DNA of 64,000 nt from the NCBI RefSeq assembly GCF_001202035.1, contig NZ_LGHT01000025.1, forward strand, positions 1 through 64,000, written 5' to 3'. The DNA is from Pseudorhodobacter wandonensis. Its GTDB lineage: Bacteria > Pseudomonadota > Alphaproteobacteria > Rhodobacterales > Rhodobacteraceae. Positions 1 to 64,000 of the stretch are shown here, piece after piece. Below the pieces are notes generated by a model. It searched no databases. It had not been told where the DNA came from and was given only the letters and a program-made list of their open reading frames with translations. The position numbers were made by a program, and so were the translations under genes. The stretch's first letter is position 1. Each line of letters opens with the position of its first letter.

Positions 1-135
1 GACAAACACCGTCCCAGTGAACGGATCCTTGCGCAGAACCGAAGACACCAACGCCGCCAACCCATCATGACCCTTCCTGAAGTCGATCGGCTGTGTCGAG
101 ACCAGAACCCGCACCCGGTTGGAGGGGAACATCAT
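1..135 (-). CDS. tnpB: IS66 family accessory protein TnpB (partial)
   Basis: Only the first 45 codons are in the window. The translation starts MMFPSNRVRVLVSTQPIDFR and continues with KGHDGLAALV, the conserved N-terminus of IS66 TnpB (Orf2), an accessory protein needed for transposition of IS66 elements. Its ATG overlaps the tnpA stop codon as ATGA (132-135), the usual translational coupling in this family. It is cut by the window edge, not by a mutation. Confidence 0.85.
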   Translation of the reverse strand, partial: MMFPSNRVRVLVSTQPIDFRKGHDGLAALVSSVLRKDPFTGTVFV

Positions 136-560
136 GGCGAAGGCCCGAGCGCGCGCACAATCTCGGCAATTCTGGTAGCTGTCGCGGCACCGTCCAGCCG
201 GATTGTCACTTGGCCCAGAGCGATTTCGATTGATCCCAAAGGCTGCGCTTCTGGCTTGCCTGGTTGACCCGAACGCACCGGCAAAGAAGGCGCATTTCCC
301 TCCGACAGCACGAGAGACGCAAAGCAGAAGCCGTCGTCCTCCATCGCCGGCAAAACCAACTTGCCGTCCCGAGCCCGACCACGCCATTCCGACAAATGGT
401 TCGCCCGCAGCCCATAACGTGCCGCAACCGCGTTCACCGTTACGCCAGGCTTCAGGCTTTCTGCAACGATCTGCGCCTTGACCTCGTCAGGCCAGCGCTT
501 CTGGCCATTGCCCCGTAAATCCACCCCATAGTCCCTGAGAAACTCCACCGTAGTCGCCAT
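132..560 (-). CDS. tnpA: IS66 family transposase accessory protein TnpA
   Basis: A 142-residue protein with an N-terminal helix-turn-helix of the Transposase_8 type: KRWPDEVKAQIVAESL, then VNAVAARYGLRANHLSEWR at about residues 43-61. The C-terminal half ends with a short segment typical of IS66 OrfA. It probably binds the element ends; the DDE transposase TnpC lies outside the window. It is coupled to tnpB by an ATGA overlap. Length and motifs look normal. Confidence 0.85.
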   Translation of the reverse strand: MATTVEFLRDYGVDLRGNGQKRWPDEVKAQIVAESLKPGVTVNAVAARYGLRANHLSEWRGRARDGKLVLPAMEDDGFCFASLVLSEGNAPSLPVRSGQPGKPEAQPLGSIEIALGQVTIRLDGAATATRIAEIVRALGPSP

Positions 561-713
561 CGCGAAACTCCCGCCCCATGTCCAACAGGTGCGGAGTCGC
601 AGGTTAATCGATCATGCAGAAGGTGGGGGCCCGAGAACGCTTACATTGGTACGATGTCCAGGGTCATTGGACGAGGCGCAAAAACATCATCCATGAAAGT
701 TGGCACGGGCGAA

Positions 714-838
714 TGATGCAGCGTAAACCGAAGATGTAGGTGGCAATTGCACTGGCCAACAAGATGGCCCGCCAAATCTGGGCAATGCTCATCAGACAGC
801 TGGATTACCGAGATCCGGCCAAGGCGACGACAGCATGA
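714..838 (+). pseudogene. IS110-family transposase, C-terminal remnant
   Basis: Reading from 714, the frame gives MMQRKPKM, a stop (TAG at 738-740), then VAIALANKMARQIWAML up to about residue 40 and TGA at 836-838. The KPKM-VAIALANKMAR-IW run is the conserved C-terminal tail of IS110/IS902 transposases. The in-frame TAG and the missing N-terminal part mark it as dead. It begins about 70 bp outside the IS66 end, so that element may have inserted near or into an older IS110 copy. Confidence 0.75.
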
Positions 839-1178
839 GCTTCATGCTTATTCTGCGTTGAAAGTTGGTTCGATGGAGTGAGAAGACGACGACTATATGG
901 GAAATGATCGAAAAGATCAGGATAGGGAAAACCAGTTAGGGCTACGAGACCGTGAGCTCGCTGAATAGATTTGGACCCGATCACGCTGATCACCATATCG
1001 GCCCGCGGCCTTTAACAGTGCCGTAAAATAAGGCCTGACAGAAGACCGCACTCGATCTCGCCCAAAGGTCAAATTCTTCTTGATTCAAAGACGGAAACCA
1101 CAGAAGCCCCCAGATTTGTGGATGCCTTGCTTGGCAATTCTAGACGCAATGGGACGGGATGTTCTGAGCTAAATGCAC

Positions 1179-1471
1179 AGACGCGTTCAAGGGCGATGCA
1201 GTCGCTCAAGTCTAGGATCGTGGCTACCCGGCGCGCGAGGTGCCTATAAGGTTGGGAGTCCGTTGGTCGACAAGCAAATGCGAAGCAATCCCCGAGTGTC
1301 AGCACCAAATCGATCTACAAATGGCAAAGGCAGTTTTCGCGGCCTGTAAAAGTGGCCGAGGAGGTCGAAGCCCAAGCTGATGAGATCCGGCAGCTGCAGG
1401 GCAATTTGGCGCGAATAACTTAGAGCCAGGATATTCTAAAATTGGCGACCGAATTCTTTGTCAGTGATTCC
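1179..1471 (+). pseudogene. IS3-family OrfA remnant
   Basis: Two frames carry pieces of an IS3-type OrfA. The first reads TDAFKGDAVAQV, a stop, then DRGYPAREVPIRLGV (helix-turn-helix region). The second, after a frameshift and about 45 bp of unmatched sequence, reads SIYKWQRQFSRP, EAQADEIRQLQ and, after another stop, DILKLATEFFV, the leucine-zipper and DILKKAT-like region of OrfA. Two stops and a shift make it non-functional. No OrfB was recognised after it. Confidence 0.7.
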
Positions 1472-1882
1472 AGCCACTCGCGGATGTAAACATCCTCTGC
1501 TCGTCGTCTGTAAGGCGTTTCTATACGTCGCGAAGGGGCGGCGGGTGAGCTATGCACTCATTCGTCGGTCGGCAGGCGATTGCGCAGCAATCTGCCGAAA
1601 GGGGCAAGTTGCATGATGATCTGCGCCCCTCTCTTGGCTGCGCATTGCTCGGCCGGGTGGTCGCGCCTTGAAGCTATTGGAGGATACATCTTTCGGTTGG
1701 ACTCAAATTGGCTTCTGCTATGGTCGACGGCTCTTGTTTTCTATGCTCTATGCGCACCAGAATACCAAAATGATTTCATGGGGTTCCGCTGCTCGCTTGG
1801 TTGAGAAACTGTGGCATAAGCCGCCCATTGCTACGATCAAGTTTTCATGAATCCAATGTGCAACCAGCAGTGGAAATGCCAT
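1472..1882. other. Stretch without recognisable genes
   Basis: About 410 bp between the IS3 remnant and the sulfotransferase-like gene. Short ORFs here (for example 1580-1804 on the plus strand) have no recognisable motifs and no convincing ribosome binding sites. It is probably decayed mobile or accessory DNA. Confidence 0.5.
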
Positions 1883-2473
1883 TTAGGGAATGTTTGCGTA
1901 CATCTCAAAATCTTGCGCTGCAAATTGGCGCAGGCTGCTTTCGGATTTTGGAGATAGCGAAAGGGATGCCGTTGGCGACACATTTAGCCGTGGCAAAGTG
2001 ATTTCGCAGCCTAAGCGGTCTTCGAGAAAAGTAACAAATTGATCGATGTTTTCGTAGCGGAACAAATGATCCACGCCCCGTTCCTTTCGCGATTTCAAAA
2101 ACCGCGATTGTGATCCGACTGCCGCAAATTCTGGCGGATTTTCCGAGCAATAGGCCGTGACGAATTCGTCAAATGTGACATTTGCGGTGCTTTTGCTTGG
2201 GTCGGTCACGTCGTCGCGTTGGCGGTAGCGATACCAACTTCCCAGCCAATCGCAAGGTTCACGCATCAGGGCGGCGACGGAAAAACTATGGCCCGAGGCG
2301 ACTTCTAAATAGGGGCCCATGAAACGATGGAAGCGTTGCACGGATGTATGCTTTAGAACGGGTGGGCGTTGCACAACCAAGGCCGAAAGGGGTTCCAAAG
2401 CCGCCTCGATTGCTGTCGAGCCGGTCTTGGGCGTCGCCAGAAATGCAAGCCGCTGGTCCCAAAAAACTAACAT
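1883..2473 (-). CDS. Sulfotransferase-like family protein
   Basis: A 196-residue protein starting MLVFWDQRLAFLATPKTGST. The TPKTGST motif near residue 15 matches the 5'-phosphosulfate-binding loop of PAPS-dependent sulfotransferases. A later LMREPCDWLGSWYRYR (about 90-105) matches the 3'-phosphate-binding RxP segment. Such short proteins are common in roseobacters and are sometimes misnamed gamma-glutamyl kinase. The acceptor is unknown; a cell-surface or exported glycan is one possibility. It stands alone between IS remnants and recA, so it may have been acquired. Overall family assignment is fairly safe, activity is not. Confidence 0.7.
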   Translation of the reverse strand: MLVFWDQRLAFLATPKTGSTAIEAALEPLSALVVQRPPVLKHTSVQRFHRFMGPYLEVASGHSFSVAALMREPCDWLGSWYRYRQRDDVTDPSKSTANVTFDEFVTAYCSENPPEFAAVGSQSRFLKSRKERGVDHLFRYENIDQFVTFLEDRLGCEITLPRLNVSPTASLSLSPKSESSLRQFAAQDFEMYANIP

Positions 2474-2948
2474 GTTTGTTCCTCGTCATTCTCGGTTCGT
2501 CGTGGCGCACAGAGGAAAATGTTTGAATTTCAAACAGCCTCCTGCGGTTTCAATGACCTTTGATCTGATCACTCGTCAAGGGCTTCGGCTAGCATATTGC
2601 ATAAAAAAAGAGGACGAGATCTGCGGCGAGACACATGGAGCGAACCGGTGTGTGAACAGTTATGTAGCGTGGCGGGCGACGGCAAGAATGCCCACAAATA
2701 CAGGTATGATTCAGGCTGATTTCTGCCGGAATTATTTACGGTGCATTAACCAATACGCTTTATCAAATATTACAGGCTTTGACGCTGGGGCTTTTGATAG
2801 GTTGCTTGGGCAAAAATGCCGAAATCACGTTTGTTTTAAGAATACTCCATTAATGTTCTTGTTTTTCCCCAAGATTTATGGGAACAACAGGGGAACAAAT
2901 ACCGAGATTGCCGCGGCAAGGCGGCTGTGAAATAAAGGGGCGTAACAC
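2474..2948. promoter_or_regulatory. Divergent intergenic region with recA control region
   Basis: The 475 bp between the sulfotransferase-like gene and recA is relatively AT-rich and has no convincing gene. A plus-strand ORF crossing it (2319-2930) lies antisense to the sulfotransferase-like gene and has no family features. The only clear element is the SOS box near 2882, listed separately. Confidence 0.5.
2882..2896 (+). promoter_or_regulatory. SOS box (LexA operator) of recA
   Basis: The sequence GAAC-aacaggg-GAAC is a direct repeat with 7 bp between the halves, exactly the alphaproteobacterial LexA operator (GAAC-N7-GAAC, equally GTTC-N7-GTTC). It sits 52 bp upstream of the recA start, where it would block transcription until LexA is cleaved. 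LexA itself is not in the window. Confidence 0.9.
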
Positions 2949-4022
2949 ATGGCAACGGCAAACCTTCTAGATCTGAACGGAAAACGCGAGATGGATAAGG
3001 CAAAGGCGCTCGAAAGCGCATTGGCACAGATTGAACGTCAGTTTGGCAAGGGCTCGATTATGAAGCTCGGCTCTGAAAACGCGGTGATGGATGTAGAAGC
3101 AACGTCGACCGGTTCGCTTGGCCTTGATATTGCGCTGGGAATCGGTGGCTTGCCGCAGGGCCGGATTATTGAGATTTATGGCCCGGAAAGCTCGGGTAAA
3201 ACCACTTTGACGCTGCATGTGGTTGCCGAAATGCAAAAAAAAGGCGGCGTTTGCGCCTTTGTTGACGCCGAGCACGCACTTGATCCGCAATATGCCAAAA
3301 AACTTGGCGTTAACCTTGATGAGCTGTTGATCAGCCAGCCTGATACGGGTGAACAGGCGCTGGAAATCGTCGATACGCTGGTGCGTTCGGGGGCTGTGAA
3401 TATCATCGTCGTCGATTCGGTTGCAGCACTTGTGCCAAAATCGGAAATCGAAGGTGACATGGGGGATATGCAGATGGGCTCGCAGGCCCGTTTGATGAGC
3501 CAAGCCATGCGCAAATTGACCGCCTCTATCGGGCGCAGCAATTGCATGGTGATTTTCATCAACCAGATCCGGATGAAAATTGGCGTGATGTTCGGTAGCC
3601 CCGAAACGACAACGGGCGGCAACGCGCTTAAATTTTACGCCTCTGTACGCCTCGACATTCGCCGGATTGGGGCGATCAAGGATCGGGATGAGGTTGTTGG
3701 AAACTCGACCCGCGTTAAGGTTGTGAAAAACAAGGTTGCTCCACCCTTTAAGCAGGTGGAATTTGATATCATGTACGGCGAAGGCATCTCCAAAACCGGT
3801 GAGCTGGTCGATCTTGGCGTCAAAGCCGGCGTTGTTGAGAAATCGGGCTCTTGGTATTCCTACGGGGATGAGCGGATTGGCCAAGGCCGTGAGAACGCCA
3901 AAACCTATCTGAAATCCAATCCGGGGGTTGCACAAGAGATCGAGGATAAAATCCGCGCCTCGCACGGGCTTGATTTCCATATGGAAGACGGTGGAACGAC
4001 CGAGAGTCTTGTGGACGACTGA
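2949..4022 (+). CDS. recA: Recombinase RecA
   Basis: A 357-residue RecA that forms ATP-dependent filaments on single-stranded DNA for homologous recombination and triggers LexA self-cleavage in the SOS response. Walker [10 protein letters not shown] is at about residues 78-86, and the Walker B-like strand [21 protein letters not shown] follows at about 150. Loop motifs [14 protein letters not shown] and [12 protein letters not shown] are intact. The acidic C-terminal tail ends ESLVDD. The start follows AAAGGGGCG. It is expected to be SOS-inducible through the box at 2882 and is closed by its own terminator before alaS. Confidence 0.98.
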
Positions 4023-4049
4023 TCGTTCAACCGCAGCAAATTTAACACT

Positions 4050-4078
4050 GGCCGAGGTTTCAACTCCTCGGCCTTTTG
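4050..4078 (+). terminator. Rho-independent terminator after recA
   Basis: GGCCGAGG (4050-4057) and CCTCGGCC (4066-4073) form a perfect 8-bp stem with an 8-nt loop, followed by TTTT. It lies 28 bp after the recA stop and isolates recA from alaS. Confidence 0.85.
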
Positions 4079-4166
4079 CATTGTTGGTGACAGTGTTGTG
4101 GACAGTCCGGCCTTGCCCCGCTAAACGAATATCAAACCGATCCTTCGCCTGATAAGGGGCCTTTCT

Positions 4167-6824
4167 ATGCCATCGCTTAACGACATCCGTTCAACCTTTC
4201 TTGACTATTTCAACCGCAACGGCCACCGAGTTGTGGACAGCAGCCCCTTGGTGCCGCGCAATGACCCAACGCTAATGTTCGCCAACTCGGGCATGGTGCA
4301 ATTCAAGAACTGCTTTACGGGGGTCGAGCAGCGAGACTATGTCCGTGCCACGACCGCGCAGAAATGTGTGCGCGCAGGCGGCAAGCACAATGACCTCGAT
4401 AACGTCGGCTATACCGCGCGTCACCACACCTTCTTTGAAATGCTCGGCAACTTCAGCTTTGGTGATTATTTCAAGTCGGATGCCATTCCCTTTGCCTGGG
4501 AGCTGCTGACCCGTGATTTCGACATTCCCAAAGACAAGCTGTTGGTGACCGTCTATCACAATGATGATGAGGCGGCGAACCTTTGGAAAAAGGTCGCAGG
4601 ATTGCCAGATGATCGCATTATTCGCATTGCGACCGATGATAACTTCTGGCGCATGGGGCCGACCGGCCCTTGTGGTCCTTGCACCGAGATCTTTTTTGAT
4701 CATGGCGATAAAATCTGGGGCGGCCCTCCTGGCTCGGCCGATGAAGATGGTGACCGGTTCATTGAAATCTGGAACCTTGTTTTCATGCAAAACGAACAGC
4801 ATGCCGATGGCAGTCTGACACCGCTTCCTAAACAAAGCATTGATACCGGCATGGGGCTGGAGCGGATTGGCGCCTTGCTGCAAGGCAAGCATGACAACTA
4901 CGACACCGACCTGATGCGCAGCCTGATTGAGGCCTCGGCCCATGCGACCAGCAGCGATCCGGATGGCCCCGGCAAAACCCATCACCGCGTGATCGCCGAT
5001 CATCTGCGTTCGACTTCGTTCCTGATCGCCGATGGTGTGATGCCCTCGAATGAAGGTCGCGGTTACGTATTGCGTCGGATCATGCGTCGCGCGATGCGGC
5101 ATGCCCACCAACTTGGCGCGCAAGATCCTGTGATGCACCGCTTGGTACCGGCTTTGGTGCGCCAGATGGGCGCGGCCTATCCCGAACTTAGCCGTGCCCA
5201 AGCGATGATCGAAGAAACCCTTCGGCTGGAAGAGACCCGTTTCCGCCAGACGCTGGACCGCGGTTTGAAGCTGCTGGATGATGAACTTTCTAAAATACCC
5301 GAGGGCGCAAACTTGCCAGGGGCTGCTGCCTTCAAACTGTATGACACTTACGGTTTTCCGCTGGATCTGACCCAAGATGCGCTGCGTGAAAAAGGCCGCG
5401 CAGTGGACACAACCGGTTTTGAAGCCGCGATGGCCGAGCAAAAGGCCAAGGCGCGGGCAAGCTGGTCCGGCTCGGGTGAAACCAAGGATGCCGCGATTTG
5501 GTTCGATCTGGCCGAGGCACATGGCGCGACCGAGTTCTTGGGTTATGACACCGAGACAGCCGAAGGGCAGGTACTTGCCTTGGTAGCCTCAGGCGCTGAG
5601 ACCGATAAGGCGGGCAAGGGCGATGCTGTCCAAATCATCTTGAACCAGACGCCGTTTTATGCGGAATCCGGTGGCCAGGTTGGCGATGAGGGCGTCTTGA
5701 CTACCCCGACGGGTAAGGCGCGGATCACCGACACCAAAAAGGGGCAGGGGCTGTTTATTCACATGGCCGAGGTAACCGAAGGTACGATTTCCAAGGGCCA
5801 AGGTGCGGGTTTGACGGTTGATCATGGCCGCCGCGCCGCCATTCGCGCCAACCATTCGGCAACCCATTTGCTGCATGAAGCGCTGCGTCGGGCCTTGGGC
5901 GACCATGTTGCACAGCGCGGATCGTTGAACGCACCCGACCGTTTGCGCTTTGATTTCAGCCACGGTCAGGGGCTTTCGGCCGCCGAACTGGCGCAGGTTG
6001 AGGCCGAAGTGAACGCCTATATCCGCCAGAACGGTGTGGTCGACACCCGTATCATGACGCCGGATGATGCCCGCGGACTGGGCGCGCAGGCCTTATTTGG
6101 CGAGAAATACGGCGATGAAGTGCGCGTGGTTTCCATGGGTGTGCTGGATGGCTCGGGTAAGGGCGCAGATGGCAAGACCTATAGTTTGGAACTGTGCGGC
6201 GGCACACATGTGGGCCGTTTGGGCGAGATCGGGCTGTTCGTTCTGCTTGGGGATTCCGCCTCTTCGGCGGGCGTTCGCCGGATTGAGGCGCTGACCGGCG
6301 AAGGTGCGCTGACCTATCTGAAAGAGCAGCTTGGCTGCCTTGCCGATGTTTCGGCAGTGCTGAAAACGGCGCCGGCAGAGCTTGCGGGTCGTGCTAAATC
6401 TTTGCTGGAGGAACGCCGCAAGCTGGAGAACGAGGTCGCTCAATTGCGGCGTGAGCTGGCGATGGGGGGCTCGGCCGCGGGGCCGGAAGCAAAGGAAATC
6501 AACGGCGTCAAATTGATCGCGCAGGTGTTGACCGGTGTGTCCGGCAAGGATTTGCCGGGGCTGATTGATGAGATGAAGGCGCGGATCGGGTCTGGCGCGG
6601 TGCTGTTGATTGCCGATACCGGGGCCAAGCCTGCGGTGGCGGCGGGTGTGACCGAGGATATGACAGGTTCGGTTTCGGCCGTTGATCTGGTCAAGGCGGC
6701 GGCGGCGGCTTTGGGTGGCAAGGGCGGCGGCGGGCGGCCTGATATGGCGCAGGCCGGCGGCATGGATATTGCAGGCGCCGAGGCGGCAATCGCGGCCGTT
6801 GAAGCCATTATTGGAGGGAAATAA
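4167..6824 (+). CDS. alaS: Alanyl-tRNA synthetase
   Basis: 885 residues, the normal length for bacterial AlaRS. The N-terminal class II catalytic core contains [15 protein letters not shown] and the motif [15 protein letters not shown]. The editing domain shows the zinc-binding set [11 protein letters not shown] and, later, LCGGTHV. The C-terminal region carries a coiled-coil-like segment and a DHHA1-type end rich in Gly/Ala. It charges tRNA-Ala and hydrolyses Ser/Gly mischarged tRNA. It is followed after one base by a DUF1330 gene, probably cotranscribed up to the terminator at 7159. Confidence 0.98.
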
Positions 6825-6825
6825 C

Positions 6826-7125
6826 ATGCCGACAGCTCTTTGGATTGCCCATGTCGAGGTCACGGACCCCGAAGCTTATGGAAAATATGCGACCCTTGCC
6901 GGCCCTGCGATTGCCGCGCATGGGGGCGTTTTTCTGGCCCGCGGCGGGCGCTATGTTCAGCTGGAAGGCAAGGACCGGCCCCGCAATGTTGTGGCCCGTT
7001 TTCCCAGCCTTGAGGCGGGTGTGGCCTGCTATAATTCGGCCGAGTATCAGGCGGCGCTGGCCCATGCAAAGGGCGCGAGCATCCGTGACCTGATGGTGCT
7101 GGAAGAGGCCGAAACGCCTGCGTGA
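6826..7125 (+). CDS. DUF1330 family protein
   Basis: A 99-residue ferredoxin-like-fold protein starting MPTALWIAHVEVTDPEAYGKY, with RGGRYVQLEGKDRPRNVVARFPS in the middle and YQAALAHAKGAS near the end; these are hallmarks of DUF1330. Function is unknown; the fold is related to dimeric alpha-beta barrel proteins. The ATG was chosen because it lies two bases after the alaS stop and has GGAGG upstream. An upstream in-frame extension inside alaS is not credible. Probably the second gene of an alaS transcript. Confidence 0.85.
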   Translation: MPTALWIAHVEVTDPEAYGKYATLAGPAIAAHGGVFLARGGRYVQLEGKDRPRNVVARFPSLEAGVACYNSAEYQAALAHAKGASIRDLMVLEEAETPA

Positions 7126-7158
7126 CCGCGCGCGGACGTTTTCCTAACCTATTGATAT

Positions 7159-7200
7159 AAGGGGTAAAGATGAAAATTCTTTACCCCTTGTTAACTTTTT
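7159..7200 (+). terminator. Terminator after alaS-DUF1330
   Basis: AAGGGGTAAAG (7159-7169) and CTTTACCCCTT (7179-7189) form a perfect 11-bp stem with a 9-nt loop, followed by gttaactttttg. The U-tract is displaced a few bases but the hairpin is convincing. Confidence 0.75.
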
Positions 7201-7298
7201 GATGGCGGGCCAATCTCTGCCCTTTATGCACGCAATCTTTACGCTATACTGGCAGCATAAGCGCAGCAACAGACCGCGCCGGGCAGAAGGGTAAAAAT

Positions 7299-8093
7299 AT
7301 GTGCCGTTGGGCCGCCTATATTGGCAAACCGATTTTCATGGAAGAGGTGGTCAGCCGCCCCAAACACTCGCTCATTCATCAAAGCCATTGCGCGACCGAA
7401 TGCAAAACGGCCATTAATGCCGACGGCTTTGGGCTTGCGTGGTATGGCGATAAGCCTGAGCCGGGGCAGTACCGTGATGTATCACCCGCGTGGTCGGACC
7501 CGAATTTGAAAAGCCTTGTGCGACAAGTGCGATCAAAGCTGTTTCTGAGCCATGTGCGGGCCTCAACCGGTACCGCGACCAGCCGGAATAATTGCCATCC
7601 GTTTACCTCTAATCAATGGTCGTTCATGCATAATGGCCAAATCGGCGGGTTTGAAACTTTCCGCCGAGCGGGGGATATGATGATACCGGATGAATATTAT
7701 GGCGAGCGGCGCGGTGCCACGGATAGCGAGGCGCTGTTTCTGGTGGCCCTGTCTGAGGGGTTGAACGATGACCCGCGCGGGGCAATGGAACGGGCGACGG
7801 CACGGTTTGAGGCGCTGAGTCGTCAGTTGGGAACCACGCCCCATATCCGCCTGACCGCCGCGTTTTCCGACGGAGAAAAGCTATATGCCGTGCGCTATGC
7901 CAGTGATGACTACGCGCCCACGCTCTATCACCGTTGGTCGGTGACGCATCAAGGCCGCGCCGTGGTATCCGAGCCACTGGAAACCGATGAGCCGGATTGG
8001 CAACTGGTGCCACCGGGGACGTTTTGCACGTTTGAGGGCGAGGGCGTGAAGATGGAACCCTTTGCGCCAGTTGGGGTGGCTGTGGCTGCTTGA
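7299..8093 (+). CDS. Class II glutamine amidotransferase
   Basis: A 264-residue stand-alone Ntn-hydrolase glutaminase domain. Cys2 in MCRWAAYIG would be the nucleophile after Met removal. GLAWYG, SHVRASTG-T--NCHPF and FMHNGQIGGF are the conserved class II amidotransferase motifs, as in YafJ and EgtC. No ergothioneine genes lie nearby, so EgtC itself is unlikely and the substrate is unknown. The start is preceded by AAGGGT. It is monocistronic or followed loosely by the GFA gene after 95 bp. Confidence 0.85.
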   Translation: MCRWAAYIGKPIFMEEVVSRPKHSLIHQSHCATECKTAINADGFGLAWYGDKPEPGQYRDVSPAWSDPNLKSLVRQVRSKLFLSHVRASTGTATSRNNCHPFTSNQWSFMHNGQIGGFETFRRAGDMMIPDEYYGERRGATDSEALFLVALSEGLNDDPRGAMERATARFEALSRQLGTTPHIRLTAAFSDGEKLYAVRYASDDYAPTLYHRWSVTHQGRAVVSEPLETDEPDWQLVPPGTFCTFEGEGVKMEPFAPVGVAVAA

Positions 8094-8188
8094 TGTGATT
8101 GGCGTCTGCCAAGCAGATAACGTGGCAGTTGCTATATTCCGCTTACCTCGTACTGTTGTTCGGGCATGAAAGGTCGGGAGGGGCTGAT

Positions 8189-8677
8189 ATGACGAGCGCT
8201 CAGGGTGGATGCCTATGCGGATCACTTAGGTATGAGGTTCAAAAGCAACCAGCGAGAACCACTATGTGCCATTGTAAGTTCTGCCAGCGCGCAACAGGCG
8301 GGGCTTACCTTGTTGAGCCGGTATTCGAGAGTGCTGACTTCAAGATCATTCAGGGTAAGCCGAAGATTTATACCCATGTATCCGAAGGAAGTGGCAAAGA
8401 AGTCTATATTCATTTCTGCGACACATGCGGAACCAAGCTATATTTGACCTTTGAGCGCTTTGCCGGTGCGGTTGGCCTTTATGGTGGCACACTTGACGAC
8501 CCTAATTGGCTGATTGTCACCCCCGAAAACTCTAAGCACATTTTCTTAAGTGAAGCGAAAATTGGCACAGTGATTCCACCGCATGTTGCCAGTTTTTACC
8601 AACACGCCACAGAAAACGATGGCACGCCGATAGCGCCAACCATCTTTGACAAGCCGCATATTATCGGATCTCATTAG
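8189..8677 (+). CDS. GFA-domain (glutathione-dependent formaldehyde-activating enzyme family) protein
   Basis: 162 residues. Zinc-binding cysteines occur in the expected order: GGCLCGSLRYEV near residue 10, MCHCKFCQRATGG near 30, and FCDTCGTKL near 80. This is the GFA/CENP-V fold. The family is named after a protein reported to speed the glutathione-formaldehyde reaction, but most members are uncharacterised. The ATG at 8189 is preferred because GGGAGGGG precedes it; the longer frame from 8099 adds 30 residues unlike the family. Base composition is slightly more AT-rich than its neighbours. Confidence 0.85.
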   Translation: MTSAQGGCLCGSLRYEVQKQPARTTMCHCKFCQRATGGAYLVEPVFESADFKIIQGKPKIYTHVSEGSGKEVYIHFCDTCGTKLYLTFERFAGAVGLYGGTLDDPNWLIVTPENSKHIFLSEAKIGTVIPPHVASFYQHATENDGTPIAPTIFDKPHIIGSH

Positions 8678-8733
8678 TGCGATCATAGATCGGGCCAAAG
8701 CATTTTGGTCGCGGCCTTATGATCGGGGGCAAT

Positions 8734-8765
8734 AAAAAAGCCCGCTCGATTGAGCGGGCTTTTCG
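8734..8765. terminator. Bidirectional terminator between GFA gene and typA
   Basis: AGCCCGCTC (8739-8747), loop GATT, GAGCGGGCT (8752-8760), with an A-run on the left and TTTT on the right. It can stop both the rightward GFA transcript and the leftward typA transcript. Confidence 0.9.
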
Positions 8766-8769
8766 TAGT

Positions 8770-10587
8770 TTATGCCGAACGCGATTGGCGCTTGCGCTCA
8801 TGCGGGTCGAGGTAGCGTTTGCGCAGGCGGATGTTTTTGGGCGTCACTTCGACCAGTTCATCATCTGCGATATAGGCAATCGACTCTTCGAGCGACATGC
8901 GCACAGGCGTTGTCAGGCGCACAGCTTCATCGGTGCCGCTTGCGCGGACGTTGGTCAGCTGTTTGCCTTTCAGCGGGTTGATTTCCAGATCGTTGTCGCG
9001 CGAGTGTTCGCCCAAGATCATGCCTTGGTAAACGGCCTCTTGCGCGCCGATAAAGAACTTGCCGCGATCTTCCAGCTTCCACAAAGCGTAGGAAACCGAA
9101 ACGCCGTTTTCCATCGAGATCAACACGCCTTGGCGGCGGCCTTGGATCGGGCCTTTGTGTTCGGTCCAGCCGTGGAACAGGCGGTTCAGAACGCCGGTGC
9201 CGCGGGTGTCGGTCAGGAACTGGCCGTGATAGCCGATCAAACCGCGCGAGGGCACATGGGCCACGATGCGGGTTTTGCCGGCGCCGGCGGGTTTCATTTC
9301 GACCAGATCGCCTTTGCGCTCGCCGGTCAGTTTTTCGATCACGGCGCCCGAGTATTCATCATCGACGTCTATGGTGACTTCTTCAACAGGCTCCATCCGC
9401 TGGCCGTTTTCTTCTTTGAAGATAACGCGAGGACGCGAGATCGAAAGCTCGAAGCCTTCGCGGCGCATGTTCTCGATGAGAACGCCCATCTGGAGTTCGC
9501 CACGGCCCGAGACTTCGAAGGCTTCGCCGCCGGGAGTGTCGGCGATCTTGATGGCGACGTTGGTTTCGGCCTCATCCATCAGACGTTTGCGGATGATGCG
9601 CGACTGTACCTTGGTGCCATCTTTGCCAGCCAGAGGGCTGTCGTTGATGCCGAAGGTGACGGTGATGGTTGGCGGGTCGATCGGCTGTGCCTCAATCGCG
9701 TCCTCGACGGACATATCGCACAGCGTATCGGCCACGGTTGCCTTGGTCATGCCGGCGATGGTGACGATATCGCCTGCGACGGCCTCATCAATCGGCTGTT
9801 GGCCGAGGCCACGGAACGCAAGGATTTTGGTGACGCGGAACTGTTCGATTTTCTCGCCCGTGCGCGACAGTGCCTTGATCTGGGTGCCAACGGTCAGCGT
9901 GCCGGATTCGACGCGGCCTGTCAGAATGCGGCCGATGAACGGGTCAGCCGAAAGCGTGGTGGCCAGCATTTTGAACGGCTCGGCCGCTTTGGCAACCTGG
10001 GTCGGCGCGGGCACGTGCTTGACGATCAGGTCAAACAGCGCGTCAAGGTTTTTGCGCGGGCCGTCGAGTTCAGGGTCGCACCAACCGGCACGGCCCGAGG
10101 CGTAGAGATGCGGGAAGTCGAGCTGTTTGTCATCGGCGCCGAGGTTGGCGAAGAGGTCAAAGCATTCGTCCAGCGCGCGGTCAGGCTCGGCATCGGCTTT
10201 GTCGACCTTGTTCAGCACCACAATCGGGCGCAGGCCAAGGGCCAAAGCTTTGGAGGTTACGAATTTGGTTTGCGGCATCGGGCCTTCGGCGGCATCGACC
10301 AGCAGAACAACACCGTCAACCATGTTCAGGATGCGCTCGACCTCACCGCCGAAATCGGCGTGGCCGGGGGTGTCAACGATGTTGATGCGGATGCCTTTCC
10401 ATTCAACGCTGGTTGCTTTGGCGAGAATGGTAATGCCGCGTTCGCGTTCGATGTCATTGCTGTCCATCGCGCGTTCGGTGGTTGCCTGGTTGTCGCGGTA
10501 GGTGCCGGATTGTTTCAGCAGCTCATCGACGAGGGTGGTTTTGCCATGGTCGACGTGCGCGATAATGGCGATGTTGCGAAGCTCCAT
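8770..10587 (-). CDS. typA: Translational GTPase TypA/BipA
   Basis: A 605-residue ribosome-associated GTPase of the EF-G/LepA class, linked to ribosome assembly and stress or low-temperature growth. G1 is AHVDHGKTT near residue 10, G2 lies around RERGITI, G3 is [12 protein letters not shown], and G4 is NKVDK. The C-terminal BipA domain has [19 protein letters not shown]. The start [15 protein letters not shown] is typical and is preceded by a GGAG-like site. It is convergent with the GFA gene and lies downstream of icd, separated by a dispersed repeat. Confidence 0.97.
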
Positions 10588-10696
10588 CGGAGGTGTCTCT
10601 TTTTCAAATCATTAGGGTTGAGGGGGCCATATCCGGTTTGGGGCAGAAAGGCTAGGGGGGTTTTGCAATTGGGTTGCGGCATGCCGAATGGCAACA

Positions 10697-10775
10697 GTGG
10701 GGGGCTGCGCTGCCCCCCACCTGTCTTTTGCGGTGCAAAAGCCAGCCCCCCGCAGGTATTTACGCCAAGATGAAG
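10697..10775 (+). repeat. Dispersed three-part intergenic element, copy A
   Basis: Hairpin 1 is GTGGGGGGC/GCCCCCCAC (10697-10720, perfect 9 bp, 6-nt loop). Hairpin 2 is TTTTGC/GCAAAA (10726-10740). The tail is CCCCCGCAGGTATTTACGCC followed by AAGATGAAG (10746-10774). Further copies of this architecture lie near 15384, 26789, 32068, 49664, 49701 and 59080. It sits between icd and typA, both on the minus strand. Confidence 0.75.
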
Positions 10776-10779
10776 GCGG

Positions 10780-11994
10780 TTAGCCGTTCAGGGCTTTGTT
10801 CAGGTATTCATCGACTTTTTCGAGGAAACCCATTGTGGTCAGCCATTTTTGATCGGGGCCGACCAGAAGGGCAAGGTCTTTGGTCATGTGGCCGTCTTCG
10901 ACACAGGCGACTGTAACCTTTTCCAAAGTGGCGGCGAATTTTGCTAGGGCGGCGTTATCATCCAGCTTGGCGCGGTGCTTCAGGCCGCCTGACCATGCAT
11001 AGATCGAGGCGATCGAGTTGGTCGAAGTTTCCTTGCCTGCCTGATGTTGGCGGTAGTGGCGGGTGACGGTGCCATGTGCGGCCTCGGCCTCGACCGTTTG
11101 GCCATCTGGGGTCATCAAAACGGAAGTCATCAGACCGAGCGAGCCAAAACCTTGGGCCACGGTATCGGATTGCACGTCGCCGTCATAGTTCTTGCAGGCC
11201 CAAACATAGCCGCCCGACCATTTCATCGCCGAGGCGACCATATCGTCGATCAGGCGATGTTCGTAATAGATGCCTGCTTTCTTGAACTGGTCTTCAAACT
11301 CTTCCTCATAAACCTTTTGGAACAAGTCTTTAAAGCGGCCGTCATATGCCTTGAGGATGGTGTTTTTGGTTGACAGGTACACGGGCCAACCCTTGAGCAG
11401 GCCATAGTTCAGCGACGAACGCGCAAAGTCGATGATCGAGCTGTCGAGGTTATACATGCCCATATAGACGCCCGCAGATTCGGCGGAGTAGACGTCTTTT
11501 TCGATCACGGTGCCGTCTTCGCCCACGAATTTCATCGTCAGCTTGCCTGCGCCCGGAAAGTGGAAATCGGTGGCGCGGTACTGGTCGCCAAAGGCGTGGC
11601 GGCCAACGACGATAGGTTGCGTCCAGCCCGGCACAAGGCGCGGCACGTTTTGGCAAATGATCGGCTCGCGGAAGATCACGCCGCCGAGGATGTTGCGAAT
11701 TGTGCCATTCGGGCTGCGCCACATCTTTTTCAGGCCGAATTCTTCGACCCGCGCCTCATCGGGGGTGATGGTCGCGCATTTCACGCCAACGCCGTATTGC
11801 TTGATTGCGTTTGCGGCATCGATGGTGATTTGGTCATCGGTGCGGTCGCGTTCCTGGATGCTGAGATCGTAATATTTCAGATCGACATCCAGATAGGGCA
11901 GAATCAGCTTTTGCTTGATGAAATCCCAGATGATCCGGGTCATTTCATCGCCGTCGAGTTCGACGATCGGGTTTTCGACTTTGATCTTGGTCAT
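10780..11994 (-). CDS. icd: NADP-dependent isocitrate dehydrogenase
   Basis: 404 residues, matching the dimeric eukaryote-like IDH type common in Alphaproteobacteria. It oxidises isocitrate to 2-oxoglutarate and CO2 with NADP in the TCA cycle. Motifs include [14 protein letters not shown] at the N-terminus, the substrate-binding [10 protein letters not shown], and the metal-binding region [10 protein letters not shown] followed by [10 protein letters not shown]. The HGTVTRHYR segment that contacts NADP phosphate is present. It is transcribed leftwards, ahead of typA. Confidence 0.97.
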
Positions 11995-12160
11995 GTGTCA
12001 TGCCTTTGGTTATGGGATTCGCTTTGGCATCTGTTTAGCGGATGTAATCGGGAATGGCTAGTAATGTATGCAATGGTATACCGAGTGAGACTCGTTGAAC
12101 CAAGGTTGGTGCCGTGCTAATTCTTTCAGTAGCAATATTGTGTTGCTGGAGTGCAAAAAA

Positions 12161-12601
12161 ATGTGCGCGATTAAAACCTTGGATGGCGGAATTTCCTGGC
12201 TGGGTGTGCAGTATAAGACGATTCTAACAACAGCCGAATCCGGTGGGGCGATTTCTGTTACCGAAAGCATATCGCCGGCCGGGTCGGGGCCGCCGCGCCA
12301 TATTCACCAAAAAGAAGATGAGAGTTTTGTGCTGCTGACTGGCGCTTGTGATTTTTGGCTGGACGGGGTTGTGCATCCAAGACGGGCGGGGGAAAGCTTT
12401 TTTGTGCCGCGCGGGACGAACCATACCTTTAAGGTGACCAGTGCCGAGCCGTGCCACCATCTGAAGATTCTGACGCCGGGCGGGTTTGAAGGGTTCTTTG
12501 CCGAGATGGCCAAGGGCCAGTTTCGTATCCCCGAAGATATGGCAAAAATTGCCGAGATCGGGGCTGCGTATAACCTGAGCCTTACCGGCCCGCCTTTGTA
12601 G
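12161..12601 (+). CDS. Cupin-domain protein
   Basis: 146 residues with one cupin barrel. Motif 1 is PRHIHQKEDESFVLLTGACDFW (about residues 49-70), with two His and one Glu as metal ligands. Motif 2 is FFVPRGTNHTFK (about 85-96). The substrate is unknown; quercetinase-like and storage cupins share this form. The start at 12161 has GGAG nine bases upstream; a longer frame from 12095 adds 22 residues without similarity to the fold. It converges on the HD protein with only 5 bp between stops. Confidence 0.8.
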   Translation: MCAIKTLDGGISWLGVQYKTILTTAESGGAISVTESISPAGSGPPRHIHQKEDESFVLLTGACDFWLDGVVHPRRAGESFFVPRGTNHTFKVTSAEPCHHLKILTPGGFEGFFAEMAKGQFRIPEDMAKIAEIGAAYNLSLTGPPL

Positions 12602-12606
12602 CGGTT

Positions 12607-13761
12607 TCAGAAAAAGGGCTGGCAGCGCGTGCGGACATAGGGCCAAAGCAGCGGCGCGCCATTGGCCACCTTGCTGCCGACGCGGGTTTCAAGCTGAACA
12701 AAGGTGACGCTGTATTCGATCCAAGTTCCGCCACCGGATTGGATATTTTGCATCACCGGTTGCACCCGATCGAGGCTTTTGGCGAATCGGGCGCTGGGGG
12801 TGAGGTTTGCCTCGAACTCTTGCCACAGGGTGTGAAGTTTATTGCCCAAGCTGTTGGGAAGTAACCCGAAAATGCGTACGGCTGCCTGTGCTTCGGCGGC
12901 AAGGATAGCGTCTGCGGAATGTGCTGTGCCATTGGCCGAATGCAGTGGCACGTCACCGACATCGATTTCCACCAGATCATGCAGCAACAGCATTTCGATG
13001 ACTTGGGGGATGTTGACGCCCGCTCCGACCTGATCCGAGAGGATCAGCGCATAGAGGGCAAGGTGCCATGAATGCTCGGCCGAGTTTTCGCGGCGCGAGC
13101 CGTCGCAAAGCGTGGTGGCGCGGTTGACAGATTTCAGCGCGTCTGCCTCGGCCAGAAAGGCGAGGGATTGCGTGAAATCCGAGGGCGGCAAAGGTTTGCC
13201 TGCAAGTAGGGTGGTTGCCGCGGCATGGGCGGCGGGCCAGCGCGTCGCCAGATCAGATGCGCGGCCGGTGGCAAGGTTTTGGCGCACGATGTCAAGGTGA
13301 TCGGTGCGCGGAGTGTCGGCACAAAGCACCTGAAAAAGCGGTTGTGCGTGGTCGATGGCCTTGGCGTAACGTGCGGTGGCGGTTTTGCCTGCCTCAAATT
13401 CCAGCCAGAGCTGATGGAGGCGCGCAGAGGCGCGTGAGGGCAGCAAACCAAAAAGCCGATTTGCGGCTTTTTCCTCGGCCAGGGCCTGACCGGGGTTGGG
13501 CAGGTGGATAGGGTGGTCGCCTGCGTCGATTTCAACCAGATCATGCAGCAAAAGCATCGAGATAGCGCGCGCGATATCGCTGCCTGCGGGCGCAGCATCG
13601 GCAAAAACCAGCGCCCAGAGGGCAACGTGCCAGCTGTGTTCTGCGCTGTTTTCATCGCGTGAGCCATCCATCAGGCAATTGGCGCGTAGAACCGATTTCA
13701 GCCGGTCTGCCTCATTCAGAAAGGCGAATTGTGCGTCAAGATGGGCGTCACTTTGGGTCAA
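12607..13761 (-). CDS. Tandem HD-domain protein (two fused YfbR/HDDC2-like domains)
   Basis: 384 residues made of two homologous halves. Half 1 (about 1-195) has SVLRANCLMDGSRDENSAEHSWH and LLLHDLVEIDAGD. Half 2 (about 196-384) repeats this as SVNRATTLCDGSRRENSAEHSWH and LLLHDLVEIDVGD. In both, the H...HD...D metal ligands are intact. HDDC2/YfbR-type proteins hydrolyse deoxynucleoside monophosphates and are usually a single domain of about 190-200 residues. Half 2 keeps the family's C-terminal GGGTW segment; half 1 lacks it. ATGA overlap with the next gene upstream suggests a three-gene leftward operon. Confidence 0.8.
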   Translation of the reverse strand: MTQSDAHLDAQFAFLNEADRLKSVLRANCLMDGSRDENSAEHSWHVALWALVFADAAPAGSDIARAISMLLLHDLVEIDAGDHPIHLPNPGQALAEEKAANRLFGLLPSRASARLHQLWLEFEAGKTATARYAKAIDHAQPLFQVLCADTPRTDHLDIVRQNLATGRASDLATRWPAAHAAATTLLAGKPLPPSDFTQSLAFLAEADALKSVNRATTLCDGSRRENSAEHSWHLALYALILSDQVGAGVNIPQVIEMLLLHDLVEIDVGDVPLHSANGTAHSADAILAAEAQAAVRIFGLLPNSLGNKLHTLWQEFEANLTPSARFAKSLDRVQPVMQNIQSGGGTWIEYSVTFVQLETRVGSKVANGAPLLWPYVRTRCQPFF

Positions 13762-14024
13762 TGGCCACCCGACCCGAGATCAGCAGGTGGTTTTGGCGCG
13801 GCGCTACCGGATTTGGCGGCGGCCAGCGCCTTGGCGATGAACTCCCGGCCACGGCGTTCGGCCAAACGCACGCGAATGGCCGTCATGAACGCCTCTTGCA
13901 GCGTGGGCGACGAGGCGCCGATTACACGGCTGACCTGATCGTAAAAGCGGTCGTCCTCGATATGGTCCATCGCTTCGAGTGTAGTTTTGGCGAGGGCATC
14001 GCCAAGATCTTCGACGATGCTCAT
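13758..14024 (-). CDS. Conserved small hypothetical protein
   Basis: 88 residues, MSIVEDLGDALAKTTLEAMD at the start and a basic middle RVRLAERRGREFIAKALAAA. It is predicted mostly helical, with no signal peptide and no cysteines. I do not recognise a characterised family. Its start overlaps the stop of the hydrolase gene, and its stop overlaps the start of the HD gene, both as ATGA. This strongly suggests translational coupling and a real gene. Confidence 0.7.
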   Translation of the reverse strand: MSIVEDLGDALAKTTLEAMDHIEDDRFYDQVSRVIGASSPTLQEAFMTAIRVRLAERRGREFIAKALAAAKSGSAAPKPPADLGSGGH

Positions 14025-14680
14025 CGTGTTTGCTCGGTGATGCGGCGTTTTACATAGCCGGTGACGTGGTCGATCATCGGGTTCATATGCGCCTCTTCGT
14101 CTTTGAAGAAGTGATCTGCGCCTTCGATCTGGGTATGGGTGACGGTGATGCCCTTTTGTTCGTGCAGCTTGTTCACAAGGCTGACCGTATCTTTTGGCGG
14201 GGCCACCTTATCGGCGGTGCCGTTGATCACGAGACCCGAAGACGGGCAGGGCGCGAGGAACGAAAAATCGTACATGTTGGCGGGTGGGGCAACCGAGATG
14301 AAGCCGGTGATTTCCGGGCGGCGCATCAGCAATTGCATGCCGATCCACGCGCCAAAGGAAAAGCCCGCGACCCAGCAATGCTTGGAATTCTGGTTCATCG
14401 ATTGCAGGTAATCCAGCGCCGAGGCGGCATCTGACAGCTCGCCAATGCCTTGGTCATATTCACCCTGCGAGCGGCCTACGCCACGGAAGTTGAAGCGCAG
14501 AACGGTGAAGCCCATTTTGTAGAAAGCGTAATGCAGGTTATAAACAACCTTGTTGTTCATCGTGCCGCCGAACTGCGGGTGCGGGTGCAGAACGATGGCC
14601 AGCGGTGCATCGCGTTCTTTTTGCGGGTGGTAACGGCCTTCGAGACGGCCTTCGGGGCCTGCAAAGATTACTTCGGGCAT
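14021..14680 (-). CDS. Alpha/beta hydrolase
   Basis: 219 residues. LHPHPQFGGTMNNKVV forms the oxyanion-hole region, GFSFGAWIG is the nucleophile elbow with Ser, and Asp and His follow in INGTADKVAPP and EGADHFF. This matches the family of short alpha/beta hydrolases such as YfhR/CocE-like esterases; substrate unknown. The ATG at 14680 (MPEVIFAGPEGRLEGRYHP) is preferred over an in-frame TTG at 14722, which would add 14 residues. It is the first gene of a three-gene leftward operon with ATGA overlaps. Confidence 0.8.
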   Translation of the reverse strand: MPEVIFAGPEGRLEGRYHPQKERDAPLAIVLHPHPQFGGTMNNKVVYNLHYAFYKMGFTVLRFNFRGVGRSQGEYDQGIGELSDAASALDYLQSMNQNSKHCWVAGFSFGAWIGMQLLMRRPEITGFISVAPPANMYDFSFLAPCPSSGLVINGTADKVAPPKDTVSLVNKLHEQKGITVTHTQIEGADHFFKDEEAHMNPMIDHVTGYVKRRITEQTR

Positions 14681-14810
14681 CGGTTTCGCCTTGTCACTTT
14701 CCTGCAGCGGCTTTGTGGACAAAGCGGGCCTGCATATTTAGAACGGTTCAAAACAAGCCAGCTGTGGCCTGCGGTTGATGTTGAGTTAAGCGCCCCATCG
14801 GTGCAGGTCA

Positions 14811-14852
14811 ATGTGTTTGGTGGGAATATGCTGCGAATTGGCAGCAGAATGA
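14811..14852 (+). CDS. Candidate cysteine-rich leader peptide before iscR
   Basis: A 13-codon ORF reads MCLVGICCELAAE with Cys at 2, 7 and 8. It ends 42 bp before the iscR start. AGG sits only three bases before the ATG, so the ribosome site is weak. The two adjacent Cys codons lie inside the TGCTGC arm of the palindrome at 14829. Because the operon encodes cysteine desulfurases, a cysteine-sensing leader is plausible, but chance is not excluded and no terminator was seen after it. Confidence 0.35.
   Translation: MCLVGICCELAAE
14829..14846 (+). promoter_or_regulatory. Palindrome upstream of iscR (candidate operator)
   Basis: TGCTGC-gaattg-GCAGCA is a perfect 6+6 inverted repeat 48 bp before iscR. 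It could be an operator for IscR or another iron regulator, or in RNA a hairpin that folds over the Cys codons of the short ORF at 14811. The sequence alone does not decide. Confidence 0.5.
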
Positions 14853-14894
14853 TGTGAGTTCGGCGTTGCGACGCGCAAAATTGGGGGAGTGGCC

Positions 14895-15374
14895 GTGAAA
14901 TTATCGACAAAGGGGCGTTATGCCGTTGTGGCGCTATGCGATTTGGCCCTGGCAGCAGGAAACGCCGGGGCGGGAACCGAGGCTTTGGTGTCTTTGGCAG
15001 AGATTTCAAAGCGGCAGGATATTTCCTTGCCCTATCTGGAGCAGTTGTTCGTAAAACTGCGCCGCGCGGGATTGGTTGAGGCGATGCGCGGGCCGGGGGG
15101 CGGGTATCGTCTGGCGCGGGTGGCCTCGGACATTCGGATGAGCGACATTATGGAAGCCGTCGAGGAAAACGTCAGCGCGATGCATTCGGGGGCGGGCGCT
15201 TCGGGGGCCGTTTCGGGCAGCCGTGCGCAATCATTGAGCAACCGGTTGTGGGAGGGGCTTTCGGCGCAAGTCTATGTGTTTTTGCACCAGACGCGGCTGT
15301 CGGATGTGATCCGTAATGAGATGAAGCCATGCCCTGCGGTGCCAGCGCTGTTTGCCGTGGTGGATGAGGATTGA
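14895..15374 (+). CDS. iscR: Rrf2-family iron-sulfur regulator IscR
   Basis: 159 residues starting at GTG (MKLSTKGRYAVVALCDLAL), with GGAG five bases upstream; an in-frame GTG at 14889 is less well spaced. The winged helix (LPYLEQLFVKLRRAGLVEAMRGPGGGYRLAR) is canonical. The three clustered cysteines that hold the cluster in E. coli IscR (92, 98, 104) are absent; the region reads SAMHSGAGASGAVSGS. Only Cys15 and a Cys in KPCPAVP remain. Rhodobacter sphaeroides IscR is known to be atypical in the same way. It heads the suf operon and probably represses it when clusters are plentiful. Confidence 0.9.
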   Translation: MKLSTKGRYAVVALCDLALAAGNAGAGTEALVSLAEISKRQDISLPYLEQLFVKLRRAGLVEAMRGPGGGYRLARVASDIRMSDIMEAVEENVSAMHSGAGASGAVSGSRAQSLSNRLWEGLSAQVYVFLHQTRLSDVIRNEMKPCPAVPALFAVVDED

Positions 15375-15383
15375 GGGTAGGTT

Positions 15384-15453
15384 AGGGGGCGCTCGCGCCC
15401 CCTCTTGGCCTTGGGGCCAATTCACCCCCTGAGGATATTTTTGGATAGATGAT
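15384..15453 (+). repeat. Dispersed three-part intergenic element, copy B
   Basis: Hairpin 1 is AGGGGGCG/CGCCCCCT (15384-15403). Hairpin 2 is TTGGCC/GGCCAA (15405-15420). The tail runs CCCCCTGAGGATATTTTTGG then ATAGATGAT (15425-15453). It sits between iscR and the first desulfurase gene, immediately before that gene's start, so it is inside the suf transcript. Confidence 0.75.
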
Positions 15454-15467
15454 ATGGAATTGACGTG

Positions 15468-16511
15468 ATGGCACGGGTCTATCTCGATTGGAACGCAACC
15501 ACGCCTTTGCGGGCCGAGGCGCGCGCGGCAATGCGTGCGGCGATGGATGTGGTGGGCAACCCTTCGTCGGTTCATGCCGAAGGGCGTGCGGCGAAGGCCT
15601 TGGTTGAGCGCGCGCGCGGGCAGGTGGCGGCGGCGCTTGGTGCTGAGGGTGCTGACATTGTATTTGTCGGCTCGGCGACCGAAGGGGCGGCGCTGGTCTG
15701 TGCGGGGCGGGGGTTGCATTGCGCAGATGTTGAGCATGATGCGGTAACCAGTTGGTGCGCTGTTGATTTGGCCGTGGATGGTTTGGGGCGGGTTGCGGTG
15801 CCCGATCCGGCGGTATCAGCTGTGCAACTGGCCAATTCCGAAACGGGGATTTTACAGGATTTGCCGCAGGGTTTGGCGGTTTCTGACCTGACGCAGGCCT
15901 TTGGCAAGGTGCCTTTGGCCTTTAACTGGCTGGGATGTGCGGCAGGGTTGGTATCGGCGCATAAGTTGGGCGGACCCAAAGGTGTGGGTGCTGTGGCACT
16001 AAAGCAAGGGCTTGATTTGCCAGCGCAAATCAAAGGTGGCGGGCAAGAAATGGGCCGCCGCGCAGGCACCGAAAACATCATTGGCATTGCCGGATTTGGC
16101 GCGGCGGCCGAGGCGGCGGCGCGGGATTTGGCCAATGGTGTTTGGGAAGAAATTGGCCAATTTAGAAATATTCTAGAAAAGGCATTGTCTGCCCTGACAA
16201 AAGATACTATTTTTGTCGGGAAAGAGGTTGCGCGGCTTCCGAATACTCTGTGCCTGATTGCCCCCGGTTGGCGGGGTGAGACGCAGGTGATGCAGATGGA
16301 TCTTGCCGGTTTTGCCATTTCGGCGGGGTCGGCCTGTTCATCGGGCAAGGTGCGGGCAAGCCGCGTTTTGCGCAGTATGGGGTTTGAGGATGATCTGGCG
16401 GCCTCGGCGGTTCGGATATCTATCGGGCCGGGCGTGACGGAAGAGATGGTTCTGCGCTTTGCGGAAACCTGGGCAAAACATTATAACAAGCACCGCGCAC
16501 GGCGGGGCTGA
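15468..16511 (+). CDS. NifS/IscS-type cysteine desulfurase
   Basis: 347 residues, class V aminotransferase fold. The PLP lysine is in [12 protein letters not shown] (about residue 168). The active-site cysteine is on the loop [11 protein letters not shown] (about 290), the group I signature. It removes sulfur from cysteine to form a persulfide. It starts [14 protein letters not shown] at ATG 15468; a GTG one codon earlier is also open. It is the second gene of the suf operon and distinct from SufS at the operon's end, so the cluster encodes two desulfurases. It is slightly shorter than E. coli IscS (404). Confidence 0.9.
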
Positions 16512-16548
16512 CGGAAGCGGGCAAGAGGCCCGGCAAGGAGAGACCGAG

Positions 16549-18066
16549 ATGACGGCGATGCCAAAGCTGGAAACCGAAGTGCGCGACGGCGTGGACCGCG
16601 AGACGGTGGAAACCGTGAACGCGATGGCCGGCACCTATCAACATGGTTGGGAAACCGAGATCGAGATGGATTTTGCGCCGAAAGGTGTGAATGAAGATAT
16701 CGTGCGGCTGATCTCGGCCAAGAATGACGAGCCGGAGTGGATGCTGGAATGGCGCTTGGCGGCCTATCGGCGCTGGGTTGAGATGGTAGAACCCGATTGG
16801 GCGATGCTGAACTATCCGGAAATCGATTACCAAGACATTTATTACTATGCCAAGCCCAAGAGCATGGATGTAAAGCCGAAGTCCTTGGATGAGGTGGACC
16901 CGAAGCTGTTGGCGACCTATGCCAAGCTGGGGATTCCGTTGCAAGAACAGATGCTTCTGGCCGGTGTTGAAGGTGCGGAAGCGCCGCGCCAAGTGGCTGT
17001 GGATGCGGTGTTTGACTCTGTGTCCTTGGGTACGACCTTTCAGGCCGAGCTGGCCAAAGCAGGCGTGATTTTCTGTTCGATTTCCGAAGCGGTGCGCGAG
17101 CATCCGGAATTGGTAAAGAAATACATCGGGTCGGTTGTGCCGCAGACGGATAACTTTTTCGCGACGCTGAACTCGGCTGTATTCTCGGATGGGTCGTTTG
17201 TCTACATTCCGCCGGGGACGCGTTGCCCGATGGAGTTGAGCACCTATTTCCGGATTAATGCTGAAAATACAGGGCAGTTCGAGCGGACGTTGATTATCTG
17301 TGATAAGGGCGCCTATGTGTCCTACCTAGAGGGCTGCACCGCGCCGAAACGCGATACCAACCAGTTGCACGCGGCCGTGGTTGAGATTGTGATCATGGAA
17401 GACGCCGAGGTGAAATACTCGACAGTGCAAAACTGGTATCCGGGCGATGAAAACGGCGTTGGCGGGATTTTCAACTTTGTGACCAAGCGGGCCGATTGCC
17501 GTGGTGATCGGGCCAAGGTGATGTGGACGCAGGTGGAAACGGGGTCGGCGATTACGTGGAAATACCCGTCTTGCATCTTGCGCGGCGATGACAGCCAGGG
17601 TGAGTTTTATTCGATTGCGATTGCGAATAATGCGCAGCAGGCCGATACCGGCACCAAGATGATCCATCTGGGCAAGCGCACAAAATCGCGGATTGTGTCT
17701 AAGGGGATTTCGGCCGGACGGGCGCAGAACACTTACCGTGGTTTGGTAAGTATGCACCCTAAGGCCAAGGAATCACGCAATTATACCCAATGCGACAGCT
17801 TGCTGATCGGTGATAAGTGCGGGGCGCATACGGTGCCTTATATCGAGGTCAAGAACAACTCTTCCCGTGTGGAGCATGAGGCGACGACCAGCAAGGTGGA
17901 TGATGACCAGCTGTTCTATTGCCGTTCGCGCGGGATGGATGAGGAAGAGGCCGTGGCGCTGGTGGTCAACGGGTTCTGCAAGGAAGTATTGCAGAGCTTG
18001 CCCATGGAGTTTGCGATGGAAGCGCAGGCGTTGGTTGCAATTTCGCTGGAAGGGTCGGTCGGATGA
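16549..18066 (+). CDS. sufB: Fe-S cluster assembly scaffold SufB
   Basis: 505 residues. SufB forms the SufBC2D scaffold on which clusters are built in the cytoplasm. Conserved runs include [39 protein letters not shown] and the C-terminal [15 protein letters not shown] with [16 protein letters not shown] lies eight bases before the chosen ATG (16549); the open frame before it shares no family features. Its stop overlaps the next start as ATGA. Confidence 0.97.
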
Positions 18067-18374
18067 TTGTGACAACCACGCCTTCGATCGAGGGCTATCA
18101 GATTGCCGATTACAAGGGCATCGTGACGGGCGAGGCCATCATGGGGGCCAATATCGTGCGCGATCTGTTTGCGGGCATTACCGATATCATCGGCGGGCGC
18201 TCTGGCGCGTATGAGTCCAAGCTGGCCGATGCACGAGAGACAGCGCTGGCGGAAATGGAAGCGCGGGCGCGGGCCAAAGGGGCGACTGCGGTTGTTGGGG
18301 TAGACCTTGATTATGAGGTGATCAACAACATGCTGATGGTTTCGGCATCGGGCACCGCTGTGGTTTTGGGTTAA
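18063..18374 (+). CDS. YbjQ/UPF0145 family protein
   Basis: 103 residues with [29 protein letters not shown] and a C-terminal [22 protein letters not shown], the YbjQ (DUF74, heavy-metal-binding domain) signature. Family members form pentamers; their biochemical role is not established. It overlaps sufB (ATGA) and precedes sufC by 53 bp, so it is very probably expressed with the Suf machinery. A role in metal handling during cluster assembly is inference from position only. Confidence 0.85.
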
Positions 18375-18427
18375 CCCGCCATTTTAGAATTTTGGCCATG
18401 GGCCTAAGGAATGAGAACGAGGAAAAA

Positions 18428-19183
18428 ATGCTGGAAATCAAGAACCTGCACGTCAAACTTGAAGAAGAAGATAAGGTTATCCTGAAAGGGGTGGACCTGA
18501 AGATTGGTTCGGGTGAAGTGCATGCGATCATGGGGCCGAACGGGTCGGGCAAATCGACGTTGTCTTACGTGCTGTCGGGCAAGGGCGGGTATGAAGTGAC
18601 CGAAGGCTCGGCCATGCTGGAGGGCGTCGAGCTGTTGGACATGGAACCCGAAGCGCGCGCGGCGGCGGGGCTTTTCCTTGCGTTTCAATACCCTGTGGAG
18701 ATTCCGGGCGTTGGCAACATGACCTTTCTGCGCACTGCAGTGAACGCACAGCGCAAGGCACGTGGCGAAGAAGAAATTTCGGCCGGTGACTTTTTGAAGC
18801 TGGTGCGCGAAAAGGCCAAGGCGCTGAAAATCGACGCCGAAATGATGAAGCGCCCGGTAAACGTGGGCTTTTCGGGTGGCGAGAAAAAGCGTAACGAGAT
18901 TTTGCAAATGGCGATGCTGGAACCCAAGATGTGCATCTTGGATGAAACAGACTCGGGTCTTGATGTTGACGCGATGAAACTGGTTTCCGAAGGCGTGAAC
19001 GCGCTGCGCGATGCCGGGCGGTCTTTCCTTGTTATCACGCATTATCAACGACTTCTGGACCATATTAAACCCGATGTTGTACACATCATGGCCGACGGCC
19101 GGATTGTAAAAACCGGTGGGCCGGAACTGGCGCTGGAAGTTGAGCAGAACGGCTATGCGGATATTCTGGCTGAGGTTGTGTAA
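18428..19183 (+). CDS. sufC: Suf ATPase SufC
   Basis: 251 residues, ABC-type ATPase of the SufBC2D complex. Walker A is GPNGSGKST (about residues 37-45), the signature is VGFSGGEKKRNEI, and Walker B is MCILDETDSGLDVDA, with the D-loop; the His-loop is ITHYQRLL. ATP binding opens the SufB-SufD interface for cluster formation. The ATG at 18428 follows CGAGGAAAAA; a frame from 18392 adds 12 residues. Its stop TAA overlaps the sufD ATG (TAATG). Confidence 0.97.
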   Translation: MLEIKNLHVKLEEEDKVILKGVDLKIGSGEVHAIMGPNGSGKSTLSYVLSGKGGYEVTEGSAMLEGVELLDMEPEARAAAGLFLAFQYPVEIPGVGNMTFLRTAVNAQRKARGEEEISAGDFLKLVREKAKALKIDAEMMKRPVNVGFSGGEKKRNEILQMAMLEPKMCILDETDSGLDVDAMKLVSEGVNALRDAGRSFLVITHYQRLLDHIKPDVVHIMADGRIVKTGGPELALEVEQNGYADILAEVV

Positions 19184-20478
19184 TGGCCCAGTTACAAAAA
19201 CAGGCACAGGAAAAAACCGATGCGCTGGCGGCTCGGCTTGGTTCGCTGGATCTGGCAGCGGGCGGTTTTGCACCTGCCGCGCGCAAAGCCGCGCTTGCCC
19301 GCCTAGAAAGCATGGGCCTGCCCGGACGTCGTGACGAATATTGGCGCTATACGGATCCGGCAGTGTTCAACGCCGAAACCGCCAGCGAATCTGCACCTTT
19401 GATCGTTGAAAAGCCGATTTTTACCGATAAGGACAAGGTGCGTCTTGTCTTTGTTGATGGGGTCTTTGATGCCGCGGCATCGGACAAGCCAGAGCTTGCC
19501 GGCGTTGAGATCACGCTGTTGTCGCAAGCGGGCGCGCAAGACATCCATTGGGCAAGCGCGCTTTATGGCACGCTTGAAGCGGCAGGGCAGAAACCCGTGC
19601 CACGCCCGTTTGCGGCGTTGAACACGGCGGCTGCCACCGAAGGGCTGTTGATCCGCGTGACGGGTACGGCGCCAAAGCCAATTCACATTTCTTATCGTCA
19701 GAATTCAACGACTTCTGACCCGATCTTGCATCATTGTATCAAGGTTGAGAGTGGCGCGGAGCTAACCCTTCTGGAAACCGGAATTACGGGTGCGCGCAGC
19801 AATATCGTGATGGAGGCGCAGGTCGAAGCGGGGGGCAAATTGCACCATATCCGCCCGCAAGGCCGGTCGCATGGCAAGCAATTGCTAACCCATATTTTCG
19901 CGCGTCTTGCCGAGAACACGCTGTTCAAAAGCTTTACCCTGTCGATGAACGGCCGCCTGACCCGCAACGAAGCGGTGATCGAGTTTACGGGCGACGATGC
20001 GGTGGCGCATGTGGCGGGGGCTTGTGTCGGCGACGGCGCGTTTCACCATGATGACACGGTGTTCGTGACCCATGACGCCGAGCGATGTGAAAGCCGCCAA
20101 GTGTTTAAAAAGGTTCTAAAAAACGGCGCAGTTGGCGTGTTTCAGGGCAAGATTTTGGTTAAGGCCGGGGCGCAGAAAACCGATGGCTACCAGATCAGCC
20201 AATCCTTGTTGCTGGACGATGACAGCCAGTTTCTGGCCAAGCCAGAGCTGGAGATTTACGCAGATGACGTGATCTGCAGCCACGGCTCGACCTCGGGGGC
20301 GATTGATGAAACCGCGCTGTTTTATCTGCAATCGCGCGGCGTCGAAAAGCGGGTTGCGCAAACCCTGCTGGTTTTGGCCTTTTTGGCCGAAGCGATTGCC
20401 GAGATCGAGGATGAGACCTTGGCCGAAGAGATCCGCGAGCGGATGGAAGACTGGCTGCATCGGCATGAGAGGGCGTAA
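19183..20478 (+). CDS. sufD: Suf scaffold protein SufD
   Basis: 431 residues, paralogue of SufB. The N-terminal helical part has GLPGRRDEYWRYTDP. The beta-helix core has GQFQGKILVK-like VGVFQGKILVKAGAQKTDGYQ and the C-terminal CSHGSTSGAIDETALFYLQSRGV, where His and Cys correspond to the SufB-SufD interface. It supports iron delivery and cluster assembly. Translationally coupled to sufC and followed after 6 bp by a membrane-protein gene. Confidence 0.95.
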   Translation: MAQLQKQAQEKTDALAARLGSLDLAAGGFAPAARKAALARLESMGLPGRRDEYWRYTDPAVFNAETASESAPLIVEKPIFTDKDKVRLVFVDGVFDAAASDKPELAGVEITLLSQAGAQDIHWASALYGTLEAAGQKPVPRPFAALNTAAATEGLLIRVTGTAPKPIHISYRQNSTTSDPILHHCIKVESGAELTLLETGITGARSNIVMEAQVEAGGKLHHIRPQGRSHGKQLLTHIFARLAENTLFKSFTLSMNGRLTRNEAVIEFTGDDAVAHVAGACVGDGAFHHDDTVFVTHDAERCESRQVFKKVLKNGAVGVFQGKILVKAGAQKTDGYQISQSLLLDDDSQFLAKPELEIYADDVICSHGSTSGAIDETALFYLQSRGVEKRVAQTLLVLAFLAEAIAEIEDETLAEEIRERMEDWLHRHERA

Positions 20479-20484
20479 CCTGAC

Positions 20485-20961
20485 ATGCCGGTGACCACGG
20501 ATATTGTGCGCTCTTGGCACAGCCCGCGTCGTGTGATGCAATCGCATCTGGCGCGGGGCCGGTCTGAACCTTGGGCGTTTTCGCTGCTGATCGCGTTTAT
20601 GATCGTGGCCTTTGTCGCGCAATGGCCGGGTGCCAGCCGCAATGCATTCTACACGCCCGAGATGCCGATTTCGGCGCAGATGCTGGCGATTGGCATGGGT
20701 ATGCTGGCGTTCATTCCGCTGTGGTATTTACTGGCTGCCATTGGTCACTGGATCGCCAAGGCCTTGGGCGGGCAGGGCGATCACTATCGCGCGCGGCTGG
20801 CGTTGTTTTGGGCGCTGGTTACGGTTAGTCCTTTGATGTTGTTGCTTGGATTGGTCAAAGGGATGATCGGGCCGGGGCCTGCGCTGGTCTCGGTGACGGT
20901 TGTCACGACGGCGGCATTTCTGGGCTTTTGGATTATGAATTTGATAGAGGCGGAACGGTAA
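20485..20961 (+). CDS. Small membrane protein, Yip1-like, in suf operon
   Basis: 158 residues with about four hydrophobic segments (around 33-47, 66-85, 104-125, 133-152). The N-terminal part (SWHSPRRVMQSHLARGRSEPWAF) resembles bacterial Yip1-domain proteins, a loose family of polytopic membrane proteins without an assigned function here. It follows sufD by 6 bp and directly abuts the next gene. The neighbour at 20962 has the same topology, so the two may derive from duplication or act as a pair. Confidence 0.7.
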   Translation: MPVTTDIVRSWHSPRRVMQSHLARGRSEPWAFSLLIAFMIVAFVAQWPGASRNAFYTPEMPISAQMLAIGMGMLAFIPLWYLLAAIGHWIAKALGGQGDHYRARLALFWALVTVSPLMLLLGLVKGMIGPGPALVSVTVVTTAAFLGFWIMNLIEAER

Positions 20962-21549
20962 ATGGAGCTGACCCCAGCCTTTTTGCTGCGCATGGTGCGC
21001 GAGACGATCAAGGCCCCGCGCACCGGGGCGGCGACGGTTTTGCGTATGGGCTTTGCCCCTGCTGTGGGCTGGATGGCGCTGCTGCTGATGGCGGTTGGAT
21101 CGACATTGCTGACACATATCAGCTTTGCGATGATGCCGCAGGACGCGCAGGATTTTTGGGGCGCCGCAATGGGCAGCCCGATACGGACGGCGATGCTGCA
21201 ATGGGTGGTTTTGCTGATTTCAGTACATGCGATTGACAAGCTGGGCCGGTGGCGCGGTGGCGTGGGCACCCTTGGCGGAGCGGTGATTTTGGTGGCTTGG
21301 CTGCAATTCATCCTGCTTTGCTTGCAGGCTGTGCAGCTGGTGGTGGAAATCTTGATGCCATCAATGGCGGCGATGCTGGGTGTGCTCGGCCTTGTTTTGT
21401 TTTTGTGGTTGCTGACGAATTTCGTCGCTGAACTGCACCAGTTTCGCAGCCTCGGCATGGTGTTTGCCGGAATTGTGCTGACCCTGTTCGCGTTGTCGTT
21501 TGTGCTTGCGACAGTATTTGCGATGCTAATCGGCACAGCAGGAGCATGA
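20962..21549 (+). CDS. Yip1-domain membrane protein in suf operon
   Basis: 195 residues, starting MELTPAFLLRMVRETIKAPR, a form typical of alphaproteobacterial Yip1-family proteins, with four to five membrane segments after residue 35. No catalytic motif is visible. It starts directly after the previous stop, and its own stop overlaps sufS as ATGA, so it belongs to the same transcript. A link to cluster assembly is suggested only by position. Confidence 0.75.
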   Translation: MELTPAFLLRMVRETIKAPRTGAATVLRMGFAPAVGWMALLLMAVGSTLLTHISFAMMPQDAQDFWGAAMGSPIRTAMLQWVVLLISVHAIDKLGRWRGGVGTLGGAVILVAWLQFILLCLQAVQLVVEILMPSMAAMLGVLGLVLFLWLLTNFVAELHQFRSLGMVFAGIVLTLFALSFVLATVFAMLIGTAGA

Positions 21550-22772
21550 CCATGTTTGATGTGCAGACCATCCGCGCCGACTTTCCAATTCTGACGCGCC
21601 GCGTGAATGACAGACCTTTGGTTTATCTGGATAACGGCGCCTCGGCGCAAAAGCCGCAGGTGGTGATCGACGCGATGACGCAGGGCTATTCGCATGAATA
21701 TGCCAATGTTCACCGTGGGTTACATTACCTTTCCAACCTAGCGACCGATAAGTATGAGGCGGTGCGCGGCAAGGTTGCGCGGTTTTTGAACGCAGGGTCC
21801 GAGCATGAGATTGTGTTTACCACCGGGGCGACCGAGGGCATCAACCTGATTTCCTATGCCTGGGCCGCGCCACGCCTGCAGGCCGGCGATGAGATTGTTC
21901 TGTCGATACTCGAGCATCACGCCAATATCGTGCCGTGGCATTTTCTGCGCGAACGCTTGGGGGTGGTGCTGAAATGGGTGGAATGTGACGCCAATGGCGA
22001 TCTTGATCCGCAAGCGGTGATCGATGCAATTGGCCCGCGCACGAAACTGGTTGCCGTGACGCAGATGTCAAACGTGACGGGTACAGTGGTGGATGTGACC
22101 AGCATCTGCCAAGCCGCGCGTGCGAAAGGCGTGGCGACGTTGGTTGATGGGTCGCAGGCCGCGGTTCATATGCCGGTGGATGTGGCGGCAATCGGCTGCG
22201 ATTTCTACGCGATTACAGGGCACAAGCTTTACGGACCTTCGGGTTCGGGCGCGATCTATATTCGTGCGGCACGGATGAATGAGATGCGGCCCTTTCTGGG
22301 TGGCGGCGACATGATCCGCGAGGTGACGCGTGACACTGTGATTTACAATGACGCGCCGATGAAGTTTGAGGCAGGCACACCCGGGATCATCCAGCAAATC
22401 GGCATGGGCGTCGCGTTGGACTATATGTCGGGCATCGGGATGCAGGCGATTGCCGCCCATGAACGCCAGTTGCGCGACTATACCCGCGACCGTTTGGCAG
22501 GATTGAACTGGCTGAATGTGCAGGGAAATTCGGCCGATAAAGGGGCAATTTTCAGCTTTACCCTGCAAGGCGGCGCCCATCCGCATGATATTTCGACCAT
22601 CCTCGACAAACGCGGGGTTGCAGTACGGGCCGGTACCCATTGCGCGATGCCGCTGTTAGAGCATATGGGCGTTGGCGCAACCTGCCGCGCGTCATTCGCC
22701 ATGTATAACACTGTAGAAGAGGCGGATAGGCTGGTTGAAGCGCTGGAATTTTGTCACGAGCTGTTTGGTTGA
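21546..22772 (+). CDS. sufS: Cysteine desulfurase SufS
   Basis: 408 residues, group II cysteine desulfurase. The PLP lysine is in AITGHKLYGPSGSGAIYI (about residue 227). The catalytic cysteine lies in GVGATCRASFAMYN, preceded by VRAGTHCAMPLL. Group II enzymes need a partner such as SufE or SufU to draw off the persulfide; no such gene is in the window. It is the last gene of the operon that begins at iscR; tRNA-Arg follows. Confidence 0.95.
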   Translation: MTMFDVQTIRADFPILTRRVNDRPLVYLDNGASAQKPQVVIDAMTQGYSHEYANVHRGLHYLSNLATDKYEAVRGKVARFLNAGSEHEIVFTTGATEGINLISYAWAAPRLQAGDEIVLSILEHHANIVPWHFLRERLGVVLKWVECDANGDLDPQAVIDAIGPRTKLVAVTQMSNVTGTVVDVTSICQAARAKGVATLVDGSQAAVHMPVDVAAIGCDFYAITGHKLYGPSGSGAIYIRAARMNEMRPFLGGGDMIREVTRDTVIYNDAPMKFEAGTPGIIQQIGMGVALDYMSGIGMQAIAAHERQLRDYTRDRLAGLNWLNVQGNSADKGAIFSFTLQGGAHPHDISTILDKRGVAVRAGTHCAMPLLEHMGVGATCRASFAMYNTVEEADRLVEALEFCHELFG

Positions 22773-22829
22773 TTTTGGGCAAATAACCCGTTGCAACTCG
22801 GCCCGCCATTCGCTACCTAGGCGCTATCG

Positions 22830-22906
22830 GCACCCATAGCTCAGCTGGATAGAGCGTTGCCCTCCGAAGGCAAAGGTCGCACGTTCGAATCGTGCTGGGT
22901 GCGCCA
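22830..22906 (+). tRNA. tRNA-Arg (anticodon CCG)
   Basis: 77 nt with an encoded CCA end. The acceptor stem GCACCCA/TGGGTGC pairs perfectly. The D arm is GCTCAGCTGGATAGAGC, the anticodon arm TTGCC-CTCCGAA-GGCAA gives CCG, and the T arm contains GTTCGAATC. It reads CGG codons, frequent in this GC-rich genome. Confidence 0.97.
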
Positions 22907-22918
22907 TTTCCCTAATTG

Positions 22919-23494
22919 TTAACGGCGTAACACCATACGGTCGGCCGCAATCTCGATGTGGAACTGGCCAAGGTAATCCATCCCCAGCAGTGAGCCACCC
23001 ATATCGCCATCGTTGACATAGGCTGTCAACGTGGGGTCGGTGAAACTGCCCAGACGAACATCATCCAAGGTCACACGGGCCGTGCGCACGATGCCATTGG
23101 CCGTTTGCGCCGTGCCAAGATAGACGAGCGTGTCGGGGTCTATGCCCAGTTTCTGGGCATCCTCTCGCGTCAGGACAACCGAGCTGGCACCAGTATCAAC
23201 CATGAATTCAACGGGTTGCCCTGCAATCTCTAAGGTAAGGTAGTAATGGCCGTCGCGGGCGCGGGGCAGGGTGATTTCGCCTTGCGCTGCAATGGTTTGG
23301 CGGGGGGTAAAGCTGCCGCCCATATCCTGCCACAGGCCATAGCCCGCCATCAGGCCAACGATAATCAACCCCCAAGACATCAATCCGCGCATCATCTGGC
23401 CCATGCGCCCGCGAAATTCGACCAGCAAGTAGCTGCCAACGGCCACGATAATAAGGCCTAGGTAAAGCACGCGCCCGAAAATCTCGCCGTCCAT
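22919..23494 (-). CDS. Retropepsin-like aspartic protease, membrane-anchored
   Basis: 191 residues. Two N-terminal membrane segments (about 7-25 and 38-55) are followed by a single retropepsin domain with [17 protein letters not shown] (catalytic DTGAS near residue 105) and a closing [12 protein letters not shown]. This fits the TIGR02281 clan AA family common in Alphaproteobacteria, likely active as a dimer in the periplasm or at the membrane. Substrate unknown. It converges on tRNA-Arg and follows marC by 41 bp. Confidence 0.85.
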
Positions 23495-23535
23495 CGCTGT
23501 CTCCGCTTGTCTTGCTTCGATATGGGGCAGCTGGC

Positions 23536-24150
23536 CTAGCCGATCAACCCGGTGCCGATAATGCCATCAATCACGAATTGCACAGATAGCGCGGCCAGAA
23601 GCATCCCCAAAAGCCGTGTAATCACAACTGTGCCTGTCCGGCCCAAAGCGTTTTCCAATGGGCCCGCGATCAGGAACAGCAAGAATGCCATCAAGACGAC
23701 CACAATCATCACTACATGTACCGCAAGCGTGCCTTGCCAACTGCCTGCCTCGCCCACCAAAAGGATCATGGTCGCAATCGCACCGGGGCCAGCGATAAGC
23801 GGAATCGCAATAGGAAAGACCGAAGGGTCATGATCATGAACGGTGGCCTGGCCTTCACGGCGTTGGGTGCGGCGTTCAAACAACATGTCCAGCGCTGTCA
23901 GAAACAGCAAAATCCCGCCTGCAATCCGAAATGCAGACATCGAAATGCCAATAAAGCCAAGCACCGCCTCGCCCAATAAACCAAACAGGGTAAGGATCAC
24001 GATCGCGACAACGCAGGCGCGCAACCCGATTTCACGCCGCCGTGCCGCGGTCATTCCAGGTGTCAGCGCGATGAACATCGGAATCAGGCCTGGCGGGTCG
24101 ATCACTACAAACAACGTCGCAAAAGCGGTAATCAAGAATGCAGTTTCCAC
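23536..24150 (-). CDS. MarC family integral membrane protein
   Basis: 204 residues with about six membrane helices. DPPGLIPMFIALTPG near the N-terminus and FPIAIPLIAGPGAIATMI in the middle are the MarC/UPF0056 half-repeat motifs. Despite the name, family members have not been shown to export multiple antibiotics. The start METAFLITAFATLFVVIDPPG follows GGAGGG on the minus strand. Probably transcribed with the downstream protease gene. Confidence 0.85.
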   Translation of the reverse strand: METAFLITAFATLFVVIDPPGLIPMFIALTPGMTAARRREIGLRACVVAIVILTLFGLLGEAVLGFIGISMSAFRIAGGILLFLTALDMLFERRTQRREGQATVHDHDPSVFPIAIPLIAGPGAIATMILLVGEAGSWQGTLAVHVVMIVVVLMAFLLFLIAGPLENALGRTGTVVITRLLGMLLAALSVQFVIDGIIGTGLIG

Positions 24151-24214
24151 AAATCCCTCCTGTTCAGGTGAGTGTACTGTCGCCTGCTTTCATCTTGGCT
24201 CAAATACCTACCTT

Positions 24215-24254
24215 TGATTTTTCGCAGAAAAATCAGAATTTTCGTCGAAAATTC
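24215..24254 (-). terminator. Double hairpin between ABC-F gene and marC
   Basis: Two perfect adjacent stems: TGATTTTT/AAAAATCA (24215-24235, 5-nt loop) and GAATTTTCG/CGAAAATTC (24236-24254, 1-nt spacer). They lie 4 bp after the stop of the leftward ABC-F gene. Each arm carries A and T runs, so the structure could terminate transcription without a separate U-tract. I recall similar TTTTCG-CGAAAA hairpins at gene ends in this family. Confidence 0.6.
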
Positions 24255-24258
24255 GTGT

Positions 24259-26103
24259 CTAGGCCACGTTTTCCAGCTTTTCCTGTGCTTTCAGCCACAT
24301 CGCTTCGGCACGGTCCAGGCCTTCCATCACCTCGGCATATTTCTTTTGCCAGGTTTCCATTTCGCCCAAACGCTCGGGTTCATATAGCGCGGGGTCGGCC
24401 AGTTTCTTTGCCAGTTTGTCGCGCATATCGTTCAGCTTTGTCAAACGCTCTTCGCATTTGCGCACATCGGCCCGCAACGCCATGACTTCATCGCGGCTGG
24501 CTTTTTTGGGCTTTTCAACAGCTTTGACCGGCTTGGCGGTTTCATCGCCGGCCAGCAATTGCTTGCGATAGGCTTCCAAATCCTCGCCATAGGGTGAAAC
24601 CGCGCCGCCTTTGACCAGCCACAGCCGGTCAGCGACCAGCCCGAGCAGGTGCATATCGTGGCTAACCAGCACAACCGCGCCGGAGTATTGGGTCAACGCC
24701 TCAACCAGGGCCTCGCGGCTTTCCATATCAAGGTGGTTGGTCGGTTCGTCCAAAATCAGCAGATGCGGCGCCTCCAGCGTGGCGAGCAACAACGAAAGCC
24801 GCGCTTTTTGACCACCCGACAGCCGCCCGACTGCGGTTTCTGCCTGATCGGCCAGCAATCCAAACCCCGCAAGGCGGGCACGCAGCCGGGGTTGGCCTTC
24901 GGCAGGGCGCATACGTTGCAAATGCTGCAACGGCGTTTCATCGATGAAAAGCTCATCCACCTGATGCTGGGCAAAATAGCCGATGCGCAGCTTGCTGCTT
25001 TGCGTCATCTTGCCCGACATTGGCTTAAGTTTACCTGCTAACAGTTTGGAAAGTGTAGACTTTCCTTCACCATTGCGGCCCAGCAGGGCGATGCGGTCAT
25101 CTTGGTCGATGCGCAGGGACAGGTTGCGCAAAATCGGCGGGCCATCATAGCCGACAGACACCCCATCCATGTTGATGATCGGCGGCGACAGTTCTTCCGG
25201 CTCGGGGAAGGTGAAAACCTGTTTGCGCGCCTCTTCGGGCGGCGTAATGGTTTCCATCTTTTCCAGCATTTTCACGCGGCTTTGCGCCTGAACGGCCTTG
25301 GATGCTTTGGCCTTGAACCGGTCCACAAAGCTCTGCAAATGCGCGCGGCGGGCTTCTTGCTTTTTGGCCTCGGCCTGCAAAACGGCGCGACGTTCAGCCA
25401 TTTGGCGGGCAAACTGGTCGTAAGGGCCGGTCCAATAGGTCAGCTTTTTCTCATCAAGGTGCAAAATTCCCTGCACAGCGCGGTTCAGCAGCCCGCGATC
25501 GTGCGAAATGATGATGACTGTGTGCGGGTATTTTGCCAGATAGCTTTCCAGCCACAGCGCCCCTTCAAGGTCCAGATAGTTTGTCGGCTCATCGAGCAGC
25601 AGGAAATCGGGTTGCGCAAACAGCACCCCCGCCAGCGCCACACGCATCCGCCACCCGCCCGAAAAATCGGAACAGGGGCGCAGTTGCGCCTCGGCGTCAA
25701 AGCCCAAGCCTTTCAGGATCGAGGCCGCGCGCCCTTCGGCTGACCAGGCGTCAATATCGTTCAGGCGGGCCTGTACCTCGGCGATGCGATGCGGGTCTGT
25801 GGCGGTTTCGGCCTCGGCCAACAGGGATTCGCGCTCGGTATCGGCTTGCAACACGGTTTGCAGCAGGGTGGTCGAAGACGACGGCACCTCTTGTGCCACG
25901 CCCCCAATACGCGAGCGGGCAGGCATCGAAATGTCGCCGCCTTCCAGCGCCAGTTCGCCCCGGATAAGGCGGAAGAGCGTGGTTTTACCTGCACCATTGC
26001 GGCCAACAAGGCCAACCTTATGGCCGGTGGGAATCGTTGCAGAAGCGCCCGCAAACAAGGGGCGGCCTTCGACGGAATAGCTGATATCTGAAATGCGTAA
26101 CAT
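24259..26103 (-). CDS. ABC-F family ATPase, YheS-like
   Basis: 614 residues with two ABC ATPase domains and no membrane segments. Domain 1: GRNGAGKTT, signature SDFSGGWRMRVALA, Walker B DFLLLDEPTNYLD. Domain 2: GRNGEGKST, LSGGQKARLSLL, LLILDEPTNHLD. The linker (about 230-300) is basic and helical, and a C-terminal coiled coil starts near 520. ABC-F proteins act on the ribosome E site; SDFSGGWRMR is close to E. coli YheS. The start MLRISDISYSVEG is preferred over one 12 codons upstream. Divergent from ndk. Confidence 0.9.
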   Translation of the reverse strand: MLRISDISYSVEGRPLFAGASATIPTGHKVGLVGRNGAGKTTLFRLIRGELALEGGDISMPARSRIGGVAQEVPSSSTTLLQTVLQADTERESLLAEAETATDPHRIAEVQARLNDIDAWSAEGRAASILKGLGFDAEAQLRPCSDFSGGWRMRVALAGVLFAQPDFLLLDEPTNYLDLEGALWLESYLAKYPHTVIIISHDRGLLNRAVQGILHLDEKKLTYWTGPYDQFARQMAERRAVLQAEAKKQEARRAHLQSFVDRFKAKASKAVQAQSRVKMLEKMETITPPEEARKQVFTFPEPEELSPPIINMDGVSVGYDGPPILRNLSLRIDQDDRIALLGRNGEGKSTLSKLLAGKLKPMSGKMTQSSKLRIGYFAQHQVDELFIDETPLQHLQRMRPAEGQPRLRARLAGFGLLADQAETAVGRLSGGQKARLSLLLATLEAPHLLILDEPTNHLDMESREALVEALTQYSGAVVLVSHDMHLLGLVADRLWLVKGGAVSPYGEDLEAYRKQLLAGDETAKPVKAVEKPKKASRDEVMALRADVRKCEERLTKLNDMRDKLAKKLADPALYEPERLGEMETWQKKYAEVMEGLDRAEAMWLKAQEKLENVA

Positions 26104-26330
26104 GGGGCACGCCTTGCCCGAACTGGGGACGAAGGTCAATCCATCTCAGGCGGATAATACAGGCCACCTCGGGCAGATAACACGGGCACGCCGCTTTGTA
26201 GCGCCAAGTCGCACCGCCTCTGGCGCGAATCTGACATGATCGCAGGCCTTTTCAACCCCGTTCGCGCGTGATAGCAGGCGCCCACAAACGTCACGCGGGG
26301 CCCCCCGCGCAATATTAAAGTGAGAATATC

Positions 26331-26753
26331 ATGGCCGTAGAACGCACCCTTTCGATGATCAAACCCGATGCAACCAACCGCAACCTGACTGGCAAAATCA
26401 ACGCCAAGTTCGAAGAGGCTGGTCTGCGCATCGTCGCACAAAAGCGCATTCACCTGTCGCCTGCACAGGCTGGCGCGTTTTATGCCGAACACGCAGCACG
26501 CCCGTTTTATGGTGAGCTGGTAGAGTTCATGTCTTCGGCCCCAATCATCGTGCAGGTTCTGGAAGGCGAAGGCGCCATTCTGAAAAACCGCGAAGTTATG
26601 GGCGCAACCAACCCTGCAAACGCAGACGAAGGCACCATCCGCAAGGAATTTGCTCTCTCGGTTGGCGAAAACTCGGTTCACGGTTCCGACAGCCCGGAAG
26701 CTGCCGCCCGCGAGATTTCGTTCTACTTCTCGGGCCTTGAACTGGTCGGCTAA
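26331..26753 (+). CDS. ndk: Nucleoside diphosphate kinase
   Basis: 140 residues, full length. It transfers the gamma phosphate from ATP to NDPs through a phosphohistidine. [11 protein letters not shown] is the N-terminal motif, and the active-site His lies in [15 protein letters not shown] (about residue 117). A hairpin with arms GCGGGG/CCCCGC lies in the leader (26294-26309). The gene is followed by its own hairpin at 26761 and a dispersed repeat. Confidence 0.97.
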
Positions 26754-26760
26754 TCGCTTC

Positions 26761-26788
26761 GGGGCGCGGGGCCAAATCCTGCGCCCCA
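26761..26788 (+). terminator. Hairpin after ndk
   Basis: GGGGCGC (26761-26767) pairs with GCGCCCC (26781-26787) around a 13-nt loop, 8 bp after the ndk stop. It is followed by AAATC, not a U-run, so termination strength is uncertain. Confidence 0.5.
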
Positions 26789-26842
26789 AATCATCTATCC
26801 GCAAATATCCTGCGGGGGTCCGGGGGTGCAAAACCCCCGGCG
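26789..26842 (-). repeat. Dispersed intergenic element, copy C (inverted)
   Basis: Read on the minus strand: hairpin CCGGGGG/CCCCCGG (26820-26840, 7-nt loop), then tail ACCCCCGCAGGATATTTGCG followed by GATAGATGATT (26789-26819). It lacks a separate second hairpin. It lies in reverse orientation between ndk and uup. Confidence 0.7.
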
Positions 26843-26877
26843 TCCGCCATTATGGCCAACGGCCGAAGTGAACTCCC

Positions 26878-28689
26878 ATGGCCCGCGCTCCGCTTTTGCA
26901 ACTTTCCGGTATCATGCTGACCTATGGCGGCAATCCGGTATTCGATGACCTTGATCTGGTGGTGCATCCCGGTGATCGCGTGGCGCTTGTCGGGCGCAAC
27001 GGATCGGGCAAATCCACTTTGATGAAGGTTATGGCAGGGCTGACCGAACCGGATGCCGGCACCCGTGTTGTGCCGCCCGGCGTGACCGTCGGCTATATGG
27101 AACAAGACCCGGACTTGTCGGCCTATACGACTTTGGGTGATTACGCTGCCGCCAATCTGCCCGAGGGTGAAGAGTATAAGGTGGCGATGGTGGCCGAAGG
27201 GTTGAAATTTAACCCCGAAACGCTGGTTACATCTGCTTCGGGCGGGGAACGCCGTCGTGCGGCGCTGGCGCGTTTGATGGCCGAGGCGCCCGAGCTGATG
27301 CTGCTGGACGAGCCAACCAACCACCTGGATATTCAGGCCATTCAATGGCTGGAAGAAGAGCTGAAATCCACCCGCACCGCCTTTGTCCTTATCAGCCACG
27401 ACCGCGCTTTTCTTAAGGCGCTGACCCGTGCAACGCTGTGGATAGACCGCGGGCAGGTACGCCGCCGCGAATCCGGGTTTGACGGGTTTGAGGAATGGCG
27501 CGAAACCGTTTGGGCCGAAGAAGACGAACAACGCCACAAGCTGGACCGCAAGATCAAGGCCGAGGCGCGTTGGGCGGTCGAAGGTATTTCGGCGCGGCGC
27601 AAGCGTAACCAGGGCCGTGTGCGGGCCTTGGCCGATTTGCGGGCCGAGCGCGCAAGCCAGATCCGCCGTCAGGGTACTGCGCAACTCGCGCTGGAATCGG
27701 GCACCACCTCGGGCAAGCGCGTGGTGGAGGCCAAGGGGATTTTCAAATCCTTTGGCGATACGAAAATCGTTGAAAACCTTGATCTGCGGGTGCTACGCGG
27801 CGACCGCATCGCCTTTGTCGGCCCGAACGGTATCGGCAAAACCACTTTGCTGAAAATGCTGACAGGCGAGATTGCACCCGATGCAGGCACGATCACGCTT
27901 GGCACCAATCTGGATGTCGCGGTGTTTGACCAAACGCGCGCCCAGCTTGACCCCAATGCCAGCCTTTGGGACAACCTGACCAACGACCCGACGATGGCCG
28001 TTTCGGGCAGTTCCGATCAGGTGATGGTACGCGGCAACCCCAAGCATGTTGTCGGATACCTTAAGGATTTCTTGTTTAACGAGGCGCAGGCGCGGGCACC
28101 GGTGCGCTCGCTTTCGGGTGGTGAAAAGGCGCGGCTTTTGTTGGCGCGGATTATGGCGAAACCGTCCAACCTGTTGATTTTGGACGAACCGACCAACGAT
28201 CTTGATGTAGAAACGCTGGACTTGCTGCAAGATATCTTGGGCGATTATGACGGTACCGTGCTGCTGGTCAGCCACGACCGCGATTTCATCGACCGCGTTG
28301 CCACCTCGACTGTGGCGTTGGAAGGGAATGGCCGTGTTGGGGTGTTCCCCGGCGGTTGGTCGGATTACATGGACCAGCGCGATACCGAATGGGCGCCCGA
28401 GGAAACGTTTAAACCCAAAGCAACCTCTGCGCCGGTCGCCAAACCCGAGGCAAAGCGCGTGGACACCTTGTCCTTTACCGAGCGCAAGCGGCTGGAAAAC
28501 CTGCCCGACCTGATCGCCAAGATGGAAGCCGAGATTTCCAAGCTGGGCGAGTTGCTCGAATCGGATGATTTGTTCACCAAAGAGCCGGTGAAATTCCGCA
28601 AAGCCTCGGAAATGATGGCCGAGCGTCAGACGCAACTGGCCGCGCTGGAAGAGGAATGGATGGCGCTTGAGGAAAAAGCGGCGATCTAG
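26878..28689 (+). CDS. uup: ABC-F family ATPase Uup
   Basis: 603 residues with two ATPase domains. Domain 1: GRNGSGKST, ASGGERRRAALA, LMLLDEPTNHLD. Domain 2: GPNGIGKTT, LSGGEKARLLLA, LLILDEPTNDLD. The C-terminal end (about 530-603) is a charged coiled coil, as in Uup, where it binds DNA or branched structures. Uup is linked to ribosome function and suppression of precise transposon excision. MARAPLLQLSGIMLTYGG is the expected start. It is a second ABC-F gene only 0.8 kb from the YheS-like one. Confidence 0.9.
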   Translation: MARAPLLQLSGIMLTYGGNPVFDDLDLVVHPGDRVALVGRNGSGKSTLMKVMAGLTEPDAGTRVVPPGVTVGYMEQDPDLSAYTTLGDYAAANLPEGEEYKVAMVAEGLKFNPETLVTSASGGERRRAALARLMAEAPELMLLDEPTNHLDIQAIQWLEEELKSTRTAFVLISHDRAFLKALTRATLWIDRGQVRRRESGFDGFEEWRETVWAEEDEQRHKLDRKIKAEARWAVEGISARRKRNQGRVRALADLRAERASQIRRQGTAQLALESGTTSGKRVVEAKGIFKSFGDTKIVENLDLRVLRGDRIAFVGPNGIGKTTLLKMLTGEIAPDAGTITLGTNLDVAVFDQTRAQLDPNASLWDNLTNDPTMAVSGSSDQVMVRGNPKHVVGYLKDFLFNEAQARAPVRSLSGGEKARLLLARIMAKPSNLLILDEPTNDLDVETLDLLQDILGDYDGTVLLVSHDRDFIDRVATSTVALEGNGRVGVFPGGWSDYMDQRDTEWAPEETFKPKATSAPVAKPEAKRVDTLSFTERKRLENLPDLIAKMEAEISKLGELLESDDLFTKEPVKFRKASEMMAERQTQLAALEEEWMALEEKAAI

Positions 28690-28698
28690 ACCGGATTT

Positions 28699-28720
28699 CG
28701 GCAAGCTGTTGCCGGTTTTG
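28699..28720 (+). terminator. Weak terminator after uup
   Basis: CGGCAA/TTGCCG (28699-28714, 4-nt loop) is followed by GTTTTG, starting 10 bp after the uup stop. The stem is short but correctly placed. Confidence 0.5.
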
Positions 28721-28763
28721 CCCACGGCATAGGCGGCTTTGGGCGCATCGGGCCCCAAGCCAA

Positions 28764-28777
28764 TCACAGGCCTGTGA
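28764..28777. promoter_or_regulatory. Perfect 14-bp palindrome upstream of outer-membrane protein gene
   Basis: TCACAGGCCTGTGA is fully self-complementary and lies 90 bp before the start at 28867. It could be an operator for that gene. No regulator is identified, and a chance palindrome of this length is uncommon but possible. Confidence 0.35.
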
Positions 28778-28866
28778 GGGGGGCTAACATGTTGGAACCT
28801 TTGTACTAGGTAGGGGTTGTCACCGTAGGCGGCATCAGCCGTTTTACGTATATGAAAGGTAGACAC

Positions 28867-29457
28867 ATGAAACTTATATCCTCTTTCGTCGTTGCATCCG
28901 CACTTAGCGCACCGGCCTTTGCAGGTGGTCTGACCGAGCCCGTTGCCGAACCGGTTATCGCTGCGCCTGTGGTTATGGCGCCTGTATCTGCTGATTGGAC
29001 AGGCTTTTATGCCGGTGCCCAGCTTGGCTATGGCGACGTGTCGTCCAATCTTGCCGGCGTAGATGGCAATGGGGCGCTGGGTGGTGTGCATGCGGGTTAC
29101 CGCTATGACTTTGGCCAATTTGTCGCTGGCGGCGAGCTGGCGTATAACGGTTCGAACATTGATCTTGGCGCGACCAGCAAGCTGGACAACCTGACCCAGC
29201 TTAAAGTGATGGGTGGCTATGATCTGGGCAAAACCCTGATTTACGGTACAGTTGGTGCCGCCCATGCCAAGGCCGCGATCAATGGTGTCAACCATTCCGA
29301 CACAGGATATCTGGTTGGTGTTGGCATGGACTATGCCATCAATGACGCCTGGACCATTGGTGCAGAGTTTGACCACCACCGCTTTAACAACTTTGATAAA
29401 GCCGGCACCGATATTCGCGCCAATACTGCGCAAATCCGGGTTGGCTACCGCTTCTAA
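28867..29457 (+). CDS. Outer-membrane beta-barrel protein
   Basis: 196 residues with a signal peptide (MKLISSFVVASALSAPAFA, cut after AFA). The mature part begins with a Pro/Val/Ala-rich linker, then WTGFYAGAQLGYGD and alternating strands ending in AQIRVGYRF, with the terminal Phe expected by the BAM machinery. This is the opacity/Omp25-like 8-stranded barrel type. A pore or adhesion role is not shown. ATG 28867 has AAAGGT upstream; a frame from 28852 adds five residues. Confidence 0.85.
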   Translation: MKLISSFVVASALSAPAFAGGLTEPVAEPVIAAPVVMAPVSADWTGFYAGAQLGYGDVSSNLAGVDGNGALGGVHAGYRYDFGQFVAGGELAYNGSNIDLGATSKLDNLTQLKVMGGYDLGKTLIYGTVGAAHAKAAINGVNHSDTGYLVGVGMDYAINDAWTIGAEFDHHRFNNFDKAGTDIRANTAQIRVGYRF

Positions 29458-29475
29458 GCGACTCTACCTGTTGGG

Positions 29476-29508
29476 GCAGGGCGCAGGTTATCTTGCGCCC
29501 TGCTTTGC
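29476..29508 (+). terminator. Terminator after outer-membrane protein gene
   Basis: GCAGGGCGCA (29476-29485) and TGCGCCCTGC (29494-29503) make a perfect 10-bp stem with an 8-nt loop, followed by TTTGCTTT. It separates this gene from the convergent TPM gene. Confidence 0.85.
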
Positions 29509-29515
29509 TTTGGGA

Positions 29516-30385
29516 CTACCATTTCCCCGAGGCCCCGCCACCGCCCGATCGGCCACCACCAAAGCCGCTGCTGGATGACGATGTTCTTGCGCGGGCTGCG
29601 GCTTTTGATGGCAAGGTAAAGCTGTCGCGGCGTTCATGCCCGCAATGGCCACAGGTTTCGATGCGCAGGCCTTGGCCTTGTGTGGTCTCGGCCGGCTCTA
29701 ATGTGGTTTTTTGCGTAAGCTGCAATCGGCGCGCGCCGCAGTTCGGGCATCTTTTGAACCGGACGGCGAAATCGCGCAGGCGCGATTTGATAAGCCCCCA
29801 AAGAATAACGCCTGCAATCCCCGCGAACATCACCCCGCCGATCACCTTATCCAGCCAGGGTTCAGCCGGAAAACCGCTGTCTATAGTAACGGCTTCATGG
29901 GCAGCAAAAGGGCGGGCGAGTTGCTCGATTGCCATCAGCGCCCCATCCTCTAGCCCTTTGGCATAGTCATCATTGCGAAAGGCGGGCAGCATGGCGGTAT
30001 CAACGACGCGCTGTGCGCGCCCGTCCCAGACGGGGTCATAGGCGGCGCCCAGCGCGATGCGCATCTCACGGTCTTTTTCGGCAACCAGAATAAGAATGCC
30101 GTCGTTGCGGGTGGCATCGCCAATGCCCCAGGAGTTGAACCAACCGGTCGCAAAATCGGCAAAGCGGCCCGTACCGCCATAGTCGGCTTGTGAAGATATG
30201 GTTGCCAGCACGATATGGATGCCGGTTTCTTCGCGGGCGGTCTGAAGGGCGGCACTGACGCGGGCCGCAGCCTCGGGGGGCAGCAGGTTGGCATAGTCAT
30301 TGACCGTATCGCTGAGCGGTGCCGGATAGGTTTGGGCAAAGCCGGCAAGTGGCAGCCACAAAAGAACAATCAACAGGCGCAGCAT
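29516..30385 (-). CDS. TPM-domain (YgcG-like) membrane protein with zinc ribbon
   Basis: 289 residues. Signal peptide (MLRLLIVLLWLPLAGFAQ), TPM domain (about 22-150; VNDYANLLPPEAA, NDGILILVAEKDREMRIALG), one membrane helix near 180-198, then a cytoplasmic zinc ribbon CPNCGARR...CGHCG, and a Ser/Gly-rich tail SSSSSGFGGGRSGGGGASGKW. TPM proteins are poorly understood; in plants one acts in photosystem repair. The Gly-rich end is typical of bacterial YgcG proteins. It is convergent with the barrel gene and divergent from the cysS leader. Confidence 0.85.
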   Translation of the reverse strand: MLRLLIVLLWLPLAGFAQTYPAPLSDTVNDYANLLPPEAAARVSAALQTAREETGIHIVLATISSQADYGGTGRFADFATGWFNSWGIGDATRNDGILILVAEKDREMRIALGAAYDPVWDGRAQRVVDTAMLPAFRNDDYAKGLEDGALMAIEQLARPFAAHEAVTIDSGFPAEPWLDKVIGGVMFAGIAGVILWGLIKSRLRDFAVRFKRCPNCGARRLQLTQKTTLEPAETTQGQGLRIETCGHCGHERRDSFTLPSKAAARARTSSSSSGFGGGRSGGGGASGKW

Positions 30386-30502
30386 TGGCAGGCTCCTTGG
30401 TTCGGGTGCGGGTCTTATGGCCCTATTGCCCTAAGGATGCACGGCGCGGGCGGGCATAACAAGCTGCTTGGCCTGTGGGCGCGGCTGTGTTAGGGAATCT
30501 GC

Positions 30503-30547
30503 ATGAAAATATCAGGCATCATTTGCATTTGCTGCATTACCTGCTGA
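30503..30547 (+). CDS. Cysteine-rich leader peptide of cysS
   Basis: A 14-codon ORF encodes [14 protein letters not shown]. Four of 14 codons are TGC (Cys), and the last precedes TGA. AGGGA lies six bases before the ATG, an excellent ribosome site. It is too short to be a catalogued gene, but composition and position (110 bp before cysteinyl-tRNA synthetase) fit a regulatory leader peptide. Its last codons form the left arm of the hairpin at 30540. A ribosome waiting for Cys-tRNA would cover that arm. Confidence 0.75.
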
Positions 30548-30609
30548 CATAAGTCGGGCGGGCCTGTTTTCTTTTCGTTTCCAAACAAAGACGAAGTTGA
30601 TATGCCCGC
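30540..30609 (+). promoter_or_regulatory. Candidate transcription attenuator between Cys leader and cysS
   Basis: Terminator form: CCTGCTGAC (30540-30548), loop ATAA, GTCGGGCGGG (30553-30562), nine pairs including two G-U and one bulged G, followed by tgttttctttt (30565-30575). Competing form: GCGGGC (30558-30563) pairs perfectly with GCCCGC (30604-30609), which breaks the terminator. The left arm overlaps the last Cys codon and stop of the leader peptide. The arrangement predicts readthrough into cysS when Cys-tRNA is scarce. Pairings were found by eye; energies were not computed. Confidence 0.6.
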
Positions 30610-30656
30610 GCCAGAAGGCCGAGGAAATGCTGCGACTGCTGCACAAGGGTAGGGAT

Positions 30657-32048
30657 ATGACCACAATCAAACTGCACAATTCCAAGACGCGGGAAAAAGA
30701 GGTTTTCACGCCGATTGACCCCGAAAATGTGCGGATCTATCTCTGCGGTCCGACGGTCTATGATCGCGCCCATATTGGCAACGCGCGCAATGTGATCATG
30801 TTTGATGTGTTGTTTCGGCTGCTGCGGCAGGTTTACGGGCTGGATCACGTGACCTATGTGCGCAATTTCACCGATGTAGATGACAAGATTAACGCCGAGG
30901 CGCTGCGCCGCCAGAATGCGGGCGAGGCGGGAACGCTGGAGGAATTGATCCATCAGCGGACCGAGGAAACGATTGCCTGGTATCACGCCGATATGGATGC
31001 GCTTGGCAATCTGCGCCCGACCCAAGAGCCGCGCGCGACCGAGTATATCGGCCAGATGATCGCGATGACCGAGGATTTGATCGCCAAGGGCCATGCCTAT
31101 GCGGCCGAGGGGCATGTGCTGTTTGATGTGCGCTCTTTCCCTGAATACGGCCGGCTTTCGGGGCGGTCGGTTGATGATATGATCGCCGGCGCGCGTGTTG
31201 AGGTGGCGCCTTATAAGCGCGACCCGATGGATTTTGTGTTGTGGAAGCCGTCGGATGATGTGACGCCCGGTTGGGATAGCCCTTGGGGCCGTGGGCGGCC
31301 GGGGTGGCATATTGAATGCTCGGCCATGTCGCAGGCGCTTTTGGGGCCGTCGTTCGATATTCACGGCGGCGGCACGGATTTGACCTTTCCGCACCATGAA
31401 AACGAGCTGGCGCAAAGCTGCTGCGCTAACCCCGACGAGGGGTTTGCCAATGTCTGGCTGCACAATGAGATGTTGCAGGTCGAGGGCAAGAAGATGTCCA
31501 AGTCGCTGGGCAATTTCTTTACGGTGCGGGATTTGCTGGATCAGGGGATTGCGGGCGAGGTGATCAGGTTTGTGTTTTTGCAAACCCATTACCGCAAGAC
31601 GATGGACTGGACGGCGGAAAAGGCGGCGCAAGCCGAAGCGACATTGCGCAAGTGGCGCGGGTTTGTGGAGGGCATTGAGCCCGCCCCAAACCCGTTGGGA
31701 CCGGTGATCGATGCCTTGGCCGATGACCTTAACACAGCGGGGGCCTTGGCGGCATTGCATGAGGCAGCAGGGCAGGGCGACTATGCCGGGCTTTTGGCCT
31801 CGGCCCGTGTGATGGGGTTGTTGGAGGATGGTATGGGCGATTGGCTGGCTGCGGTTGATCTGAGTGGCTATGCCGAGAAACTGGCCATGGTTTGGGCGGC
31901 GGCGAAGCTGTCAAAGGATTTCACAGCCGTGGATGCGATGAAGGCCGCGCTGATTGCGGCCGGTGTCGAGATTCAGATGGGCAAGGATGGGGTTGTGTTG
32001 CAACCCGGTGCCGGGTTTGATGCGGGCAGGTTGGAGGCTTTCGAGTGA
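30657..32048 (+). CDS. cysS: Cysteinyl-tRNA synthetase
   Basis: 463 residues, class I synthetase that charges tRNA-Cys. Zinc ligands include Cys30 in YLCGPTVYD, a Cys in ECSAM and the His/Glu in PHHENE. HIGN is at residues 39-42 and KMSKS at 279-283. The start [14 protein letters not shown] follows GGGTAGGGAT; a frame from 30597 adds 20 residues that lack family similarity and overlap the proposed antiterminator. Regulation by the Cys leader is proposed. Followed by a dispersed repeat and cimA. Confidence 0.97.
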
Positions 32049-32067
32049 TGGTTTTTGTGATCGGCGC

Positions 32068-32143
32068 GGGGGGCTGTCTGCCCCCCCTGTTGCTTTGCAA
32101 GGCAAAGCAACACCCCCGAGGATATTTGTGCCGAACAGAAAGC
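32068..32143 (+). repeat. Dispersed three-part intergenic element, copy D
   Basis: Hairpin 1 is GGGGGGC/GCCCCCC (32068-32086). Hairpin 2 is TGTTGCTTTGC/GCAAAGCAACA (32088-32112, perfect 11 bp, 3-nt loop). The tail is CCCCCGAGGATATTTGTGCC followed by GAACAGAAAG. It lies between cysS and cimA on the same strand. A run-through ORF across it ending at the cimA start is regarded as fortuitous. Confidence 0.75.
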
Positions 32144-32160
32144 GCGATGGGTAAGGTGGT

Positions 32161-33774
32161 ATGAGAGGGCGGCTGTATTTGTTTGATACCACGCTTCGTG
32201 ACGGGCAGCAGACCCAAGGCGTGCAGTTTTCGACGCTGGAAAAAGTGCAGATTGCGCGGGCGCTGGATGCTTTGGGCATTGATTATATCGAAGGCGGCTG
32301 GCCGGGGGCGAACCCGACGGATAGCGAGTTTTTTGCAGATCGGCCTGAAACCCGCGCCACGATGACGGCGTTTGGGATGACCAAGCGGGTCGGGCGGTCA
32401 GCCGAGAATGATGATGTTCTGGCAGCTGTGTTGGATGCGGACACGCCCGCCGTGTGCCTTGTGGGCAAAACGCATGAGTTTCATGTGACCACGGCGCTTG
32501 GGGTGACGCTGGAGGAAAACCGTGAGGCGATTGCAGCGTCATTTGCGCATGTGGTGGCCAAGGGCCGCGAGGCCTTGTTCGATGCCGAGCATTTCTTTGA
32601 CGGCTACCGTGCCAATCCCAGCTATGCCTTGGATTGTTTGCGGGCGGCCTATGAGGCGGGCGCGCGTTGGATTGTGCTGTGTGATACCAACGGTGGCACT
32701 TTGCCTGCCGAGGTAGGGCGTATCACGGCCGAGGTGATTGCGGCGGGGATACCGGGCGATCATCTGGCTATTCATTGCCATGATGATACGGGCAATGCTG
32801 TGGCCTGTTCTTTGGCCGCCATTGATGCGGGCGCGCGGCAAATTCAGGGCACCTTGAACGGTTTGGGCGAGCGTTGTGGCAATGCGAATCTCGTGACGCT
32901 GATTCCGACGTTGCTGTTGAAAGAGCCCTATGCCAGCCGGTTTGAAACCGGTGTCAGCCCCGAGGCATTGGCGGGGCTGCTGCGCACCAGCCGGATGTTG
33001 GATGATATTTTGAACCGCGTGCCGTCGCGGGGGGCGGCCTATGTCGGGGCCTCGGCCTTTGCGCATAAGGCGGGGTTGCATGCCTCTGCGATTTTGAAAG
33101 ACCCCACGACCTATGAGCATATCCCCCCCGAAGTGGTGGGCAACGCGCGGATTATTCCGATGTCGAACCAGGCGGGGCAATCGAACCTGCGGGCGCGGCT
33201 GGCGGCGGCCGGGATCGAGGTTGCGCCAAAGGACCCGCGCCTTGCCGATATTCTTGACCAGATCAAACAGCGCGAGGATCAAGGCTATGCCTATGACGGG
33301 GCGCAAGCCAGTTTCGAGTTGCTGGCGCGGCGCTCCTTGGGCCTTTGCCCGCAGTTCTTTGAGGTAAAGCGCTATCGCGTCACGGTGGAACGCCGCAAGA
33401 ACAAGCGTGACCAGATGATCACCCTGTCCGAAGCGGTGGTGGTGGTGAAAATCGGCGATCAAAAGATGTTGTCGGTGTCGGAATCAATGGATGAAAGTGG
33501 CACTGACCGTGGGCCCGTGAACGCGTTATGGAAGGCCTTGGCCAAGGATTTGGGGCCGTATCAGGCCTATATCGACGATATGCATCTTGTAGATTTCAAG
33601 GTGCGGATTACCCAAGGCGGCACCGAAGCCGTGACGCGGGTGATTATTGACAGCGAGGATGCGCAGGGGCGGCGTTGGTCGACCGTGGGGGTCAGCGCAA
33701 ACATAGTCGATGCAAGCTTTGAGGCGTTGTTGGATGCCGTGAACTGGAAGCTGATACGGGATGGCGCGGCATGA
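32161..33774 (+). CDS. cimA: (R)-citramalate synthase
   Basis: 537 residues, the LeuA/CimA family: condenses pyruvate with acetyl-CoA to citramalate, a threonine-independent route to isoleucine. The catalytic barrel has FDTTLRDGQQTQGVQF (metal and substrate ligands), CDTNGGTLP and the metal-binding HCHDDTGNAVA, then LNGLGERCGNANL. The C-terminal regulatory domain (about 400-537) ends VGVSANIVDASFEALLDAVNWKL, as in CimA; leucine-type feedback by isoleucine is typical but not shown. A proposed short overlap exists with the next gene's upstream sequence. Confidence 0.93.
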   Translation: MRGRLYLFDTTLRDGQQTQGVQFSTLEKVQIARALDALGIDYIEGGWPGANPTDSEFFADRPETRATMTAFGMTKRVGRSAENDDVLAAVLDADTPAVCLVGKTHEFHVTTALGVTLEENREAIAASFAHVVAKGREALFDAEHFFDGYRANPSYALDCLRAAYEAGARWIVLCDTNGGTLPAEVGRITAEVIAAGIPGDHLAIHCHDDTGNAVACSLAAIDAGARQIQGTLNGLGERCGNANLVTLIPTLLLKEPYASRFETGVSPEALAGLLRTSRMLDDILNRVPSRGAAYVGASAFAHKAGLHASAILKDPTTYEHIPPEVVGNARIIPMSNQAGQSNLRARLAAAGIEVAPKDPRLADILDQIKQREDQGYAYDGAQASFELLARRSLGLCPQFFEVKRYRVTVERRKNKRDQMITLSEAVVVVKIGDQKMLSVSESMDESGTDRGPVNALWKALAKDLGPYQAYIDDMHLVDFKVRITQGGTEAVTRVIIDSEDAQGRRWSTVGVSANIVDASFEALLDAVNWKLIRDGAA

Positions 33775-33802
33775 GCGGCGCGCCAGAAAGGTGCATCGCG
33801 TG

Positions 33803-34561
33803 ATGCAGACCGATGTTATCGCGTTAGTCGAACGGGGCGACCCTACCCGGTTTTCTGCCCTTATGGCGGCGCCGTCTGCTGCGCGTGGCCCGCTGGCCAC
33901 CCTTTACGCCTTTAACCTTGAGGTGGCCCGCGCCCCCTGGGCCAGTAAGGAACCAATGATCGCCGAGATGCGACTGCAATGGTGGCGTGATGCGATTGAG
34001 GATGTCGGGCGCGGGGTGGTTCGGGCGCATGAGGTCATGCAGCCTTTGGCCGATCTGATTGCAAAGCGTGACCTGCCTTTGGATTGCATCGATCAGATGA
34101 TTGCCGCGCGGCGTTGGGATATTTATTCGGATGCCTTTGCCGACGAGGCCGCCTTTGATGCCTATCTGGACGATACGGCGGGCAGTTTGATGTGGCTGTC
34201 GGGGCGGGCGCTGGGGGCGGCAACGGGGCAGAGCTTGCGCGATTTTGGCTGGGCCGCAGGGCTTGCTGCCTATTTGCAGGCTGTACCCGTATTGGCGGCG
34301 CGTGGGCGCGTGCCGTTGCTTGACGGGCGCGATGTTGCGATCAGGGCGCTGGCCGAACGCGGGCTGGCGCGGTTGGCGCAGGCACGGCGTGCGGGTATCG
34401 AACCTGTCGCGCGGCCTGCGCTGCTGGCGGGTTGGCAAGCGCCCGCCTTGCTGAAAATGGCGATGGCCGAGCCGGGCCGTGTTGGCGAAGGCAAGTTGCA
34501 ATTGTCGGAATTCTCGCGGCGTGGCGGGCTGTTGTGGCAGGCTTTCACCCATCGGTACTAG
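33803..34561 (+). CDS. Squalene/phytoene synthase family protein (NDUFAF6-like)
   Basis: 252 residues, all-helical. APWASKEPMIAEMRLQWWRDAIEDV and DDTAGSLMWLSGRALG match the family that includes the mitochondrial complex I assembly factor NDUFAF6. The two DxxxD prenyl-diphosphate motifs of true phytoene synthases are not convincing, so carotenoid synthesis is unlikely. A role in complex I assembly is inference from the eukaryotic relative. The ATG at 33803 is chosen over a frame that starts inside cimA. It lies 28 bp downstream of cimA. Confidence 0.75.
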   Translation: MQTDVIALVERGDPTRFSALMAAPSAARGPLATLYAFNLEVARAPWASKEPMIAEMRLQWWRDAIEDVGRGVVRAHEVMQPLADLIAKRDLPLDCIDQMIAARRWDIYSDAFADEAAFDAYLDDTAGSLMWLSGRALGAATGQSLRDFGWAAGLAAYLQAVPVLAARGRVPLLDGRDVAIRALAERGLARLAQARRAGIEPVARPALLAGWQAPALLKMAMAEPGRVGEGKLQLSEFSRRGGLLWQAFTHRY

Positions 34562-34643
34562 CCTGCCTTTCCCCAGCACCCGATTTGCGCTAGGCTTGAA
34601 AAAAACGGGCAAATGCCCCGATGCTATTTGAGGAGCGGCACAG

Positions 34644-35882
34644 ATGCAGGCGAGCAAAAGAACGACACTTATCGGGCTGGGTGCCTTGATGCTATCGGGG
34701 TGTGTTGGCGGGGGCGCGCGTATGGGCGCGGTTGCGGCACGTAGCGCCACGCCTTACCACACCGAGCCGAATGCGGGCTTTGACAAATGGGTTGCCAGCT
34801 TTCGCGCCCGCACCACCAGTATCAACCAATCGACGATGAACGCGGCCTTTCGCAATGCAGGCTTTGTGCCCGAGGTGATCGAGCGCGACCGCAACCAGAC
34901 CGAATTCAAGCGCAGCCTGCAAGATTATCTGGCCATTGCCGCCTCGGATGAACGCGTGTCCAAGGGGCAGGCGGCCTATGCCCGCCACCGCGGCACGCTT
35001 GACGCGATTGAGCGGCGCTATGGCGTTGAAGGCAATGTCGTGGCCGCCGTTTGGGGGCTGGAAAGCTTTTTCGGCGAACGGCGCGGCGATATTCCGGTGA
35101 TCTCGGCTGTGGCCACGCTGGCCTATGAAGGGCGGCGCGGTGCGTTCTTTGAAAAGCAGTTGGTGGCGGCACTGAAGATTCTGGAAAACGGCGATGTTAC
35201 GCCTGACCGGATGACCGGATCATGGGCCGGTGCGATGGGGCATACGCAATTTATTCCCACGTCTTACCAGCTGTTTGCTGTCGATTTTACCGGCGACGGG
35301 CGGCGCGATATCTGGTCGGATGACCCATCTGACGCGCTGGCCTCAACCGCGGCCTATCTGGCGAAATCGGGTTGGACCAAGGGCCAGCCTTGGGGCGTTG
35401 AGGTGCGGCTGCCTGCTGGCTTTAACGCTGGTTTGGCGGGGCGGGGTTCCAGCCGTAGCACCAGTGATTGGGCGGCGATGGGCGTGCGCGATATGGATGG
35501 CAATGTGGTGCCGAACCACGGTGCGGCCTCGATCATCATTCCAGAAGGCACAGGCGGGCCGGCCTTTATGACCTTCCGCAACTTTACCGCCATCACCCGT
35601 TACAACAATTCGGAAAGCTATGTGATCGGGGTTGGGCATTTGTCCGATCGTATCCTTGGCCGCCCGCCCATTCGCGGCAACTTTCCACCCGATGCCAACG
35701 GAATGCAAATTGCCGACCGGCAGGAAATGCAGCGGCTGCTGACGGCCAAGGGCTTTGACACCGAAGGCCATGACGGCGTGATTGGCCCCAAGACCCGTGC
35801 GGCAATTTCCAGCTATCAGGCCAGCCGTGGCATGGCGGTGACGGGCGAGCCCAGCCTCGCGTTGCTGACCAGCCTGCGCTAG
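34644..35882 (+). CDS. Lytic murein transglycosylase, MltB-like lipoprotein
   Basis: 412 residues. A lipoprotein signal ends in LSGC (Cys near residue 20). The SLT_2/MltB domain has VVAAVWGLESFFGERRGDIPV, where the Glu in GLESFFGE is the expected catalytic acid, and GSWAGAMGHTQFIPTSY. A peptidoglycan-binding domain closes the protein (MQRLLTAKGFDTEGHDGVIGPKTRAAI). It cleaves glycan strands to 1,6-anhydro products in the periplasm. AGGAGCGG precedes the start. Confidence 0.92.
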   Translation: MQASKRTTLIGLGALMLSGCVGGGARMGAVAARSATPYHTEPNAGFDKWVASFRARTTSINQSTMNAAFRNAGFVPEVIERDRNQTEFKRSLQDYLAIAASDERVSKGQAAYARHRGTLDAIERRYGVEGNVVAAVWGLESFFGERRGDIPVISAVATLAYEGRRGAFFEKQLVAALKILENGDVTPDRMTGSWAGAMGHTQFIPTSYQLFAVDFTGDGRRDIWSDDPSDALASTAAYLAKSGWTKGQPWGVEVRLPAGFNAGLAGRGSSRSTSDWAAMGVRDMDGNVVPNHGAASIIIPEGTGGPAFMTFRNFTAITRYNNSESYVIGVGHLSDRILGRPPIRGNFPPDANGMQIADRQEMQRLLTAKGFDTEGHDGVIGPKTRAAISSYQASRGMAVTGEPSLALLTSLR

Positions 35883-35907
35883 GCCCAACCACTCGGCCCG
35901 CAAACGT

Positions 35908-35930
35908 AGGGTGCGCTTTAGCGCACCGCT
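35908..35930. terminator. Hairpin between convergent genes
   Basis: GGTGCGC (35910-35916) pairs with GCGCACC (35921-35927) around TTTA, midway between the stops of the transglycosylase and the MFS gene. There is no U-run; it may act as a weak bidirectional terminator. Confidence 0.5.
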
Positions 35931-35948
35931 ACCCCCAATCTTTTGCCC

Positions 35949-37175
35949 CTATTGCGCGGGGCTTTCTTTGGGCTGCATCGCCAGCCAGATCAGTGCGCCG
36001 CCGGCCAGCACCAGAAATGGCACCATCGCCATATTCACCGCTGCCCAACCTTCATGCACCGACCCGCCCGAGCAATTCATCAACCCGCCCGATGACAGTG
36101 ACGCCATCGTCACGCCACCAAACACCAGCAGGTCGTTCAACCCCTGCATCCGCCCGCGTTCCTGCACCGTATGCGCGCCAGTAATCATCGTGGTCGCGCC
36201 GATGTAGCCAAAGTTCCAACCAACACCCAGCAGCACCAGAGCGGCAAAGAAATTGGGCAACTCGAACCCTGTCAGCGCGACAGCGCCGGCACCTGCCAGA
36301 ATAACCAGCCCGATCGCGATGATCTTTTCCACGCCAAAGCGGGCAATCAAATGACCGGTAAAGAACGAAGGGATATACATCGCCAGCACATGGGCCGTGA
36401 CTACGTCGGCGGCGTTAGAGGTGGTGAACCCACAGCCCACCACCGCGAGGGGCGATGAGGTCATCACGAGGTTCATCAACGCGTATGAAACGGTTGCGCA
36501 AATCACGGCCACGGCGATGCGCGGCGTGCGGATCAGCTCCCATCGGGTGCGGCCACGGGCCTCGCCGATTTTGGGCTTGGCGGGTGTTGGAATTTTCAGC
36601 GCCAGAAACAGGAAAGAGCCGACGATGTTCAGCGCGATCACCGCCAGATACGTACCCATGAACGGCACAACAAAGGCCTGCGCCGTGATTTTTACAAGCT
36701 GCGGCCCGATGATTGCAGAAATCAACCCGCCGGCCATTACCCAAGAAATTGCCTTGGGCCGGAAGGCATCGGACGCGGTATCGGCGGCGGCAAAACGGTA
36801 AAATCCTTGGGCCGACATATAGGTGCCGGAAAACACCGCCCCCAGCAGGAAAATTGCAAATGAGCCGCTGTAAAGCCCATAAGCCCCGATTGCGGCCCCA
36901 AGCGCGCCGGCAATTGTGCCAATCACAAACCCCACGCGCCGCCCGTATTTCTGCATGATCGCCGAAAGCGGTGTGGCCGATAGCATCGAGCCAACCACCA
37001 TGATCGAAATCGACAGTGTGGCCCAGCACGCGTTAGAGGCTAGCGTTTGGCCCGCGAGGCCGGCAATCGTAAAAATCATTGGCATCTGCGCGCCAAGGAT
37101 AGCTTGGGCGGCAACCAAGACCCACACATTGCGGCGCGAGTCGGCGGGGGCGGGAAGGGCGTCTGTTTGCGTCAT
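35949..37175 (-). CDS. MFS transporter
   Basis: 408 residues with about 12 membrane helices. AIMQKYGRRVGFVIG (about 73-87) is the A-motif-like loop 2-3 region of major facilitator proteins. FGYIGATTMITGAHTVQERGRMQGLNDLL is conserved in a family of putative multidrug or metabolite exporters. Substrate unknown. The ATG at 37175 (MTQTDALPAPADSRRNVW) is preferred; the frame runs 47 residues further upstream without membrane or family features. Divergent from alkA. Confidence 0.85.
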   Translation of the reverse strand: MTQTDALPAPADSRRNVWVLVAAQAILGAQMPMIFTIAGLAGQTLASNACWATLSISIMVVGSMLSATPLSAIMQKYGRRVGFVIGTIAGALGAAIGAYGLYSGSFAIFLLGAVFSGTYMSAQGFYRFAAADTASDAFRPKAISWVMAGGLISAIIGPQLVKITAQAFVVPFMGTYLAVIALNIVGSFLFLALKIPTPAKPKIGEARGRTRWELIRTPRIAVAVICATVSYALMNLVMTSSPLAVVGCGFTTSNAADVVTAHVLAMYIPSFFTGHLIARFGVEKIIAIGLVILAGAGAVALTGFELPNFFAALVLLGVGWNFGYIGATTMITGAHTVQERGRMQGLNDLLVFGGVTMASLSSGGLMNCSGGSVHEGWAAVNMAMVPFLVLAGGALIWLAMQPKESPAQ

Positions 37176-37315
37176 AGGGCTGAGTATTCCGATGCGGGCA
37201 ATTCGGGCAAGCGGCAAATTGTCATGGCTACAATCGCAAAGCCGCAGGCGCGGGCCTTTTGGGGGTTTCGTTGGGCCCATAGCCCCGCTAGCCTGCCGCA
37301 AAATCCGGGGGCGCA

Positions 37316-37945
37316 ATGGTTGGAAGAATTATCAAAGGCGATGGTTGCGTGGCCGAAGGGGCAGCGTGGCTGGCCAAAGCCGAGCCGCGCTTTGCCGTGG
37401 CCTTGGCGCAAACCGGCCCCTTGCCGTTGCGCTTGCGGGCTGACGGGTTTGCCGCACTGTTTGATGCGATCATCGGCCAACAGGTCAGCACCCAATCGGC
37501 CCGCGCCATCTGGCTGCGACTAGAGGGCGCAGGCCTGACCACCGAGGCCGCAGTTGCAACTGCGAGCGAAGAGGATTTGCGCGCCTGCGGGTTGTCACGC
37601 CAGAAAATCCGCTATGCCCATGCGCTGGCTGCGGCACGGATAGACTATGCCGCCTTGCCGCTGATGCCGGATGTGCAGGTTATCAAAACCCTGACGGCGG
37701 TGGCAGGTATCGGCACATGGACAGCCGAAATCTATGCCATGTTCAGCCTTGGCCGCGCCGATGTGTTCGCCCATGGTGATCTGGCCTTGCAAGAGGCGGC
37801 AAGGCGGCTGTTTGACTTGGATGACCGCCCGAAAGAAAAAGAGATGCGCCAGATTGCGCAGGCTTGGGCACCGTGGCGATCAGTTGCCGCACGGATTTTA
37901 TGGGCGTATTACCGCGTTTCAACCGCGAGAGAAGGGATCAGATGA
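37316..37945 (+). CDS. alkA: DNA-3-methyladenine glycosylase II (AlkA-type)
   Basis: 209 residues, HhH-GPD superfamily. IIGQQVSTQSARAIW is the helix before the hairpin, LTAVAGIGTWTAEIYAMFSLGRADVFAHGDLALQEA contains the helix-hairpin-helix GIGTWTA and the catalytic Asp. It removes alkylated bases for base excision repair. It lacks the N-terminal domain of E. coli AlkA (282 aa), like many short bacterial forms. ATGA overlap with the next gene. Confidence 0.88.
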   Translation: MVGRIIKGDGCVAEGAAWLAKAEPRFAVALAQTGPLPLRLRADGFAALFDAIIGQQVSTQSARAIWLRLEGAGLTTEAAVATASEEDLRACGLSRQKIRYAHALAAARIDYAALPLMPDVQVIKTLTAVAGIGTWTAEIYAMFSLGRADVFAHGDLALQEAARRLFDLDDRPKEKEMRQIAQAWAPWRSVAARILWAYYRVSTAREGIR

Positions 37946-38601
37946 CACGTAAACTTACTTCGGGGCGCAAAGGGGCCGCCCTTGGCCAGGCCCGCAGCAT
38001 GGTGGTCTTTGTGCATGGCTATGGCGCGGACGGGGCCGATTTGCTGGGCCTCGCCGATGCTTTGGCCGCGCATTTGCCCCATACCGCGTTCTATTCACCC
38101 GACGCACCAGAGCATTGCGCCGGCGCACCGATGGGGCGGCAATGGTTCCCGATCCCGTGGATTGACGGGTCTTCCGAAGTGGCCGCCCACCAAGGCCTAT
38201 TGGCTGCCGCCGATGATCTGAACGCGTTTCTCGATGAAAAGGTGGCCGAGGAAGGCCTTGCCCCCGAGGCGCTCGCGCTGGTCGGGTTTTCACAAGGCGC
38301 AATGATGAGCCTGCATGTCGCGCCGCGCCGTCAGACCGCCGTGGCCGGTGTGGTGGCGATTTCCGGGCGGTTGCTGTCGCCGGAATTGCTGCATCAGGCT
38401 GTGGTCAAACCGCCGGTGCTGCTGATCCATGGCGATCAGGACCCCGTTGTGCCGTTTGAGGATATGGGGCTGGCGGGCAATGCGCTGGTGGCGGCAGGGT
38501 TTGAAACCTATGGCCATGTGATGAAAGGCACCGGTCATGGCATCGCGCCTGACGGGCTTTCCGCAACGCTTGGTTTTTTGGCAGATCGTTTGCCGAAATA
38601 G
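37942..38601 (+). CDS. Alpha/beta hydrolase, carboxylesterase/phospholipase family
   Basis: 219 residues. FVHGYGADGADLLGL is the oxyanion region, LVGFSQGAMMSLH the Ser elbow, HGDQDPVVPFEDM holds the Asp and GTGHGIAPDG the His. This is the YpfH/acyl-protein thioesterase-like family (Abhydrolase_2). The ATG at 37942 overlaps the alkA stop (ATGA), so the pair is coupled. The longer frame inside alkA is rejected. A short hairpin at 38647-38663 (GCCCCG/CGGGGC) may end this transcript. Confidence 0.87.
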   Translation: MTRKLTSGRKGAALGQARSMVVFVHGYGADGADLLGLADALAAHLPHTAFYSPDAPEHCAGAPMGRQWFPIPWIDGSSEVAAHQGLLAAADDLNAFLDEKVAEEGLAPEALALVGFSQGAMMSLHVAPRRQTAVAGVVAISGRLLSPELLHQAVVKPPVLLIHGDQDPVVPFEDMGLAGNALVAAGFETYGHVMKGTGHGIAPDGLSATLGFLADRLPK

Positions 38602-38663
38602 GCATTGTCACAAAGGGTTCAAGAATCCTTGCTAAGTGACCTGCAGGCCCCGCATGACGGGGC

Positions 38664-38691
38664 TTGTCAGATCGCCGCCGCGATCTATAGT
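38664..38691 (+). promoter_or_regulatory. Candidate sigma-70 promoter of an orphan transcript
   Basis: TTGTCA (38664-38669) and TATAGT (38686-38691) are 16 bp apart, close to consensus. Predicted start is near 38698. No open reading frame with family features follows before the terminator at 39003. Confidence 0.55.
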
Positions 38692-38697
38692 GTTGGC

Positions 38698-39036
38698 AAG
38701 GGGCGATACCTATCGTCCTGACGCCGATAAGGTACGCGGTTCGGCCGCACCGGCGTATGGGAATTGGGCAATAAAATGGATGCTGCGTTCAGAAGCCGTT
38801 TTGTATCAGGGCCGCGCATACAGGGGCTGACCCTTGTGCCGTTGTGGCGCAGTTTTGGCGTGCTTTGGCATCTGCTTGGCGCGGCAAATGCGGCCCGTGT
38901 GTCGCGTTGGACGGTGACCGACCCCATCAGGCGCGTGCGACGCCAGAAAGTAACGATACGTTTGCCGTTTGTTACTGTCGTTGAAAAACCAATCGATCCC
39001 CAAAAGCGCGTGGCCTTCACGCGCTTTGTTTTTTTT
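38698..39036 (+). ncRNA. Candidate noncoding transcript of about 340 nt
   Basis: This segment is bounded by a near-consensus promoter and a strong terminator. A plus-strand frame from 38764 runs through the terminator without stopping and has no recognisable motif, so coding seems unlikely. Internal hairpins include TACGCGGT with ACCGGCGTA (38732-38757 region) and AGTAAC with GTTACT just before the terminator. It is not recognisable as tmRNA, RNase P, 6S or SRP RNA. It could also be a long leader or tail of a neighbour. Confidence 0.35.
39003..39036 (+). terminator. Strong orphan terminator
   Basis: AAAGCGCGTG (39003-39012), loop GCCTT, CACGCGCTTT (39018-39027), then GTTTTTTTTT. It is a textbook rho-independent terminator. 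The nearest upstream gene on the strand ends 400 bp earlier, which argues for a separate transcript. Confidence 0.9.
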
Positions 39037-39110
39037 GCAGACAACACTGATTTGCGGACCCGCACTGGCATAGGGGCGCATCAGTTTGCAGGTGTGTCGG
39101 GGTGGCGGCC

Positions 39111-39677
39111 ATGAATGCAGCAGTCATGGGGCTGCGGACGCTTGTCCTGAACGCCGATTATCAACCGCTCAGCTGGGCGCCGCTATCAGCCTGGACCTGG
39201 CAGCAGGCCTTGGTTGCGGTGATGCAAGACCGTGTGACGCAGGTTGAAACCTATGACGATGTGCTGATCCACACAGCGCGTCAAACCTTTGAGGTGCCGG
39301 CCGTCGTCGTTTTGAAAGAGTATAAGAAACGAAAGCATGTGCCGTTCACCCGCTATAATGTATTCCTGCGCGACGAGTTTCGATGCCAGTATTGCGGCGC
39401 AAAGCTTCCCGCCAATGAACTGACATTCGACCATGTCATTCCAAGAAGCCGGTCGGGGCAGTCAAGTTGGGAAAATATCGTTTCGGCCTGTGGTCCTGAC
39501 AATATGAAAAAGGCGAACAGAACCCCAAGCGAGGCGCATATGAAACTGCTAAGGGCGCCCTACCGACCGACCCCGCAGGATCTTGATCGCATCGCGCGAA
39601 AGATGCCGTTGGTGAAAGGCGAGCTTCACAACACCTGGCTTGATTATTTGTATTGGAGCGCCGAGATCGAGGCCTGA
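39111..39677 (+). CDS. HNH endonuclease
   Basis: 188 residues. RDEFRCQYCGAKLPANELTFDHVIPRSRSGQSSWENIVSACGPDNMKK contains the HNH/McrA-like motif: CxxC, DHVIP with the catalytic His, and the ENIV...C zinc ligand. This chromosomal HNH protein is widely conserved in Rhodobacterales and probably has a repair or maintenance role, but no function is established. ATG 39111 (MNAAVMGLRTLVLNADYQPLSW) is preferred over GTG 39102. Confidence 0.88.
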   Translation: MNAAVMGLRTLVLNADYQPLSWAPLSAWTWQQALVAVMQDRVTQVETYDDVLIHTARQTFEVPAVVVLKEYKKRKHVPFTRYNVFLRDEFRCQYCGAKLPANELTFDHVIPRSRSGQSSWENIVSACGPDNMKKANRTPSEAHMKLLRAPYRPTPQDLDRIARKMPLVKGELHNTWLDYLYWSAEIEA

Positions 39678-39705
39678 TCAAGAACAGGCGGATAGGGGTG
39701 TAGCG

Positions 39706-40575
39706 TTGCGATTTGCACAGGTGATGATACGGGCGGCGCTAGGCTTGGTGGCAGCCCTTGTGATCGGTGTCATCGCCCTTCGTTTTGCAGATGTGCGGGC
39801 CGATGCCGCCCTTCGCAGCGAACTCTTTTCGGTTTCATCCGCGGTGGCAGCCCCGCCATTTGACCCCAAGATGGTTGACGGATTGCCCGAGGCGGCACAG
39901 CGTTTTTTCCTGTTTGCCATTCAACCCGGTACGCCCTTGCGCAAGACGGCGGTGATCAGAATGGGCGGAGAGCTGAGCCTCGGCACGCGCGATGATCCTG
40001 ACTATCAGGATATGTGGGCCGATCAGGTGCTCGCGCCGCCCCACGGTTTTGTTTGGCAGGTCCGCACGGGCGGCGCCATGCTCGTGACCGGAACAGACGC
40101 ATTGGGACCATCAGACAGCTGGAGCAGGTTTCGTATTTTCAATGCCGTGCCTGTTGGACGTGTCAGCCGCGATCTCGATCACCGCCGCTCATCCTTTGGG
40201 CGTATGGTGGGTGAGGGCCTTATCTGGACGCCCGCAGCCTTTCTGCCTGCCGCCGAGGCCGGTTGGGACCTGATCGAATGGCACGGGCTAGATGCCGATA
40301 CGGCCGAGGTACGCGTGCACGCCGGAGACATGGAACAGACAGCGCGCATAACCGTTGATAGCGCAGGGCGATTGTCGCGCGTGCTGTTTCAGCGCTGGAG
40401 CAATGAGAACGCGGCGCGGGTCTACCGTCTTCAACCCTTCGGCGGCGATGTGTCCGCGTTCGAAACTTTTGATGGGTTCCACCTGCCCACGCAGGTTATC
40501 GGTGGCAATCATTACGGGACCGATCTTTACCACCCGTTCTTTAAGGCCAAAGTTGAAACGGTGAGTTTTTTCTAA
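39706..40575 (+). CDS. DUF6544-like hypothetical protein with N-terminal membrane anchor
   Basis: 289 residues. A hydrophobic helix (LGLVAALVIGVIALRFA, about 11-28) anchors or exports the protein. The rest contains LPEAAQRFFLFAIQPGTPL, MGGELSLG and FDGFHLPTQVIGGNHYGTDLYHPFFKAKV, which resemble the DUF6544/DUF6920 family of unknown function. The start is probably TTG 39706, with AGGGG eight bases upstream; ATG 39724 is possible. Located 28 bp after the HNH gene. Confidence 0.7.
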   Translation: MRFAQVMIRAALGLVAALVIGVIALRFADVRADAALRSELFSVSSAVAAPPFDPKMVDGLPEAAQRFFLFAIQPGTPLRKTAVIRMGGELSLGTRDDPDYQDMWADQVLAPPHGFVWQVRTGGAMLVTGTDALGPSDSWSRFRIFNAVPVGRVSRDLDHRRSSFGRMVGEGLIWTPAAFLPAAEAGWDLIEWHGLDADTAEVRVHAGDMEQTARITVDSAGRLSRVLFQRWSNENAARVYRLQPFGGDVSAFETFDGFHLPTQVIGGNHYGTDLYHPFFKAKVETVSFF

Positions 40576-40580
40576 AGCGC

Positions 40581-40612
40581 GGCCCAAACCTTTGTGGTTT
40601 GGCCTATTTGCA
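40581..40612. terminator. Terminator between convergent genes
   Basis: GGCCCAAACC (40581-40590) pairs with GGTTTGGCC (40596-40604) with one bulged C, followed by TATTTG. It lies between the stops at 40575 and 40626. Confidence 0.75.
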
Positions 40613-40625
40613 ACCACACAAACCG

Positions 40626-41534
40626 TTAGGGCAAACTGATGCGTGAAAGCACGCCTAAATGATCGGAGCCCAAATAGGGGCGCAGCTCAACGCTGCCGGT
40701 GGCGCCTTTTGGCACCAACACCGAATCTATCGGTAAGGGCAGTAACCAACCGCCCAGTTTAAAGGTATTTCTAAAGGCGCCGAGGCGGTGGTTTCCGGCG
40801 GCTTGCTTGATCCGCTCAACGTTGCCGCCCCAAGGAACCATGTTGAAATCGCCCGCGATCAGTATCGGGCCTTTCAGACCCGCGATGCGCGTGGCGATGG
40901 TTTGGCTTTGTTCGTATTGATTAAACGGAAAGGGCCATTCCAAGTGAACAGATAAAACCCATATTGGCTGGCCATTTGGCGACAACACCTGAATCCCCGC
41001 CAGCCCGGCTTTGGCCAGGCAAAATTCAGAGCCGTCTACGACAGGTAACGAGGTTAGTATGGCTACGTCTTGCGCCGGTCGGAATTTGCATGTGACCGTG
41101 TTGGGATAGTGGTCAAACATGTTGGCCATGAACCGTCGGTTATGGTCGGAAACCTCTTGCAACGTCACAATCTCGGCGCCGGATGCAATAATATCGTCAG
41201 CCAATGGATAACGCGGCCAAGCCTTGGATAGCAGGTTCTTTTGGTAAAGCTTTAGACATCCATCCGTGCAATCCGTTCCCGAGGAAAAAACGCCGGGTGC
41301 AATTGAGCCGACCGCCATAACCGCCACGGCGAACGAGAAAACTGCACGGCGCTTTGCCCTCATCAAAAACATGATCACTGACAGCGGAATCAGCAACACG
41401 CCTGCCTGCGGTCGGACCACCGCTGCCGAATTCCCGAGTTCGAGAAAATACCCGCTAAATCCAAGTGGAACCAACCCAATCAGAACTGCCGCACTGCCAA
41501 ATGCCAGAGCCCGCATGATCGCACTGTCAAACAT
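40626..41534 (-). CDS. Endonuclease/exonuclease/phosphatase (EEP) family protein
   Basis: 302 residues. Three N-terminal hydrophobic helices (about 10-80) precede an EEP domain: IVTLQEVSDHNRRF (metal-binding Glu), AILTSLPV, VHLEWPFP, LIAGDFNMVPW (Asp/Asn) and the final LGSDHLGVLSRISLP (catalytic Asp-His). Members of this membrane-tethered form may be nucleases or lipid phosphatases; substrate unknown. Convergent with the preceding gene. Confidence 0.85.
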   Translation of the reverse strand: MFDSAIMRALAFGSAAVLIGLVPLGFSGYFLELGNSAAVVRPQAGVLLIPLSVIMFLMRAKRRAVFSFAVAVMAVGSIAPGVFSSGTDCTDGCLKLYQKNLLSKAWPRYPLADDIIASGAEIVTLQEVSDHNRRFMANMFDHYPNTVTCKFRPAQDVAILTSLPVVDGSEFCLAKAGLAGIQVLSPNGQPIWVLSVHLEWPFPFNQYEQSQTIATRIAGLKGPILIAGDFNMVPWGGNVERIKQAAGNHRLGAFRNTFKLGGWLLPLPIDSVLVPKGATGSVELRPYLGSDHLGVLSRISLP

Positions 41535-41796
41535 TTTCTACGCCCTGTGCTGGGGAATGCGCAACGTGAACCAACCTAGTGCGCAAATGTCGGGCGCGCG
41601 TCCAGCGCCAAATCGCAATTCCCCGATCTGCGCCGACAATCACCGCTAAATCAAGGAAAACCATTGCGGCTTGGGGCAGGGGCGGAGTTGCTGGTGGGTA
41701 AGGGCAGATCTTACGCCATGCCAGATTGAAAACCATAGCCAACCCAATCTGATGGCGCACAGCTATGGTTGCCATCCGGCTTAGGATCATTAGATC

Positions 41797-41943
41797 CTAG
41801 TGGCAGTGCACTCTGCCGACGCTATTGTCCATATGACAGCACTGGCCAGGGGGCGAGTTTTTGCGACATCCGCCCCCATGGGCGCTAACCATGTGAGGTG
41901 CTGTAACCGCTAATAAAAATGCAAACAGCGCAAAACGCTTCAT
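41797..41943 (-). CDS. Small secreted Cys/His-rich protein (YHYH-like tail)
   Basis: 48 residues: signal peptide MKRFALFAFLLAVTAPHMVSA, then a 26-residue mature peptide, HGGGCRKNSPPGQCCHMD plus NSVGRVHCH. Three Cys and several His suggest metal binding or disulfides. The HGGGC...CCHMD...G-VHCH pattern resembles the tails of small secreted proteins with a YHYH-like motif; no function is known. GGATAT upstream of the ATG and the clear signal sequence support a real gene. The longer frame to 42021 is not credible. Confidence 0.65.
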   Translation of the reverse strand: MKRFALFAFLLAVTAPHMVSAHGGGCRKNSPPGQCCHMDNSVGRVHCH

Positions 41944-42105
41944 TGATATATCCTTTAAAAATGTAAATTTGGGTGACGCCATGCAGATAGGCCTGCGGCT
42001 TTGGCAAATAGCCCCAACCACCTGTTGGCGATCGGGGCGAAAATGATAAAATACTAGTGACGGCGCAATCTACGTCGTCTTATTCATAAATATTTTAGCC
42101 GCCAG

Positions 42106-42128
42106 AATTGTCAATATGATAATTGTCA
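42106..42128 (+). promoter_or_regulatory. Direct repeat upstream of HTH gene (candidate regulator site)
   Basis: AATTGTCA occurs at 42106-42113 and again at 42121-42128, 15 bp start to start, about 20 bp upstream of the promoter at 42147. The spacing would put the two on roughly the same helix face region, as for tandem activator or repressor sites. No partner protein is identified. Confidence 0.35.
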
Positions 42129-42146
42129 GCGCGATCGCTTTTGCGT

Positions 42147-42174
42147 TTGATCGTCGCTATGCCTGAGGTATAAA
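42147..42174 (+). promoter_or_regulatory. Candidate promoter of HTH gene
   Basis: TTGATC (42147-42152), 16 bp, TATAAA (42169-42174). Predicted start near 42181, 19 bases before the ATG at 42200. Confidence 0.55.
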
Positions 42175-42199
42175 TGTGACTTAAGAGGTAGGGACAACC

Positions 42200-42502
42200 A
42201 TGAACAAACTATCTGCACTCTTCTCGCTGCGCTGCATCCTGCGCGACATGGAAAAAGATATTGGCCTGCAAGAGTTAAGTGCACCAGAAATGGATGTGTT
42301 TCTTGCCGCAAATGCCATGGCCAGGGATGAGGGCGCAGCAGTTACGTCCGACCAGATCTATAGCCATGAAATGGCTTCGGGCCTCGCCCAGGCAACCTAC
42401 CACCGCGCACTTAGGTCACTTGTAGGCATCGGCTTGATTGAAAAGGCCAATGGCTACAAGGTCGGGCTCTATGTTGTCCGAAGCGACTTGGTCGGTAAAT
42501 GA
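42200..42502 (+). CDS. Winged-helix-like small protein
   Basis: 100 residues. LSAPEMDVFLAANAMARDEG, VTSDQIYSHEMASGLAQATYHRALRSLVGIGLIEKA and the beta-hairpin-like NGYKVGLYVVRS are arranged like a MarR/wHTH DNA-binding domain without extra domains. It may be a regulator of itself or of the adjacent membrane-protein gene. AGAGGTAGGG provides the ribosome site. No closer family recognised. Confidence 0.65.
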   Translation: MNKLSALFSLRCILRDMEKDIGLQELSAPEMDVFLAANAMARDEGAAVTSDQIYSHEMASGLAQATYHRALRSLVGIGLIEKANGYKVGLYVVRSDLVGK

Positions 42503-42608
42503 ATCGTTCAAGTAAGTTGTTTTCCATTGGTGGGGCTGTGCCCCGTCACTTTACGCGCAGCAGATTTTGCTGTGCCAAACTTCAATTCGCGCGGGTCGGC
42601 AGTCTTTC

Positions 42609-43178
42609 ATGAACTTTCTGATCGTTGCCGCAGCGTATATTCTCGCGCACGGAGTGACAGCTTTGGTTGTGACACCGGTGCAGAGCATATTTTTCCCTGA
42701 ATATACAGTCTTTGCCAGCCTGATCTATCTACCGCATGGCGTTAGGGTCTTGGCAACCTGGGCATTCGGTTGGAGGGCGATACCCGCGCTTGTGCTCGGC
42801 GTAACGATGTCAGCATGGCTTTTTTCTCCGACCGCTAGCCTGGAGTTTCTGGAACCTGACTTGGTGAAAGGCATACTCATCGGCGCCTTTTCGGCATTTC
42901 TGGCGTTCGAACTGGCGCGGTTTGTCGGGTACGACTCTTATTTTGGTCACATGAGAAAAGTGAACTGGAAAGTTTTAATCATCATAGGTGCGATATCCTC
43001 GATCATTAACTCTTTGGGGCAAACACTTGCATATTCCGGGCTTATTGGTCTGGGTAACATCCCCGGAACCTTGGTCATCTATGCTGTGGGCGACTTGGTT
43101 GGTCTTGTCGTCTGCATGGTGGTGCTAATGTTCTGCTTCCGTTGGGTCCGCTGGTTCAGCCTGTCAAAGGGGCAGTAG
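42609..43178 (+). CDS. MASE1-like integral membrane protein
   Basis: 189 residues with five to six hydrophobic segments. The central FASLIYLPHGVRVLATWAFGWRAIPAL resembles the MASE1 sensor-domain core, but there is no attached signalling domain. Function unknown. The ATG at 42609 is used because the sequence before it (from 42567) is polar and unlike the family. It follows the HTH gene by 106 bp; an IS3 fragment lies 165 bp downstream. Confidence 0.65.
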   Translation: MNFLIVAAAYILAHGVTALVVTPVQSIFFPEYTVFASLIYLPHGVRVLATWAFGWRAIPALVLGVTMSAWLFSPTASLEFLEPDLVKGILIGAFSAFLAFELARFVGYDSYFGHMRKVNWKVLIIIGAISSIINSLGQTLAYSGLIGLGNIPGTLVIYAVGDLVGLVVCMVVLMFCFRWVRWFSLSKGQ

Positions 43179-43342
43179 ACGTAACGTCAAAACTCTTGAC
43201 CAAGCCCTTTGGAATGCCGCTAATGAAGTGCCTCCCCGATTGGGCTATGGTTATGTCGTTTTCGGCCCGTAAGCCGCAGCTGATAAACGAGAAAAGCCGA
43301 AAGATACCGTGCGGAGGTTTCGGCAAATAACGCTGTTCAAAA

Positions 43343-43449
43343 GGCGAGGTGTTTTACGCGTTGAGCAAAGCCCAGATACTGATCGAAAACGCGGCCCCCG
43401 TAGCGCCTCGGGCGATCGCCCACCAGCGCCGGAAAGCATGGCGATAGGC
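43343..43449 (+). pseudogene. IS3-family OrfB (transposase) C-terminal remnant
   Basis: One frame reads GEVFYALSKAQILIEN (43343-43390). A +2 shift then reads RGPRSASGDRPPAPESMAI (43390-43446). Together they match the OrfB C-terminus (FY-L-EAQ-LIE-WR...RPHS-LGYRPPAPE), with the WRRHYN part lost and a frameshift. Nothing else of the element is recognisable. Confidence 0.7.
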
Positions 43450-43879
43450 CATAGGACATTACTTGGCGGAACAAGTTGCGCCGATCTTGACCACCTCAAA
43501 GAGTAAAGCGTAGCTTTGGATGAAAAGGGGGGCGCCTGCCCATTGGACAAGTTCCTCTTTGATGAAGTTCCTGAGATCCTTGGGTCACTAGAGATAAATC
43601 CCGAGTTTCTGAAGTGCATCATCCTCCACCTTTGGGGCACCGAGCACGCTATCGAGCATTCCGTGCCGAAGACTACGCTCATATTTGGCTACCCAAATGG
43701 CCGACTGCATAGGCTTCATGGATGACCACTGCTAGCTAAAACTTGTCGTCAGCTTCGCAGTCCACCAAACGCAAGTAGGAGAGGACACCGACAATTTGGG
43801 GCAGCCAATGAGGCATTCCGCAGAATCAACGTAATTTCAAGCTTTTGAAAGGATTTGTTTTTCAATCACCTAAGGTGAT
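43450..43879. other. Stretch without recognisable genes, next to tRNA-Gln
   Basis: Two overlapping open frames (43516-43725 plus; 43251-43682 minus) have no recognisable motifs and no good ribosome sites. Composition is more AT-rich than the flanking core genes. It is probably the eroded edge of an insertion. Confidence 0.5.
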
Positions 43880-43954
43880 TGGCTGGGGCGGTAGGATTCG
43901 AACCTACGGTACACGGTACCAAAAACCGACGCCTTACCACTTGGCCACGCCCCA
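43880..43954 (-). tRNA. tRNA-Gln (anticodon TTG)
   Basis: 75 nt with encoded CCA. On the minus strand the acceptor stem is TGGGGCG/CGCCCCA, the anticodon loop TTTTGGT gives TTG, and the T arm contains GGTTCGAATCC. The 3' end faces the gene-poor region 43179-43879, the side where elements integrate when they use tRNA genes. Confidence 0.96.
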
Positions 43955-44081
43955 ACTGAAGCGGTGTTTAGCGAAGCCTGCCGTGGGCTGCAAGGGGCTT
44001 TTGACGAAAAAATCACAACAAAATTTTCGACCTCGCAATGGGGCGTTGCAGGCCACCGGTTCTGGCCTTATCAGCAAGGCT

Positions 44082-45257
44082 ATGCAGGTAGATGTAGCAA
44101 TAATCGGGGCAGGGGCGGCTGGCATGTTTTGCGCGGCCGAAGCTGCGCGGCGCGGCAAAACGGTGCTGTTGATCGAGGCCGGAGCGGCTGTTGGCGAAAA
44201 GATTCGCATTTCTGGCGGTGGCCGCTGCAATTTCACGAATCTCGGAATCAGCGCCGATCGCTATCTTTCGCAAAATCCGCGGTTTGCGCTTTCTGCGTTA
44301 AAGCGTTTTACCCAATGGGATTTTATTGCACGGGTCGATGCCGCAGGGATCGCCTGGCACGAAAAGACCTTGGGGCAGTTGTTTTGCGATGGTTCGGCCA
44401 AGCAGATCATCGCCATGCTTGGCAAAGACCTTGAAGATACAGGCGTAAAGCTTTGGCTAAAAACCGAAATATCTGATATTGCCAAGGCAGGCACCGGGTT
44501 TCACCTTGCCACGTCACGCGGGGCAGTTACGGCCCAGAAACTGGTGATTGCCTGCGGGGGCAAGTCTATTCCCAAAATGGGCGCCAGCAGCTTTGGCTAT
44601 AAGATCGCCGAGCAATTCGGCTTGGCCTTGATTGATACGCGCCCGGGCTTGGTGCCGCTGACCTTTGCCGAACAAGAGCTGGAGCCGCTGAAACCGCTTG
44701 CGGGTGTGGCCGTTACCGGTTCAGTCAGCACCGGCAAAACCCGCTTTGACGAGGCGCTTTTGTTCACGCACCGTGGGCTGTCAGGGCCGGCTGTGCTGCA
44801 AATCTCATCCTATTGGCGCGAGGGTGACCTCATTTCCGTAAATCTTTCGGGCCAGACCGATGCCGCCGCCCATCTGCGCGAGATGCGCGGGCAGGCGGGC
44901 AGGATCGCGTTGCGCACCGCTTTGACGCAGATATTGCCCGAACGGCTGGCGCGCCATATCGAGGCCAGCAGCGGCATGACCGGCAATCTTGCCGATCAGT
45001 CGAATGCCAAGCTCGACCAGGTGGCGCAGCTGGTGCATGATTGGCAAATGCGGCCCGTGGGTACCGAAGGCTATCGCACCGCCGAGGTAACGTTGGGCGG
45101 CGTCGATACCGACGCGCTTGATGCCCGAACGCTTGAGGCAAAATCCGTGCCGGGGCTGTATTTCATCGGTGAAGTTGTCGATGTAACCGGTTGGCTGGGC
45201 GGGTATAATTTTCAATGGGCTTGGTCATCTGGCTGGGCGGCGGGGCAAGCTGTTTGA
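44082..45257 (+). CDS. NAD(P)/FAD-dependent oxidoreductase, HI0933/YhiN family
   Basis: 391 residues. The N-terminal FAD-binding motif is MQVDVAIIGAGAAGMFCAAE, then GEKIRISGGGRCNFTN, the family's hallmark GGGRCN. LVIACGGKSIPKMGASSFGY and the C-terminal GLYFIGEVVDVTGWLGGYNFQWAWSSGW complete the flavoprotein pattern (TIGR00275). Biochemical role not established. ATG 44082 is chosen; the open frame runs upstream across tRNA-Gln and is not real. Confidence 0.88.
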   Translation: MQVDVAIIGAGAAGMFCAAEAARRGKTVLLIEAGAAVGEKIRISGGGRCNFTNLGISADRYLSQNPRFALSALKRFTQWDFIARVDAAGIAWHEKTLGQLFCDGSAKQIIAMLGKDLEDTGVKLWLKTEISDIAKAGTGFHLATSRGAVTAQKLVIACGGKSIPKMGASSFGYKIAEQFGLALIDTRPGLVPLTFAEQELEPLKPLAGVAVTGSVSTGKTRFDEALLFTHRGLSGPAVLQISSYWREGDLISVNLSGQTDAAAHLREMRGQAGRIALRTALTQILPERLARHIEASSGMTGNLADQSNAKLDQVAQLVHDWQMRPVGTEGYRTAEVTLGGVDTDALDARTLEAKSVPGLYFIGEVVDVTGWLGGYNFQWAWSSGWAAGQAV

Positions 45258-45289
45258 CCCCGTTTGTGGCATATCTGGATATCCTATAA

Positions 45290-45311
45290 TCAATATTATG
45301 TAATATATTGA
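45290..45311. promoter_or_regulatory. AT-rich inverted repeat upstream of acetyltransferase gene
   Basis: TCAATAT (45290-45296) and ATATTGA (45305-45311) flank an 8-bp centre in an otherwise GC-rich genome, 71 bp before the GNAT start. It may be a regulator site, or in RNA a weak hairpin closing the preceding gene. Confidence 0.35.
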
Positions 45312-45381
45312 GATGGCAAATCCCTTGATTTGCCCTGCAGACTGGGATTTAGTCGGCCTATAATCCCATCATTGGTGCTTT

Positions 45382-45828
45382 ATGTCCCTGACAATACGAC
45401 CGCCAACCCAAAACGACAGGTTTGCTTGGGATACGCTGTATCAAGGCTATGCCGCGTTTTACAAAGTCGATCAAACCGCAGCCATGCGCGACACCGTTTG
45501 GTCCTGGCTGATGGATCCGGCGATGCAGGTGCATGGCTTGGTGGCGCAAGACAATTCCGGCGCGCTGCTGGGTCTTGCGCATTTCCGGCCGTTTGCACGG
45601 CCGCTTTCGGCCTCAACCGGTGGTTTTCTGGATGATCTTTTCGTCGCACCCGATGCGCGCGGCCAGAACGTGGCCGATGCGTTGATTTCGGCCATCCGCG
45701 ACCATGGCACGCAACACGGCTGGACGGTGATACGTTGGATCACTGCGGATGATAATTACCGCGCGCGCGCTGTCTATGATCGGCTGGCCGAGAAAACCAA
45801 ATGGGCAACCTACGACATCAAGCTTTGA
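45382..45828 (+). CDS. GNAT family N-acetyltransferase
   Basis: 148 residues. The acetyl-CoA-binding motif A is FLDDLFVAPDARGQNVADALISAI (about 82-105; R-G-x-x-x-A), with the C-terminal strand WTVIRWITADDNYRARAVYDRLAEKTKW typical of GNAT proteins. Substrate unknown. ATG at 45382 (MSLTIRPPTQNDRFAW) agrees with family starts. Monocistronic by appearance. Confidence 0.85.
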   Translation: MSLTIRPPTQNDRFAWDTLYQGYAAFYKVDQTAAMRDTVWSWLMDPAMQVHGLVAQDNSGALLGLAHFRPFARPLSASTGGFLDDLFVAPDARGQNVADALISAIRDHGTQHGWTVIRWITADDNYRARAVYDRLAEKTKWATYDIKL

Positions 45829-45928
45829 CGGCCCTGCCCTGATTTGTTGTCTTTAATACATTCAATTCTTGCAATGTGTATTTAAACCTATAAACAGGCG
45901 CAAACCTTTCTCGTTTGCAGGAGCCGAC

Positions 45929-47689
45929 GTGCGCCGATATTTCCCGATTCTATCTTGGTCGCGCAGCTATTCACGCGACACGCTGGCCAGTGACGCAGTT
46001 GCGGCGGTTATCGTAACGATCATGCTGATCCCGCAATCCTTGGCCTATGCGTTGTTGGCGGGCCTGCCCGCGCAGGTCGGGCTCTATGCCTCGATCTTGC
46101 CCTTGGTCATCTATGCGGTCTTTGGCACCTCGCGCACCTTGGCTGTAGGTCCGGTCGCCGTGGCGTCTTTGATGACAGCCGCCGCTGTTGGCAAACTGGC
46201 GGCCATCGGCACGGCTGAATACTACGCGGCTGCCATCGCCTTGGCTTTTCTGTCGGGGCTGATGCTGCTGGCTATGGGGCTGTTGCGGCTGGGCTTTATC
46301 GCGAATTTCCTGAGCCACCCTGTGATTTCGGGCTTTATCACGGCCTCGGGGCTAATCATCGCGGCAGGTCAGATTCCGCATCTTTTGGGCATCAAAGCCA
46401 AAGGCGAAACCCTGACCGCGCTTGTGATGCAGATTTTAGAAAACCTGCATAATATCAATATCTTCACTACCGTTCTTGGTGCGAGCGCCGTGGGTTTTCT
46501 GTTCTGGTCGCGCAAGCATTTAAAGGGCTGGCTTCTGGCGCGCAACATCGGCCCGAACCTTGCCACCGTGCTGACCCGCGCCGCGCCAGTGGCCGCCGTT
46601 GCCGTGACCACGCTTGTCACCTTTGTCTTTGGCCTTGATGCCCGCGGGGTTGCGGTGGTGGGTACTGTGCCCCAAGGCTTGCCCGTCCCGACCCTGCCCC
46701 CGTTCGCGCTTGATCTGTGGTCGCAAATCGCAATGCCCGCATTGCTGATCGCGATTGTGGGATATGTCGAAACCATCTCGGTGGCGCAAACCTTGGCCGC
46801 CAAACGCCGCCAACGCATCGACCCGGATCAAGAGCTGGTGGCGCTTGGCGCCTGCAATATCGGCTCGGCGGTCTCGGGCGGGTTTCCGGTCACAGGTGGG
46901 TTTTCACGCTCGGTCGTGAATTTTGATGCGGGTGCGCAAACCCCTGCGGCGGGTGCGTTTACTGCCATCGGCATGGCGCTGGCGACGGTTTTCTTGACGC
47001 CTTTGCTGTTTTTTCTGCCCAAGGCCACTTTGGCCGCAACGATCATTCTGGCCGTGTTGACGCTGGTTGATCTGGGGGCCATTCGCCGCACGTTGGCCTA
47101 TAGCCGCACCGATGGCGCTGCAATGATTGCGACCATATTGGTGACGCTGGCAATGGGCGTGGAGTCGGGCATCCTTGCCGGTGTGGCGCTGTCGCTGTTC
47201 TTGCACCTCTACCGCACGTCACGCCCGCATGTTGCCATCGTTGGCCAAGTGCCAGGGACCGAGCATTTTCGAAACGTCGATCGCCATGCCGTTATCACCG
47301 CGCCGGATGTGCTGACCGTGCGGGTCGATGAAAGCCTCTATTTCCCGAATGCCCGTTTCCTTGAGGAGTTCATCCAAGAGAAAATCGCCGTGAACAAAGC
47401 AATCCGCCATCTGGTGCTGATGTTCCCGGCGGTGAATGCCGTCGATAGCTCGGCTTTGGAAAGCCTTGAGGCGATTAACCAGATGCTCAAGGATTCCAAC
47501 GTCACCCTGCATATGTCCGAGGTGAAAGGTCCGGTGATGGACCGCCTGCGCCGCAGCCATTTTCTCCAAGATCTGACCGGCGACGTGTTCCTGACGCAAT
47601 ATGACGCGATGGCCCAACTGGCACCGGACCTGACCCGCAAAACCCTTGCCGCCTGCCGCCGCAATACCCTGCGCAACGGCGGGCAATAG
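45929..47689 (+). CDS. SulP family inorganic anion (sulfate) transporter
   Basis: 586 residues: about 12-14 membrane segments (to about 420), then a cytoplasmic STAS domain (about 450-560; FPNARFLEEFI, HLVLMFPAVNAVDSSALESLEAIN). The early motif VIVTIMLIPQSLAYALLAGLPAQVGLYASILP is the SulP signature. Sulfate is the likely substrate but bicarbonate or other anions are possible. Start GTG 45929 has AGGAG five bases upstream; TTG 45869 is less likely. A GCAAAC/GTTTGC hairpin (45900-45918) directly abuts this ribosome site. Confidence 0.88.
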   Translation: MRRYFPILSWSRSYSRDTLASDAVAAVIVTIMLIPQSLAYALLAGLPAQVGLYASILPLVIYAVFGTSRTLAVGPVAVASLMTAAAVGKLAAIGTAEYYAAAIALAFLSGLMLLAMGLLRLGFIANFLSHPVISGFITASGLIIAAGQIPHLLGIKAKGETLTALVMQILENLHNINIFTTVLGASAVGFLFWSRKHLKGWLLARNIGPNLATVLTRAAPVAAVAVTTLVTFVFGLDARGVAVVGTVPQGLPVPTLPPFALDLWSQIAMPALLIAIVGYVETISVAQTLAAKRRQRIDPDQELVALGACNIGSAVSGGFPVTGGFSRSVVNFDAGAQTPAAGAFTAIGMALATVFLTPLLFFLPKATLAATIILAVLTLVDLGAIRRTLAYSRTDGAAMIATILVTLAMGVESGILAGVALSLFLHLYRTSRPHVAIVGQVPGTEHFRNVDRHAVITAPDVLTVRVDESLYFPNARFLEEFIQEKIAVNKAIRHLVLMFPAVNAVDSSALESLEAINQMLKDSNVTLHMSEVKGPVMDRLRRSHFLQDLTGDVFLTQYDAMAQLAPDLTRKTLAACRRNTLRNGGQ

Positions 47690-47698
47690 GTAAAACGC

Positions 47699-47729
47699 AA
47701 AACGGCCCGAGGATACCCCGGGCCGTTTT
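47699..47729. terminator. Bidirectional terminator between sulP and tsf
   Basis: AAAACGGCCCG (47699-47709) pairs with CGGGCCGTTTT (47719-47729) around a 9-nt loop, with A and T runs built into the stem, serving both converging genes. Confidence 0.88.
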
Positions 47730-47750
47730 GATTTGGTCTAAAAGAACCGC

Positions 47751-48647
47751 TTAGCCAGCCAGAGTTTTTGCAACTTCAGCAGCAAAGTCTTCTTCTTTTT
47801 TCTCAATGCCTTCGCCAACAGCAACGCGCGCAAACGCGGTCACAACAACGCCGGCATCTTTGGCAGCTTGCTCGACAGTGATGTCAGGGTTCATAACGAA
47901 CTTCTGGCCCATCAACGTGTTTTCTTCGAGGAACTTTTTCATCCGGCCCGGGATGATGTTGTTCTCGATTACCGAATCCGGCTTTGGCTTGGCAGATGCC
48001 GCGTTCTCTTCCAACGCTTTTTGCGTTTGAACAGTGCGCTCGCGCTCTACCACAGCCGGGTCCAACTCGGCTTCGGACAAAGCCAGAGGCGAGGTTGCTG
48101 CAATATGCATTGCAATTTGCTTGGCAATCCCGTTGTCAGTGCCTTTCACAGCAACCAACACACCGATTTTGCCCATGCCATCGGCTGCTGCGTTGTGCAC
48201 ATAGGCGGCAACGCTGTCACCCTCAACCACAGCCATACGACGCAGCGAGATCTTTTCGCCAATCACAGCCACTGCCGAAGTAATGGTGTCTTCGACCGAC
48301 TTGCCTGCCACTTTGGCAGCGGCCAGTTCTTCTACCGTTGCCACACCCAATGCAGCTTCGGTCACGCCGGCAACCAGCTTTTGGAAATCGGCGTTCTTGG
48401 CCACAAAGTCGGTTTCCGAGTTGATTTCAACAGCAACACCTTTGCCACCGGAAACCGAAACACCCACCAAACCTTCTGCCGCGATGCGGTCAGCTTTCTT
48501 CGCAGCCTTAGCAAGGCCTTTGGTACGCAGCCAGTCGATGGCGGCTTCCATATCGCCTTCAACTTCGATCAGCGCTTTTTTTGCGTCCATCATGCCGGCA
48601 CCCGACATTTCGCGCAGTTCTTTTACCATTTGTGCGGTAATCGCCAT
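47751..48647 (-). CDS. tsf: Translation elongation factor Ts
   Basis: 298 residues; nucleotide exchange factor for EF-Tu. [20 protein letters not shown] is the conserved N-terminus, and [17 protein letters not shown] contains the TDFVAKN motif that contacts EF-Tu. ATG 48647 has GAGGAGAG upstream; a frame starting at 48662 adds five residues. It is the second gene of the leftward rpsB-tsf operon. Confidence 0.97.
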
Positions 48648-48675
48648 GGCGGCTCTCCTCATATCATGCAGAAAT

Positions 48676-48700
48676 CCCGGCGGGGCTTAGCCCCACCGGG
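48676..48700 (-). terminator. Intercistronic hairpin between rpsB and tsf
   Basis: On the minus-strand RNA, CCCGGUGGGGC pairs with GCCCCGCCGGG through 11 pairs (one G-U) around a 3-nt loop, followed by AUUUC. On the plus strand the same position is a C-A mismatch, so the structure belongs to the rpsB-tsf transcript. It is likely a partial terminator or RNA-stability element that sets the ratio of S2 to EF-Ts. Confidence 0.6.
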
Positions 48701-48720
48701 TAACATTAAGACGACAAGTC

Positions 48721-49479
48721 TCAGGCGTCAGCGACAGCTTCTTCCTCAGGCGCTTCTTCCAAAGCACCAAGGTCGATACCAGCCGCGCCCATTTGCGCCG
48801 ACATACCGTCCAGCGCTGCGCGCGAAACCAGATCGCAATAGAGCGCAATCGCACGGGCCGCATCATCGTTGCCCGGGATCACATAATCAACGCCTTTAGG
48901 CGAGCAGTTGGTGTCAACCACGGCCACAACCGGAATGCCCAACTTGTTGGCTTCCAGAATAGCAAGGTCTTCTTTGCCAACATCGATGATGAAGATCAGA
49001 TCAGGAACGCCGCCCATTTCGCGGATACCGCCCAAGGAAGCCTGCAGTTTGCCCTGCTCGCGTTCCATGTTCAGACGCTCTTTCTTGGTCAAGCCTTCGG
49101 CGCCATTGGCCATCAGCTCGTCATATTGCTTCAAGCGCTGGATCGACTGGGAAACAGTTTTCCAGTTGGTCAGCGTGCCACCCAACCAGCGGTGGTTCAT
49201 GTAGAACTGCGCCGACTTTTCAGCAGCTTCAGCAACAGCTTTTTGTGCCTGACGCTTGGTGCCAACGAACAAAACGCGGCCGCCTTTTGCAACTGTGTCG
49301 CGCACAACTTTCAATGCCTGGTCAAGCATCGGAACAGTTTGTGTCAGGTCGAGAATGTGAATCCCGTTGCGATCGCCATAGATGTACTCACCCATCTTTG
49401 GGTTCCAACGTGCAGTCTGGTGACCGTAGTGTACGCCTGCTTCAAGCAGCTGGCGCATGGTGAACTCTGGAAGAGCCAT
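48721..49479 (-). CDS. rpsB: 30S ribosomal protein S2
   Basis: 252 residues. [44 protein letters not shown] and [30 protein letters not shown] are classic S2 motifs. The acidic C-terminal tail ([12 protein letters not shown]) is common in Alphaproteobacteria. It precedes tsf. The leader (49480-49600) has a TTTCAGG/CCTGAAA hairpin (49550-49570) that might serve S2 autoregulation, though this is unproven. Confidence 0.98.
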
Positions 49480-49663
49480 GTCCGTTATCCTTTTCCGGTT
49501 TAATCCTCAGCAGAGCCGTCTTCAGAACAGATGTTCCAACCGGCGGACCTTTCAGGATTTCTCCCTGAAAAGGCCCAAGCCCCACTTGTGAAGTGCGCAG
49601 CCCATACCCTGCCCTAACCCCGATTGCAAGCACCGTTCCCCACCTCGGCACCCGGAACCTGCG

Positions 49664-49690
49664 TTTTTTAGGTATTTGGGCCAAGATGAA
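49664..49690 (+). repeat. Dispersed element tail only, copy E1
   Basis: The segment TTTTTTAGGTATTTGGGCC followed by AAGATGAA matches the constant tail of copies A-D and F, but the G/C hairpins are missing. It lies between rpsB and psuK. Confidence 0.55.
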
Positions 49691-49700
49691 ATGCGTCCGC

Positions 49701-49734
49701 CTTTCTTTTCGGTCAAAAATATCCCCGCCGGAGG
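49701..49734 (-). repeat. Dispersed element tail, copy E2 (inverted)
   Basis: On the minus strand it reads CCTCCGGCGGGGATATTTTT followed by GACCGAAAAGAAAG, close to the tail of copy D (GGATATTTGTGCCGAACAGAAAG). It is opposite in orientation to E1, 10 bp away, so the two tails face each other. Confidence 0.55.
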
Positions 49735-49767
49735 CTCCAACGCTTCACCCTTGCGCAGGCCTGAACA

Positions 49768-50676
49768 ATGCGCGAAAACGCAGATATGAAACATGATATC
49801 CTTTGCATTGGCTCCGTCCTTTGGGATGTGATCGGTCGGTCGTCCGCGTCTATGCGGCTTGGCTCGGATGTGCCGGGGCGCATCACGCGATTGCCCGGTG
49901 GTGTGGCGCTGAACATTGCGATGGCCTTGCGCCGTTTTGGCGTAAGCCCTGCGCTGCTGTCTGCCGTTGGCCGCGATGCCGAAGGCGATGAGTTGGTCGC
50001 GCGCTGCAATCAGTTGGGCCTGTTTACCGAAACGCTCTACCGTTCGGATGATCTGCCTACCGATATCTACATGGCCGTAGAAGGCGCAAACGGCTTGATC
50101 GCCGCCATTGCCGATGCCCATTCGCTGGAGGCGGCGGGCGATAAAATCCTGCGCCCTTTGGCCGATGGTCACCTGGGCAGTGCGGCTGCACCCTATTCCG
50201 GCACAGTCGCGCTGGACGGCAACCTGACCGAGGCTCTGCTGGCCCAGATCGCAACATCGCCGCTGTTCGCACGCGCCGATTTGCGTGTAGCCCCCGCCAG
50301 CCCGGGCAAGGCCGAGCGCTTGCTGCCGCTGCTCGCGCATCCCAGCGCCACGCTTTATGTGAACCTTGAAGAGGCAGGCCTTCTGGCCAAACAAGCCTTT
50401 GCCACCGCGCCCGAGGCCGCAGCCGGCCTGCTCGCGCGTGGGGCCGCGCGGGTTCTGGTGACCGATGGCGGCAACACCTGCGCCGAAGGCAGCCGCGGCG
50501 CCGACATCATCACAGCCACCCCGCCACAGGTTATGGTTGCCCGCGTCACGGGTGCCGGCGATACCTTTATGGCCGCGCATATCGCGGCGACCCGCCACAA
50601 CGCCACCCGGCAAGAGGCGCTGACCCGCGCCATAACTGCCGCAGCAGATTACGTATCCGGAGATATAGGAACATGA
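49768..50676 (+). CDS. psuK: PfkB-family kinase, pseudouridine kinase
   Basis: 302 residues, ribokinase fold. ILCIGSVLWDVIGRSSASMRLGSDVPGRITRLPGGVALNIAMALRRFG at the start and VARVTGAGDTFMAAHI near the end (catalytic Asp in GAGDTF) define the PfkB family. Identity as pseudouridine kinase rests on its ATGA overlap with psuG: PsuK makes pseudouridine 5'-phosphate, which PsuG splits. An alternative start lies at 49786. No pseudouridine transporter is adjacent. Confidence 0.85.
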   Translation: MRENADMKHDILCIGSVLWDVIGRSSASMRLGSDVPGRITRLPGGVALNIAMALRRFGVSPALLSAVGRDAEGDELVARCNQLGLFTETLYRSDDLPTDIYMAVEGANGLIAAIADAHSLEAAGDKILRPLADGHLGSAAAPYSGTVALDGNLTEALLAQIATSPLFARADLRVAPASPGKAERLLPLLAHPSATLYVNLEEAGLLAKQAFATAPEAAAGLLARGAARVLVTDGGNTCAEGSRGADIITATPPQVMVARVTGAGDTFMAAHIAATRHNATRQEALTRAITAAADYVSGDIGT

Positions 50677-51599
50677 CCAACGCCCCCCTGACGATTCTTC
50701 CTGAAATTGCTGATGCCTTGGCCTCGGGTGGCCCCGTAGTCGCGCTGGAAAGCACGATCATCACCCATGGCATGCCCTTTCCGCAGAATATGGAAATGGC
50801 GATGACGGTCGAGCAAGACATCCGTGATGCAGGCGCCATCCCCGCGACCATCGCTGTAATGAATGGCAAAATCCACATCGGTTTGTCGCCAGAACAGCTT
50901 GAAAAGCTGGCGCAAACCCCCGATGCGCGCAAATTGTCGCGCGCCGATATGGCGGCCTGTATCGTGTCGGGTGACACCGGCGCCACCACAGTCGCCGCCA
51001 CCATGATCGCCGCGCGGCTTGCGCGGATTGATGTGTTTGCCACCGGCGGCATTGGTGGGGTACATCGCGGGGCCGAAACCTCGTTCGATATCTCGGCCGA
51101 TCTGCAAGAGCTGGCGCAAACCCCCGTTACAGTGGTCGCAGCTGGTGCCAAAGCCATTCTGGATATTCCCAAAACCATGGAAGTGCTGGAAACCCTCGGC
51201 GTGCCGGTCATCGCCTATGGCCAATCCGAGCTGCCCGCCTTTTGGGCCCGCACCTCTGGCCTGACGGCCCCCCTGCGCTTTGATACTGCAACCGAGATTG
51301 CCGCGGCCCATATGATGCGCGCGCGCCTTGGCCTGACGGGCGGCCAGCTGATTGCCAACCCGATCCCGCAGGCTGACGAAATCCCGCTGCCGCAAATCAG
51401 CCCGATGATCGAACAGGCCCTGGCCGAGGCCGAGGCCAAAGGCATCGCCGCCAAATCGGTAACGCCCTTTTTGCTGGACCGCATTTTTGCGCTGACCAAA
51501 GGCCGCTCGCTGACGGCCAATATCGCACTTGTGCGCAACAACGCGCGTTTGGGCGCCGAAATCGCGATTGCAATCAGCAAAGCCCGCAAAACCCCCTAA
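50673..51599 (+). CDS. psuG: Pseudouridine-5'-phosphate glycosidase
   Basis: 308 residues. It converts pseudouridine 5'-phosphate to uracil and ribose 5-phosphate. VALESTIITHGMPFPQN, ATIAVMNGKIHIGLS, FATGGIGGVHRGAETSFDISADL, and SVTPFLLDRI are the conserved PsuG motifs, including the catalytic Lys region and the metal-binding Asp. Coupled to psuK (ATGA). The pair gives pseudouridine salvage or catabolism. Confidence 0.95.
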   Translation: MTNAPLTILPEIADALASGGPVVALESTIITHGMPFPQNMEMAMTVEQDIRDAGAIPATIAVMNGKIHIGLSPEQLEKLAQTPDARKLSRADMAACIVSGDTGATTVAATMIAARLARIDVFATGGIGGVHRGAETSFDISADLQELAQTPVTVVAAGAKAILDIPKTMEVLETLGVPVIAYGQSELPAFWARTSGLTAPLRFDTATEIAAAHMMRARLGLTGGQLIANPIPQADEIPLPQISPMIEQALAEAEAKGIAAKSVTPFLLDRIFALTKGRSLTANIALVRNNARLGAEIAIAISKARKTP

Positions 51600-51678
51600 G
51601 ATCAGGCGGATTGCAATTGTAGTTGCAACCTGGCCCACCTAAATTACCTTCGGTCAAGATTGGACCAGAAAGTTTGAA

Positions 51679-52476
51679 ATGACCGAGCCGACCCCACCAG
51701 CGCCCAAAAAACGCGGCATCTTCGCCGGTCTGCGTAGCAGTTTTCTAACCGGGCTTGTCGTGGTTTTACCCATCGGCCTTACGCTCTATCTGATCTGGAC
51801 GGTAACGGGTTGGATCGACGGCTTGGTCCTGCCCTTCATCCCCGAGAGCTATCAGCCCTCGGAATGGTTCGGGTATTGGTTCTGCCCGTCATTGTCCGAG
51901 CCCGCGACCGGCCTCTCGCGTTTTTGGGCCTCTGACCCGGCAAAGCCGCCGTTTTTCTGCAAGGAAAACGGCATCAACCTGCGCGGCACCGGGGTTATTA
52001 TCTTTCTCGTGTTCACCATTTTCATGGGGTGGATTGCCCGCGGGCTTATTGGCCGTTCTTTCCTGCATTGGGCCGAACGGCTGGTGGACCGCACGCCGAT
52101 TGTGCGCTCAATTTACAGCGGTATCAAACAGATAGCCGAAACCGTCTTTGCCCAAACCGATCAGAATTTCGACAAAGCCTGCCTTGTTGAATACCCGAAA
52201 GAGGGTATCTGGGCGATCGGCTTTATCTCGACCTCGGCCAAAGGTGAAATTGCCGCAAAATTCCCCGAGCATGACGAAATGCTGTCGGTCTTTTTGCCCA
52301 CCACGCCTAACCCGACCTCGGGCTTTCTGCTGTTCGTTCCCAGCTCGGATGTGCGTATGCTGGATATGAAAATTGAGGATGCGGCAAAGCTGATTATTTC
52401 GGCGGGCCTTGTTTATCCGAACGGCAAGGACAAAGACGGGGTCGCAATCAGCCAGCCGACGGGCTCGGTCAAGTAG
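51679..52476 (+). CDS. DUF502 family membrane protein
   Basis: 265 residues with two membrane helices (about 20-42 and 108-128). FLTGLVVVLPIGLTLYLIWTVTGWIDGL and RTPIVRSIYSGIKQIAETVF, then EYPKEGIWAIGFIST and TPNPTSGFLLFVP are DUF502 hallmarks. Function in bacteria is unknown; a plant relative acts at membranes. It lies 79 bp after psuG and is convergent with bdhA. Confidence 0.9.
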   Translation: MTEPTPPAPKKRGIFAGLRSSFLTGLVVVLPIGLTLYLIWTVTGWIDGLVLPFIPESYQPSEWFGYWFCPSLSEPATGLSRFWASDPAKPPFFCKENGINLRGTGVIIFLVFTIFMGWIARGLIGRSFLHWAERLVDRTPIVRSIYSGIKQIAETVFAQTDQNFDKACLVEYPKEGIWAIGFISTSAKGEIAAKFPEHDEMLSVFLPTTPNPTSGFLLFVPSSDVRMLDMKIEDAAKLIISAGLVYPNGKDKDGVAISQPTGSVK

Positions 52477-52649
52477 CGCGATTGTGGCGCGCGCGCCGTC
52501 ACGCCCCCAATTTCTGCCTTGAACGCCGCGCCATTCGGCGCAGCAGTCGTCGTACCCAAAATTGCAATCACGATGATGCCGGTGTCACGCCGCAAACGAT
52601 TCAGCCACAGCAAAAGCACGTACCGCGCGGCGACGCCACTGGGCTTGGA

Positions 52650-53423
52650 TCACAAAGCAGTCCAGCCACCATCAACCGAAATCGTGGTGCCGGTAATCTG
52701 ATCTGCAGCCGCCGAGCATAGGAAAGCAACCGTGCCGCCAATCTGTGCGGTCGTCGCAAACTGGCGGCTTGGCTGACGCTCCAGCATCACCTCTTTGATC
52801 ACGGTTTCCCGGTCCATCCCGTGCTTTTTCATCTGATCCGGAATTTGCGCCTCGACCAGCGGGGTCAGCACATATCCGGGGCAAACCGCGTTGCAGGTGA
52901 TGCCTTGGCCCGCTGTCTCCAGCGCTGTCACTTTCGAAAAGCCGACGACCCCATGTTTGGCAGCAACATAGGCCGATTTATAAGGGCTTGCCGTCAAACC
53001 ATGTGCCGAGGCGACATTGACCACCCTGCCCCAGCCCTTGGCCCGCATCAAAGGCAATGCCGCCGCTGTCGTGTGAAACGCCGAAGACAGGTTGATCGCC
53101 AAAATCGCGTTCCACTTGTCGATTGGAAATTCCTCAATCGCGGCAACATGTTGGATGCCTGCATTGTTCACCAATATATCGCAGGCACCGGCTGCTGCAA
53201 TCAACGCACGGCAGGCTGCCCCATCTGACATATCGGCCTGAATATAACGCACGTTCACACCATGCTCTGCCGCAATCTCTGCCGCCAAAGCGTGGTCTTC
53301 GGGCCGATCGGTGAACGAGTTGATCACCACATCAGCGCCCGCCCGCGCCAGCTCATGGGCAACGCCCAACCCGATACCCGAGTTCGACCCTGTGACAACG
53401 GCAGTTTTTCCGGCAAGTGACAT
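52650..53423 (-). CDS. bdhA: 3-hydroxybutyrate dehydrogenase (SDR)
   Basis: 257 residues, short-chain dehydrogenase. NAD-binding VTGSNSGIGLGVAHELA, the NNAGIQHVA motif, catalytic Ser/Tyr/Lys in VASAHGLTASPYKSAYVAAKHG, and CPGYVLTPLVEAQIPDQMKKHGMDRE, which is distinctive for D-beta-hydroxybutyrate dehydrogenase. It interconverts 3-hydroxybutyrate and acetoacetate, usually in PHB turnover. ATG 53423 (MSLAGKTAVVTGS) is chosen. No phaZ or phaC gene is in the window. Confidence 0.9.
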   Translation of the reverse strand: MSLAGKTAVVTGSNSGIGLGVAHELARAGADVVINSFTDRPEDHALAAEIAAEHGVNVRYIQADMSDGAACRALIAAAGACDILVNNAGIQHVAAIEEFPIDKWNAILAINLSSAFHTTAAALPLMRAKGWGRVVNVASAHGLTASPYKSAYVAAKHGVVGFSKVTALETAGQGITCNAVCPGYVLTPLVEAQIPDQMKKHGMDRETVIKEVMLERQPSRQFATTAQIGGTVAFLCSAAADQITGTTISVDGGWTAL

Positions 53424-53489
53424 ATGACGCTCCCTAATTGTGCACCTGCAGCAATAGCGCAAAGCCTCCTCAAAATCGAGCCTATAAAG

Positions 53490-54665
53490 TTACGCAACCA
53501 TATACCGATCTGATCTGGGCTTACCCGCCATAGCGGCCACTACGGCCCGTGCCGTTGCACGTGGCAACTCTGGCCGCGCCAACACCATTGTACTTTGGTT
53601 CAGGGTCGCGCGCCGCGCCTCTTTGCCCATGGCCATTCGGGTGACAGGGCAAAGATACAGGCTTTCCAGCAACATCCCTTCAACGACAATAACCTCGTGT
53701 TTCTCAAACAACAGATTGTACAGCAAAAGCCCCGGCCTCTGCTCCTTACGCAAGCCGGCCAGCCCAACCAAATGCGATGCCACGGCGAATGCCTCGGTCA
53801 ATCCGGCGAAAAGTTCCACACATCCACCGCGCAGGCATATGCGATGCTGGCAAGACAGCACCAGCTCACGCCGGTTGCCCAAAGCACCTTTGGGCAAAAT
53901 GACTACCGCTCCCGCGACAGAGGTGACCAAAGCGCGCAAAGGCTGCATCCCGTGGTCTTGTGTCCAGATCAACTGGCCCGCAACCAGGCTTTCAACCGGC
54001 AGGTAACCCTGATCTGTCAAGACCCGCGCGCCTTGGCCCAAACACATCGCGGCAAATTCCAAAGTATTGGTGGCAAAATTCTCCCATGCTTGGCTTTTCT
54101 CATTATAGAAATCCATCGGAATGCCATAAAACTGCACCGAGCCTGCGCCGAAATCATAAACAAAACCAACGGCTTTGCTTTCGTCGCCGCCATCCAACGT
54201 CATCAACACCGTGGCACCTGCAGGCAATGTCGCGGCGCTCACATAGCCGTGGGTCGTATAAGTGCCGCCGTCAATCGATGCATCAGTAATAACGCCGCCG
54301 GCCCCGTGGCCCACCGCCCCCTCGCCGGCCTCGGTCAAATCTGCGCCCCCGGTCAAGGCGCGCATATGCGTCAGCTTGGTTCCCGGCAGGATATCTTGCG
54401 GATTGGCCACCCCGATCGCGCGGTCAAACACCACCATATTCATACCGCCATGCACCGCGTCCGAAATGGCCGACATGTTATTGGTGAACTCGGCGTTATA
54501 GCCCTTGTTGCTGCCGTTCCAGACATATAGTGCGTCCAATCCGGCCAGTTGCGACGCATCAGGTTCGGTAATCAGAACAGGGTTGTGACCGGCAGCGATG
54601 ATGTCATCGCGCATATCACCGTCGCCTTGCCCGGCCGTCATAGAATAATAGCCGATATTCGCCAT
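53490..54665 (-). CDS. Hint-domain protein
   Basis: 391 residues. The N-terminal part (about 1-230; MANIGYYSMTAGQGDGDMRDDI, LDALYVWNGSNKGYN, FVYDFGAGSVQFYGIPMDFY) looks like a periplasmic-binding or glutamine-amidotransferase-like domain. The C-terminal part is a Hint_2 domain: MCLGQGARVLTDQGYLPVESL with a Cys at the splice-like position, then LSCQHRICL. In Rhodobacterales such Hint domains occur in type I-secreted proteins and may self-cleave. ATG 54665 is preferred; the frame to 54770 extends through a terminator hairpin. No export genes adjoin. Confidence 0.75.
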   Translation of the reverse strand: MANIGYYSMTAGQGDGDMRDDIIAAGHNPVLITEPDASQLAGLDALYVWNGSNKGYNAEFTNNMSAISDAVHGGMNMVVFDRAIGVANPQDILPGTKLTHMRALTGGADLTEAGEGAVGHGAGGVITDASIDGGTYTTHGYVSAATLPAGATVLMTLDGGDESKAVGFVYDFGAGSVQFYGIPMDFYNEKSQAWENFATNTLEFAAMCLGQGARVLTDQGYLPVESLVAGQLIWTQDHGMQPLRALVTSVAGAVVILPKGALGNRRELVLSCQHRICLRGGCVELFAGLTEAFAVASHLVGLAGLRKEQRPGLLLYNLLFEKHEVIVVEGMLLESLYLCPVTRMAMGKEARRATLNQSTMVLARPELPRATARAVVAAMAGKPRSDRYMVA

Positions 54666-54750
54666 GTCGCGCCTAGCCCCCTTCGTGTAGGGCCATATTG
54701 AACGCAAGGCGCAAACAAAGCGTAAACGGCTGCAAGTCTGCCACATCAAA

Positions 54751-54829
54751 CCAAAAAAAAACGCCAGCACAAGGCTGGCGTTAAGTTATTGAGGCAGGTT
54801 TCATACAGGCAAGAAACCTATCGAGCAGT
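54751..54829 (-). ncRNA. Candidate small RNA of about 79 nt
   Basis: On the minus strand a near-consensus promoter (54836-54864) is followed by an RNA with one internal hairpin AGGTTTC/GAAACCT (54796-54819, 10-nt loop), a single-stranded CAATAAC-like stretch, and a perfect terminator AACGCCAGC/GCTGGCGTT (54760-54782) with nine U. No ORF fits. It ends about 85 bp before the Hint gene start, so it could alternatively be a leader attenuator of that gene. The layout matches an Hfq-type trans-acting sRNA. Confidence 0.6.
54760..54782 (-). terminator. Minus-strand terminator of the candidate sRNA
   Basis: AACGCCAGC and GCTGGCGTT form a perfect 9-bp stem with a 5-nt loop; on the minus strand a run of nine T follows (54751-54759). 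No annotated gene lies upstream of it on that strand before the oppositely oriented binding-protein gene. Confidence 0.9.
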
Positions 54830-54835
54830 CCGTAC

Positions 54836-54864
54836 TTTATACGCCTTAACTTTCGGCGGGCCAA
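54836..54864 (-). promoter_or_regulatory. Candidate promoter of the sRNA
   Basis: On the minus strand, TTGGCC (54864-54859), 17 bp, TATAAA (54841-54836). Predicted transcription start is near 54829. The plus-strand binding-protein gene starts at 54943, so the two promoters would be divergent. Confidence 0.6.
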
Positions 54865-54942
54865 GTAAAAAGTTTGAAAATCCGCAAAACCAGACGTAGT
54901 GTCAGCGCCAAGGAACTCTGGGGAAATGGGAATAGCAACGGT

Positions 54943-56757
54943 ATGAAGCATCAAATTTTCGCGACTTTTCGCACTGCAATGGCCGTGTTTTTACTAAGTG
55001 CAACAGCGATTCCCGCCTTTGCAACGCCAAAGCACGCCATAGCTATGTATGGTGAACCGGCACTTCCACCTGATTTTGTGTCATTACCCTACGCAAACCC
55101 CGATGCACCGGCTGGCGGGCGCATTGTTTTTGGCGAATCGGGCAGCTTCGATTCGCTTAACCCGTTCATCCTAAAGGGCCGCGCACCGTGGGGCCAAACC
55201 GGCCTGACAACCGAAACGCTTTTGGGCCGGTCTTATGACGAACCGTTCACGCTTTACGGGCTTTTGGCCGAATCGGTCGATACCGATGACGCCCGTACCT
55301 ATGTCGAATTTACCCTGCGACCTGAGGCACAGTTTTCAGATGGCAGCCCAGTCACCGCCGAAGACGTGCTCTGGTCGTTCCAGACGCTCGGCACTGTCGG
55401 CCATCCGCGCTATCTGAATTCCTGGACCAAAATCGCCAGCGCCGAAATCACTGGCCCGCGGTCTGTCAAATTCACCTTCAACACCCCCGACCGCGAACTG
55501 CCCCTGATTATGGGCCTGCGCCCTGTGCTGAAAAAATCGCAATGGGAGGGCAAGGATTTCACCGAATCCACGCTTGAGGCCCCAATCGGCTCGGGGCCCT
55601 ATACCATCGGCAAGTTTGAAACCGGGCGCTTTATCTCATTCGTCAAGAATCCGAACTGGTGGGGCCGCGATCTGGCTTTTAACAAAGGCCGCCATAACCT
55701 TGACGAAGTGCGCTATGACTATTTTGGCGATGATGGCGTGGTGTTTGAGGCATTCAAAGCCGGCGAGATCACCAGCTACCGTGAAACCAACGCCGCCAAA
55801 TGGGATCAGCAGTATAATTTCCCCGCCGTTCAGTCTGGCGAAATCGTGAAATCCGAAATCCCCCATTCCCGCCCCTCGGGCATCGATGGTTTTGTGATGA
55901 ACACGCGCCGCCCGCAATTTGCCGATTGGCGCGTGCGTCAGGCAATGATCCTTGCGTTCAACTTTGAGCAAATCAACACCACTGTTACAGGCGGCACAGC
56001 CCCCCGCATTCAATCCTATTTCTCCAACTCTGTCCTTGGCATGGAACCCGGTGCACCTGCCTCAGGCCGTGAATTAGAGCTGCTGCAACCCTTTGCCGCC
56101 GATCTGTTGCCCGGTGTGATCGAAGGCTATGCCCTGCCCGTAGCCGACGGTGCCACCAATCGCAAAAACATCCGCGCCGCCAAAAAGCTGTTGGAAGAGG
56201 CCGGTTGGACAGCCGATTCCGCAGGTGTCTTGAAAAATGCCAAAGGCAAAACCTTTACCTTTGATATTTTGCTGAACAATGGTGCGGCCGAGGTTATCAC
56301 CATCGCCAACATGTATATCGAGGCGCTTAAACCCCTTGGCATCACCGCCACGCTGACCACGATCGACAGCGCCCAGATGACCGAGCGTACAAATGCCTAT
56401 GATTTTGACATGACCCACATGATCCGCAACATGTCGCTGTCACCGGGGAATGAGCAAAACTTCTACTGGGGCGCCGCCGGTGTCACCGAGCCGGGCAGCC
56501 GCAACCTTATGGGCATGAATGTGCCCGCAGCCCAGGCGATGATCGACACGCTGCTGAATGCCAAATCCCAAGAGGATTTCATCGCCGCCACCCATGCCCT
56601 CGACCGGATCCTGACCGCGGGTCGCTATGTTGTGCCGTTCTGGTATGAGAAATTTTCGCGTCTGGCGCATGTCAAAGGCCTGAAATACCCTTCAAACCTG
56701 CCGATTTATGGCGATTGGCCGGGCTTTCAACCTGATGTATGGTGGTTTCAGCAATAA
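54943..56757 (+). CDS. Extracellular solute-binding protein, YejA-like (peptide ABC transporter)
   Basis: 604 residues, family 5 solute-binding protein. Signal peptide MKHQIFATFRTAMAVFLLSATAIPAFA; then HAIAMYGEPALPPDFVSLPYANPDAPAGGRI, FDSLNPFILKG and the long family-5 fold ending WPGFQPDVWWFQQ. The form is that of YejA, the periplasmic component of YejABEF, which imports oligopeptides and microcin C and in some pathogens aids defence against host peptides. The permease and ATPase genes do not follow; a terminator does. The ATG at 54943 has a weak upstream site; a TTG at 54874 is less likely. Confidence 0.88.
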   Translation: MKHQIFATFRTAMAVFLLSATAIPAFATPKHAIAMYGEPALPPDFVSLPYANPDAPAGGRIVFGESGSFDSLNPFILKGRAPWGQTGLTTETLLGRSYDEPFTLYGLLAESVDTDDARTYVEFTLRPEAQFSDGSPVTAEDVLWSFQTLGTVGHPRYLNSWTKIASAEITGPRSVKFTFNTPDRELPLIMGLRPVLKKSQWEGKDFTESTLEAPIGSGPYTIGKFETGRFISFVKNPNWWGRDLAFNKGRHNLDEVRYDYFGDDGVVFEAFKAGEITSYRETNAAKWDQQYNFPAVQSGEIVKSEIPHSRPSGIDGFVMNTRRPQFADWRVRQAMILAFNFEQINTTVTGGTAPRIQSYFSNSVLGMEPGAPASGRELELLQPFAADLLPGVIEGYALPVADGATNRKNIRAAKKLLEEAGWTADSAGVLKNAKGKTFTFDILLNNGAAEVITIANMYIEALKPLGITATLTTIDSAQMTERTNAYDFDMTHMIRNMSLSPGNEQNFYWGAAGVTEPGSRNLMGMNVPAAQAMIDTLLNAKSQEDFIAATHALDRILTAGRYVVPFWYEKFSRLAHVKGLKYPSNLPIYGDWPGFQPDVWWFQQ

Positions 56758-56762
56758 CCTTC

Positions 56763-56787
56763 GCCCCGCAAGCTGCCTTGCGGGGCT
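56763..56787 (+). terminator. Hairpin after binding-protein gene
   Basis: GCCCCGCAAG (56763-56772) and CTTGCGGGGC (56777-56786) form a perfect 10-bp stem with a 4-nt loop, 6 bp after the stop. A U-run is absent, so it may be a partial terminator before the lipoprotein gene. Confidence 0.65.
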
Positions 56788-56811
56788 AATATCAAAAACA
56801 CGGACAGGCAT

Positions 56812-56943
56812 ATGAAAAAGCTTCCCTCTCTTTCCACTCTGGTCGCATTGACCCTGCTTGCGGCCCTTGGCGCCTGCGGCACGGTCGAAGGCTTTGGCCG
56901 TGACATCTCATCGGCCTCGAACCGCGCATCACAATTGTTTTAA
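56812..56943 (+). CDS. Entericidin-like small lipoprotein
   Basis: 43 residues. A lipoprotein signal ends in LGACG (Cys near residue 22), followed by GTVEGFGRDISSASNRASQLF. The C-N/G-TVEGFG-D pattern is the entericidin A/B signature; in enterobacteria these short lipoproteins form an antidote/toxin pair linked to lysis in stationary phase. Only one is present. It was missed by length cut-offs but has a clear start and family motif. It sits between the YejA-like gene and eptA. Confidence 0.8.
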   Translation: MKKLPSLSTLVALTLLAALGACGTVEGFGRDISSASNRASQLF

Positions 56944-57037
56944 CATCCGCGCGATCAAGCCAGCTTGAACAAAATCAAGAAACGCCATATGCCGCGCGCT
57001 CAAAGGCGGCATGCCTTGCAGAGCCGAAAGGTTACCC

Positions 57038-58669
57038 GTGACAAACGCCACACCGAAACCCCGTATCTTCCGCCCCACATTGTCGCCCACGATTCTGAAC
57101 CTGCTGGTCGCAGCGTTCATCATGGCGGTGCACAATGATACTTTCTGGCAGCGCAGCATCTCGATTTTTGAACTGCCGCTGACAATTGCCGTCTTTGGCG
57201 GCGCCGTCTTTGCGCTGACCTGGCTGATCGTGACCTTGTTTGCGGTACGCTGGCTGCAAAAGCCGGTATTGGCGTTCCTGCTGATCCTCGCGGCGGTTAC
57301 TTCGTACTACCAAGACGTGCTGGGCGCGACCATCGACCGTGAAATGATCCAGAACGCGATCACCACCACCGTCACCGAATCCAAACATCTGATCACGCCG
57401 GCCTTTATCCTGCATGTGCTTTGGGCCGGGGTTTTACCCGCTGCACTGGTGTTCTGGGTCAAGATCCGCCGCGCGGCACCGCTGCGGGCGGTGTTGAACT
57501 GGGGCATGATGGCAGCCCTGTCGGTTTCCCTGTGTGTCGGCCTGTTGCTATCGCATTTCGCAACCTTTTCGGTCGTGCTGCGCGGCCAAAAAGAGCTGAT
57601 GGCAAGCTATCAACCCGGCGCGCCATTGGCCGGGGCCTTGCGCTATGCCCGCATGTTGCAAAAGGCCGACGCGATGCCGCTGCAAGCCTTTGGCCAGGAT
57701 GCCAAACCATCGGCCACACTGGCCGCGCAAACCAAGCCGGTTTTGCTGGTGGTCGTCGCAGGTGAAACCTCGCGCGCGCAAAACTGGAGCCTGGGCAGCT
57801 ATGACCGGCCGACCAACCCCGAACTGGCCAAGCGCGACATTACCTATTTCCCCAATGTATCGTCTTGCGGAACCGCGACAGCCGTTTCCCTGCCGTGCAT
57901 GTTTGCCACCTATGGCCGCAGTGATTACAGCTATGAGCTGGGCCTCAGCACCGAAAACATGCTCGATATCCTTGCCCGCACCGGTTACCACGTTGAATGG
58001 TGGGACAATAACACCGGTGACAAAGGCATCGCCGCGCGCCAGACGATGGAAAGCATCATCACCTCGACCGACCCGCGCTATTGTGCCGATGGCGAATGCA
58101 CCGACGGAATTTTCCTTGATAAACTGGCAGCCTATGCCGACAGCATCACCCAGAACACCGTGCTTGTGTTGCATATGATCGGCAGCCATGGCCCGTCTTA
58201 TTACCTGCGCTATCCGGCAGAGTACGAGCATTTCACCCCGACCTGCAAAACCCCCGAACTCAAGACCTGCTCGACCGAAGAAATCGTCAACGCCTATGAC
58301 AATACAGTCGTTTACACCGACCATATTCTTGCCAGCATGATCGATATTCTGGCCGCACAAACCAAGGCCACATCGGCATTGTTCTTTGTGTCGGACCATG
58401 GCGAGTCCCTGGGGGAAAACGGACTTTACCTGCACGGCGCGCCCTATTTTATCGCGCCTGAATATCAAACCCGCGTCCCTATGCTGACCTGGATTCCGCA
58501 AAGCTATGCCGATGCGTTCCACATTCAGCGCGACTGCGTGGCCAAAGAGGCCTCGGCCGAGATCAGCCACGACAATATGTTTAGCACCGTGCTGCGCCTT
58601 GCCGGTGTGGATACCAGCGTGATCGACCCAAAGCTTGACCTGATCGGACCCTGCCTCAATGCCAACTAA
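57038..58669 (+). CDS. eptA: Phosphoethanolamine-lipid A transferase (EptA-like)
   Basis: 543 residues. Five N-terminal membrane helices (to about 180), then a periplasmic sulfatase-like domain: VVVAGETSRAQNWSLGSYDRPTNP (metal-binding Glu), SSCGTATAVSLPCMF with the catalytic Thr, LHMIGSHGPSYYLRYP, and FVSDHGESLGENGLYLHG (Asp-His metal ligands). It transfers phosphoethanolamine from PE to lipid A, lowering surface charge and increasing resistance to cationic peptides. Start GTG 57038 follows AAAGG; ATG 57011 is less likely. It overlaps dgkA by 11 bp. Confidence 0.92.
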   Translation: MTNATPKPRIFRPTLSPTILNLLVAAFIMAVHNDTFWQRSISIFELPLTIAVFGGAVFALTWLIVTLFAVRWLQKPVLAFLLILAAVTSYYQDVLGATIDREMIQNAITTTVTESKHLITPAFILHVLWAGVLPAALVFWVKIRRAAPLRAVLNWGMMAALSVSLCVGLLLSHFATFSVVLRGQKELMASYQPGAPLAGALRYARMLQKADAMPLQAFGQDAKPSATLAAQTKPVLLVVVAGETSRAQNWSLGSYDRPTNPELAKRDITYFPNVSSCGTATAVSLPCMFATYGRSDYSYELGLSTENMLDILARTGYHVEWWDNNTGDKGIAARQTMESIITSTDPRYCADGECTDGIFLDKLAAYADSITQNTVLVLHMIGSHGPSYYLRYPAEYEHFTPTCKTPELKTCSTEEIVNAYDNTVVYTDHILASMIDILAAQTKATSALFFVSDHGESLGENGLYLHGAPYFIAPEYQTRVPMLTWIPQSYADAFHIQRDCVAKEASAEISHDNMFSTVLRLAGVDTSVIDPKLDLIGPCLNAN

Positions 58670-59045
58670 CCCCAAGCCAAAGCCAGAGCGCATCACCGGT
58701 ATCCGCCATCTGTTTGCCGCCGCCGGCTATTCCATCGCCGGCTTGCGCCGCCTGTGGGGTGAAACCGCCTTTCGGCATGAGGCGCTGGGCCTGCCCGTGA
58801 TCAGCGCCTTATTCTGGGCCGCATCGGCACCGCTATGGGCGTATGGCGTGTTCTTGATTTTGTGGTTGCTGCTGATTGCAACCGAGGCACTGAACACGGC
58901 GATCGAGGTGCTTGTGGATCACGTATCGCCCAACTGGTCCGAGGCGGCACGGGATGCCAAAGACCTCGGCTCGCTTGCCGTTATGGCGCTGCTTTGGGCC
59001 AACGGGGTGTTTGTGGTCTATGTCTTGATGCGTGGGTTTGCGTAG
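58659..59045 (+). CDS. dgkA: Diacylglycerol kinase
   Basis: 128 residues with three membrane helices. NTAIEVLVDHVS and ARDAKDLGSLAVMALL contain the DgkA signature (E-x-x-NTAIE-x-x-D and KD-GSAAV). It phosphorylates diacylglycerol to phosphatidic acid. Because EptA releases diacylglycerol from PE, the overlapping gene pair makes direct biochemical sense: DgkA recycles the EptA by-product. Confidence 0.93.
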   Translation: MPTNPKPKPERITGIRHLFAAAGYSIAGLRRLWGETAFRHEALGLPVISALFWAASAPLWAYGVFLILWLLLIATEALNTAIEVLVDHVSPNWSEAARDAKDLGSLAVMALLWANGVFVVYVLMRGFA

Positions 59046-59079
59046 GTGGGGCTTTGCCTAGGCAGGGGTTTGCGTAGGC

Positions 59080-59142
59080 GGGGGCGTTGCCCCCCTGCAC
59101 CTTAAGGTGCATTCCCCCCAGGATATTTGGGGATAGATGATG
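59080..59142 (+). repeat. Dispersed three-part intergenic element, copy F
   Basis: Hairpin 1 is GGGGGC/GCCCCC (59080-59094). Hairpin 2 is the palindrome TGCACCTTAAGGTGCA (59096-59111). The tail is CCCCCCAGGATATTTGGGG followed by ATAGATGAT (59114-59141). It lies between the converging dgkA and XRE-cupin genes. Confidence 0.75.
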
Positions 59143-59161
59143 ACGAAGATCATGCCATGCT

Positions 59162-59782
59162 TTAGCTGAGGGACGTGACCCAGAGCACGGTCGCGTCTTC
59201 TTGTGAGAGGCTGATCAGGTTGTGGCCCATCGAGGCGTCGTAATAGGCGCTGTCGCCGCGGCGCAGATCGACGGATTCGTAGAATTCGGTAAACAGACGC
59301 ACCACGCCGGTAAGGACATAGAGGAACTCTTCGCCGTCATGGCGTACCCAGCCGTCGAAATCGTCAAAACTGCGGGCGCGGATGGTGGCCTGATAGGGCA
59401 GCATGTTCTTTTGCACCAGCCCGGCGGCGAGCAGCTCGTGTTCATAGGTGGTGGTGGGATGCGCCTGGCCTTGGCCTTGCTTGGTTACGGCCATACGGCC
59501 CATCACCTGATGGCGGCTTGGCGGGGTAAAAAGCTGGGGCACCGAGATTTCCAAACCACCTGCCAGTTTTTTCAGCGCCTCATAGGTGGGCGACATTTGC
59601 CCGTTCTCGATTTTGGAAAGGGTGGAGCGTGCAAGGCCTGCCTCATTGGCCGCCTGTTCCAATGTCCAACCGCGTGCCTTGCGCAGCTCGCGCACCCGCG
59701 CACCAAGGTCAAGCTGGGTCACATGGCTGTCGCCACGCTGGCCATCACGGGCAATGCGGATCAGATTTTCACCTTCGCTCAT
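59162..59782 (-). CDS. XRE-family transcriptional regulator with cupin domain
   Basis: 206 residues. An N-terminal helix-turn-helix (LGARVRELRKARGWTLEQAANEAGLARSTLSKIENGQMSPTYEALKKLA, about 26-74) is followed by a cupin sensor domain (GEEFLYVLTGVVRLF, DLRRGDSAYYDASMGHNLIS). Such proteins usually control a nearby catabolic operon. It is divergent from the acyl-CoA synthetase gene with 85 bp between starts, so that operon is the likely target. ATG 59782 (MSEGENLIR) is preferred; in-frame codons extend to 59860. Confidence 0.88.
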   Translation of the reverse strand: MSEGENLIRIARDGQRGDSHVTQLDLGARVRELRKARGWTLEQAANEAGLARSTLSKIENGQMSPTYEALKKLAGGLEISVPQLFTPPSRHQVMGRMAVTKQGQGQAHPTTTYEHELLAAGLVQKNMLPYQATIRARSFDDFDGWVRHDGEEFLYVLTGVVRLFTEFYESVDLRRGDSAYYDASMGHNLISLSQEDATVLWVTSLS

Positions 59783-59866
59783 CTTGGCACCCATCCAAAG
59801 CTTGCTTTGCAATACGCGGGCAGCACCGGCCTTGCAACGCCCTCGGGTGCGGTTTAGCAAGATCTT

Positions 59867-61396
59867 ATGCTTTCAATCACGCCTCCCTCTGATTATCCCG
59901 CCTTGCCCGCCCGTTTCAATATGGCGGCGCATGTGCTGACGCAGGCAGTTGCCTTGGCCGGTAAACCCGCGCTGGAACTGCTGCATGCCAAACATACCGA
60001 AGTCTGGACCTATGCCCAAATGGCGCGGGCTGTGCAGGGGGTGGCATGTGGTCTGTTGGCGCAAGGTTTGGTGCCGGGCGACCGCGTCTTGATGCGGCTG
60101 GGCAATAGTGTGGAATTTCCGGTGCTGTTTCTGGCGGCGATTGCGGCGGGGCTGATACCAGTGCCAACTTCGGCCATGCTGACCGGCGCTGAGGTGACAA
60201 AGCTGTGCCAGCTGGTGACGCCAGCCTTGATAGTGGCTGATGAAGATGTGGCCGTACCCGAGGCCCCTTCCTGCCCGGTTTTGCCCGCCGCAATGCTGGC
60301 CGATATGCACAGCTTGCCGCCACAGCCTTTCGCGCTGGGCGATCCGAACCGGCTTGCCTATATCATCTTTACCTCGGGCACCTCTGGCCAACCTCAGGCT
60401 GTGGCCCATGCCCATCGCGCCATTCTGGGCCGTGCGATGATGCTGCAAGGCTGGTACGGGCTGACGCCGGATGACAGGCTGCTGCATGCGGGCGCGTTCA
60501 ACTGGACCTATACTTTGGGAACCGGTCTGATGGACCCTTGGACCATGGGCGCCACGGCCCTGATACCCGCGCCGCAGACACCGGCGACGGCTTTGCCTGA
60601 CCTGCTGGCCCGCGCCAAGGCCACGATTTTTGCTGCCGCCCCGGGGGTTTACCGCCAGATGCTGCGCCACCCCCTGCCCGCCTTGCCGCATCTGCGCCAC
60701 GGGCTTTCAGCGGGCGAGGCATTGCCCGATACAACCCGCCGCGCATGGACTGCCGCCACAGCCACCCCGATTTATGAAGCGTTTGGCATGTCTGAAATTT
60801 CAACCTTCATTTCAGGCAGCCCCGATCACCCGGCCCCGGCTGGCAGCACCGGTTATGCCCAACCGGGGCGGCATGTGGCGCTGCTGGATGATGCGGGCCA
60901 ACCCACCGCCATCGGCACCCCCGGCATTCTGGCCGTAGATCGCCGCGACCCCGGCCTGTTTCTGGGCTATTTCGGTGATGCGGCCGCAACTCAGGCGCGC
61001 TTTGCCGGTGACTGGTATCTGACCGGCGATACCGGCCTAATGGCCGCCGATGGTGCAATCACCTATCTGGGCCGCAAGGATGATATGATGAACGCCGGCG
61101 GGTTTCGCGTCTCGCCGCTAGAGGTCGAGGCCGCAATGGCAAGTTTTCCGGGCCTGACCGACAGCGCCGCGATCGAGCTGGAGGTGAAGGCAGGCGCCTC
61201 GATCATCGCACTGGCCTATGCCGCCGCCACCCCTTTGCCCGACCACGCACTGGCCGCCCATGCTGCCGCAGCACTTGCCCGCTACAAACAGCCCCGCGCC
61301 TTTTTCCATCACACTGTTTTGCCTCGGAACGCGAATGGCAAGCTGAACCGCCGCGCTTTGCGCCAAACCATTTCCCAAAATCTGGACGCCCCATGA
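59867..61396 (+). CDS. AMP-forming acyl-CoA synthetase
   Basis: 509 residues, ANL superfamily. P-loop-like IIFTSGTSGQPQAVAHAHRA, then IYEAFGMSEISTFISG, TGDTGLMAADGAITYLGRKDDMMNAGGFRVSPLEVE (adenylate and hinge), and the catalytic C-terminal Lys in LPRNANGKLNRRAL. It activates a carboxylic acid as adenylate, then CoA thioester. The acid is unknown; aromatic or short-chain acids are typical of relatives. ATGA overlap with the next gene. Confidence 0.9.
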   Translation: MLSITPPSDYPALPARFNMAAHVLTQAVALAGKPALELLHAKHTEVWTYAQMARAVQGVACGLLAQGLVPGDRVLMRLGNSVEFPVLFLAAIAAGLIPVPTSAMLTGAEVTKLCQLVTPALIVADEDVAVPEAPSCPVLPAAMLADMHSLPPQPFALGDPNRLAYIIFTSGTSGQPQAVAHAHRAILGRAMMLQGWYGLTPDDRLLHAGAFNWTYTLGTGLMDPWTMGATALIPAPQTPATALPDLLARAKATIFAAAPGVYRQMLRHPLPALPHLRHGLSAGEALPDTTRRAWTAATATPIYEAFGMSEISTFISGSPDHPAPAGSTGYAQPGRHVALLDDAGQPTAIGTPGILAVDRRDPGLFLGYFGDAAATQARFAGDWYLTGDTGLMAADGAITYLGRKDDMMNAGGFRVSPLEVEAAMASFPGLTDSAAIELEVKAGASIIALAYAAATPLPDHALAAHAAAALARYKQPRAFFHHTVLPRNANGKLNRRALRQTISQNLDAP

Positions 61397-62037
61397 TCCG
61401 CCTTGATATCTTTTCCGACCCGATCTGCCCTTGGTGCTATATCGGCAAAACCCTGCTTGATCGGGCCTTGGAAAGCCGCCCCAACCACCCCTTTAGCGTG
61501 GAATGGCATCCGTTTCAGTTGAACCCTGACATGCCTGCCGAAGGTATGGACCGCCGCGCCTATCTGGAAGGCAAGTTTGGCGGCAAACAACAAGCGGTCG
61601 AGGTCTATGGCCGTATCGCTGAGGCGGCCAAAGCAGCCGGCATCGAGATGGACTTTGCTGCCATCCAGCGCACACCCAATACGCTGAACGCCCACCGCCT
61701 GATCCATTGGGCGGGGCTAGAGGGGCGGCAAAACGCCGTTGTTGCAGCCCTGTTTCGCGCCTATTTCAAGGATGGCCGCGATATTGGCCACACCGACACT
61801 CTGGTCGATATCGCCAAGGTTTGCGGCATGGACCCCGAGGCAACCAAGCGCTTGCTGGCCACCGATGCCGACTGCGCCGACCTGACGGCCCGTGATACCG
61901 ATGCCCGTCAAAAAGGCGTGACCGGCGTGCCCGCCTTTCTGATCGCGCAGCAATATATGATGCCGGGGGCGCAGCCGGTGGAAACATGGCAAAACGTCAT
62001 CGACGAATTGCTCGAAACCATCGCGACCAAAGATTAA
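61393..62037 (+). CDS. DsbA-family oxidoreductase, FrnE/HCCA isomerase-like
   Basis: 214 residues. Thioredoxin fold with DIFSDPICPWCYIGK at the N-terminus, so a CPWC active site, and the cis-Pro region GVTGVPAFLIAQQYMMPGAQP. No signal peptide, so it acts in the cytoplasm. Such FrnE-like proteins are disulfide or glutathione-linked oxidoreductases. Coupled to the acyl-CoA synthetase gene. Confidence 0.88.
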   Translation: MIRLDIFSDPICPWCYIGKTLLDRALESRPNHPFSVEWHPFQLNPDMPAEGMDRRAYLEGKFGGKQQAVEVYGRIAEAAKAAGIEMDFAAIQRTPNTLNAHRLIHWAGLEGRQNAVVAALFRAYFKDGRDIGHTDTLVDIAKVCGMDPEATKRLLATDADCADLTARDTDARQKGVTGVPAFLIAQQYMMPGAQPVETWQNVIDELLETIATKD

Positions 62038-62114
62038 CCCACGCCGCGCGCCGCCCCGTGCAACAAACTTGGCCTTGGCGGCGCAGTCAGGGGTACGGCT
62101 TGTCGCCACATTGC

Positions 62115-62136
62115 AGCGCGGCTTCCGCGCTTTTCT
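62115..62136 (+). terminator. Terminator after the synthetase-DsbA operon
   Basis: AGCGCGG (62115-62121), loop CTT, CCGCGCT (62125-62131), then TTTCTG. Perfect 7-bp stem and short U-run, 78 bp after the DsbA-like stop. Confidence 0.8.
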
Positions 62137-62327
62137 GCCTTGTCCTTTTTGGCATTGCGGGCGATAACTCTTGGGCGTGACTGTGATCCGACAGGGTTAC
62201 TTACCTAATTTTTGGGCAAGCCTCCATTCCCCTCCGGGTTCCGATTTTTCTGCTGCATTCCGTGGCATATATTGATTTGTGATGTTCGCCGCTTTGCGCA
62301 GGCAAAAAACCAAAGGTTTAAGACCCC

Positions 62328-63551
62328 GTGACCCAATCAGCTAATCCCCAAAACGCCCAACGCATGGGACAAGTCGAATTTATCGCGATGATCGCCATGC
62401 TCTTTGCGACCATCGCTTTTTCCATCGACTCTATGCTGCCCGCCCTGCCCACAATCGCGGCCGAGCTGACACCTGAAATCCCGAACAAAGCCCAGCTTAT
62501 CCTGACCAGTTTCGTGCTTGGCATGGGGTTGGGCACCATGGTCGCAGGCCCCCTGTCAGACAGCTTTGGCCGCCGCCGCATCATCGTGATCGGCTCGGTG
62601 ATCTATTGCATCGCCGCCGCTGTCGCGTATTTCGCGCCCACGCTGGAAACCATGCTCCTTGCCCGCGTAGTCCAAGGCTTGGGCGTCGCAGCCCCGCGCG
62701 TGGTATCACTGGCGCTGGTACGCGATCTGTACAAAGGCCGCGAAATGGCCCGCGTTGTCAGCTTTGCCATGATGATCTTTACCCTCGTCCCGGCCATCGC
62801 ACCTTTGGCCGCCAGCGGTATTATTGCGGCTTTTGGCTGGCGTGCGATCTTTGTCACTTTTGTCCTGTTTTCGGGGCTGTCGCTGATCTGGCTCATGGCC
62901 CGCCAACCGGAAACCCTGCCCCTCGAAAGCCGCCGCCCGTTCCGTGCCGCCCCTTTGATTGCAGCCCTGCGCGAGGTGTTGTCGCATCGCACTATCGTTA
63001 CCACTATCGCGGTGCAAACCCTTGTTCTTGGGTCGCTTTTTGGAATGCTCTCTTCGGCGCAACCGGTGATTGACGTGCAATTCGGCCGCGCCGACAGCTT
63101 TCCGCTGTGGTTTGCGCTTGTTGCCCTCTGTGCCGGGCTTGCCAGCCCCACCAATGCGGCGCTGGTCGGTCGCCTTGGTATGCGCTATCTGGTTACCGCC
63201 ACGCTGATCAGCCAAATCATCATCTCGGGCGCGATGCTTGTTCTAACCCTGTCGGGCCTGCTGCCTGCGGGTCTTGCCTTTGCTGCCTTCATTTTCTGGA
63301 TGATCAGCGTTTTTGCCATGGCCGGCCTGACCTTGGGCAACCTGAACGCGCTGGCTTTGGAACCTGTTGGTCATATTGCCGGCATGGCAGCCTCGGTTGC
63401 AGGCTCAATCTCAACCGTGTTGGCGGTGGTGATCGCGGCCCCGCTGGGCCTTGCGTTCAATGGCAATTATGTGCCGCTGGTTTTGGGCATCTCGGTCATG
63501 GCTGTGCTGGCACTGGCGCTGATGCTGTCAATCCCGCGCGATAAATCCTGA
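62328..63551 (+). CDS. MFS multidrug efflux protein, Bcr/CflA-like
   Basis: 407 residues with 12 membrane helices. SIDSMLPALPTIAAEL (helix 1, Asp), GPLSDSFGRRRIIVIGS (motif A), and LARVVQGLGVAAPRVVSLALVRDLY (motif C-like region) match drug:proton antiporters of the Bcr/CflA type. The start is GTG 62328 with AAAGG about 11 bases upstream; the next in-frame ATG (62364) would lose little. Monocistronic. Confidence 0.87.
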   Translation: MTQSANPQNAQRMGQVEFIAMIAMLFATIAFSIDSMLPALPTIAAELTPEIPNKAQLILTSFVLGMGLGTMVAGPLSDSFGRRRIIVIGSVIYCIAAAVAYFAPTLETMLLARVVQGLGVAAPRVVSLALVRDLYKGREMARVVSFAMMIFTLVPAIAPLAASGIIAAFGWRAIFVTFVLFSGLSLIWLMARQPETLPLESRRPFRAAPLIAALREVLSHRTIVTTIAVQTLVLGSLFGMLSSAQPVIDVQFGRADSFPLWFALVALCAGLASPTNAALVGRLGMRYLVTATLISQIIISGAMLVLTLSGLLPAGLAFAAFIFWMISVFAMAGLTLGNLNALALEPVGHIAGMAASVAGSISTVLAVVIAAPLGLAFNGNYVPLVLGISVMAVLALALMLSIPRDKS

Positions 63552-63555
63552 CCCC

Positions 63556-63586
63556 AACGCGCCCAAAGTCGGGCGCGTTATTTCTT
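63556..63586. terminator. Bidirectional terminator between MFS gene and mfd
   Basis: AACGCGCCC (63556-63564), loop AAAGTC, GGGCGCGTT (63571-63579), then ATTTCTTT. The right end overlaps the mfd stop region, so it mainly serves the MFS transcript. Confidence 0.8.
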
Positions 63587-64000
63587 TAATTCCAACAGCT
63601 TCTCGGCCAAAGCTTTGGCAATCGCAAAGGCGCCCTTGATGCGGTCGCCTTCGGTTTTCCAGTCCTGCACCAGCACGATTTTATTGCCCGAGACCCGCGC
63701 CCCTGCTTGCGTCTTGATGAAATCGACCAAGCCCGCAGGGTTGGCGAATTTGTCATTGTGAAACTGCACTGTGGCCCCTTTTGGCCCCGCATCCAGCTTG
63801 GCAATGCCTGCACGTTTGCACATCGCCTTGATCCGCACGACCAGCATCAAGGTGTTAACCTCTTTGGGCAATGGCCCGAAACGGTCAATCAACTCGGCTG
63901 CAAACCCTTCCAACTCGACCTTGGTCGCCAGCCCCGAAAGCCTGCGATACAACCCAAGACGCAGGTCGAGGTCTGGCACATAAGCCTCTGGAATCAATAC
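63578..64000 (-). CDS. mfd: Transcription-repair coupling factor Mfd (C-terminal part)
   Basis: The last 140 codons are in the window. IPEAYVPDLDLRLGLYRRLSGL, ELIDRFGPLPKEVNTLMLVVRIKAMCKRAGI and FHNDKFANPAGLVDFI match the C-terminal TRCF (D7) domain, which keeps Mfd autoinhibited until it meets a stalled RNA polymerase. The helicase core lies beyond the window edge. Confidence 0.93.
   Translation of the reverse strand, partial: VLIPEAYVPDLDLRLGLYRRLSGLATKVELEGFAAELIDRFGPLPKEVNTLMLVVRIKAMCKRAGIAKLDAGPKGATVQFHNDKFANPAGLVDFIKTQAGARVSGNKIVLVQDWKTEGDRIKGAFAIAKALAEKLLELKK

Follow-up and report, generated by a model that had tools for sequence, protein, structure and literature searches.

The window analysed here, a stretch of 64,000 nucleotides from Pseudorhodobacter wandonensis (contig NZ_LGHT01000025.1), carries cysS, the gene for cysteinyl-tRNA synthetase, and downstream of it on the same strand cimA, the gene for citramalate synthase, an enzyme of isoleucine synthesis (Table 1). 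The cysS product, counted from the ATG at 30657, has 463 aa and is 88% identical to its nearest named relative, that of Pseudorhodobacter ferrugineus. Ahead of cysS lies a leader ORF of 14 codons, which begins with the ATG at 30503, encodes cysteine at residues 8, 10, 11, and 14, and ends with the TGA at 30545–30547; the word AGGGA is found 5′ of its ATG, at 30492–30496. Arms A and B can form a terminator-like stem (30540–30548 with 30553–30562) that has one bulged base and its loop at 30549–30552. A sequence-only reading had noticed the leader, this hairpin, the U-rich tail after it and the possible pairing of GCGGGC with GCCCGC, and took them for an attenuator of cysS that responds to cysteine. 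When the sequence was rechecked, all its letters and coordinates for these features were found to be correct. A small Ala-rich ORF of 16 aa (30602–30652, ATG to TAG) starts inside the −10-like box of the P2 element and ends four bases 5′ of the cysS ATG. NCBI places Pseudorhodobacter in Paracoccaceae, Rhodobacterales; the family is called Rhodobacteraceae in this analysis.

Table 1. Features of the cysS-cimA region of P. wandonensis, with positions in the window.
Feature	Position	Strand	Basis
P1 −35 box, TTGGCC (putative)	30468..30473	+	TTG(G/A)C-like block about −37 to −32 from the leader ATG, 122 leaders
P1 −10 box, TAGGGA, contains AGGGA (putative)	30491..30496	+	TA at −15..−10 in 117/122 leaders
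Leader ORF, probably leaderless	30503..30547	+	Conserved ORF, promoter geometry, C at −1 in 86% of 122 leaders
Arm A, left terminator-like arm: last Cys codon and stop	30540..30548	+	A:B hairpin, −10.8 kcal/mol
Arm B, right terminator-like arm	30553..30562	+	Pairs with arm A
GCGGGC, part of B able to pair with C	30558..30563	+	RNAalifold and column test
U-rich tail TGTTTTCTTTT of the putative terminator	30565..30575	+	Sequence
P2 −35-like box, TTTCCA	30578..30583	+	Two T's at 98–99% of 85 TGnTA leader loci, 17 bases 5′ of TA
P2 extended −10-like box, TG-A-TATGCC	30598..30606	+	TGnTA in leader and leader-free loci
Arm C, GCCCGC, putative antiterminator arm pairing with B; shares bases with the P2 −10-like box	30604..30609	+	CCCGC kept in leader loci
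cysS, cysteinyl-tRNA synthetase	30657..32048	+	TIGR00435, 411.7 bits (cut-off 340)
cimA, citramalate synthase (isoleucine synthesis)	32161..33774	+	TIGR00977, 570 bits (cut-off 450)

Conservation of the Leader ORF

The comparison was based on 222 usable regions upstream of cysS, 140 of them assigned to the family according to their source or record title, including two (L037 and L042) titled Alphaproteobacteria only. Three rows with a short upstream (L018, L056, L097) and five duplicates (L001, L112, L032, L203, L118) were dropped. A fixed filter accepted ORFs of 9–22 aa that start with ATG, contain at least two Cys and have their stop 50–175 bases 5′ of cysS. It was passed by 110 of the 140 family upstreams, compared with a mean of 5.5 and a maximum of 12 in 20 runs of dinucleotide shuffling, and with 9 of 140 on the reverse strand. 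The expectation of the sequence-only reading that an alignment of Rhodobacteraceae upstreams would reveal a retained short ORF with at least two Cys codons is thus borne out. It is the relatives that settle that the leader is more than chance, since the window alone is not decisive. Among them, the leader peptide drifts except for its Cys and Ile residues.

When one Cys was allowed and a composite score was applied, leaders were found in 122 of the 140 family upstreams. The score yielded 139 leaders altogether; of the 17 from elsewhere 13 were used, L094, L210, L216, and L227 being excluded by judgement. The composite score awarded one point for an upstream TA, and the promoter counts given below were redone on the 110 leaders picked without TA.

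A covariance model was built from leaders of 13–14 aa with at least two Cys. Four loci with extra G/C-rich complementary letters between arms A and B, by eye an inserted hairpin (L022, L116, L124, L153), were excluded from its input, and 40 of 45 drawn sequences entered it after L008, L024, L049, L082, and L117 had been removed by hand (arm C missing or end uncertain). In the genome of P. wandonensis the model finds one convincing site (E 2.8e-25; next best 0.62). It matches 253 of 296 family genomes, with one genome taken per genus, and the sites in G184, G015, G074, G103, and G137, compared by eye, lie directly 5′ of cysS. Within the genus Pseudorhodobacter the leader is present in six of nine genomes; the other three keep cysS-cimA intact. 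Five genomes (G130, G158, G571, G631, G682) have two matches each, the second of which could mark another regulated gene.

Promoter and Start of the Leader

Upstream of the 122 leader ATGs, TA stands at about −13 to −11 and a −35-like block precedes it. The two boxes occur together in 104 of the 122 leaders and at 0.9% of random positions in the same DNA. Among the 110 leaders selected by Cys content alone, TA falls within −15 to −10 in 106 and both boxes are present in 95; the 13 non-family leaders have the same promoter layout. Shine-Dalgarno-like 4-mers are no more common than background in front of the leaders (12 of 122 vs. 9% at random positions), whereas in a slightly wider stretch 5′ of cysS itself they occur in 102 of 122 loci.

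The sequence-only reading gave the letters and position of AGGGA correctly and took the word for a ribosome-binding site. Given the promoter boxes together with the background level of Shine-Dalgarno words, AGGGA is much more likely to be part of the −10 box of P1, and its reading as a Shine-Dalgarno sequence was rejected. The leader is therefore probably leaderless, and its transcript is predicted to start with, or right beside, the first base of the ATG. From such a transcript the ribosome would load without a Shine-Dalgarno sequence.

Alternative Hairpins

The sequence-only reading also expected covarying hairpin arms. This holds for B:C, whereas in A:B covariation is slight apart from a single pair. 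At the outer B:C pair standard pairing is found in 80 of the 122 leaders (shuffle mean 51, maximum 66) by way of C-G/G-C swaps, and the inner pairs are nearly invariant. Matched changes are seen in L143 (CGCGGAC/GTCCGCG), L141 (AGCGGGC/GCCCGCT), and L184 (CCCGGGC/GCCCGGG). A Watson-Crick match of at least seven between B and C occurs in 57% of the 122 leaders vs. 9% with C shuffled. RNAalifold, run on 40 sequences, recovers B:C as the only pairing, without A:B, and two of its pairs show double compensatory changes; at the outer B:C pair these were observed in 12 of the 40 sequences. The A:B pairing itself persists, with standard pairs in 545 of 610 cells of the upper part and 328 of 430 of the lower part, and its one covarying pair, which adjoins the loop, is standard in 79 of 94 cases (shuffle mean 60, maximum 69). 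The left strand, arm A, is also coding. In the arm-swap test the cognate combination beats the swap mean in 91 of the 122 family leaders for A:B and, weakly, in 69 for B:C; the 13 non-family leaders reveal no cognate preference (6 of 13 and 7 of 13, respectively).

Folding of the window sequence alone gives a less clear-cut picture. For 30490–30580 the z-score is −0.76, and 40 of 200 shuffles equal or surpass the native fold; for 30490–30680 it is −1.94, and 7 of 200 do so. A simple scan of the window, which considered stems without a bulge and the E. coli promoter consensus, found neither a promoter nor a terminator. The computed energies are −10.8 kcal/mol for A:B alone and −23.3 kcal/mol for B:C. 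When the bases under the assumed footprint of a ribosome stalled at Cys10-Cys11 or Ile12 are masked, arm A included, the terminator hairpin is lost (from −11.7 to −3.0 kcal/mol), and B pairs with C. Naked RNA from the window that extends to 30625 already has B:C as its best fold, and RNA ending at 30576 favours a more extensive structure that includes the 5′ half of the ORF (−20.3) over the plain A:B hairpin, so termination would need A:B to be formed before C is made. The putative terminator and antiterminator are thus mutually exclusive in sequence and predicted fold, B:C being well supported and the A:B terminator less so.

A Second Promoter-Like Element

Another promoter-like element, P2, follows the U-rich tail, and its −10-like box shares bases with arm C (Table 1). 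Its TGnTA motif occurs in 85 of 122 loci that have a leader and in 13 of 18 that have none (12–13% in shuffled sequence; Fisher p 1.0). The CCCGC of arm C, in contrast, is present in 108 of 122 and 7 of 18, respectively (15–17% in shuffled sequence; Fisher p = 1e-5). Loss of the leader therefore mostly takes the antiterminator arm and mostly leaves the P2-like part. The proposal that B:C is a mere by-product of a promoter overlapping arm C was rejected as the whole answer, since C is lost with the leader more than P2 is. If active, P2 would dilute the control exerted by the attenuator.

Isoleucine Codons and Linkage to cimA

The sequence-only reading described the leader as Cys-rich, and the enrichment in Cys stands, but the commonest residue and the downstream cimA were overlooked. 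Across the 122 family leaders Ile makes up 29% of residues and Cys 22.5%; across the 13 non-family leaders the values are 31% and 14%, respectively. The Ile codons of the family leaders comprise 251 ATT, 194 ATC, and 3 ATA, as against 31 codons for Leu and 12 for Val. Only in the leader ORF's own frame is Ile among the nine commonest residues. The 110 leaders selected by Cys alone have 29.7% Ile, compared with 2.5% in Cys-selected ORFs from shuffled DNA, a control with no filter on stop distance, and contain in total 28 Leu, 10 Val, and 7 Phe residues. Numbered back from the stop, Cys occupies codon −4 in 85 and codon −5 in 81 of the 122 leaders, and codon −3 is Ile in 111. It is written ATT in 105 of these 111, which suggests that part of the Ile signal may reside at the RNA level. 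At −7 and −8 Ile is encoded by both ATT and ATC (44/33 and 23/48, respectively), which points to conservation of the amino acid rather than of the letters.

In the family, 70 of the 71 loci with enough sequence have cimA 3′ of cysS and in the same orientation, 69 further loci being too short. The two genes overlap or lie within 5 bases in 17 cases and are within 200 bases of each other in 64, the largest gap being 595 bases. The exception, L033 (Falsigemmobacter intermedius), has no cimA within 3 kb 3′ of cysS; its cimA is elsewhere, and the locus has no leader. All 63 checkable leader-bearing family loci have cimA downstream, as do at least 12 of the 13 leader-bearing non-family loci. For the latter the distance is 18–2419 bases in L057, L058, L072, L073, L075, L089, and L229 and, by coordinates and on the same strand, about 2.9–3.2 kb in L068, L071, L077, L079, and L109, where contig identity was inferred from adjoining coordinates for L077 and L109; L107 is the thirteenth locus. 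The arrangement is also found in 7 leader-free family loci and in 20 of 65 other leader-free loci, so the two genes can be linked without a leader. No Ile-rich short ORF was detected in the 330 bases upstream of the unlinked cimA of L231.

In the window, the gap between cysS and cimA is 112 bases and contains a strong G/C hairpin belonging to a repeat family, a possible obstacle to the coupling of the two genes there. The hairpin, with its G6/C6 stem and CCCCCGAGGATATTTGTG, occupies 32068–32130. The pattern CCCCCGAGGATATTTNTG, an intergenic repeat family, has 49 copies in the genome at up to two mismatches (0 in the control), including two more in the window at 15426 and 59114.

Distribution beyond the Family

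A Cys/Ile leader is present in 12 of 19 Hyphomicrobiales records with usable upstream DNA and absent from 7. The order was looked up for five taxa, and the remaining records we take from their genus names to belong to it. An example, MKTVICIICRKIIR, is found in Rhizobium leguminosarum and Ensifer. The hairpin letters differ from those of the family, typically reading GCTAGC...GCTGG(C), and the stop in the left arm is TAG in 11 of the 12, as compared to TGA in 113 of the 122 family leaders. In Rhizobium and Mesorhizobium about 3 kb separate cysS from cimA, with other genes in this interval in R. leguminosarum. By eye, positions 4376–7191 of the R. leguminosarum locus L068 encode a DUF559-like protein, three similar GFA-like proteins, and a proline iminopeptidase-like protein, after which cimA follows.

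Under stricter filters the covariance model matches 8 of 387 genomes of the class, 6 of them in the family of P. wandonensis, its own genome included. The match in another family, L255, has the leader MSNAHTIFICPIICR 5′ of cysS. L256 has no cysS in the locus and by eye resembles the beginning of a longer gene. With a lax ORF filter 18 of 90 loci were flagged, most of them belonging to other families of Alphaproteobacteria. L229, L257, and L258, all from one order, and L255 were judged to be real leaders, and L210 perhaps so. Such a leader was thus absent from most of the alphaproteobacterial families that these surveys sampled.

Relation to Known Attenuators

The sequence-only reading stated that no such attenuator was known for cysS in Alphaproteobacteria. 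This claim to novelty falls, because the motif uORFC-8-2, described in 2021 from 145 examples, all of them in Rhodobacterales, had already been presented in the passages devoted to it as a predicted cysS attenuator sensing Cys (PMC8632094). The locus studied here lies likewise directly 5′ of cysS in Rhodobacterales and shares with uORFC-8-2, as described in those passages, an AUG-initiated uORF with tandem Cys codons, a 3′ U-run, and proposed attenuation. According to the same passages uORFC-8-2 has two stems, the first of which contains the Cys codons; in the window the last Cys codon and the stop fall in arm A. The tandem Cys codons of the motif are usually at positions 14 and 15, here at 10 and 11 (PMC8632094). 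The words isoleucine, leaderless, and cimA are absent from the main text of that paper, and its passages on the motif mention no promoter (PMC8632094). A probable leaderless start, the Ile codons with the linkage to cimA, and the putative P2 with the predicted Hyphomicrobiales leaders would go beyond the published prediction. In the open literature, as judged from titles and the opening of abstracts, no report of dual control of cysS and cimA was found. At the locus no Rfam 15 family scores above its gathering threshold; there is one sub-threshold match, to an unrelated lncRNA region.

As in the classical his, thr, leu, ilv, and trp attenuators, leader codons for the amino acid presumed to be regulated stand beside a putative terminator and antiterminator that exclude each other. 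Unlike those systems, a Cys and Ile pair would connect a tRNA synthetase to a biosynthetic enzyme unrelated to it, without a Shine-Dalgarno sequence. Leaders of the two-amino-acid type exist; that of thrL contains Thr and Ile codons. The leader of Caulobacter ilvBN is described, in the part of the source consulted, as having Ile and Val codons (PMC4117421). P. wandonensis itself has an ilv attenuator: its ilvB leader (L241, contig C25 of the genome, about 152.5 kb) consists of the ORF MNNLVVVILIRRMGR followed by a G/C hairpin with a T-run and, unlike the cysS leader, has an SD start, with SD-like GAAGGG 5′ of its ATGs.

Two leaderless systems are closer in layout. The trpL leader of Sinorhizobium meliloti, translated from the attenuator RNA rnTrpL, is also 14 aa long, and the RNA starts with AUG, a feature that is predicted for the cysS leader; it is a Trp leader of trpE, and roles in trans have been reported for it, in the passages seen of that work (PMC10117765). 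The Cys-rich uORFs of mycobacteria, for which attenuation has been proposed, precede cysA2 and other genes and likewise have leaderless mRNA and Cys codons at the C-terminal end; they belong to other genes in another phylum, and the passages on them describe neither a hairpin pair nor Ile enrichment (PMC4633059).

Proposed Mechanism and Alternative Explanations

We consider it fairly likely that a ribosome-mediated transcription attenuator is at work in this region, responding to charged tRNA-Cys and charged tRNA-Ile and governing cysS and, by way of cysS, cimA, the two genes being co-transcribed. The transcript from P1 would begin at or next to the leader AUG. With Cys- and Ile-tRNA plentiful, the ribosome would finish the leader and leave, A would pair with B, and transcription would stop at the U-rich tail. 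With either of them scarce, the ribosome would stall on Cys or Ile codons just 5′ of arm A and mask it, B:C would pair, and the polymerase would continue into cysS-cimA. P2, located 3′ of the terminator, may provide a basal, unattenuated supply. The attenuator of the sequence-only reading agrees with the comparative data on the ORF and on B:C covariation; its start signal was misread and its isoleucine part overlooked. As a generalization, a leaderless Cys and Ile sensor coupling cysS with the entry enzyme of isoleucine synthesis, across the family and, with different hairpin letters, in Hyphomicrobiales, appears somewhat more probable than not, judging from the comparative data.

It is rather doubtful that the attenuator responds to Cys only, as published, the Ile codons being kept for reasons of RNA or pacing, as codons that are AU-rich, free of structure and rapidly read ahead of the arm. 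This explanation has in its favour that only Cys matches the first gene, cysS, that the published text on uORFC-8-2, in its motif passages, names only Cys (PMC8632094), and that codon −3 is nearly always ATT. However, the leaders contain few Leu, Val, and Phe codons even though these are similarly composed, Ile at −7 and −8 is written both ways, and the gene linked to cysS is cimA.

Improbable, in our estimate, is a short attenuated RNA or peptide as the product that matters, acting in trans like rnTrpL/peTrpL of S. meliloti, with or without attenuation in cis. The layout is similar to that leaderless AUG-start attenuator RNA of an alphaproteobacterium, as far as described in the passages seen (PMC10117765, PMC7298713), and through P2, cysS could be expressed largely without the help of P1; against this, the peptide drifts apart from its Cys and Ile, B and C covary with each other, and the single convincing site in the genome is 5′ of cysS. 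We regard it as very improbable that attenuation is absent altogether and that the region is a promoter region with conserved P1, P2, and start signals in which the hairpins are incidental. The frequent survival of P2 without the leader, the weak folding of the window sequence and the negative terminator scan fit such a region, but the conserved Cys/Ile frame and the covarying B:C would need another reason, and arm C is mostly lost along with the leader.

Should the dual Cys and Ile attenuator prove true, it would be new in tying a tRNA synthetase gene to the biosynthetic gene of another amino acid by means of a leader free of a Shine-Dalgarno sequence, and it would explain why cysS and cimA remain together. 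The natural losses of the leader within one genus offer ready-made controls. Three Pseudorhodobacter genomes without the leader ORF (L007, L009, L012) keep both cysS-cimA and the P2-like element and can be viewed as natural deletion mutants.
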